The translations under genes were made by a program, and so were the position numbers. The notes under the pieces were generated by a model that did not search any database, was not told where the DNA came from, and saw only the letters and a list, made by a program, of their open reading frames with translations. DNA of 32,564 bases, from contig JACPOI010000044.1 of NCBI GenBank assembly GCA_016185015.1, forward strand, positions 1-32,564, written 5' to 3'. Source of the DNA: Burkholderiales bacterium. GTDB taxonomy: Bacteria; Pseudomonadota; Gammaproteobacteria; Burkholderiales; Burkholderiaceae_C. Shown here piece by piece: positions 1-32,564 of the stretch (its first letter is position 1; each line of letters begins with the position of its first letter).

Positions 1-90
1 CCACAGCGAGGGGTATTCGCCTCGGTGCTCCTGCACCAGCCGTACCGCACGCCCTCGGACTTCGGGGGAAAATTTGTTCGTCTTGTTCAT
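1..90 (-). CDS. IS3-family transposase OrfA, N-terminal fragment
   Basis: Thirty codons are visible, starting [20 protein letters not shown] and continuing [10 protein letters not shown] to the window edge. This is the familiar start of the small helix-turn-helix OrfA of IS3-type elements, which binds the terminal repeats and is joined to the DDE catalytic OrfB by programmed frameshifting. A GGAG ribosome site lies just upstream of the ATG. The gene is incomplete only because the window ends. Confidence 0.8.
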
Positions 91-140
91 GGCTCCATTC
101 TCTTAAAAGTTGGAGCCTCCTCAAATCCCGGGGCGGTTCA
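1..140 (-). mobile_element. End of an IS3-family insertion sequence (runs off the left edge)
   Basis: Read on the minus strand, the element begins at 140 with TGAACCGCCCCGGG and continues through about 111 as a terminal inverted-repeat-like end. A short spacer with a GGAG ribosome site and a transposase OrfA start codon at 90 follow. A TGAACC-type end just before an OrfA start is typical of the IS3 family. Only about 140 bases are in view, so the second orf, the far repeat and any target duplication cannot be seen. The outer edge abuts a SIR2-domain gene that it interrupts. Confidence 0.8.
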
Positions 141-617
141 GAATGACGATTCATTTGAGAGGAGATTCGCCGTACGTTGAAAGTCTTGGCGTTGAATTAG
201 CGTGGATTTTGCGATGTTTCTTTCTAGCGATTCATCAACGTTGGTTGTCAGTATGCGATGAGGTGACATACCAGAGAGGGTGCGAACAAGACGTTCGTAG
301 ACGGGGGACATCTCCCTTGGCTGAAATGCTTCTGCTAACAAGGTGTGATAACGACCGGCATTGCAGTCATGCATAAGCTGGAAGAGAGAAGGCAAAGTCC
401 CAGCCTCCAACAATCGAGCACCCTTGAGATTGTTGTAGACGTTCTCAGTTCTTGAAAACGACGAGTGCATTTCGGCGGCAAGATCGTTCCATAGTGGGTA
501 GCCTGCCCAAGTGCTGACGCCAGCACCCAACCAGATAACTAGTGGGCGCCGACGAGCTTGGATCTCGTTTTCGAGCAGTTGGAGTGCCTGAAACGTCTCG
601 CGATCATCTGCAAACAC
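138..617 (-). pseudogene. SIR2-domain protein, C-terminus removed by IS insertion
   Basis: The reading frame carries a SIR2-like Rossmann NAD-binding signature: GAGVS near residues 31-35 and TTNVD near 124-128. SIR2 domains of this kind occur in bacterial antiphage proteins as NADases, usually followed by a further sensor or effector region. Here the frame stops at the base where the IS3 end begins; the stop TGA is the first three bases of the insertion sequence. Only about 160 residues remain. The start is uncertain: GTG at 617 has AAAGGG at good spacing, TTG at 632 is in frame without a clear ribosome site, and a TGA at 638-636 limits the frame upstream. The DNA is AT-richer than the neighbouring chromosome, consistent with acquired DNA. 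The specific defence system cannot be named from the remnant. Confidence 0.75.
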
Positions 618-833
618 GGGAATCCCTTTCAAATCTCAGACCAGTGCTTACCTTGAAGTGAAAGTATTTTCTTTCTCTTGATCCTGGTCTAGCATAGCGG
701 GCGACGCGAGCTTGCATGCGTACCCAATTGATCCACGACCGTCTAAGCCTATCATCTAAGGGTCAATTTCGATGGGGAGTATTCCCGGTCGTTTTTTTCT
801 GTTCGCCAGCTATTTAATATAAGAATGCGTTGC
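618..833. other. Intergenic stretch between accessory and chromosomal DNA
   Basis: No gene is supported here. Composition changes from AT-rich accessory sequence on the left to the high-GC chromosome on the right. A T-run lies at about 791-798 and an AT-rich patch just before the deacetylase start may hold its promoter, but no convincing -35/-10 pair was found. No direct repeat or integrase gene marks an island border. Confidence 0.4.
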
Positions 834-1766
834 ATGAGCACCCTGATCTACACCCACGAAGCCTGTTTCAACCACAAACCTGGCCCGCACCATCCCGAAT
901 CCCCAGAGCGCCTGGAAGCGGTTCTGACCGCCCTGAAAACCCCGGCCTTCGCCGGTGCCGTCTGGCGCGATGCGCCCCTGGGCACCTTCGAGCAGGTGCT
1001 GCACGTCCACACGCCCGACTATGTCGAGGCCGTGAAGGAGATGGCGCCCGAGCAGGGCTACCGCGCCCTGGATGGGGGTGACACCATCATGTCGCCCGGC
1101 ACGCTGGAGGCGGTGCTGCGTTGTGTGGGAGCGGCCTGCGCCGGGGTGGACGACGTGGTGGCCAAGCAGGCCAAGAACGTCTTTTGCGCCACGCGCCCCT
1201 GCGGCCACCATGCCGAGGCGGGTGAGGCCATGGGCTTCTGTGTGTTCAACCAGGCGGCCATTGCGGCCCTGCATGCGCGCGAGCAGCATGGCCTGCAGCG
1301 CGTGGCGGTGGTGGACTTCGACGTGCACCACGGCAACGGCACGCAAAACAGTTTCTACGACGACCCGGACCTGTTCTACGGTTCCTGCCACCAGGGGCAG
1401 TTCTATCCGGGTACCGGCGCCAAGCATGAGACGGGCGTGGCCCACAACATCGTCAACGTGCCGTTCGCGCGCGGCACGGGTTCGGCCGCCTTCCGCGCGG
1501 CCATGACGGACGTGCTGCTGCCGGCCCTGCGCGAGTTCGCGCCCGAGCTGCTCATCATCTCGGCCGGTTTCGACGCCCACCACCTGGACCCGCTGGGCGG
1601 CCTGAAGTTCACCGACGAGGACTACCACTGGATCACGCGTGAGCTCATGAAGGTGGCCGACGAGACTGCCCAGGGCCGTGTGGTCTCGGTGCTCGAAGGT
1701 GGCTACAGCCTGGAAGGCCTGGCCAGCGGCACCGCCGCGCACGTGCAGGCGTTGATGGGCCGTTGA
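834..1766 (+). CDS. Histone deacetylase-like (HDAC/acetylpolyamine amidohydrolase) protein
   Basis: A 310-residue zinc-dependent deacetylase of the arginase/deacetylase fold. Bacterial members remove acetyl groups from polyamines, small molecules or lysines in the cytoplasm. Family motifs are intact: HPESPERL near residue 20, the catalytic His pair HH at 125-126, DFDVHHGNGT at 161-170 with zinc ligands D163 and H165, SAGFDAH with the third ligand D247, and LEGGYSLEGL with the transition-state Tyr at 291. An in-frame ATG at 825 exists, but the family N-terminus aligns from MSTLIYTHEA, so 834 was chosen; neither start has a strong ribosome site. It stands next to the accessory segment and is followed by an unrelated gene. 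The substrate cannot be deduced. Confidence 0.9.
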   Translation: MSTLIYTHEACFNHKPGPHHPESPERLEAVLTALKTPAFAGAVWRDAPLGTFEQVLHVHTPDYVEAVKEMAPEQGYRALDGGDTIMSPGTLEAVLRCVGAACAGVDDVVAKQAKNVFCATRPCGHHAEAGEAMGFCVFNQAAIAALHAREQHGLQRVAVVDFDVHHGNGTQNSFYDDPDLFYGSCHQGQFYPGTGAKHETGVAHNIVNVPFARGTGSAAFRAAMTDVLLPALREFAPELLIISAGFDAHHLDPLGGLKFTDEDYHWITRELMKVADETAQGRVVSVLEGGYSLEGLASGTAAHVQALMGR

Positions 1767-1837
1767 TCCGGCGGCTGGCGTCGGCTGCCTGGGGCGGCCT
1801 GGCGCTGCAGAACAATCAATACAAGAGGAGGGGCCCC

Positions 1838-2962
1838 ATGCGCACAAGCAACATCAAGAAGATCGGCCTGGCCGCGGCATTGCTGCTGGGGGCTGTCGTT
1901 TTGTACCTCGTGGCCTGGCCGGTGCCGATCCGGCCCGTGGCCTGGGACGCACCGGCGGAGCCGGGGTACGCCGGGCCGCATGCGGTCAACACCCGGCTGG
2001 CCAAGCTGCAGATGATCGACCTCAAGGGCGAGGTCGGGCCCGAGCACATCGTGTTCGGCAAGGACGGCAAGCTCTACACCACGGTGGCCAGCGGCAACAT
2101 CCTGCGCATGGACGCGGACGGCAGCAACCAGCAGGTGTTTGCCAACACCGGCGGGCGCGTGCTGGGTTTTGATTTCGATGCGCAGGGCAACCTGATCGCC
2201 GCCGACGCCATGAAAGGCCTGCTGTCCATCGCGCCCGATGGCAAGGTCACCTTGCTGGCCGACCAGGCCGGGGGCACGCCCATCCTCTATGCCAACTCGG
2301 TGGTGGTGGCCAAGAGCGGCAAGATATACCTGAGTGATGCCTCCGGGCGTTTCGCGCCCAGGGACTGGGGCGGCACCTTCGAGGCCAGCGTGCTCGACAT
2401 CCTGGAGCAGGCCGGCACGGGCCGCGTGCTGGAATACGACCCCGCCACCCAGGCCACCCGCATCGTGGCCCGGGGCCTGAGCTTTGCCAACGGCGTGGCG
2501 CTGAGCCAGGACGAGCGCACGCTGTTCGTGAACGAAACGGGCCGCTACCGCATCTGGAAGGTGGCCGTGGTTGCGCAGAACCTGGACCTGGCCGCCTTGC
2601 CCAAGGCCGGCAGCGCCGAGGCCGCTGTGCTGTTCGACAACCTGCCCGGTTACCCCGACAACCTGATGCGCGGGCTGGACGGCCGCATCTGGGTGGGCCT
2701 GGTCAAGCCCCGCAACCCCAAGGTAGACCAGCTGGCGCAAAAGCCCTGGCTGCGCAGCCTGACGCTGCGCCTGCCGCGGGCCTTGTGGCCCATCCCCAAG
2801 ACCTATGGCCATGTGTTCGCCTTCAACGAGGCGGGCCAGGTGGTGATGGACCTGCAAGACCCCAGTGGGGCCTACCCCGAGGTCACGAGCGTCACGGAAA
2901 CCAAAGACCGCCTGTACGTGCAAAGCCTGCACGCGCATGGGCTGGGCTGGCTGGCGCGCTGA
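1838..2962 (+). CDS. SMP-30/strictosidine synthase-like beta-propeller protein
   Basis: A 374-residue protein with one N-terminal hydrophobic segment (about residues 8-27) that would act as a signal anchor or uncleaved signal, placing the propeller in the periplasm. The rest shows repeated blade-like strands (GPEHIVFGKDGKLYTT, NGVALSQDERTLFVNET, PDNLMRGLDGRIWVG) typical of the strictosidine synthase/adipocyte membrane-associated protein branch of the SMP-30 superfamily. Bacterial members are presumed lactonases or esterases; the substrate is unknown. The start ATG at 1838 is preceded by AAGAGGAGGGG, a strong ribosome site, so in-frame codons back to 1763 are not used. It ends 7 bases before the convergent RidA gene. 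Confidence 0.8.
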   Translation: MRTSNIKKIGLAAALLLGAVVLYLVAWPVPIRPVAWDAPAEPGYAGPHAVNTRLAKLQMIDLKGEVGPEHIVFGKDGKLYTTVASGNILRMDADGSNQQVFANTGGRVLGFDFDAQGNLIAADAMKGLLSIAPDGKVTLLADQAGGTPILYANSVVVAKSGKIYLSDASGRFAPRDWGGTFEASVLDILEQAGTGRVLEYDPATQATRIVARGLSFANGVALSQDERTLFVNETGRYRIWKVAVVAQNLDLAALPKAGSAEAAVLFDNLPGYPDNLMRGLDGRIWVGLVKPRNPKVDQLAQKPWLRSLTLRLPRALWPIPKTYGHVFAFNEAGQVVMDLQDPSGAYPEVTSVTETKDRLYVQSLHAHGLGWLAR

Positions 2963-2969
2963 TCCGGAG

Positions 2970-3440
2970 CTAGTTCTCGGCGGCGATCAGGTCCAGTTCA
3001 ACCGCCGCGTTCTTGGGCAACTGCGCCACGCCCACCGAGGTGCGGGTGTGCACGCCGGCCTCGCCGAGCACGCGGAACAGCACCTCGGAGGCGCCGTCGG
3101 CCACTTCGCTGAGCTGCGAGAAACCGTCGGCCGCCTGCACGTACACCGTCACGCGCAGCACACGGCCCACCGCATCGAGCGAGCCCAGGGACTGGCGCAG
3201 CAGGACCAGCGCGCGCATCACACACACCTTGGCGGCCAGCTGGGCGCGTGCCAGCGTCACCTCGGTGCCCACACGCCCCGTCACCACGATCTCGCTGCCC
3301 ACGCGGGGCACCTGGCCGCTCACAAAGACCTGGCCGCCATGGCGCACGAACGGCGTGTAGTTGCCGCCCTTCTGGAGTTCGCCGCTGAAGTCGTAACCCA
3401 GCTCACGGGCCACCGCCTGGAATTCGCTTTCGCGTGACAT
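2970..3440 (-). CDS. RidA/YjgF/UK114 family protein
   Basis: 156 residues of the chorismate-mutase-like RidA fold, which as a trimer hydrolyses reactive enamine/imine intermediates (2-aminoacrylate type) to 2-ketoacids. Visible motifs are FVSGQVP near residue 39, VYVQA near 99 and the C-terminal TRTSVGVAQLP with the substrate-binding Arg at 133, followed by AVELDLIA with Glu 148. The extended N-terminus suggests a Rid subgroup other than archetypal RidA. It begins 9 bases after the stop of the upstream GST gene on the same strand, so the two are probably co-transcribed, and it converges on the beta-propeller gene. Confidence 0.88.
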   Translation of the reverse strand: MSRESEFQAVARELGYDFSGELQKGGNYTPFVRHGGQVFVSGQVPRVGSEIVVTGRVGTEVTLARAQLAAKVCVMRALVLLRQSLGSLDAVGRVLRVTVYVQAADGFSQLSEVADGASEVLFRVLGEAGVHTRTSVGVAQLPKNAAVELDLIAAEN

Positions 3441-3449
3441 GCTGGCCGC

Positions 3450-4154
3450 TCAGTCGCGCTTGGGGATGTTCAGGCCGCGCTGCACCGCCGGCCGTGCCAC
3501 GAAGGCCGCCAGCACGCGCGCGACTTCGGGGAAGTCCTTGGCGCCCACCAGATCGCCCGCCTCGTAGAAGCCGAGCAGGTTGCGCACCCAGGGGAAGGTG
3601 GCGATGTCGGCAATGGTGTACTGCCGGCCCATGATCCAGTCGCGGCCCTTGAGGTGCTGGTTCAGCACATTGAGCAGGCGGCGCGACTCGGCCACGTAGC
3701 GGTCGCGCGGGCGCTTGTCTTCATAGTCCTTGCCGGCGAACTTGTGGAAGAAGCCAAGCTGGCCGAACATGGGGCCGATGCCGCCCATCTGGAACATCAG
3801 CCATTGCAGGGTCTCGTATTTGCCGGCGTCGTCGGCCGGCATGAGCTGGCCGGTCTTGCCCGCCAGGTAGACCAGGATGGCGCCGGATTCGAACAGCGCC
3901 AGCGGCTTGCCGCCTGGGCCCTTGGGGTCGATGATGGCCGGGATCTTGTTGTTGGGGTTCAGGCTCATGAACTCGGGCGACAGCTGGTCGTTCGAGCCGA
4001 AGTTCACCAGATGCACTTCGTAGGGCAGGCCGGTTTCCTCCAGCATGATGGACACCTTCACGCCGTTGGGCGTGGGCAGCGAGTAGAGCTGCAGGCGCTC
4101 AGGGTGACGGGCGGGCCACTTGCGGGTGATGGGGAAGTCGGCGAGGGTGGTCAT
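3450..4154 (-). CDS. Glutathione S-transferase, YfcG/YghU-like (Nu class)
   Basis: A 234-residue GST with an N-terminal thioredoxin-like domain (LQLYSLPTPNGVKVSIMLEE, then NPNNKIPAI and ESGAILVYLA binding the glutathione gamma-glutamyl group) and a C-terminal helical domain (YTIADIATFPWVRN, the conserved N-capping box). The TPNG sequence at the active-site position resembles E. coli YfcG and YghU, which have disulfide reductase activity and lack a classical catalytic Cys or Ser. The start was placed at MTTLADFPI (4154), where the family alignment begins; an ATG at 4205 would add 17 residues unlike the family. It is followed at 9 bases by the RidA gene. Confidence 0.9.
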   Translation of the reverse strand: MTTLADFPITRKWPARHPERLQLYSLPTPNGVKVSIMLEETGLPYEVHLVNFGSNDQLSPEFMSLNPNNKIPAIIDPKGPGGKPLALFESGAILVYLAGKTGQLMPADDAGKYETLQWLMFQMGGIGPMFGQLGFFHKFAGKDYEDKRPRDRYVAESRRLLNVLNQHLKGRDWIMGRQYTIADIATFPWVRNLLGFYEAGDLVGAKDFPEVARVLAAFVARPAVQRGLNIPKRD

Positions 4155-4237
4155 GTCGATGGGCTGTGGGGTTGAAATGTCGCGCCCACTGTAGCCCAGC
4201 TTCATCTTTCCTGCTGGAGGCCGGCCAGGCCGCGGCC

Positions 4238-5197
4238 TCAGGGGTGCGGGCGTTCGTGGCAGGACTGCAGCATGGGCTCGGTCACGGTCTGCAGCGTGAC
4301 GTGCTGGATGCCGAAGTGTTCCCTCAAGCCCTGGCTCACCTCGCGCAGGAAGTCATCGCCCGGGTGGCCCTGCGGCATCACCAGATGGGCGGTCAGCGCG
4401 ACCCGCGTGGTGCTCATGGCCCAGACATGCAGGTCGTCCACGCGCGCCACGCGGGGTTGCGCCTCCAGCCAGGCCTGCACGGCGGGCAGGTCGACGTGCT
4501 CGGGCACACCGTCGAACAGCAGGTGCAGGGACTGGCGCAGCAGGCCCCAGGTGCCGGCGACGATGACGGCGGCGATCCCCAGGCTCATGACCGGGTCCAG
4601 CCAGCCCCAGCCCTGCCAGAGGTAGAGCGCACCGCCGATGACCACGCCCAGCGAGACCAGGGCATCGGCCGCCATGTGCAGGAAGGCGCCTCGCACGTTG
4701 AGGTCGTGTTCGCCGCCGCGCAGGAAGAGCAGGGCGGTGGCGGTGTTGCCCACGATGCCGATGGCCGCCACCGTGATGATGGTCCAGCCCTGCGTGGGCT
4801 CGGGCGAGCCCAGGCGCTGCAAGGCTTCCCAGCCCAGCGATCCCATGGCCACCAGCAGCAGCACGGCATTGGTGAACGCTGCCAGGATGGAGGCGCGTTG
4901 CCAGCCGTAGGTATGGCGCGCATCGGGCTGCAGGCGCGCGGCCAGGGCGGCCATCCAGGCCAGCAGCAGGCCGGCCACGTCGCTCAGGTTGTGGCCGGCG
5001 TCGGCCAGCAGGGCCAGGGAGTTGACTTGCCAGCCGTACCAGGCTTCCACCGCCACGAAGCCGGTGTTGAGCGCGATGCCGATGGCAAAGGCCCGGTTGA
5101 AGTTGGCCGGGGCGGGGTGGTGATGACCGGCGTGTGCGTGAGCAGCAGCGTGGTCGTGCGCGTCGTGGGAGTGCTCGTGCGGATGCTCGTGGGCCAT
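4238..5197 (-). CDS. Cation diffusion facilitator (CzcD/ZitB-like) metal exporter
   Basis: A 319-residue CDF antiporter that exports Zn2+ or a similar divalent cation in exchange for protons across the inner membrane. Six hydrophobic segments are visible, with the paired metal site HNLSD (H69, D73) in TM2 and HMAAD (H174, D178) in TM5, and a C-terminal cytoplasmic dimerisation domain containing VDDLHVWAMS. The N-terminus is His-rich, with 12 histidines in the first 27 residues, a likely metal-collecting tail. This HxxxD/HxxxD arrangement is typical of zinc-transporting CDFs; metal specificity is inferred. A small unknown gene lies 49 bases upstream on the same strand. Confidence 0.92.
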   Translation of the reverse strand: MAHEHPHEHSHDAHDHAAAHAHAGHHHPAPANFNRAFAIGIALNTGFVAVEAWYGWQVNSLALLADAGHNLSDVAGLLLAWMAALAARLQPDARHTYGWQRASILAAFTNAVLLLVAMGSLGWEALQRLGSPEPTQGWTIITVAAIGIVGNTATALLFLRGGEHDLNVRGAFLHMAADALVSLGVVIGGALYLWQGWGWLDPVMSLGIAAVIVAGTWGLLRQSLHLLFDGVPEHVDLPAVQAWLEAQPRVARVDDLHVWAMSTTRVALTAHLVMPQGHPGDDFLREVSQGLREHFGIQHVTLQTVTEPMLQSCHERPHP

Positions 5198-5246
5198 GTC
5201 CCCAGTATGCCCGGGCCGGCACGACCCACCCGTTCAGGGGGGTGTT

Positions 5247-5684
5247 TCAGAAAGTGGAAATCAGCGACTGGCGCGTGCTGAGCAAGGGGGAGTTGGGATC
5301 CAGGGCCTGCAGCAGTATCGAGGGCAGCTTGGGCCACTGGATGGGGCGCTGCAGGTGGGTGGCGCCGTGGGGAGCGCTCTGGCCATCGACCTGGATCACG
5401 GTCTTGCCCACCAGCATGCTGGCCTTGGCGGCCCAGGCCATGACCTTGGCGTCCGCACCGTCGAGCAGGATGACGTCGGCGGTCTCGGCGTCATCGGAGC
5501 GGGTCAGCTCCAGCCGCAGCGGGCGGCGCTGCGACAGCGACACGATGCCCTGGATCAGCTCCCGTTCGGAGGGCGAAAAGCCGTAGACCAGGACCCGCAG
5601 CGTGCTTTGCAGCGGGGCGGGCCGCGAGGTCGGGGCCGCCGTGCGTTCAGGTTCCGATTCCGGGCCGATGGGCAAGATGATCAT
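5247..5684 (-). CDS. Small uncharacterised protein with receiver-like core
   Basis: 145 residues that I do not recognise as a named family. A proline-rich start is followed by an alternating strand/helix region (LRVLVYGFSPSERELIQGIV ... ADVILLDGADAKVMAWAAKA ... KTVIQVDG) that resembles a CheY-type Rossmann core without an obvious acidic pocket or phosphoacceptor, ending in LPSILLQAL and a short tail. The ATG at 5684 has GGGGAG upstream; the frame stays open to 5840 but those codons encode a Cys/Arg-rich stretch unlikely to be protein. It may be co-transcribed with the CDF exporter 49 bases downstream. No membrane segment is seen. Confidence 0.6.
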   Translation of the reverse strand: MIILPIGPESEPERTAAPTSRPAPLQSTLRVLVYGFSPSERELIQGIVSLSQRRPLRLELTRSDDAETADVILLDGADAKVMAWAAKASMLVGKTVIQVDGQSAPHGATHLQRPIQWPKLPSILLQALDPNSPLLSTRQSLISTF

Positions 5685-5899
5685 GATGGGGCTCCCCTGG
5701 CGTTTTCTGATGCGGCAAAGATGTGCTGTTCGAGGGGATTCTTGTCCCTGCGCGCTCATCTGGCGAGGGACAAGTTCACGGAAGTGGCGGGTGCTTGTTG
5801 CGATGCAGCAGTTCGCTGCGCATCGCGTGCAATAGTTCACGCTGCGCCACCCGATAGGCCTGCCCGGCAGCGCGCCGGGGCCTGCATTACCATCGCGTC

Positions 5900-7126
5900 A
5901 TGAGCACAGCGAGCCTCGCTTCCCCCCCTGTTTCCCTGCGCGAGGACGCCAGCCTGATCGGGCTGATCGGCCTGGCCCACCTCATGAGCCACTTCAGCCA
6001 GCTGCTGTTGCCACCGCTCTTTCCCTGGCTGAAAGACGCCTTCAACGCCAGCTATGCCGAGCTGGGTTTCCTGATGACGATCTTCTTTGTCGTCTCCTGC
6101 ACGGTACAGGCGCTGTCGGGTTTCTGGGTGGACCGCTACGGCCCACGCCCCGTGCTTTACACCGGCCTGGCCCTGCTGGTGCTGGCGGCCTTCGGGTTCG
6201 CATGGAGCACCAACTACGTGATGTTGATGGGGTTTTCCGTGGTGGCCGGCATGGGCAATGGTGTGTTCCACCCGGTGAACTACACGCTCATCAACCGCAA
6301 GGTCAGCGCGCCGCGCCTGGGCCACGCCTACAGCGTGCACGGCATCAGCGGCACCCTGGGCTGGGCCGTGGCGTCGGCCCTGCTGGCGCCCTTGGCCCTG
6401 CTGTATTCCTGGCGTGTGTCCCTGGTCGTGGCCGGTTCTCTGGTGCTGGCCGTGCTGCTGCTGTGCGGGTGGCAGGGGCGCCGTCTTGCCCTGGCGCCCA
6501 CCGCGCCGGCCCGCGCCGCTGCCGATGCGTCCCCCGAGAACAGCCTGGATTTCCTGCGCATCCCCGCGGTGTGGATGTGTTTTGCCTTCTTCTTCATCTT
6601 CGCCGTGGCGCTCAGCGTGGTGCAGGCTTTCGCCCCCGAGGCGGCGCGCCAGCTGCACGGTGTGCCCCTGACCCTGGTGGCGGTGTGCCTGACGGCTTAC
6701 ATGCTGGCCAGCGCCAGCGGCATGTTGGTGGGCGGTTTCCTGGTCACCGACCCGGTGCGCAGCGAACGCGTGGTGGGCGGCGGTTTTGCCGTGGCGGCGG
6801 CCGTCTCCCTGGTGCTGGGCCTGGCCAGCCTGCCGCCTCTGGCTGTGCCCGTGCTGTTCGCGCTGATGGGGTTTGCGGCCGGTTTTTCCGGCCCCTCGCG
6901 CGACCTGCTGATCAAGCGTTCCACGCCCGAGAACGCCAGCGGGCGGGTCTATGGCGTGGTGTATTCGGGTCTGGACATCGGCCAGGCCATCTCGCCGCTG
7001 ATCTTCGGCCTGCTGATGGACCAGCAGGCCTGGCGTGCGCTCTTCGTGGGCCTGGCCCTGGTGCAGCTCACGCTGGTGGTCACGGCCTTCCGTGTGCGGC
7101 GCACGCGCCGTACGGTGGCAGTCTAG
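5900..7126 (+). CDS. Major facilitator superfamily transporter (fosmidomycin-resistance-like)
   Basis: A 408-residue integral membrane protein with about 12 hydrophobic helices. MFS motif A follows the second helix (GFWVDRYGPRPV near residues 74-85), and a longer basic linker in the middle (around residues 190-220) separates the halves. The overall pattern, with early AHLMSHFSQLLLPPLFPWL, resembles the fosmidomycin resistance (Fsr) group of exporters; the substrate is unknown. The final TAG (7124-7126) lies in a CTAG shared with the TAG of the convergent isomerase gene, so the two coding regions overlap by four bases. It is divergent from the small gene at 5247-5684. Confidence 0.88.
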   Translation: MSTASLASPPVSLREDASLIGLIGLAHLMSHFSQLLLPPLFPWLKDAFNASYAELGFLMTIFFVVSCTVQALSGFWVDRYGPRPVLYTGLALLVLAAFGFAWSTNYVMLMGFSVVAGMGNGVFHPVNYTLINRKVSAPRLGHAYSVHGISGTLGWAVASALLAPLALLYSWRVSLVVAGSLVLAVLLLCGWQGRRLALAPTAPARAAADASPENSLDFLRIPAVWMCFAFFFIFAVALSVVQAFAPEAARQLHGVPLTLVAVCLTAYMLASASGMLVGGFLVTDPVRSERVVGGGFAVAAAVSLVLGLASLPPLAVPVLFALMGFAAGFSGPSRDLLIKRSTPENASGRVYGVVYSGLDIGQAISPLIFGLLMDQQAWRALFVGLALVQLTLVVTAFRVRRTRRTVAV

Positions 7127-8007
7127 ACCACGCTGCGGTGGCGGGCGATGCAGGTGTCGAGCACCTCGTCGCCCGAGCGCTTCCACCAGTCGAGCTCCGA
7201 GAAGATCTCGACTTCGCTGTAGCCCGCGTAGCCGGCCTGTTCGACCCAGCCGCGCAGCTTGCGCAGCTCGATCACCCCGTCGCCCATCATGCCGCGGTCG
7301 CTCAGCAGGTCGCGTGTCGGGGTGAGCCAGTCGCAGACATGGTAGGCCAGCAGGCGCTTCTTTCCGGCACGTGCGATCTGCTGTTCGAGCTTCGGGTCCC
7401 ACCAGCAGTGGTAGACGTCGAGCGCCACACCCAGCATGCCGCTGGCCTGCGGATCGAGTTCATCGCACAGGTCCAGCGCCTGTTCCAGCGTGTTGATACA
7501 GGCGCGGTCGGCCGCCTGCATGGGGTGTAGCGGCTCGATGGCTAGCGGCATGCCGACCTCGCGCGCGTACTCGAGCGAGGCGGCGATGCCGTCGCGCACC
7601 TCGGCGCGAGCGCGCCCCAGGTCCTTGTAGGCGGCCTTGCCCGCCAGTGCGCCGGGCAGGGCGCCGACCACGAGCACCAGGCAGGGTGCGTTGAGCGTCA
7701 CGGCCTCGTCGATCGCGCGGCGGTTGTCGTCGAGCGCAGCGCGCAGGCCGGCCGCGTCGGGTGCCGGGAAGAAACCGCCGCGGCAGTAGCCCGACAGTCC
7801 GATGTCGTGTGCTTTTAACTGGCTCGCCACCTTGTCCAGTCCGACGGCCGCGACCTGGTCGCGCCAGGGGCTGATGGCGCGGATGCCGCGCTGGGCGCAC
7901 TGATCGATGATGCGCGAGAGTGGCACCTCGGCGCCCACCTGCTTGCGCACGGTGGCGGTGTTGATGGAGAGCCAGCGGTGGTCCTGCGAAAAGTCACGCA
8001 TGCTCAT
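7123..8007 (-). CDS. Sugar phosphate isomerase/epimerase (xylose isomerase-like TIM barrel)
   Basis: A 294-residue AP-endonuclease-2/xylose-isomerase-like TIM barrel. The usual metal-binding acidic and His residues appear at the strand ends: E158 in LAIEPLHP, D197 in ALDVYH, H223 in AYHVCDW and E268 in EVEIFS. Such enzymes isomerise or epimerise (keto)sugars or sugar acids. It is the last gene of a minus-strand operon; its ATG at 8007 lies within an ATGA overlap with the stop of the DUF993 gene, indicating translational coupling, which supports this start over the ATG six bases downstream. The substrate is probably shared with the DUF993 and Gfo/Idh enzymes but is unknown. Confidence 0.85.
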   Translation of the reverse strand: MSMRDFSQDHRWLSINTATVRKQVGAEVPLSRIIDQCAQRGIRAISPWRDQVAAVGLDKVASQLKAHDIGLSGYCRGGFFPAPDAAGLRAALDDNRRAIDEAVTLNAPCLVLVVGALPGALAGKAAYKDLGRARAEVRDGIAASLEYAREVGMPLAIEPLHPMQAADRACINTLEQALDLCDELDPQASGMLGVALDVYHCWWDPKLEQQIARAGKKRLLAYHVCDWLTPTRDLLSDRGMMGDGVIELRKLRGWVEQAGYAGYSEVEIFSELDWWKRSGDEVLDTCIARHRSVV

Positions 8008-9188
8008 TCCACGCCGTGCAGGGCCAGCAGTGTCTTCATGCGGCGCACGGCCAGTTCGGGTTGCTCCAGCAAGTTCGCGGCGTCGGCCAGGCGGAACAGC
8101 TCGGCGAAGTGCACCAGCGAGCGTGTGCTCTGCTGACCGCCCACCATGGTGAAGTGACTCTGGTGGCCGTTGAGCCAGGCCATGAAGACCACGCCGGTCT
8201 TGTAGTAACGCGTGGGCGCCGCGAAGATGTGGCGCGACAGCGGCACCGTGGGGCCGAGGATGTCGTGGAAACGCTGGGTGTTGCCCTTGGCCAGTTCGCC
8301 CAGGGCCGCGCTTGCGGCCGGGGCGATGGCGTCGAAGATGCCCAGCAGGGCGTCGCTCTGGCCGTGGAATGTTTCTTTACCCCAGCCATCACCGGCGATG
8401 AGCTCGGCGTAGTTGAAGTCGTCACCTGTGTACATGCGTACACCCTTGGGTAGCCGGCGCCGCATGGCGATTTCCTTGTCCTTGTCGAGCAGGGAGATCT
8501 TGATGCCGTCCACCTTGTCCGGGTGCGCCGCGATCACTGCCAGCGCCGTGTCCATGGCGCGGTCGGCGTCCACATTGCCCCAGTAGCCCTTGAGCGCGGG
8601 GTCGAACATGTCACCCAGCCAGTGCAGCACCACGGGCTGTTTGGCCTGCGTGAGGATGCGGTCGTAGACGCGTTCGTAATCGGCCGGGTTCCTGGCCACG
8701 CGCGCCAGCGCGCGGCTGGCCATGACGATGAGCTTGCCGCCGAGTTTCTCGATGGCTTCCATCTGCGTCTCGTAGCCGCGGATGACGTCGTCCACGGTCT
8801 TCACGTCTTCGAGCACCAGGTGATCGGTGCCGCAGCCGGAGGCCACGAGCGCGCCGGGCATGTCCTTGGCCGCGTCGATCGAGCGGCGGATCAGTTCCAG
8901 CGAGGTGGGCCAGTCCATGCCCATGCCGCGCTGGGCGGTGTCCATGGCTTCGGCCACACCCATCCCCAAGGACCAGAGGTGGCGGCGGTAGGCTATGGTT
9001 GAATCCCAGTCCACGGCACATTGCAGCCAGGGGTCGATGGCGGCGCGCGGGTCGGCCACCACGTGGGCGGCCGAGTAGGCGATGCGGTTGAACTTCGGTT
9101 TGCCGGCGGGCTGCACCGGGGTGCTGCCGCTCAGGCGGTAGGGCTGCAGGCGACCTTGTGGGTCGGGCAGCTGCAATGTCAATGCCAT
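8004..9188 (-). CDS. DUF993 (dihydrodipicolinate synthase-like aldolase) protein
   Basis: A 394-residue protein of the DUF993 group, usually described as dihydrodipicolinate-synthase-family. I recognise it by the overall sequence (IDPWLQCAVDWDSTIAYRRH, QPVVLHWLGDMFDPALKGYW, VDGIKISLLDKDKE, MYTGDDFNYAELI). In such a fold the Lys in GIKIS would be the candidate Schiff-base residue, but that is inference. The reaction is uncharacterised; a retro-aldol cleavage of a keto-sugar or keto-acid would suit its neighbours. It sits 22 bases after the Gfo/Idh gene and overlaps the isomerase by four bases, so it is in the middle of a tight operon. Confidence 0.85.
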   Translation of the reverse strand: MALTLQLPDPQGRLQPYRLSGSTPVQPAGKPKFNRIAYSAAHVVADPRAAIDPWLQCAVDWDSTIAYRRHLWSLGMGVAEAMDTAQRGMGMDWPTSLELIRRSIDAAKDMPGALVASGCGTDHLVLEDVKTVDDVIRGYETQMEAIEKLGGKLIVMASRALARVARNPADYERVYDRILTQAKQPVVLHWLGDMFDPALKGYWGNVDADRAMDTALAVIAAHPDKVDGIKISLLDKDKEIAMRRRLPKGVRMYTGDDFNYAELIAGDGWGKETFHGQSDALLGIFDAIAPAASAALGELAKGNTQRFHDILGPTVPLSRHIFAAPTRYYKTGVVFMAWLNGHQSHFTMVGGQQSTRSLVHFAELFRLADAANLLEQPELAVRRMKTLLALHGVE

Positions 9189-9210
9189 GGTTTTTCCTTG
9201 TCGGTGCCGG

Positions 9211-10374
9211 TCAGACCTTCAGTGCCGGCACGTCGACCCAGCGGCGTTCTTTCCAGCTCTGCAGCGCGGCTTCCACCAACTGCACGCCCTTGGCGCCTTC
9301 GGGCAGGGTCCAGCGGTAGGGCTCGTTTTCCACCACGTGGCGGATGAAGTGTTCCCACTGGATCTTGAAGCCGTTGTCGTAGAACTGCGTGTCCGGCACG
9401 TCCTGCCATTGTTCGGTGAACTTCATGGTCTGCTTCTCGTCCGGGTTCCAGACCGGGCGCGGCGTGTTGACGCGCGACTGGGCCTTGCAGGAGCTCAAGC
9501 CGGCGACGGCCGAGCCGTGCGTGCCGTCGACGTGGAAGGTGACCAGGTCTTCGCGGTTCACGCGGGTGGCCCAGGACATGTTCAGCTGCGCGATCACCGG
9601 TTCGCCGTTGTGACCGATGAGCTCAGCGGTGGCGTAGGCCGCGTCGTCGGCGGTGGCCTTGTAGGGCTTGCCGGCTTCGTCCCAGCGCTCGGGGATGTGC
9701 GTGGCACCGATGCATGAGACCGACTTCACCTCACCGAACAGGTTGTCCAGCACGTAGCGCCAGTGGCACATCATGTCCAGGATCATGCCGCCGCCGTCTT
9801 CCTGCCGATAGTTCCAGCTCGGGCGCTGGATGGGCTGCAGGTCGCCCTCGAACACCCAGTAGCCGAACTCCAGGCGCACGCTGAGCATGCGGCCGAAGAA
9901 ACCGGCACGGCGCAGCATGTCGAGCTTGCGCAGGCCGGGCAGGAAGAGCTTGTCCTGCACGGCGCCGTGCTTGAGCCCCGACTTCTCTGCCAGGCGGGCG
10001 ATCTCCACCGCCTCGTTGAGGTTGGTGGCGATGGGCTTTTCGCAGTAGACGTGTTTGCCGGCGCGGATGGCCTTGGCCAGCAAGGCAGGGCGCATCTGCG
10101 TGGTGCCGGCGTCGAAGAACACCGTGTCGTCCTTGTTCGCCAGGGCCAGGTCCAGGTTCGTGCCCCAGCGGGCGATGTTGTGCGCCTTGGCCAGGGCCTC
10201 CATCTTCTCGGCGTTGCGGCCGATCAGGATGGGGTCGGGCATGACCTTGTCGCCGTTGGACAGTGTGACGCCGCCCTGGGCGCGGATCGCGCAGATGGAG
10301 CGGATCAGGTGCTGGTTCATCCCCATGCGGCCGGTCACGCCGTGCATGATGATGCCAAGTTTTTGCGTAGGCAT
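9211..10374 (-). CDS. Gfo/Idh/MocA family oxidoreductase
   Basis: A 387-residue NAD(P)-dependent dehydrogenase. The N-terminal Rossmann domain has HGVTGRMGMN (glycines at 12, 15 and 18), and the family's EKPIATN motif falls at 112-118 with the catalytic-region Lys. The C-terminal alpha/beta substrate domain follows, with GGGMILDMMCHWRYVLDNLFG as the usual substrate-site helix. Members oxidise or reduce a hydroxyl of sugars, cyclitols or sugar acids, often at C3. Intergenic gaps of 21-22 bases on each side place it in the operon with the Bug protein and DUF993 enzyme. Confidence 0.9.
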   Translation of the reverse strand: MPTQKLGIIMHGVTGRMGMNQHLIRSICAIRAQGGVTLSNGDKVMPDPILIGRNAEKMEALAKAHNIARWGTNLDLALANKDDTVFFDAGTTQMRPALLAKAIRAGKHVYCEKPIATNLNEAVEIARLAEKSGLKHGAVQDKLFLPGLRKLDMLRRAGFFGRMLSVRLEFGYWVFEGDLQPIQRPSWNYRQEDGGGMILDMMCHWRYVLDNLFGEVKSVSCIGATHIPERWDEAGKPYKATADDAAYATAELIGHNGEPVIAQLNMSWATRVNREDLVTFHVDGTHGSAVAGLSSCKAQSRVNTPRPVWNPDEKQTMKFTEQWQDVPDTQFYDNGFKIQWEHFIRHVVENEPYRWTLPEGAKGVQLVEAALQSWKERRWVDVPALKV

Positions 10375-10395
10375 TCTTGCGTTCTCTCTTGAGGT

Positions 10396-11373
10396 TTACT
10401 GGGGTTGCAGGCCGGCGGCCTTCACCAGCACGGCGTTGCTGGTGATCTCGTTCTTGATGTAGGCGTCGAACGCTTCGGGCTTGAGCGTCCAGGCATCGGC
10501 GCCGACCTTGGCGAAACGCTCCTTCACGTCGGGCGAGGCCAGGGCCTTGAGCACCTCCTCGTGCAGGCGGTTGACGATGTCGCGCGGGGTCTTGGCCGGC
10601 GCCATCATGCCGATCCAGAAGTTGAACTCCGAGCCCGGCACGCCGGCTTCGGCGGTGGTGGGCACGTCGGGCAGGGCGCTGGCGCGCTGGGGCGAGCCCA
10701 CGGCCAGGGCCTGCAGCTGGCCACCCTTGATCTGCCCGATCACCGGGGCGATGGGCGAGAAGTAGTAGTCCACCCGGCCGGCGATCACCTCGGTCACGGC
10801 TTCGGCCGAGCCCTTGAAGGGGATGTTGGTCGCATCGATCTTGGCAGCCATCTTGAACTTCTCGGCGTTCAGGTGCGTGGCGCTGCCCTGGCCGGCCGAG
10901 GCGAAGTTCAGGCTGCCCGGCTTGGCGCGCGCGGCGGCCAGCAGTTCACCCAGGTTCTTGTAGCCCTTGGCCGGGGAGATCACCAGCACATTGGAGAGCG
11001 AGGAGATCGGCGTGACGCCTGCGAAGTCGGCCACGGTGTCGAAGGGCAGCTTGGCGAAGGTCGAGGGGCTGACCGTGTGCGAGGACGAGTGGATCAGGAT
11101 GGTGTAGCCGTCGGCAGCGGCGCTGGCCACGGCCGCCTGGCCGATGGTGCCGCTGGCGCCGCCGCGGTTGTCCACCACCAGGGGCTGGCCCAGGCTGGCG
11201 CTCATCTTGTCGGTGATGGCGCGCGCAATGATGTCGGTGGTGCTGCCCGCCGGGAAGGGCACGATCACGCGGATCGGCTTGTTCGGGTAGGCGCCCTGGG
11301 CGCTGGAGAGTGCAGGCAGCAGGGCGGCGCCGGTCAGCGCAGCGGCGAGGGCAAGACGGGCAAGTTTCTTCAT
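10396..11373 (-). CDS. Bug-family (TctC-like) periplasmic solute-binding protein
   Basis: A 325-residue tripartite-tricarboxylate-type binding protein with a clear signal peptide (MKKLARLALAAALTGAALLP, cleavage near ALSSAQG). The mature protein starts YPNKPIRVIVPFPAGSTTDI and contains DNRGGASGTIG, both hallmarks of Bug proteins, which bind carboxylates between two lobes. The start at 11373 has AGGAGA at good spacing. No TctA/TctB membrane genes are present, so it probably uses a transporter encoded elsewhere, or acts as a sensor component, as is common in Burkholderiales. It is the first structural gene of the operon; a palindrome matching the tetR operator lies 84-101 bases upstream of the ATG. 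Confidence 0.92.
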   Translation of the reverse strand: MKKLARLALAAALTGAALLPALSSAQGAYPNKPIRVIVPFPAGSTTDIIARAITDKMSASLGQPLVVDNRGGASGTIGQAAVASAAADGYTILIHSSSHTVSPSTFAKLPFDTVADFAGVTPISSLSNVLVISPAKGYKNLGELLAAARAKPGSLNFASAGQGSATHLNAEKFKMAAKIDATNIPFKGSAEAVTEVIAGRVDYYFSPIAPVIGQIKGGQLQALAVGSPQRASALPDVPTTAEAGVPGSEFNFWIGMMAPAKTPRDIVNRLHEEVLKALASPDVKERFAKVGADAWTLKPEAFDAYIKNEITSNAVLVKAAGLQPQ

Positions 11374-11456
11374 GATGTCTCCTGGTATGGGCATGAACGG
11401 ATGCGCACCACGGCAATTCGTGGCGAGGGAGGTCGCGCACCGGCTTGCCGGATTTA

Positions 11457-11474
11457 ATTCACCAAAAGGTGAAT
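11457..11474. promoter_or_regulatory. Palindromic operator upstream of the Bug gene
   Basis: A perfect inverted repeat, ATTCACC-AAAA-GGTGAAT, lies between the TetR gene and the Bug gene. The same TTCACC-N4-GGTGAA core, with one mismatch, lies within the tetR promoter at 12185-12200. This is consistent with a TetR dimer site controlling the catabolic operon; binding is inferred. Confidence 0.65.
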
Positions 11475-11524
11475 AGAGGCATTTCTAGAAACCCGGCCGG
11501 GCCGGCGTCAAGCGCCGTCCGTCC

Positions 11525-12175
11525 TCAGTCTCTCAGTACATACCCTAGGATGACGTCGCTCATATGCGACAGACGCTCGTTGAGGGCCTTGGGTGCCATC
11601 AGGTCGCGGCCGAAGATGGCCGAGAGCGTGTGCTTGTTGTTCAGGTAGAAATAGGCCATGCCGGCGATGGAGACGTAGAGCTGCATGGCGTCAATGCCGC
11701 CGCGAAACACCCCGTCGCGCCGCCCGCGCTCCAGGATCTCGGCCAGGGTTTCGATCAGCGGCAGGTTGGTCTTTCGCGCGCGGGAAGAGTGTTCCAGGTG
11801 CCGCCCCTGCTCCAGGTTTTCGCTGTTCAGCAGAGTGAGAAACTCGGGATGCTCGAGGTAGTAGTTCCAGGTGAATTCGGTCAGCCGGCGGATGGCCTGG
11901 GGCGGCGGCATGTCGGTCAGGTGCAGCTGCTGCTCGGCCGCGCGGATGTCAGCGTAGGCGGCTTCGAGCACGGCGAGGAAGAGCTCGTCCTTGCTGGTGA
12001 AGTAGTAGTAGATCAGGCGCTTGTTGAGCCCGGCGCGCTCGGCAATGCGGTCCACGCGGGCGCCGGCCAGTCCATACTGGGCGAACTCGTCGCGCGCGGC
12101 CAGCAGGATGGCCAGCTGCGATCGGTCGGCGTCGCGCGAGCGCGGTTCTTCGACGGCGGGGGTCTTCGTTGCCAT
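11525..12175 (-). CDS. TetR/AcrR family transcriptional regulator
   Basis: 216 residues. The N-terminal helix-turn-helix is clear (ILLAARDEFAQYGLAGARVD, then RIAERAGLNKRLIYYYFTSK, about residues 23-63), followed by an all-helical ligand domain. It lies upstream of the Bug/Gfo-Idh/DUF993/isomerase operon on the same strand and divergent from the ThDP enzyme, the normal position for a local repressor responding to the pathway substrate. Its predicted promoter puts transcription start at or next to the ATG, with no Shine-Dalgarno sequence, so the mRNA may be leaderless. The stop is 151 bases from the Bug start, leaving room for the separate operator. Confidence 0.9.
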   Translation of the reverse strand: MATKTPAVEEPRSRDADRSQLAILLAARDEFAQYGLAGARVDRIAERAGLNKRLIYYYFTSKDELFLAVLEAAYADIRAAEQQLHLTDMPPPQAIRRLTEFTWNYYLEHPEFLTLLNSENLEQGRHLEHSSRARKTNLPLIETLAEILERGRRDGVFRGGIDAMQLYVSIAGMAYFYLNNKHTLSAIFGRDLMAPKALNERLSHMSDVILGYVLRD

Positions 12176-12181
12176 GGGGAT

Positions 12182-12209
12182 AATTTAACCGTTTGGTGAA
12201 TTAAATCAA
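12182..12209 (-). promoter_or_regulatory. tetR promoter with embedded operator
   Basis: On the minus strand, TTGATT (12209-12204) and TAAATT (12187-12182) are separated by 16 bases, giving a sigma70-type promoter whose start would fall at about 12175, the tetR ATG. The inverted repeat TTAACC-GTTT-GGTGAA (plus strand, 12185-12200; one mismatch) fills the spacer and overlaps the -10, so a bound repressor would block the promoter. Autoregulation is inferred. Confidence 0.6.
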
Positions 12210-12325
12210 GTTTTCGCGGGCGCCGGGCGAGGCGGTGCTGTGACGGCGCGACAGAACGCTGCCGAGGGTACACGGATAATCGTCCGATATAGCGACACCC
12301 TTCCAGCACCTCACGGGAAAGATAC

Positions 12326-14026
12326 ATGAGTCAACAAGCAGCGGGACACCTGATCGTGCAATGCCTGATCGAGCAGGGCGTGACCCATGCCTTCGGCGTG
12401 CCGGGCGAAAGCTTCCTGGCCGTGCTCGACGGCTTCCACGCCTACCGCGAGCAGATCCAGTTCGTCATCAACCGGCAGGAGGGCGGGGCCGCCTTCATGG
12501 CCGAGGCCCACGGCAAGCTCACCGGCCGCCCCGGCGTGTGTTTCGTCACCCGCGGGCCCGGCGCCACCAATGCCTCCATCGGCGTGCACACCGCCTTCCA
12601 GGATTCCACGCCCATGGTGCTCTTCGTGGGCGACGTGGCCAGCGACATGCGCGACCGCGAGGCCTTCCAGGAAGTCAACTACGAATCCTTCTTCGGCCCG
12701 AGCACCAAAGGGTTTGCCAAGCGGGTGGAGCGCATCGACGATGCGCGGCGCATCCCTGAGTACGTCGCACGCGCCTTTGCCACCGCCATGAACGGCCGTC
12801 CCGGCCCCGTGGTGCTGGTGCTGCCCGAGGACATGCTGGTGCAGATGGTGGACGTCGCACCCCTGCCGCGTGTAGAGGCGGTGCAGGCCTGGAGCGATCC
12901 GGGTTCCCTGCGCAGCCTGCGCGAGATGCTGCTGGCGGCCCAGCGCCCCCTGGTGGTGGCCGGCGGCGGCGGCTGGACGCCGCAGGCCGCCCAGGCCCTG
13001 CAGCGTTTTGCCGAGAACTGGAAGCTGCCCGTGAGCAATGCCTTCCGTTTCCAGGACACCTTCGACAACCAGCACCCGCAGTACGCGGGCGACATGGGCA
13101 TCGCGCCCAACCCCAAGCTGGCCAAGCGCATCCAGGACAGCGACCTCATCCTCGCCATCGGCCCCCGCCTGGGCGAGATGACCACCGGTGGCTACACCCT
13201 GCTCGAGGTGCCCAGACCGAAACAGAAGCTGGTGCACATCCACAGCAGCGCCGAGGAGCTCAACCGCGTCTACCAGGCCGACTTGGCCATCCACGCCACC
13301 ATGAACGCCGCCGCGCGTTCGCTGGAGGTGCTCACGGCCCCGCCCAGCCTGCCCTGGGAAGCGTGGACGGCCGCGGCGAACGCCGACTACCTGGCCAACC
13401 TGGTGCCACAGGCCCTGCCTGGCGAGATCGACATGCCGGCCATCGTGGCCCTGGTGCAGAAGCACCTGCCGGCCGACACGGTGGTCACCAACGGCGCCGA
13501 CAACTTCGCCAGCTGGGTGCATCGCTTCTGGCGCTACCGCGGCCTGGCCCATGGCGACAAGACCCAGCTGGCGCCGACCAGCGGCGCCATGGGCTACGGC
13601 GTGCCGGCCGGCATTGCCACGGCCATCACGACGGGGCGCATGGCCTTCACCATCGCCGGCGACGGCGACTTCCTCATGAATGGGCAGGAACTGGCCACGG
13701 CCGTGCAGCACGGCGCCAAGACGCTCATCGTGCTGCTCAACAACGGCATGTACGGCACCATCCGCATGCACCAGGAGCGCGAGTTCCCGCAGCATGTCAG
13801 CGGCTCGCAGCTGCAGAACCCGGATTTCGTGGCCCTGGCCCGTGCCTATGGCTACGCCGGCGCGCGCGTCACGCGCACGGCCGAGTTCGAGGCGGAGCTC
13901 AAAGCCGCGGTGGCCCGGCCCGAAGGCACCCTGATCGAGGTCATGCTCGACCCCGAGGTCATCACCACCCGCGGCACCCTGGGCGCCATCACGCAGGCGG
14001 CGCTGGCGCGCCAGACCCAGGGCTGA
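12326..14026 (+). CDS. Thiamine-diphosphate-dependent enzyme, acetolactate synthase-like
   Basis: A 566-residue three-domain ThDP enzyme. The N-terminal Pyr domain has FGVPGESFLAVLD and the catalytic Glu 52 in INRQEGGAAF; the middle domain is the FAD/NAD-like fold; the C-terminal PP domain has GDGDF (445-449) and NNGMYGTI (472-479), the Mg/ThDP binding pair. GESF replaces the commoner GG(A/S) in this region, and no small regulatory subunit gene follows, so it is probably a catabolic decarboxylase or lyase rather than the biosynthetic acetolactate synthase. GGGAAAG before the ATG is a good ribosome site. It is divergent from tetR and likely belongs to the same pathway. Confidence 0.85.
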   Translation: MSQQAAGHLIVQCLIEQGVTHAFGVPGESFLAVLDGFHAYREQIQFVINRQEGGAAFMAEAHGKLTGRPGVCFVTRGPGATNASIGVHTAFQDSTPMVLFVGDVASDMRDREAFQEVNYESFFGPSTKGFAKRVERIDDARRIPEYVARAFATAMNGRPGPVVLVLPEDMLVQMVDVAPLPRVEAVQAWSDPGSLRSLREMLLAAQRPLVVAGGGGWTPQAAQALQRFAENWKLPVSNAFRFQDTFDNQHPQYAGDMGIAPNPKLAKRIQDSDLILAIGPRLGEMTTGGYTLLEVPRPKQKLVHIHSSAEELNRVYQADLAIHATMNAAARSLEVLTAPPSLPWEAWTAAANADYLANLVPQALPGEIDMPAIVALVQKHLPADTVVTNGADNFASWVHRFWRYRGLAHGDKTQLAPTSGAMGYGVPAGIATAITTGRMAFTIAGDGDFLMNGQELATAVQHGAKTLIVLLNNGMYGTIRMHQEREFPQHVSGSQLQNPDFVALARAYGYAGARVTRTAEFEAELKAAVARPEGTLIEVMLDPEVITTRGTLGAITQAALARQTQG

Positions 14027-14072
14027 GGGGAGGGTGGGCAGGTCGCGGTGAGCGCCGCGACCGGGCATAAAA

Positions 14073-14101
14073 AAGCCGGCTGTGAAGCCGGCTTCTTCGT
14101 A
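14073..14101 (-). terminator. Intrinsic terminator of the histone-like gene
   Basis: AAGCCGGC (14073-14080) and GCCGGCTT (14087-14094) form a perfect 8-bp stem with a 6-base loop. On the minus strand the stem is followed by a run of Ts, so it terminates the SWIB/histone-like gene that ends at 14117. On the plus strand the tail is TTCTTCG, which may give weaker termination after the ThDP gene. Confidence 0.8.
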
Positions 14102-14116
14102 AGCGGGGTGAGCCGA

Positions 14117-14599
14117 TTACTTGAGGTGCTTGCCGATCAGGGCAGCCATCTCGAACATCGAGACTTGCGCCTTGCCGAAGATCGCCTTCAGCTTGTCGTC
14201 AGCGTTGATGTTGCGCTTGTTGACGTTGTCCTGCAGCTTGTTCTTCTTGATGTAAGCCCACAGCTTGCTCACGACTTCCGTACGCGGCAGGCCAGCGGAA
14301 CCCACCACTGCGGCCAGGGCCGGGCTCGGGGTCAGCGGCTTCATGAAAGCTGCGTTGGGGGTGCGCTTCTTGGCGGGAGCCTTTTTCTTCGCAGCGGCCT
14401 TTTTGGCCGGAGCCTTCTTGGCAGCGACTTTCTTCGCCGGAGCCTTCTTCGCAGCCGGCTTCTTGGCCGGAGCCTTCTTCGCAGCGGCCTTCTTCGCCGG
14501 AGCCTTCTTCGCTACCGCCTTTTTAGCGGGAGCCTTTTTCGCAGCGACCTTCTTGGCCGGAGCTTTCTTGGCCGGAGCCTTCTTCTTTGCAGTTGCCAT
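14117..14599 (-). CDS. Histone H1-like Ala/Lys-rich protein fused to a SWIB/MDM2 domain
   Basis: 160 residues in two parts. Residues 1-80 are low-complexity repeats of the type [15 protein letters not shown], resembling the C-terminal tail of eukaryotic H1 and bacterial H1-like (BphA3/AlgP-type) DNA-binding proteins. Residues about 84-160 form a SWIB/MDM2 fold ([40 protein letters not shown], with [10 protein letters not shown]). The role is probably nucleoid binding and compaction; SWIB-containing basic proteins are known in Chlamydia and are common in Burkholderiales. AGAGGA precedes the ATG. A terminator follows the gene, and a hairpin lies in its 5' leader. Confidence 0.92.
14371..14595 (-). 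repeat. Imperfect tandem repeats encoding the (A/P)AKK array
   Basis: Roughly 15- and 30-base units built around GGAGCCTTCTTC (plus-strand reading) repeat through the Ala/Lys part of the histone-like gene. They are coding repeats; slippage would change the length of the basic tail in whole-repeat steps. Confidence 0.8.
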
Positions 14600-14632
14600 G
14601 ATTGAATTCCTCTTCTAGAAGTTGATTAATCA

Positions 14633-14657
14633 CCAGAGGGAACTGCTTCCTCTCTGG
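14633..14657 (-). promoter_or_regulatory. Hairpin in the 5' leader of the histone-like gene
   Basis: CCAGAGGGAA (14633-14642), a CTGC loop and TTCCTCTCTGG form a near-perfect stem with one bulged base, 34-58 bases upstream of the ATG. There is no T-run, so it is not a terminator. An mRNA stability or translation control element is possible. Confidence 0.4.
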
Positions 14658-14833
14658 TATTGCGGATGCTATAGGAGAAAAAACGCATCTCCAAGCGAAA
14701 AGTGCGTTATCTCCCTCTGAGATGTTGTTTTTTTCATCGCGATTTGCGGGCTGCTACGCTCTCAAAATCGCTTTTTCCCCTCTGGAGACGCCTTCTGGAG
14801 GGGCTCAACACGCTCTGTGATGAGAGGAAAACC

Positions 14834-15055
14834 ATGCCTGCACAGGCCCGCTGCCACCCCTGTTTCTCCTCTGGGAAGAGCGTTTTCACGTCGGTGATTT
14901 CTGCAAGACGCGTTGCAGCGGTCGCTGCGTCCCCTTGGCGCGCTGTCGCGATTCCGGCGCTGTGCGTGCCTCTCGTGGCTCGGCGCCAGCGCCTGAACCG
15001 GCCCGGCAAGCCGCTTGAACGCCCTCTGGAGCCTTCGCAAGCCGCCGCCCGATGA
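14834..15055 (+). CDS. Possible small ORF upstream of the cyclotransferase gene
   Basis: A 73-codon frame starts at an ATG with GAGAGGAAAACC upstream and ends in an ATGA overlap with the presumed start of the gamma-glutamylcyclotransferase-like gene at 15052, an arrangement often seen in coupled genes. The product is basic and Arg/Pro/Ala-rich, without recognisable motifs, so it may be a leader or no gene at all. The rest of 14600-15051 shows only the histone-gene leader hairpin, several CTCTGGAG-like short repeats and T-runs. Confidence 0.25.
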   Translation: MPAQARCHPCFSSGKSVFTSVISARRVAAVAASPWRAVAIPALCVPLVARRQRLNRPGKPLERPLEPSQAAAR

Positions 15056-15439
15056 CTGCCCCGCCCGACCTGCATGTTTTCGTCTAGCACGCTGCGCCGC
15101 GGCGAAGCCAACGACATCAACCGCCTGCAGCCGGCGCCGCGTTACCTGGGGCAGGCGCGCATCGGCGGCGTGCTCTACGACCTCGGGCCCTATCCCGGCC
15201 TGGTCCTGGGCGGCGCGGAGCCGGTGCTGGGCGAGGTCTATGCCATTGCTCCTGAGCTCGAGCGGCAGCTCGACGTGATCGAGGAGGTGGCGCCCGTGCC
15301 CAGCGGCGAGTACGCGCGCCGCCACGTCGAGCTTGTGCTCGACGGCCGGCCCCTGCGCTGCCTGGTCTACGAAATCGATCCGGCGCGCGTACGCGGTCGG
15401 CCGCGCATCACCACGGGCGACTGGTTGCAGCGCCGCTGA
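15052..15439 (+). pseudogene. Gamma-glutamylcyclotransferase (AIG2-like) gene, frameshifted at the YGTL motif
   Basis: Reading from the ATG at 15052 gives MTAPPDLHVFV and then TAG at 15085. One frame over, the sequence continues TLRRGEANDINRLQ ... GEVYAIAPELERQLDVIEEV ... EYARRHVELVL to 15439, clearly the AIG2-like/gamma-glutamylcyclotransferase fold. The family normally reads VFVYGTLRRGE here. The observed GTCTAGCACGCTG is explained by loss of two bases from the TAC-GGC codons, removing the Tyr-Gly of the substrate-binding loop. An ATG at 15074 would give an uninterrupted frame of 121 residues (MFSSSTLRRG), but it lacks that strand and motif. This is either a real pseudogene or a sequencing error. 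The catalytic Glu region (LDVIEEV) is intact. Confidence 0.75.
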
Positions 15440-15648
15440 CACCGGTTTCTGCCGACCGCATCCGGTCTGCAGCAGTGCAGGGGCAGGTTGGGCGTGCTGT
15501 CGTGGGGGCATTTCAAAACCGACCCATCCCGTTTCACGATTTGAAATTCAACCCTGACGCATCGCAGCAAATTTTCTCAATACGAGATATTGAATTTCAC
15601 ATTGCAAATCAAATGACGTAAGTCTTTGATTTTCAATGAAATAAAAAA
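15440..15648. other. AT-rich region upstream of the aceA operators
   Basis: No gene is supported. It holds a small hairpin (GACCG-CATC-CGGTC) after the cyclotransferase frame, then a sharp shift to AT-rich DNA. GAAATTCAA (15543-15551) and TTGAATTTC (15590-15598) form a separated 9-base inverted repeat. The promoter of aceA should lie between here and the two palindromes that follow, but no clear -35/-10 pair was assigned. Confidence 0.4.
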
Positions 15649-15664
15649 TGTCTTGTATAAGACA
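15649..15664. promoter_or_regulatory. aceA operator 1 (palindrome)
   Basis: TGTCTT-GTAT-AAGACA is a perfect palindrome with 6-base arms, 110 bases upstream of the aceA start. Its core GTCTTGTATAAGAC is the reverse complement of the core in operator 2. GntR-type regulators bind sites of this general form; the regulator is not encoded in the window. Confidence 0.65.
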
Positions 15665-15677
15665 CAAGAGGCTTCCA

Positions 15678-15695
15678 AAGTCTTATACAAGACTT
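15678..15695. promoter_or_regulatory. aceA operator 2 (palindrome)
   Basis: AAGTCTT-ATAC-AAGACTT has perfect 7-base arms. Its centre is 30 bases, about three helical turns, from the centre of operator 1, so dimers on the two sites would lie on the same face of the DNA and could cooperate. Confidence 0.65.
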
Positions 15696-15773
15696 AAAGT
15701 AGACCCATCGAGCCAGGCTGCATCGCCGCCCCGGAATCGAACGGTTTCATCCACCTGCTTTAGGAGTTACACC

Positions 15774-17093
<1,320 letters not shown>

Positions 17094-17113
17094 GCATCTG
17101 ACACCCAGCCAGC

Positions 17114-17159
17114 CACGGGGCTGACGCGCCTGCGTTTTCGCAGGTCCGTCAGCCCCGTG
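17114..17159 (+). terminator. Long hairpin after aceA
   Basis: CACGGGGCTGACG (17114-17126) and CGTCAGCCCCGTG (17147-17159) form a perfect 13-bp stem, with a second stem CCTGCG-TTTT-CGCAGG inside. It begins 20 bases after the aceA stop. The T-rich tract is not immediately adjacent, so it may act as a terminator, a 3'-end stabiliser, or both. Confidence 0.6.
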
Positions 17160-17373
17160 CAATTTCCGGGACGATTTTGATTACTTTTGGAAATGACGTC
17201 ATTCAATAAAATTAATAAGAAGTTTTATTCTGTGACAGCATAAAAAATGAATTTACCTTATTAGTGGCTGTTTATATATTTGCGCCATACCAAGCCGTTT
17301 GCCTCGTTTCCCCTCAGGCAGCCGGCGCTGAAACGATTTCTAAAACTACGGACCCGCAAGGGCATTAATCATC
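17160..17373. other. AT-rich intergenic region with a sigma70-like promoter
   Basis: No gene is supported. It contains the palindrome ATGACGTCAT near 17192-17201, an imperfect ATAAAA/TTTTAT inverted repeat near 17206-17228, and a promoter-like pair at 17252-17280. It separates aceA from the next gene, which therefore has its own transcription start. Confidence 0.5.
17252..17280 (+). promoter_or_regulatory. Sigma70-type promoter of the ketopantoate-reductase-like gene
   Basis: TTTACC (17252-17257) and TATATT (17275-17280) are separated by 17 bases, giving a predicted start near 17287 and a leader of about 87 bases before the ATG at 17374. Confidence 0.5.
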
Positions 17374-18474
17374 ATGAGCAAGAAATACAACATCCTGATC
17401 CTGGGCGCCTCTTATGGCTCCTTGCTCGCCAGCAAGTTGCTCATGGCGGGGCACTCGGTCAGCCTGGTGTGCCGCCGTGACACCGCCGACCTGATCAACC
17501 GCGAAGGCACCCGCGTGCGCATGCCGGTCAAGGGCCGCGAAGGCTTGGTCGAGATCGACTCGCGCCAGCTGCCCGGCAAGCTCGATGCCGTCATCCCCAC
17601 GGACGTCAAGCCCGAGACCTACGACCTGGTCTGCCTGGCCATGCAGGAGCCGCAGTACAGCGCCTCCGGCGTGCGCGAACTCATGCAGTCCATCGCCCTG
17701 GCCAAGGTGCCCTGCATGTCCATCATGAACATGCCGCCGCTGCCCTACCTGGCCCGCATCCCCGGCCTGGACGCCAGCGGCCTGCGCGCCTGCTACCACG
17801 ACCCCAGCGTCTGGGACCATTTCGAACCCGGCCTCATGACCCTGTGCAGCCCCGATCCGCAGGCCTTCCGCCCGCCGGAAGAGAGGCCGAACGTGCTGCA
17901 GGTCGGCCTGCCCACCAACTTCAAGGTGGCCCGCTTCGAGAACCCCGCACACACCGCCATGCTCGAGCAGATGGAAGCCGACATCGCCGCCGCCCGCCTG
18001 ACGGTCAACGGCGAAGCGCTGGACCTGCCGGTCAAGCTCAAGGTGCATGACTCCATCTTCGTGCCGCTGGCCAAGTGGGCCATGCTGCTTACCGGCAACT
18101 ACCGCTGCGTGCAGGCCGACGGCATGCGCGCCATCAAGGATGCCGTGCACGGCGACATCGAGAAGTCGCGCCAGGTCTACGCCTGGGTGGTGGACCTGTG
18201 CGTCCAGCTGGGTGCCCAGCCCGACGACATGGTGCCTTTCGACAAATACGCCGCTGCCGGCCAGGGCCTGCTCAAGCCGTCGTCCGGTGCTCGCGCCCTG
18301 GCGGCCGGTGCCACCGACATCGAGCGCATCGACCTGCTGGTCAAGCTCGTGGCCGAGCAGCAGGGCCTGAGCAACGACTCCGTCAACGAGACCGTCAAGG
18401 TGGTCAACGGCTGGCTGGATCGCAACCGCAAGGCGGCCGCCGCAAAAAAAGCGGCTGAGGCGGTCGCCGCCTGA
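17374..18474 (+). CDS. Ketopantoate reductase-like NAD(P)-binding protein
   Basis: 366 residues. The N-terminus ILILGASYGSLLASKLLMAG, followed by VSLVCRR, is a Rossmann dinucleotide-binding motif as in PanE/ApbA ketopantoate reductases, and YDLVCLAMQEPQ matches the next strand of that fold. The middle KLKVHDSIFVPLAKWAMLLT with the K...N pattern (ending TGNYRC) resembles the C-terminal helical domain. The C-terminus ends in an Ala/Lys-rich tail. It differs enough from true PanE that pantothenate synthesis should not be assumed; other 2-ketoacid or opine-type reductases share the fold. It follows aceA but has its own promoter. No strong ribosome site precedes the ATG. Confidence 0.65.
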   Translation: MSKKYNILILGASYGSLLASKLLMAGHSVSLVCRRDTADLINREGTRVRMPVKGREGLVEIDSRQLPGKLDAVIPTDVKPETYDLVCLAMQEPQYSASGVRELMQSIALAKVPCMSIMNMPPLPYLARIPGLDASGLRACYHDPSVWDHFEPGLMTLCSPDPQAFRPPEERPNVLQVGLPTNFKVARFENPAHTAMLEQMEADIAAARLTVNGEALDLPVKLKVHDSIFVPLAKWAMLLTGNYRCVQADGMRAIKDAVHGDIEKSRQVYAWVVDLCVQLGAQPDDMVPFDKYAAAGQGLLKPSSGARALAAGATDIERIDLLVKLVAEQQGLSNDSVNETVKVVNGWLDRNRKAAAAKKAAEAVAA

Positions 18475-18514
18475 GTGGCGGGGTCGCCTCGGCCTTTGTT
18501 TCCCGACGGTCGCG

Positions 18515-18544
18515 CAACGCCAGGGGGCTCGCCCCCTGGCGTTG
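18515..18544. terminator. Strong symmetric hairpin between the reductase-like gene and the thrS leader
   Basis: CAACGCCAGGGGG (18515-18527) and CCCCCTGGCGTTG (18532-18544) form a perfect 13-bp stem with a CTCG tetraloop. No T-run follows, so intrinsic termination is uncertain, but its position after a gene and before a new promoter region fits a transcript end. Confidence 0.5.
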
Positions 18545-18619
18545 TCGTCTGAGGCCTCGGTTAGAATGAGGGCTGTGGACCCAGCGTCCGTTCACAAGAG
18601 CGAGAAAGGCACCCTGGTT

Positions 18620-18670
18620 ATGACACCGCGAACTACCACCGCCAGCGAGAAACGCCACAGGGGTTGCTAG
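18620..18670 (+). CDS. Threonine-rich leader peptide of thrS
   Basis: A 16-codon frame, [16 protein letters not shown], with four Thr codons in the first seven residues, including ACT-ACC-ACC in a row. AAGG lies 10 bases upstream of the ATG. The stop codon TAG directly precedes the candidate antiterminator strand. Enrichment for the cognate amino acid of the downstream synthetase is the hallmark of ribosome-mediated attenuation peptides. Expression is not proven. Confidence 0.6.
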
Positions 18671-18710
18671 TCCGCGCGCCCCCGGGCGCAGGTGCTGTCA
18701 CATTCAAAAC

Positions 18711-18737
18711 AAGGCGCGGTTTCTACCGCGCCTTTTT
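18711..18737 (+). terminator. Attenuator terminator before thrS
   Basis: AAGGCGCGG (18711-18719), loop TTTCTA and CCGCGCCTT (18726-18734) followed by TTT make a canonical 9-bp intrinsic terminator. It ends only 21 bases before the thrS ATG, so it must be read through for thrS to be expressed, which points to regulated termination. Confidence 0.85.
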
Positions 18738-18758
18738 CATTTTCTGCGAGTGAGAGAT

Positions 18759-20693
18759 ATGGTTCAGATCACGCTACCCGACGGTTCCAAACGCGATTTT
18801 CCCGGCCCGGTCACCGTGGCCGAAGTGGCAGCCTCCATCGGCGCCGGCCTGGCCAAGGCCGCGCTGGCCGGCAAGATCGACGGCAAGGTCGTCGACACCA
18901 GCTACCAGATCACGGCCGACAGCCCCCTGTCCATCGTCACCGCCAAGGACGCCGACGGCCTGGAAGTCATCCGCCACTCCACCGCCCACCTGCTGGCCTA
19001 TGCCGTCAAGGAGCTGTTCCCCGACGCCCAGGTCACCATCGGCCCGGTCATCGAGCACGGCTTCTTCTACGACTTCTCCTACAAGCGTCCCTTCACCCCC
19101 GAAGACCTGGCCGCCATCGAGAAGAAGATGGCCGAACTCGCCGCCAAGGACGAGCCCGTGGTGCGTCGCGTGCTGCCGCGCGACGAGGCCGTGGCCTACT
19201 TCAAGGGCCTGGGCGAGCACTACAAGGCCGAGATCATTGCCAGCATCCCGGCCAATGAAGACGTCAGCCTGTACCGCGAAGGCAAGTTCGAAGACCTGTG
19301 CCGCGGCCCCCACGTGCCCAGCACCGGCAAGCTCAAGCACTTCAAGCTCATGAAGGTGGCCGGCGCCTACTGGCGTGGCGACCATCGCAACGAGATGCTG
19401 CAACGCGTCTACGGCACCGCCTGGGCCAGCAAGGAAGAGCTGCAGCAGTACCTGACCATGCTGGAAGAGGCCGAAAAGCGCGACCACCGCAAACTCGGCC
19501 GCGAACTCGACCTGTTCCACCTCGACGAGCATTCCCCCGGCACCGTCTTCTGGCACCCCAAGGGCTGGACCGTCTGGCAGGAGGTGGAGCAGTACATGCG
19601 CCGCGTCTACCGCGACAACGGCTACCAGGAAGTCAAGGGCCCGCAGATCCTGGACAAGGCCCTGTGGGAGAAGACCGGCCACTGGGACAAGTACCGCGAG
19701 AACATGTTCACCACCGAGAGTGAAAAGCGCGACTACGCCCTCAAGCCCATGAACTGCCCGGGCCACATCCTGATCTTCAAGCAGGGCATCAAGAGCTACC
19801 GCGAGCTGCCCCTGCGTTTCGGCGAGTTCGGCCAGTGCCACCGCAACGAACCCACTGGCGGCCTGCACGGCATCATGCGCGTGCGCGGTTTCACCCAGGA
19901 CGACGGCCACATCTTCTGCACCGAAGACCAGATCCTGGCGGAGTGCGTGAACTTCACGGCCCTGCTGCAGAAGGTCTACAAGGATTTCGGCTTCACCGAC
20001 ATCATCTACAAGGTCGCCACCCGCCCGGCCCAGCGCATCGGCGCCGACGCCCTGTGGGACAAGGCCGAGGCCGCCCTGATGGAGAGCCTGAAGGCCGCCA
20101 ATTGCGACTTCGAGATCTCCCCGGGCGACGGCGCCTTCTACGGCCCCAAGATCGAATACACCCTGAAGGACGCCATCGGCCGCCACTGGCAGTGCGGCAC
20201 CATCCAGGTCGATTTCTCCATGCCCGAGCGCCTGGACGCCGAGTACGTGGGGGAAGACGGCAACCGCCATCGTCCCGTCATGCTGCACCGGGCCATCCTG
20301 GGCAGCCTGGAGCGATTCATCGGCATCCTGGTCGAGGAACATGCCGGCGCGCTGCCCACCTGGCTGGCCCCGGTGCAGGTTTCGGTACTCAATATCACCG
20401 ACGCGCAGGCCGATTACTGCCTGGAAATTGCCCAAAAACTGAAGAAATCGTTGCCAAATCAAGAACTTAGGGTCCAGACAGACCTGCGCAACGAGAAAAT
20501 TACGTATAAAATACGCGAGCATTCGATGCAGAAGCTGCCTTACATCCTGGTCGCCGGCGACAAGGAGAAAGCAGCAGGTGCCGTCGCAGTGCGTGCCCGG
20601 GGTAACAAAGACCTCGGTGTGATGTCCCTCGAAGCCTTCGTGCAACTCATCGCGGCAGACATCGCTCACAAGTCAGTCGAGCAGGCTCAGTAA
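18759..20693 (+). CDS. thrS: Threonine-tRNA ligase
   Basis: 644 residues; charges tRNA-Thr. In order there are the TGS domain (1-62), the editing domain with [16 protein letters not shown] (the HxxxH of the Ser-Thr editing site near residue 74), the class II catalytic core with [10 protein letters not shown] (zinc-binding Cys), the motif 2 region [24 protein letters not shown] and motif 3 in [18 protein letters not shown], and the anticodon-binding domain from about residue 540. ATG 18759 with GAGAG upstream gives the usual [10 protein letters not shown] start; an in-frame GTG at 18750 is less likely. It heads the conserved translation operon and is preceded by the Thr-leader attenuator. The stretch 20420-20520 is unusually AT-rich for this gene. 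Confidence 0.97.
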
Positions 20694-20713
20694 GAGCCTC
20701 ATACGGCAGGTTT

Positions 20714-20752
20714 TTGGTACGTACCAAGGCGGTCTCAGCCACCCATGGGTGG
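20714..20752 (+). promoter_or_regulatory. Two palindromic hairpins in the thrS-infC gap
   Basis: TTGGTACGTACCAA (20714-20727) and CCACCCATGGGTGG (20739-20752) are each perfect 14-base palindromes between the thrS stop and the infC ribosome site. Neither is followed by a T-run. They may structure the infC leader or stabilise processed mRNA ends. Confidence 0.45.
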
Positions 20753-20774
20753 CAAAGTTTTAAGGAATTGAACC

Positions 20775-21371
20775 ATCGCTACTGAATTTCGTGATCGTCG
20801 CCAGCGCGAAGAGCGCAAGCACCGCCTGAACCGTGAAATCATGGCCACCGAGGTCCGGATTTCCGGCCCTGAGAATGAGCCCATGGGGGTGGTGAGCCTG
20901 ACGGAGGCCCTGCGCTTGGCAGGCGAGATGGATGTGGACCTGATCGAAACAGTGGCCACCGCGAATCCTCCCGTCTGCCGCCTGATGGACTACGGCAAGT
21001 TCAAGTTCCAGGAACAGAAGAAGGCTGCCGAGGCGAAATCGAAGCAGAAGGTCATCGAGGTCAAGGAAATCAAGTTCCGGCCCGGTACCGACGATGGTGA
21101 CTACAACATCAAGTTGCGCAACATCAAGCGCTTCTTGGAAGAAGGTGACAAGTGCAAGATTACCTTGCGCTTCCGTGGTCGAGAGATCACGCACCAGGAG
21201 ATCGGCATGGCCATGCTGGACCGCATGCGCGCCGATCTGGCGGATCTGATCGTGGTCGAGCAGTATCCCAAGCTGGAAGGCCGGCAGATGATCATGATGA
21301 TCGCGCCGGGCAAGAAAAAGGCTGGTGGCGCTGCGGCGGCCAAGCCTGCTGCAGAAGCAGCGCAAGGTTAA
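20775..21371 (+). CDS. infC: Translation initiation factor IF-3 (ATC start codon)
   Basis: 198 residues. IF-3 binds the 30S subunit, prevents 50S joining and checks start codons. The N-domain ([43 protein letters not shown]), the lysine-rich linker and the C-domain ([37 protein letters not shown]) are complete. There is no ATG, GTG or TTG at the N-terminus in frame; the family start (M)[20 protein letters not shown] begins on ATC at 20775, with AAGGA 8-10 bases upstream. Rare AUU/AUC/AUA starts are known for infC and allow autoregulation through IF-3's discrimination against them. An ATG at 20841 would remove 22 conserved residues. The Ala/Lys tail is variable. Confidence 0.95.
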
Positions 21372-21375
21372 GTTT

Positions 21376-21523
21376 TTTCCTGCGGGTTGCAGAACCGGCA
21401 GGAAATGCCGGGAGGGTGAAAGCTTTCCTGGAACGCGATGGGGTCAAACCTGTCGCACGGGCGGCGCCGCAAGGTGCTGCCTACAAGTGGCTCGGGGCCT
21501 ACAAGGCTGGAAACGGTTTCCAG
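21376..21523 (+). promoter_or_regulatory. Structured infC-rpmI leader (candidate L20 control region)
   Basis: Just after infC, TTTCCTGCGGGTT (21376-21388) pairs with AACCGGCAGGAAA (21393-21405), 13 bp with one mismatch. A second hairpin, CTGGAAA-CGG-TTTCCAG, lies at 21507-21523, and GCCTACAAG is repeated at 21479 and 21497. In E. coli and other bacteria L20 represses this operon by binding structured RNA before rpmI. The 186-base gap and its structures fit that role, but no pseudoknot was proven here. Confidence 0.45.
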
Positions 21524-21557
21524 ACGCCTCGCGAGCACAAGCAATAGGAGCATTTAT

Positions 21558-21761
21558 ATGCCCAAAATGAAGACCAAGAGCGCGGCGAAGAAACGCTTCC
21601 GCGTTCGTCCCGGTGGTACCGTCAAGCGCGGCCAAGCCTTCAAGCGTCACATCCTGACCAAGAAGACCACCAAGAACAAACGCCATCTGCGGGGTTCTAC
21701 AGCTGTCCATGCGACCAATATGGGTCACATGGCACAGATGCTGCCCGGCCAAGGCATTTAA
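21558..21761 (+). CDS. rpmI: 50S ribosomal protein L35
   Basis: 67 residues, [20 protein letters not shown] through MLPGQGI, a full-length L35 that sits on 23S rRNA in the large subunit. TAGGAG precedes the ATG at the right distance. The gene is followed 25 bases later by rplT, as in nearly all bacteria. Confidence 0.97.
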
Positions 21762-21786
21762 TTAACGACGAACAAGGAGTAATCAA

Positions 21787-22146
21787 ATGCCTCGCGTCAA
21801 ACGTGGTGTAACGGCTCGCGCCCGCCATAAGAAAGTTCTCGCACTCGCCAAGGGTTTCCGCGGTCGCCGCGGTAATGTCTTCCGCATCGCCAAAGAAGCG
21901 GTGATGAAGGCTGGGCAATATGCCTACCGTGACCGTCGTACCAAGAAGCGTGTGTTCCGTCAGCTGTGGATTGCCCGTATCAACGCGGCAGCCCGTCAGT
22001 GCGGCATGACCTACAGCCAGTTCGCCAACGGCCTGAAGAAGGCCCAGATCGAAATCGACCGCAAGGTTCTGGCTGACATCGCCGTCAACGACATGACCGC
22101 TTTTGCCGGCATCGTGGAGAAGGTCAAGGCCAAGCTGGCTGCTTGA
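21787..22146 (+). CDS. rplT: 50S ribosomal protein L20
   Basis: 119 residues, starting [20 protein letters not shown] with the long basic N-terminal helix and ending in the globular domain ([19 protein letters not shown]). L20 is needed for early 50S assembly and represses its own operon by binding upstream mRNA in several bacteria. AAGGAG precedes the start codon. Two hairpins follow before pheS. Confidence 0.97.
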
Positions 22147-22161
22147 TCTTCACGCCAGAGG

Positions 22162-22182
22162 GGCGGCCGCGAGGCCGCCTTT
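22162..22182 (+). terminator. GC-rich hairpin after rplT
   Basis: GGCGGCC-GCGA-GGCCGCC followed by TTTC, 16 bases after the rplT stop. The U-tract is short, so termination is probably partial. Together with the terminator that follows, it would lower pheST expression relative to the ribosomal proteins. Confidence 0.5.
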
Positions 22183-22196
22183 CATGCACAAGAAAC

Positions 22197-22232
22197 AAGG
22201 GCTGGAGCTTGAACAAAGCTTTGGCCCTTTTT
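22197..22232 (+). terminator. Terminator in the rplT-pheS gap
   Basis: AAGGGC (22197-22202) and GCCCTT (22224-22229), with an inner AGCTT/AAGCT stem, are followed by TTT. In E. coli a terminator in this place is the pheS attenuator controlled by the pheM leader peptide. Here the only overlapping small frame is not Phe-rich, so the control, if any, differs. Confidence 0.6.
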
Positions 22233-22309
22233 CATTGCGCAGGGCGATCTGGAGAGCGCAGCCGCAACTGCGCTGCCCCGATCACTTTGCACCCCTAGGG
22301 TAAGAACAC

Positions 22310-23362
22310 ATGAACGAGTTGGACGCCATCGTCGCCAGCGCACAGGCAGCATTTGCCCAGGCCGCCACCCCGGCGGATCTGGAGAACGCCAAAGCGCGTT
22401 TCCTGGGCAAGACCGGCAGCATCACCGAGCTGATGAAGGGCATGGCCGCCCTCAGCGTGGAAGAGAAGAAAAGCCGCGGCGCCGCCATCAACGTAGCCAA
22501 ACAAGCCGTCGAAGCCGCACTCAACGCCCGCCGCCAGGCCCTGGCCGATGCCGAGCTGAACAAGCAGTTGCAGGCCGAGGCGCTGGACGTCACGCTGCCC
22601 GGCCGCGCGCGCGGCACCGGCGGCCTGCACCCGGTGAGCCTGACCATGGAGCGCCTGGAGGCCATCTTCGGCTCCATGGGCTTCGAAGTGGCCCAGGGCC
22701 CCGAGATCGAGGCCGACTGGTACAACTTCACCGCGCTCAACACGCCCGAAGACCACCCCGCGCGCTCCATGCACGACACCTTCTACGTGGAAGGCGGCAG
22801 CGCCAAGGCGCCCAACCTGCTGCGCACGCACACCAGCCCGGTGCAGGTGCGCCACGCGCTGCAGCACGTCAAGCAATACAAGGCGCTGGTTGATTCTGGT
22901 CAGCCCATGCCCGAGATCCGAGTGATTGCCCCCGGCCGCACCTACCGCGTGGACAGCGACGCCACCCACTCGCCCATGTTCCACCAGTGCGAAGGCCTGT
23001 GGATCGGCGAGAACGTGAGCTTCAAGGACCTCAAGTACCTCTTCACCGAGTTCTGCCGTACCTTCTTCGAACGCGACGACCTGGTGCTGCGCTTCCGCCC
23101 CAGCTTCTTCCCCTTCACCGAGCCCAGTGCCGAGATCGACATCCAGTTCCAGAGCGGCCCGCTGGCCGGCCGCTGGCTGGAAGTGGCCGGCTCCGGCCAG
23201 GTGCACCCGAACGTGGTGCGCAATATGGGCCTGGACCCCGAGCAACACATCGGCTTTGCATTTGGCATGGGGCTGGACCGCTTCACCATGCTGCGCTACG
23301 GCGTCAACGACCTGCGCCTGTTCTTCGACGGCGACATCCGCTTCCTGTCGCAATTCCGCTGA
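22310..23362 (+). CDS. pheS: Phenylalanine-tRNA ligase alpha subunit
   Basis: 350 residues; with PheT forms the alpha2-beta2 synthetase. The N-terminal coiled coil (about 1-90) is followed by the class II core: [40 protein letters not shown], the motif 2 region [34 protein letters not shown] and motif 3 [18 protein letters not shown]. Everything expected of a functional alpha subunit is present. AGGGTAAG precedes the ATG. The gap to pheT is 32 bases. Confidence 0.97.
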
Positions 23363-23394
23363 ACGCCCGTTGACCCTAAAAGAAGATCCAGATC

Positions 23395-25827
23395 ATGCAA
23401 TTCCCCGAGTCCTGGCTGCGCGAATTCTGCAACCCGCCGCTCTCCACCCAGCAACTGGCCGACACGCTCACCATGGCCGGCCTGGAGGTGGAAGAACTGC
23501 GCCCCGTGGCGCCGCCCTTCACCAAGATCGTCGTCGGCGAAATCAAGGAAGCCGTGCAACACCCCAACGCCGACCGCCTGCGCGTGTGCCAGGTGGACGT
23601 GGGGCAGGGCGCCTTGCTCAACATCGTCTGTGGTGCGCCCAATGCGCGCGTGGGCATCCGCGTGCCCTGCGCCCTCGTGGGCGCCGAGCTGCCCCCGGGT
23701 GAAGACGGCAAACCCTTTCTCATCAAGCTGGGCAAGCTGCGCGGTGTGGAAAGCCAGGGCATGCTGTGCTCGGCCCGCGAGCTGAAATTGTCCGAAGACC
23801 ACGGCGGCCTGCTGGAGCTGGCGGCTGATGCCCCCATCGGCCAGGACATCCGCCAGGTGCTGAACCTGGACGACACGCTGTTCACCTTGAAGCTCACGCC
23901 CAACCTTGCGCACTGCCTGTCCGTCTACGGCGTGGCGCGTGAAGTGGCCGCGCTGACCGGCGCGCCCCTCAAGGCCCCCAGCTTCCCGCCCGTGGCCGTG
24001 AAGAGCCAGGACAAACAGCCCGTGAAGATCAACGCGCCCGACCTCTGCGGCCGCTTCTCCGGCCGCATCGTGCGCAACGTCAACACCAAGGCCGCCACCC
24101 CCCAGTGGATGGTGGACCGCCTGGCCCGCTGCGGCCAGCGCAGCGTGACGGCGCTGGTGGACATCTCCAACTACGTGATGTTCGAGTTCGGCCGCCCGAG
24201 CCACATCTTCGACCTGGACAAGATCCACGGCACGCTGGACGTGCGCTGGGGCAAGCCGGGTGAACAGCTCAAGCTGCTCAACGGCAACACCGTTACGGTG
24301 GATGCCGAAGTCGGCGTCATTGCCGACGACCAGCAGGTCGAGTCCCTGGCCGGCATCATGGGCGGCGACGCCACCGCCGTGTCGGACGACACGCAACACG
24401 TCTACGTCGAAGCCGCCTTCTGGTGGCCCAGGGCCATCGCCGGCCGTTCGCGCCGCTACAACTTCGCCACCGACGCCGGCCACCGCTTCGAGCGCGGGGT
24501 GGACCCGCAGCTTACCGTGGAGCACATCGAGCGCATCACCCAGCTCATCGTGGACATCTGCGGCACACCCAGCACCGCCTGCGGCCCCATCGACGACCAT
24601 CAGGTCAAGATGCCGCAAGCCCAGCCCGTCACCCTGCGCGTGGCGCGCGCTGCCAAGATCATCGGCATGCCGCTCACGCAGGCGCAGTGCAGTGATGCGC
24701 TCAAGCGCCTGGGTCTGCCGCTGAGTGAAGGGCAGGGCACCATCACCGTCACCCCGCCGTTGTACCGCTTCGACCTGCAGATCGAAGAAGACCTCATCGA
24801 GGAAGTGGCGCGCCTGGTGGGCTACGACCACCTGCCGCACACCCCGCCGCTGGCGCCCGTTGTGCCCAAGACGCGCCTGGAATCGCAGCGCAGCGCCTTT
24901 GCTGTGCGCCGCCAATTGGCCGCGCTGGGCTACCAGGAAACCATCAACTACAGCTTCGTGGACGAACGCTGGGAGCACGAGCTGGCCGGCAACCCCAACC
25001 CCATCAAGCTCATGAACCCCATCGCCAGCCAGATGGGCGTGATGCGCTCCACGCTGCTGGGCTCTCTGCTGCAGGTGCTCAAGTTCAACCTGGACCGCAA
25101 GACCGAGCGCGTGCGTGTGTTCGAGCTGGGCCGCGTTTTCCTGCGTGATGCTTCCGTGACCGACAGCGACACCAGCGTGGCCGGTTTTGCCCAGCCCATG
25201 CGCGTGGCCGGCCTCGCCGTCGGCGGGGTGGACACCATGCAGTGGGCCACCAAAGACCGCGCCGTCGACTTCTATGACGCCAAGGGCGACGTCGAAGCCC
25301 TGCTGGCCCCGCGGAAACCCGCCTTCGAAGCCGCCGAACACCCGGCCATGCACCCCGGCCGTTGCGCCCGTGTGCTGCTGGACGGCAAGGCCATTGGTTA
25401 CGTGGGCGAGCTGCACCCGCGCTGGCGCCAGGGCTACGAGCTGGCCCAGACGCCCGTGATGTTCGAGCTGGAACTCGACGCCGTGCTGGCGCGCGAGGTG
25501 CCGGCCCTGAAGGCCATGAGCAAATTCCAGGCGGTGGAGCGTGACCTGGCCGTCATCGTGGCCGAGAGCGTGAGCCATGCCGCGCTGATGCAGGCCATCC
25601 AGGCCGCGCCCACGGCCGGCCTGTTGCGTCATGCGATACTCTTCGACGTCTACCGCGCCAAGCCGGGGGCAGCCTCGGCCGGCTTGGCCGAGGGCGAGAA
25701 GAGCCTGGCGGTGCGCCTCACGCTCAACAGCGACGAAGCCACCCTGACCGAAGAGCAGATTGAAAGCTCCGTGCAAGCTGTGCTGGGCACGCTGCAGCAA
25801 CAGGTGGGCGCGCGTCTGCGGGCCTGA
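23395..25827 (+). CDS. pheT: Phenylalanine-tRNA ligase beta subunit
   Basis: 810 residues. In order: the N-terminal B1 domain, the EMAP/OB tRNA-binding domain (VVGEIKEAVQHPNADRLRVCQVD, residues about 39-150), the B3/B4 editing domain, B5 (about 405-480), a catalytic-like domain lacking class II active residues, and the C-terminal ferredoxin-fold anticodon-binding domain (about 715-810, starting KFQAVERDLAVIV). It supports tRNA binding and hydrolysis of Tyr-tRNA-Phe. The gene is followed 42 bases later by ihfA. Confidence 0.97.
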   Translation: MQFPESWLREFCNPPLSTQQLADTLTMAGLEVEELRPVAPPFTKIVVGEIKEAVQHPNADRLRVCQVDVGQGALLNIVCGAPNARVGIRVPCALVGAELPPGEDGKPFLIKLGKLRGVESQGMLCSARELKLSEDHGGLLELAADAPIGQDIRQVLNLDDTLFTLKLTPNLAHCLSVYGVAREVAALTGAPLKAPSFPPVAVKSQDKQPVKINAPDLCGRFSGRIVRNVNTKAATPQWMVDRLARCGQRSVTALVDISNYVMFEFGRPSHIFDLDKIHGTLDVRWGKPGEQLKLLNGNTVTVDAEVGVIADDQQVESLAGIMGGDATAVSDDTQHVYVEAAFWWPRAIAGRSRRYNFATDAGHRFERGVDPQLTVEHIERITQLIVDICGTPSTACGPIDDHQVKMPQAQPVTLRVARAAKIIGMPLTQAQCSDALKRLGLPLSEGQGTITVTPPLYRFDLQIEEDLIEEVARLVGYDHLPHTPPLAPVVPKTRLESQRSAFAVRRQLAALGYQETINYSFVDERWEHELAGNPNPIKLMNPIASQMGVMRSTLLGSLLQVLKFNLDRKTERVRVFELGRVFLRDASVTDSDTSVAGFAQPMRVAGLAVGGVDTMQWATKDRAVDFYDAKGDVEALLAPRKPAFEAAEHPAMHPGRCARVLLDGKAIGYVGELHPRWRQGYELAQTPVMFELELDAVLAREVPALKAMSKFQAVERDLAVIVAESVSHAALMQAIQAAPTAGLLRHAILFDVYRAKPGAASAGLAEGEKSLAVRLTLNSDEATLTEEQIESSVQAVLGTLQQQVGARLRA

Positions 25828-25869
25828 GCGGGACCAGGCAAGAACAACACGAGACAAGACGGGGCAAGC

Positions 25870-26214
25870 ATGGAAATCACGGTCGAAAGTCTGGAAACCC
25901 CCGCGCTGACCAAGGCGCAGCTGGCCGAACTGCTGTTTGAGCAGATCGGGTTGAACAAGCGCGAGTCCAAAGACATGATCGACGCCTTCTTCGACCTGAT
26001 CGCCGACAGCCTGGTCAACGGCAACGACGTCAAGATCTCGGGCTTCGGCAACTTCCAGATCCGCACCAAGGCCCCGCGCCCCGGCCGCAACCCGCGCACC
26101 GGCGAAGCCATCCCCATCGAGGCGCGCCGTGTGGTCACCTTCCACGCCAGCCACAAGCTCAAGGAACAGATCCAGGAGCAGGGCAACGGCCAGCCGGCCC
26201 GCGCCGCCGCCTGA
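25870..26214 (+). CDS. ihfA: Integration host factor alpha subunit
   Basis: 114 residues of the HU/IHF fold. The DNA-bending arm carries the expected [10 protein letters not shown] (about 70-79, with the intercalating Pro 71), and the body ISGFGNFQI is conserved. The first about 12 residues and the Ala-rich tail are extra compared with the E. coli protein. Its position after pheT identifies it as alpha rather than HU. IHF bends DNA at promoters, origins and recombination sites. The ribosome site is weak (GGGGCAAGC). Confidence 0.95.
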
Positions 26215-26251
26215 TCCACGCCGCCGCGCCTGCGCGCGCGGCCCATACCAT

Positions 26252-26361
26252 CCCCGGTTTTGAGCGGTTTCATGCCGCTTCCGTTGCCCTGTTGCAGTGC
26301 ACAAACCGGGGCTTTCCCGCACTCTGAAACCCGGAAAAGCGCTGTTTTTCGAAAAAACAGC
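26252..26361. repeat. Nested inverted repeats between ihfA and merR
   Basis: CCCCGGTTT (26252-26260) pairs with AAACCGGGG (26303-26311), enclosing an AGCGG/CCGCT stem. Further on, GCTGTTTTT and AAAAAACAGC (26341-26361) form a second hairpin. Either could end the ihfA transcript; the second lies just upstream of the merR promoter region. Confidence 0.45.
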
Positions 26362-26430
26362 CGGCAGGCTTTGCATCTGTCCGTGACTTAGAGTAACCTT
26401 GCAGCTTTCTCTCCTATCACATTGATTTCA

Positions 26431-26883
26431 ATGGAGAAAGCGCTCCCACCCATCCCTGCCAAACGCTACTTCACCATCGGTGAGGTCGGCGACCTGTGTG
26501 GCGTCAAGCCTCACGTGCTACGGTATTGGGAGCAGGAGTTCACCCAGCTGCGTCCCATGAAGCGCCGCGGCAACCGGCGTTATTACCAGCACCATGAGGT
26601 GCTCATGATCCGCCGCATCCGTGACCTGCTCTACGACCAGGGTTTCACCATCAGCGGCGCGCGCAACAAGATGCAGGAACTGCTGCACGCCGAACGCGAC
26701 AAGAAGCGCGCCGGCGAGGTGATGCTCGACGGCGTGGAAGTGCTGGAGATGAACGAGCCGGCCGACCTGGACGACTTCAGCGAGAGCCAGCTGGTGGACG
26801 ACGACGAACTGCACGCCGACAAGCTGCACCTGGTCAAACGCGAACTCACCGAAATCCGCGACCTGCTCGCCGGCAGCTTCTGA
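26431..26883 (+). CDS. MerR family transcriptional regulator
   Basis: 150 residues. The winged helix-turn-helix is complete (YFTIGEVGDLCGVKPHVLRY, WEQEF, then RRGNRRYYQHHEVLMIRRIR), followed by a coiled-coil stretch and an acidic C-terminus without Cys ligands, so it is not a classical metal sensor. Genes of this type commonly follow ihfA in proteobacteria. The ATG at 26431 gives MEKALPPIPAKRYF; an in-frame TTG at 26422 is possible, and neither has a clear ribosome site. The gene ends before a GC-rich hairpin and the tRNA-Pro promoter. Confidence 0.9.
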   Translation: MEKALPPIPAKRYFTIGEVGDLCGVKPHVLRYWEQEFTQLRPMKRRGNRRYYQHHEVLMIRRIRDLLYDQGFTISGARNKMQELLHAERDKKRAGEVMLDGVEVLEMNEPADLDDFSESQLVDDDELHADKLHLVKRELTEIRDLLAGSF

Positions 26884-26890
26884 TCTGCAT

Positions 26891-26908
26891 GGCCCCGGGG
26901 AAGGGGCC
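26891..26908 (+). terminator. GC-rich hairpin after merR
   Basis: GGCCCC-GGGGAA-GGGGCC, 8 bases after the merR stop. It has no T-run, so termination would be weak or Rho-dependent. Confidence 0.35.
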
Positions 26909-26919
26909 CATTCCTCGGC

Positions 26920-26925
26920 TATAAT
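26920..26925 (+). promoter_or_regulatory. -10 box of the tRNA-Pro promoter
   Basis: A perfect TATAAT 12 bases before the mature tRNA 5' end. The -35 region (about 26897-26902) is GC-rich and a poor match. Confidence 0.6.
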
Positions 26926-26937
26926 TCAAGGCTCGAT

Positions 26938-27014
26938 CGGTGTGTGGCGCAGCCTGGTAGCGCACTTGCATGGGGTGCAAGGGGTCGAAGGTTCGAATCC
27001 TTTCACACCGACCA
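26938..27014 (+). tRNA. tRNA-Pro (anticodon GGG)
   Basis: 77 bases including an encoded CCA. Acceptor arms CGGTGTG/CACACCG, D arm GCGC...GCGC, anticodon arm CTTGC-ATGGGGT-GCAAG with GGG at positions 34-36, and T arm GAAGG-TTCGAAT-CCTTT all fold correctly. A degenerate copy of its 3' part and of its terminator occurs about 1.27 kb downstream. Confidence 0.97.
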
Positions 27015-27062
27015 ATCGATAAATGACAAACGCCGCTGGTGGAAACACTGGCGGCGTTTTTC
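26958..27062 (+). repeat. tRNA-Pro/terminator repeat, intact copy
   Basis: From the D-arm TAGCGC of tRNA-Pro through the terminator T-run. It matches 28228-28330 with scattered mismatches; the 23 bases at 27015-27037, just past the CCA end, are identical in both copies. Confidence 0.8.
27029..27062 (+). terminator. Terminator of tRNA-Pro
   Basis: AACGCCGC (27029-27036) pairs with GCGGCGTT (27051-27058), with a GAAA-capped inner stem, followed by TTTTTC. A standard intrinsic terminator. Confidence 0.9.
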
Positions 27063-27099
27063 TTTGGGCCATCGGACGGGTGAGGGGTGCTCAGGGATG

Positions 27100-27119
27100 A
27101 GCCCGAAGGGCTGGTTTTT
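27100..27119 (+). terminator. Small hairpin with T-run
   Basis: AGCCC-GAA-GGGCT followed by GGTTTTT. A weak second terminator between the tRNA and the DUF3597 gene; the rest of 27063-27226 shows no gene. Confidence 0.5.
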
Positions 27120-27226
27120 CGCCCGTTGAAGCTGTTTTGTGCTTACCATGGCACCGCGAGCCCCGTACCGTACCACCCGCCGTTCCGGCAGCTGGGCAGG
27201 GCGCGCATCACCTCAGGAGACTGACC

Positions 27227-27613
27227 ATGGGATTCTTCAGCAAGATTCTGGACAAGCTGGGTTTTGATGCCGGTGCCAGCAAGGTCGAGGCGATGTTGCG
27301 CACTCCTCCTCCATCCGCGAGTTCGACAGGTGCGCCGGCTGCGCCAGTACGCGCGGTTGATGTGGTGGCGCAGCTTGAGAAGAAGGCGGCCGCCAACGCC
27401 CAGAAGCTGAACTGGCGTACCTCCATCGTGGACCTGCTAAAACTGCTGGAGATCGACAGCAGTCTGAACGCGCGCAAAGAACTCGCCACAGAGCTCGGCT
27501 GCCCAGCCAATCTGATGAGTGACTCTGCCCAGATGAACATGTGGCTGCACAAAACCGTGATGGCCAAGCTCGCCGCCAACGGCGGCAACGTGCCCAAGGA
27601 ACTGCTCGGCTGA
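27227..27613 (+). CDS. DUF3597 family protein
   Basis: 128 residues: a hydrophobic/basic start (MGFFSKILDKLG), a Pro/Ser/Ala-rich linker (about 25-42), then the conserved block VDVVAQLEKKAAANAQKLNW, RTSIVDLLKLLEIDSSLNAR, KELATELGCP and WLHKTVMAKLAANGGNVPKE, which I recognise as DUF3597. The function is unknown; relatives carry a LysM-like or peptidoglycan-associated neighbour in some genomes, but nothing here shows that. AGGAG at 27214-27218 fixes the ATG. It is followed 14 bases later by the DUF937 gene, so both are probably co-transcribed. The pair is bracketed by tRNA-Pro and its degenerate copy. Confidence 0.8.
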   Translation: MGFFSKILDKLGFDAGASKVEAMLRTPPPSASSTGAPAAPVRAVDVVAQLEKKAAANAQKLNWRTSIVDLLKLLEIDSSLNARKELATELGCPANLMSDSAQMNMWLHKTVMAKLAANGGNVPKELLG

Positions 27614-27627
27614 GCGGGGTATCCACC

Positions 27628-28230
27628 ATGAACCTCACTGACATCCTGGCCCAGGCTGGCGGCCTGCAATCCATCGCCCGCGAGCTGGGCCTGAGCGAAC
27701 AACAGGCCAAGGCCGGCGCCGAGGCGCTGCTACCCGCCATCTTGGGGGGCATGAAAAAGCAGGCGCAGGCACAGCCCGCCGGGCTGCAGGGCCTAGGCGG
27801 TCTGCTGGGGCAGCTGGGGGGCGGTGGTCTGCTGGAGCAGGTGTTGAGCCCCCAGCCCACGGACCCGAGCCAGGGCAAGGACGTGCTGGGCCAGATCTTT
27901 GGATCCAAGGACGTGAGCCGCGCCGTGGCAGACCGTGCCGCAACACAATCCGGCCTCGACTCAGGCGTGCTGCGCAAGATGCTGCCGCTGCTGGCCATGC
28001 TGGTCACCGGCTTCATGGCCAAGCAGGCCCAAGGTGCCGGGCAGTCGCCGCAGGGCGGCAGTTTGGGCGGCCTCAGTGGCTTGGTCGGCAGCTTGGGCGG
28101 CCTGTTCGGGGGCAAGGCGGGATCGAATGGGGCGGGTGCCCTGGGCGGTCTGGGCGCCATGCTCGACATGAACGGCGATGGCAATGCGCTGGACGACATC
28201 CTGCGCATGGTCGGCAAGGCGAAAGGCTAG
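27628..28230 (+). CDS. DUF937 family protein
   Basis: 200 residues. The N-terminal helical region MNLTDILAQAGGLQSIAREL-GLSEQQAKAGAEALLPAILG, the Gly/Leu/Gln-rich middle and VLRKMLPLLAMLVTGFMAKQ, followed by a Gly-rich tail and GALGGLGAMLDMNGDGNALD, match DUF937, a helical family of unknown function sometimes called YidB-like. No signal peptide or clear membrane span is seen apart from one hydrophobic helix near residues 118-131. The stop TAG (28228-28230) is also the first position at which the tRNA-Pro-like remnant can be aligned, so the end of the frame is set by the duplicated DNA. Confidence 0.75.
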   Translation: MNLTDILAQAGGLQSIARELGLSEQQAKAGAEALLPAILGGMKKQAQAQPAGLQGLGGLLGQLGGGGLLEQVLSPQPTDPSQGKDVLGQIFGSKDVSRAVADRAATQSGLDSGVLRKMLPLLAMLVTGFMAKQAQGAGQSPQGGSLGGLSGLVGSLGGLFGGKAGSNGAGALGGLGAMLDMNGDGNALDDILRMVGKAKG

Positions 28231-28330
28231 CGCGCTTGCAGAGGCCAAGGGGGCTAAGGTTCGCATCCTTTGACACTGACCCATCGATAAATGACAAACG
28301 CCGCTAGTGGAAACACTTGTGGCGTTTTTT
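28228..28330 (+). repeat. Degenerate copy of the tRNA-Pro 3' part and terminator
   Basis: Aligns with 26958-27062: TAGCGC, CTTGCA, AAGGTTCGCATCCTTT (T arm), then a 23-base block at 28283-28305 identical to 27015-27037, and a decayed terminator stem (ACGCCGC/GTGGCGT) with a longer T-run. The anticodon arm is destroyed and CCA reads CCC, so it is not a functional tRNA. Typical origins are site-specific integration at the tRNA 3' end or a tandem duplication. Confidence 0.8.
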
Positions 28331-28332
28331 TT
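28297..28332 (+). terminator. Terminator after the DUF937 gene (from the repeat)
   Basis: The duplicated tRNA terminator, with AACGCC/GGCGTT still pairing and a run of eight Ts. It now ends the DUF3597-DUF937 transcript. Confidence 0.7.
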
Positions 28333-28416
28333 GGGCTCATGCGATAGCGCCCAAGCCTTGTATGCTTGCCGAGGTAAGCAAGGGAAGGTTGGCAAACAAT
28401 TTAGTCTCCACGCCAA

Positions 28417-30423
28417 ATGCCAGAACACAACCAAATTGCCATTCGTCGGTGGCATTACGCAGATGACATTGCTCACTTCTTGACTAAGTCGGTCGAGACC
28501 GTCTTGGGTGAGCTGGCGTCAAACTATCCCTTTGCCATTGAGCCTACACAGAGGCATGCATGGCAGGTGCAGATTCGTCATTTGCAGCATGAATTGGAGC
28601 CTTTCCGGGCGCAAGGAAAAATCTACTTCGAATATGACGTGCCGCGGATGGGAAAACGTATCGACGTCCTGCTACTGCTGGATCAGGTGATCTTTGTGAT
28701 TGAGTACAAGGTAGGGGAAAAGACTTACCCGGCACACGCTGTAGCGCAAGTCTGGGATTACGCACTGGACCTAAAGAACTTCCATGAGACAAGTCATCAC
28801 CTCTCAATCGTTCCTGTATTAATTGCGACAGATAGCGAATCCGTACCACTGATTCTTGAGACAGATGTTTTGCGCGATGGCATCTATCGACCTGTGTGTG
28901 CCAATTCAAGCGGACTGGGCGTTGTCATTCGCGCCGCTTTGGATTTTTGCGATGGGCCGCCGATAGATCACAAACAATGGGAGTCAGGGCGCTATGCGCC
29001 TACGCCGACCATTGTCGAGGCGGCCATGGCTCTGTATGCCGGTCATAACGTTGCAAATATTTCGCGTAGCGATTCCGGTGCGCAAAATCTAAGTAAAACG
29101 TCCAAAGCGGTTGAACGTGTGATTGGTTCGGCTCAGCAAAACAAGAGAAAAGTACTTTGCTTGATTACGGGCGTACCTGGTGCTGGCAAGACGCTGGTGG
29201 GGCTCAATGTCGCAACCTTGCATACCGATCCGACGAATGAGCTGTATTCGGTATATCTGTCGGGCAATGGACCATTGGTAGCCATCTTGCATGAGGCCTT
29301 AGCGCGTGATCGTGTCATTCGTGACGGTGAACAAGGAGTGCGTACCAGCAAAGGTCAGGCGCGCCAAGCCGTTAAAGAATTCATCCAGAACGTTCACCAT
29401 TTTCGCGATGATTGCCTAAGAGACCTTTCGCGGCCGCCAATTGAGCACGTAGCTATCTTCGACGAAGCCCAAAGAGCCTGGAACTTGGAGCAGACGGCTG
29501 CATTCATGTCGCGCAAGAAAGGAGTTGCGAACTTCAACATGTCGGAGCCTGAGTTTTTGCTTTCCTGTCTAGATCGGCATCCGGACTGGGCGGTTGTGGT
29601 CTGTCTGGTAGGGGGCGGCCAAGAAATCAATACAGGTGAAGCAGGAATTGGCGAGTGGGTAGGTGCCATAGAAAGATCTTTTCCCCATTGGTACATCCAT
29701 GTGTCACCGCGTCTGCACGATAGCGAATATGGTGCGGGCCAGGTCGTGGAGTCCCTGTCAAACCGTCCTCAAGTGACCTTTGACGATGATCTGCATCTGA
29801 ACGTTTCTATGCGGTCGTTTCGTGCAGAGCATGTATCAGCTTGGGTCAAGGCTGTACTCGACTTGCAGCATGAGGACGCACAACGGGCATGGAGTTCCAT
29901 ACGGGACAAATATCGCATTCGTCTGACACGAGATCTCAGCGTGGCTAAGCGTTGGCTTAAAGAGCACGCTCGTGGTACGGAGCGCTATGGCATGGTCGTT
30001 TCGTCGCAAGCCGAACGCCTCAAACCGCATGCTATTGACGTTCGCTCACCCATGGATCCAGTTCATTGGTTCCTAGATGATCATTCGGATGTGCGCTCGT
30101 CTTACTACCTCGAGGATGTCGCTACCGAGTTCCATGTCCAGGGACTGGAGTTGGATTGGGCTTGCGTGGTGTGGGACGGTGATTTCCGTCATTACGAAGG
30201 TAGTTGGAAGCACCACTCATTTGTTGGGAGTCGGTGGCAGAACATCCATAAATCGGAACGGCAGATGTATCTAAAGAACGCTTATCGGGTTCTACTGACT
30301 CGAGCCAGGCAAGGTATGGTCATCGTGGTTCCGCAAGGAGATCTTGGTGATCCGACTCGTGCGCCGGAGTTTTACGACGGGACATTTCAATACCTTCGGA
30401 GTCTCGGCATACCGGTTATCTGA
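28417..30423 (+). CDS. DUF2075-type SF1 helicase/ATPase with N-terminal PD-(D/E)XK-like nuclease
   Basis: 668 residues. The N-terminal about 190 residues contain [20 protein letters not shown], with D83, E96 and K98 fitting a PD-(D/E)XK nuclease core. The P-loop GVPGAGKT is at about 251-258, IFDEAQRAW with the Walker B DEAQ near 349, and the C-terminus has [18 protein letters not shown] (motif V-like) and [17 protein letters not shown] (motif VI-like), as in the DUF2075/Schlafen-like group. Such nuclease-helicases are often found among phage-defence genes; this role is inferred. Codon use and base composition are clearly AT-richer than the neighbours, suggesting transfer. No ribosome site stands out before the ATG. 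It converges with the NERD-helicase gene, 21 bases apart. Confidence 0.85.
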
Positions 30424-30444
30424 CAGTCAGGGTTTGATGTGATG

Positions 30445-32307
30445 TCATGCCGGCGTAAATGCTTGTGCCACAGCCTCTAGCGAGTTCTTCACTCGTTGCA
30501 CGATGGGGGAATTGCCTGCAGCGGTGAGAACCAGACTATGCGTAGAGCGTGTCATGCCCACGTACAGCAAGCGTACCTCTTCTTCCAATGGCTCATCCTT
30601 CCATGGCATGCTGTCTAGCCCAGCGATGAACACCAAGGGAAACTCCAAGCCTTTGGCGCTGTGCAGCGTGATCAGCTTCACACTTGGCTTCGACCAGTCA
30701 AAGCGTGTGGCACCTTGCGCTCGCATAGCTTGAATGGCGATACCTTTGCGCTGCAAGGCAAGACTGACGCCATCGATGCGGATGCGGGTTCGGAAGAGCA
30801 CGGCGATGTCGTTCGGCGATTTGCCTTCGGAGACAGCTTTGGCAACCCGTTCGGCAATGAGCTCCGCTTCCTCGGCCGGGTTGGATGCTTCGATGAGCAC
30901 TGGCAGAGGGCCGCGGCGGCCGGCCGTGGCGGGCTGCACGGTCTGGATGGCGTCCTCTGGTTCTGGCCGCTCGGCGACCAAATTGGCTGCGCATTGCATA
31001 GCCAAGGCCAGAACTTCGGCGGTGTTGCGGTAGTTGAGTTTGAGTACGCTGGTGCGGCCCTGAGCCTGGATGCCCACGCTGGAAAAGCTGAACTTACGCC
31101 GCTGCTTCTGGTAGATCGATTGCGCATCGTCATAGAGCACGAGCAGCGAGTTGCTGGCGGGGTTGACCATGCGGACGGCCATTTGTAGCCAAGTCTCGTC
31201 AAAGTCATGGGCCTCATCGATCAGCAGGGCCAGATATTGGCCGCCGGGAACCAGCCCGGTTTGGACGGCGCGGTTGACCGCATGTACTAGCGCTTGCCAG
31301 TAGTCGTTACCTTGCTGGTCTTGGGGAACGTCGAGCTGGTAGGCCCGGACCATGTCTTGGCACCAGGCGTGGAAGGTGCGGCACAAGACCAGGTTTTCGT
31401 CCACACCACGCTCGCGCAGCAGCGTGGTGATGCGCTGGGCCAGGGTGCGGTTGTAGCAAAGCACGAGGATGGGCTGGTCTGGCCGAGCGGCGGCGGCCAG
31501 CTGTTGGGCGCGGAAGACCAGGATCATGGTCTTGCCAGAGCCGGCTACGCCGTGGATGACGCGATGGCCTTCGCCCAGGGTGCGGGCGATTTGCTCCTGC
31601 TGCAGGTCCATGACCTGCAGCAGATCGGGGAGCTGGGCGCCTTGTGTGCCTTCCTTGCCGTTGAACAAGGCGCCCTGCTGCACCCGCACCTCGGGGAAGA
31701 GGTGCCAGCGCACACGGTCTCGCTGAGGTAGGGTGAGCGCTTGCGAGGACCAGCCGGCATACATGCTCCAGAGCAGTTCTTCGAACACTTCAGGGTCAAC
31801 GTCTTCTGCCAGATCGTCGCGTAGCAAGGTTCTGACATCCGGGAAGACTTCGGCAAAGTCGATACTTTCAACCTGTTTACGCCTGATGTTGGAGAGCACG
31901 CAGCCCCAGCCGTAGGGCACGCGTGATTTGCCTTTGAACGGGTCTTGGTCTTGCCGCAGAACGGGGTCGGTCTCCAGCACATTGTTGAGCTCCATGGCGT
32001 AGCCGCGAGCTTGAGACAAGGGGTGGGCGACGGTTTTGGGGCCGCCTTCTAGCTGGAGTACGACGCTGTCCCGGTTGAAACTCAGCAGGCTTCCCCAAGC
32101 CCAGTGTTTGACTTCGAAGATGAGTAGACCACGCCGCGGACTGAGGATGACGAAGTCGGGCTGACGAGCCTTGGGTCCGATAGGCACGTTGTGCCAGACC
32201 ATGTAGTCATCGGACAGGCAGCGCTTGAGCTGATGGAGCACGGCTCGTTCGCCGGCGTTGTCGCAGCGCCTGTCGATATTGGTCAGTCCCTGCGGGAATA
32301 TGGCCAT
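30445..32307 (-). CDS. NERD-domain UvrD/Rep-like SF1 helicase
   Basis: 620 residues. The NERD nuclease-related domain comes first: PDFVILSPRRGLLIFEVKHW with D51, E65 and K67 in a PD-(D/E)XK-like arrangement. A linker leads to an SF1A helicase: GVAGSGKT (253-260), YNRTLA, FHAWC, IDEAHDF (363-369), YDDAQSIY, LNYRNT, ITLHSAKGLEFPLVF (motif V) and VRLLYVGMTRS (motif VI). All helicase motifs are intact. It probably cleaves and unwinds DNA; NERD-helicases occur in plasmids and defence islands. GGGAG lies upstream of the ATG at looser spacing. It converges with the DUF2075 gene and is itself followed, across a short gap, by an IS-like end. Confidence 0.9.
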   Translation of the reverse strand: MAIFPQGLTNIDRRCDNAGERAVLHQLKRCLSDDYMVWHNVPIGPKARQPDFVILSPRRGLLIFEVKHWAWGSLLSFNRDSVVLQLEGGPKTVAHPLSQARGYAMELNNVLETDPVLRQDQDPFKGKSRVPYGWGCVLSNIRRKQVESIDFAEVFPDVRTLLRDDLAEDVDPEVFEELLWSMYAGWSSQALTLPQRDRVRWHLFPEVRVQQGALFNGKEGTQGAQLPDLLQVMDLQQEQIARTLGEGHRVIHGVAGSGKTMILVFRAQQLAAAARPDQPILVLCYNRTLAQRITTLLRERGVDENLVLCRTFHAWCQDMVRAYQLDVPQDQQGNDYWQALVHAVNRAVQTGLVPGGQYLALLIDEAHDFDETWLQMAVRMVNPASNSLLVLYDDAQSIYQKQRRKFSFSSVGIQAQGRTSVLKLNYRNTAEVLALAMQCAANLVAERPEPEDAIQTVQPATAGRRGPLPVLIEASNPAEEAELIAERVAKAVSEGKSPNDIAVLFRTRIRIDGVSLALQRKGIAIQAMRAQGATRFDWSKPSVKLITLHSAKGLEFPLVFIAGLDSMPWKDEPLEEEVRLLYVGMTRSTHSLVLTAAGNSPIVQRVKNSLEAVAQAFTPA

Positions 32308-32425
32308 GGTCTATCTTCACTCCCTGTGTGCGGCGAGCGAGGCCGTTTGGGCTCGGTGCTCTCCTAGTCGGCAACGGCCTGTGCTTCGAGGCATTCTATC
32401 GAGGCTCCTGGGGCGCCAGCGCGCA
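32308..32425. other. Gap upstream of the NERD-helicase gene
   Basis: No gene. It contains a separated inverted repeat GGCCGTT (32341-32347)/AACGGCC (32373-32379), and CGGCCTGTGC, which recurs at 32544-32553 inside the IS-like end. Confidence 0.35.
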
Positions 32426-32564
32426 TGTCAACCCAAATTAGAAATGTCCCCTGATGTCCAAATTAGAGATGTCCCCTGTGCAAGATCACGATGGACATGA
32501 GGATGCAGCTGCGGGCACAGGCTGCGAAGGGCGTAGCCCGTAGCGGCCTGTGCCCGCGCGCGGC
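32426..32564. mobile_element. Putative insertion-sequence end (IS21-like, runs off the right edge)
   Basis: Starts TGTCAACC and carries two near-identical 21-base direct repeats (AAATTAGAAATGTCCCCTG-type) at 32433-32453 and 32458-32478, period 25, one mismatch. Tandem repeats next to a TGT end are typical of IS21-type transposase binding sites. A hairpin with GCGGGCACAGG/CCTGTGCCCGC arms (32511-32557) follows. The transposase is outside the window, so the family is tentative. Confidence 0.5.
32491..32564 (+). CDS. Possible start of an IS-encoded reading frame (partial)
   Basis: An open frame begins MDMRMQLRAQAAKGVARSGL and runs to the window edge. It overlaps the large hairpin and has no clear ribosome site, so it may be the 5' end of a transposase-associated gene or not coding at all. 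Confidence 0.25.
   Translation, partial: MDMRMQLRAQAAKGVARSGLCPRA

Follow-up and report, generated by a model that had tools for sequence, protein, structure and literature searches.

A putative threonine leader-peptide attenuator upstream of thrS in Burkholderiales

The stretch of DNA analysed here, referred to as the window, comprises 32,564 nucleotides of a Burkholderiales genome and encodes the threonyl-tRNA synthetase ThrRS, with infC, rplT, pheS and pheT following thrS in that order. Between a likely -10 element and the thrS start codon lie a short open reading frame (ORF), hereafter the leader, and an intrinsic terminator (Table 1), and the window's own genome contains one copy of this element. 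A preliminary description of the locus had named a 16-codon frame with four early Thr codons, a strand following it, and a terminator in front of thrS, and we recovered each of these parts at the place given for it. The Thr codons of the leader are codons 2, 5, 6 and 7 (ACA, ACT, ACC and ACC, respectively). A longer in-frame version of the leader can be read from an ATG at 18566, which overlaps the likely -10 element.

Table 1. Features of the thrS upstream region, in window coordinates
Feature	Position	Strand	Basis or remark
Likely -10 element TAGAAT of the thrS promoter	18562..18567	+	Read from sequence
Shine-Dalgarno-like AAAGG of the leader ORF	18605..18609	+	10 nt 5′ of the leader ATG
Leader ORF	18620-18670	+	16 codons; sequence and translation; kept across the order
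Strand 1 (GCGAACTA, Arg4-Thr5 codons)	18628..18635	+	Can pair with 18668-18675
Strand 2 (stop codon and following strand, TAGTCCGCGCGCC)	18668..18680	+	Would be covered by a ribosome terminating at 18668-18670
Local hairpin GCGCC-CCCG-GGCGC	18676..18689	+	Predicted fold; overlaps strand 2
Intrinsic terminator (strands 3 and 4) with T-run	18711..18737	+	Terminator scan and predicted fold
thrS, threonyl-tRNA synthetase	18759..20693	+	NCBIfam TIGR00418, E 4.8e-219; putative controlled gene

A consensus scan found no promoter in this region of the window, and no good -35 element is present at the standard spacing from TAGAAT. Among relatives, a TANAAT hexamer was found 25–90 nt 5′ of the leader ATG in 49 of 63, versus 2.2 expected from shuffles. 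In an alignment of 35 leaders, the columns of the Shine-Dalgarno-like AAAGG show at least 90% conservation, and a Shine-Dalgarno-like match of at least 4 nt precedes 75 of the 93 leaders in a non-redundant set (at most 85% alike, out of 145 found). Judged by conservation across relatives, the ORF and its placement go beyond chance. A palindrome, CAACGCCAGGGGGCTCGCCCCCTGGCGTTG, occupies 18516–18545 just 5′ of the likely -10 element and has no T-run.

The terminator stem (18711–18734) is perfect, with 10 pairs, 7 of them G-C, a loop of 4 and a T-rich tail. It begins 40 nt after the end of the leader stop codon, and its T-run leaves 21 nt to the thrS ATG, in agreement with the earlier claim of a canonical terminator 21 bases 5′ of thrS. 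Such sites are common in this DNA, as 8 terminator-like sites were found in 17900–23500 versus 5.8 expected (sd 2.8). The stretch from 18671 to 18745 folds with a z of -3.7. In the 35 aligned leaders, the 7 consensus terminator pairs are kept in every sequence (35/35), with two-sided changes in 3 of the pairs.

Enrichment for Thr was evaluated in a selection-free sample of thrS upstream regions from one order, the named relatives being Burkholderiales. thrS was present in 147 of 150 genomes, and 140 loci were used (30 + 100 + 10); one, L310, had no start, leaving 139 regions from 49 families. ATG-initiated ORFs of 6–35 codons with at least four Thr in seven codons were present in 22 of the 139 regions, representing 12 families, where dinucleotide shuffles gave an expectation of 0.1. 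Visual inspection placed 20 of these in the leader class and left L255 and L299 in doubt; some few of the set are near-identical inside one family. Some short ORFs before thrS run out of tRNA genes (MVGVVGSSPIAPT) and are artefacts. None of the other 19 amino acids was enriched before thrS in these 139 regions, each being at or below expectation or a single occurrence. We also applied a test of geometry, which called for an ORF of 8–24 codons with an [R/L/P]T dipeptide, at least two Thr near its start, and a stop codon 10–75 nt 5′ of a terminator. This arrangement was found in 36 of the 84 terminator-bearing regions and in 20 of the 49 families, versus 1.12 regions expected.

Reading frame was examined in 45 non-redundant leaders picked only by a nucleotide motif ending at codon 5, not by Thr. 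Beyond codon 5, Thr accounts for 91 of 397 codons in frame (23%), versus 6/397 (1.5%) and 13/397 (3.3%) in the shifted frames. The wider set of 93 leaders gave 167 of 766 in frame versus 19 and 25 of 766; its Thr counts are inflated, the set having been partly picked for Thr, and both the 139-region and the 45-leader tests are free of that effect. Conservation of the Thr run, which the preliminary description had proposed as a check, is borne out, in that enrichment before thrS is confined to Thr and all four Thr codons are found at positions +1 and +2 following an Arg-Thr pair among the 93 leaders.

The start-region motif GGTTATGACACCGCGAACT, with up to 3 mismatches, was found in 64 of 106 thrS upstream regions of near relatives; these regions are 103 distinct ones, as three pairs come from the same gene, and another five of the 111 loci yielded no region for want of a thrS start or of a hit. 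Within the window's own genus, the leader is present in 15 of 25 genomes with a thrS start and absent from the other 10, and hence is dispensable. Leader peptides include MTPRTTTTTTSTSTEV in Leptothrix, MTPRTTTETSTGR in Alicycliphilus and MTPRTTTTPTKV in Roseateles. Those away from Comamonadaceae include MFRTSTTTQS, MSFRTTTTGTLNLG, MFKRTTTTRISR and MAVRTTTTHP, and the Ralstonia peptide, of 14 letters, differs in sequence from the Comamonadaceae type. Since the peptides vary across the order, the Thr run is kept as amino acids while the start and flanks drift. Among the odd leaders, L028 has ATA for ATG, and L003, L068 and L069 stop at 21–22 codons.

Outside the order, a sample with thrS in 113 of 114 genomes was drawn on; two of these belong to the order, and 68 of the other 111 were used, one genome from each of 68 families. 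By the test of four Thr in seven codons, these 68 regions held no credible case; the leader-plus-terminator geometry test covered the order's regions only. The sole outside region with at least four Thr, L352, was rejected because its ORF runs out of a tRNA gene, and L326, L335, L362 and L365 have three Thr. A covariance model, R1, matches 163 of 300 order genomes at E 0.01, a count that we did not accept as a prevalence because weak matches look like ordinary terminators. Among 70 loci from its best matches, the window included, a thrS start lies downstream in 61 and not in 9.

Several lineages have a hairpin and no leader. In eight leaderless loci (L008, L009, L013, L087, L093, L095, L103 and L104), a GC hairpin with a T-run lies in the last 80 nt before thrS, between a TANAAT-like -10 element and the gene. 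In Limnohabitans and several same-genus genomes the leader is gone, and the T-run hairpin remains between the TANAAT-like element and thrS. Between strand 2 and the terminator, Rhodoferax-type leaders (L006, L007, L051 and L063) contain a short, TAGCTACNAAATTNATAGT-like AT-rich stretch that resembles a dispersed repeat of that family.

In the window, the strand at 18672–18680 (CCGCGCGCC) begins 2 nt after the leader stop codon, and its first six bases, CCGCGC (18672–18677), are complementary without a gap to GCGCGG (18714–18719) of the terminator 5′ arm. Strand 1 forms 7 of 8 possible pairs with 18668–18675, with one A-C mismatch. The preliminary description held that the strand after the frame is able to pair with the 5′ arm. 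Its position and the 6-nt complementarity stand, but within the window alone the pairing of strands 2 and 3 is no better than in shuffled sequence (z -0.3), and neither is that of strands 1 and 2 (z -1.1). CCGCGC:GCGCGG is absent from the predicted fold of the window's stalled state, before strand 4, in which strand 3 pairs elsewhere; with strand 4 present, the terminator is predicted to win at equilibrium. The predicted fold also gives strand 2 competing partners, namely the local hairpin and a GGGG/CCCC pairing. In 16 close relatives, the outer four pairs of the local hairpin are kept in all but one cell, and the innermost is broken in 7 of 16. Locus L049 has U-A in place of C-G in this hairpin. 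Its C-to-U change in strand 2 is matched by G-to-A both in strand 3 and in the hairpin, and strand 4 changes from C to U as well, all in one lineage.

Across species, duplex energies were calculated for the 93 leaders, with strand 2 defined as -6 to +22 relative to the stop codon and strand 3 as the terminator 5′ arm plus loop. The mean energy of strand 2 with strand 3 was -13.69 when matched, versus -12.06 when species were swapped (sd 0.22, 60 permutations), and that of strand 1 with strand 2 was -12.40, versus -11.37 (sd 0.22); because related species are not independent, the pairing numbers given here are not probabilities. Relative to dinucleotide shuffles of strand 2, the mean z was 1.20 and 0.76 for the two pairings, and 22/93 and 18/93 leaders, respectively, reached p < 0.05 singly. 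The best partner of strand 3 starts between -8 and +20 of the stop codon in 80% of the 93 leaders, versus 44% if placement were uniform. When the 5′ arm was used without its loop, 0/100 swaps reached the matched mean for strands 2 and 3, and the same was true (0/100) when swaps were kept inside one arm type; inside the GCGCGG type alone 3/100 did so, and inside GTGCGG 0/100. In some families, for example at L140 (CUAGUCGCGG with GUGCGGCUAG), the pairing reaches from the stop codon into the loop of the terminator.

Among the 16 close relatives, 99% of cells preserve pairing at the 6 antiterminator positions, and the one two-sided change there, which 104 of 500 shuffles reach, is not significant. 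Strands 1 and 2 pair in 86% of cells, again with one two-sided change (reached by 31/500 shuffles). Compensatory change in the stems had been proposed as a check, and lack of conservation of the alternative pairing as grounds for refutation. We found the pairing conserved in place and in matched complementarity among the 93 leaders, but not supported by pair-by-pair covariation in the close relatives. In a fold simulation, at least 5 nt of the arm was already paired upstream in 89/93 leaders in the stalled state, 67/93 in the stopped state and 47/93 in the free state; the simulation had no random control and its states expose different lengths, and we give these counts little weight. A start-codon hairpin, GGU-UAUGAC-ACC, predicted by RNAalifold, forms in 56 of the 67 leaders that keep CCG as codon 3 and in 2 of the 26 others. 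Its pairs show no two-sided change, and it was treated as inherited sequence rather than as an established structure.

A short ORF with a start codon and a Shine-Dalgarno-like sequence thus precedes thrS, its cognate codons are conserved as amino acids, and an intrinsic terminator, seen in the sequence and in the predicted fold, separates leader from gene. The geometry of attenuation that had been proposed for the locus is also present, with Thr codons over strand 1, the stop codon at strand 2, and then the terminator. On this comparative evidence, namely a Thr-coding ORF that is conserved, a terminator, and strands 1, 2 and 3 that keep their places and their species-matched complementarity, the element is very likely a transcription attenuator of the ribosome-mediated kind, linking transcription of thrS to charged tRNA-Thr. 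The bacteria probably use the leader to raise ThrRS output when charged tRNA-Thr runs short. The steps that we infer are leader translation, ribosome stalling, the structural switch and responsiveness to charging. By default, strand 1 would pair with strand 2, strands 3 and 4 would form the terminator, and RNA polymerase would stop before thrS. Full translation of the leader would have the same outcome, as the terminating ribosome would cover strand 2 and leave the terminator to form. When charged tRNA-Thr is short, the ribosome would stall at the early Thr codons and cover strand 1; strand 2 would then be free to bind strand 3 and, in some species, also the terminator loop, so that no terminator would form and thrS would be transcribed.

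The hairpin could instead simply terminate upstream transcription, with read-through into thrS at a fixed level, and the Thr ORF would then be incidental. tRNA-like signatures do lie within 380 nt in 89 of the 139 regions, and in at least six families (f15, f36, f37, f38, f44 and f50) a tRNA-like sequence and a hairpin stand directly before thrS with no leader between. The Thr enrichment, however, far exceeds chance, the window has no tRNA at this position, and in its near relatives a -10-like hexamer immediately precedes the leader; we consider this explanation improbable. It is slightly less plausible still that ThrRS binds the leader RNA and controls its own gene as in E. coli, with the ORF secondary. 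The stretch from the Shine-Dalgarno sequence to CGAACU is conserved at the nucleotide level beyond what the peptide would need, Arg-Thr being near-fixed as CGA in 79/93 leaders and ACT in 82/93. Binding by ThrRS would nevertheless leave the in-frame Thr bias and the free third bases after Arg-Thr to be accounted for, and the 21 nt from the T-run to the thrS ATG in the window would be too few for an operator of the E. coli size. Most improbable is that the leader senses slowed or arrested translation of any kind, for example that caused by an inhibitor or by the rare codons CGA and ACT, rather than threonine specifically. In favour of this, no codon pair is better conserved across the order than CGA-ACT, the Thr codons ACT and ACA are rare in seven window ORFs (5 and 11 of 159 Thr codons), and 24/93 leaders contain just two Thr codons. 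Against it, additional Thr codons recur in differing peptides with varying third bases, and the downstream gene is the Thr synthetase.

In some leader families (f19, f21 and f24) the order is tRNA, leader, hairpin, thrS, and the families with the order tRNA, hairpin, thrS suggest that the attenuator grew on a tRNA terminator; in evolutionary terms, what began as a tRNA terminator may have become an attenuator. One extended version of this idea, which we put forward as a tentative and rather doubtful one, is that an upstream tRNA gene supplied the 3′ terminator on which an order-wide Thr attenuator was built, and that the attenuator's nearly invariant CGA-ACU core has a role besides encoding Thr, acting either as a rare codon pair that times the ribosome or as an RNA strand that pairs around the stop codon. 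If this were true, the leaderless hairpin lineages would illustrate the ways in which an essential gene can evade an attenuator terminator or put it to new use. A promoter for thrS of Cupriavidus metallidurans is given under the tag Rmet_R0015 in a table of PMC9045368. This looks like an RNA-gene tag, which would fit co-transcription. In L246, L254, L264, L276 and others, a tRNA-like sequence and a terminator-like hairpin adjoin thrS and there is no Thr leader.

In E. coli, thrS is controlled by translational repression, in which ThrRS binds a tRNA-like operator without a leader peptide or terminator switch; the gene is the same, but the mechanism proposed here differs. The E. coli thrL-thrABC and pheM-pheST systems are leader-peptide attenuators, of which thrL senses both Thr and Ile and pheM controls a synthetase operon. 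They are alike in the kind of attenuation, but the genes that they control differ from thrS. The Burkholderiales element would give a large bacterial group a threonine-sensing switch for an essential synthetase, unlike the E. coli textbook case.

No T-box riboswitch was among the Rfam matches of the window, nor was one found in 18480–18800 up to E 10. At the gathering threshold, only a tRNA passes in the window, with no leader family in the leader region, and five further loci (L012 and L077–L080) gave tRNAs only. Sub-threshold matches such as ncS025 (16.1 bits versus a threshold of 46) were dismissed. The known class to which the element would belong is that of ribosome-mediated attenuators of synthetase genes, and within the Rfam scans made it has no match. 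We recognised no report of this thrS leader in the literature searched; older comparative work may hold one, as may subscription papers and supplements, which lay outside the search.

The closest kinds that we found in print, as far as the available parts of the two papers go, are a cysS motif and a Streptomyces leader. The uORFC-8-2 motif before cysS of Rhodobacterales, for which ribosome-mediated attenuation has been proposed (PMC8632094), likewise combines a short ORF holding codons for the synthetase's own amino acid, a stem that contains them, and a terminator with a U-run. It differs in concerning Cys and cysS in alphaproteobacteria, with tandem Cys codons usually at 14 and 15, whereas the Burkholderiales element concerns Thr and thrS and has its Thr codons near the ORF start. 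A Thr leader peptide has also been proposed before thrS in the thrL-thrS arrangement of Streptomyces lividans (PMC8079986). That thrL has 18 codons with two Thr, is leaderless, and is described in the part of the paper available to us as unclear with respect to termination; its peptide, MKRVRPFLETTPGFVPAR, is by eye unlike the leaders found here. The accessible text of PMC2965389, a survey of premature terminators, mentions ThrRS autoregulation and discusses hisS leaders, and does not describe the present thrS leader.

The patchy presence of the element (20/49 families, and 15/25 genomes in one genus) makes gain and loss of the attenuator directly testable. Two genomes depart from a single intact thrS. 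Genome G024, of the same genus as the window, has two thrS genes, L108 and L085, whose identities to the thrS of the window are 63% and 97%. The genome is listed with 8% contamination, and the second thrS, which carries its own leader MSPRTCRDVTG, may be foreign. In the single-contig genome G004, thrS appears to be split into two frames (L106 and L110), perhaps by a sequence frameshift.
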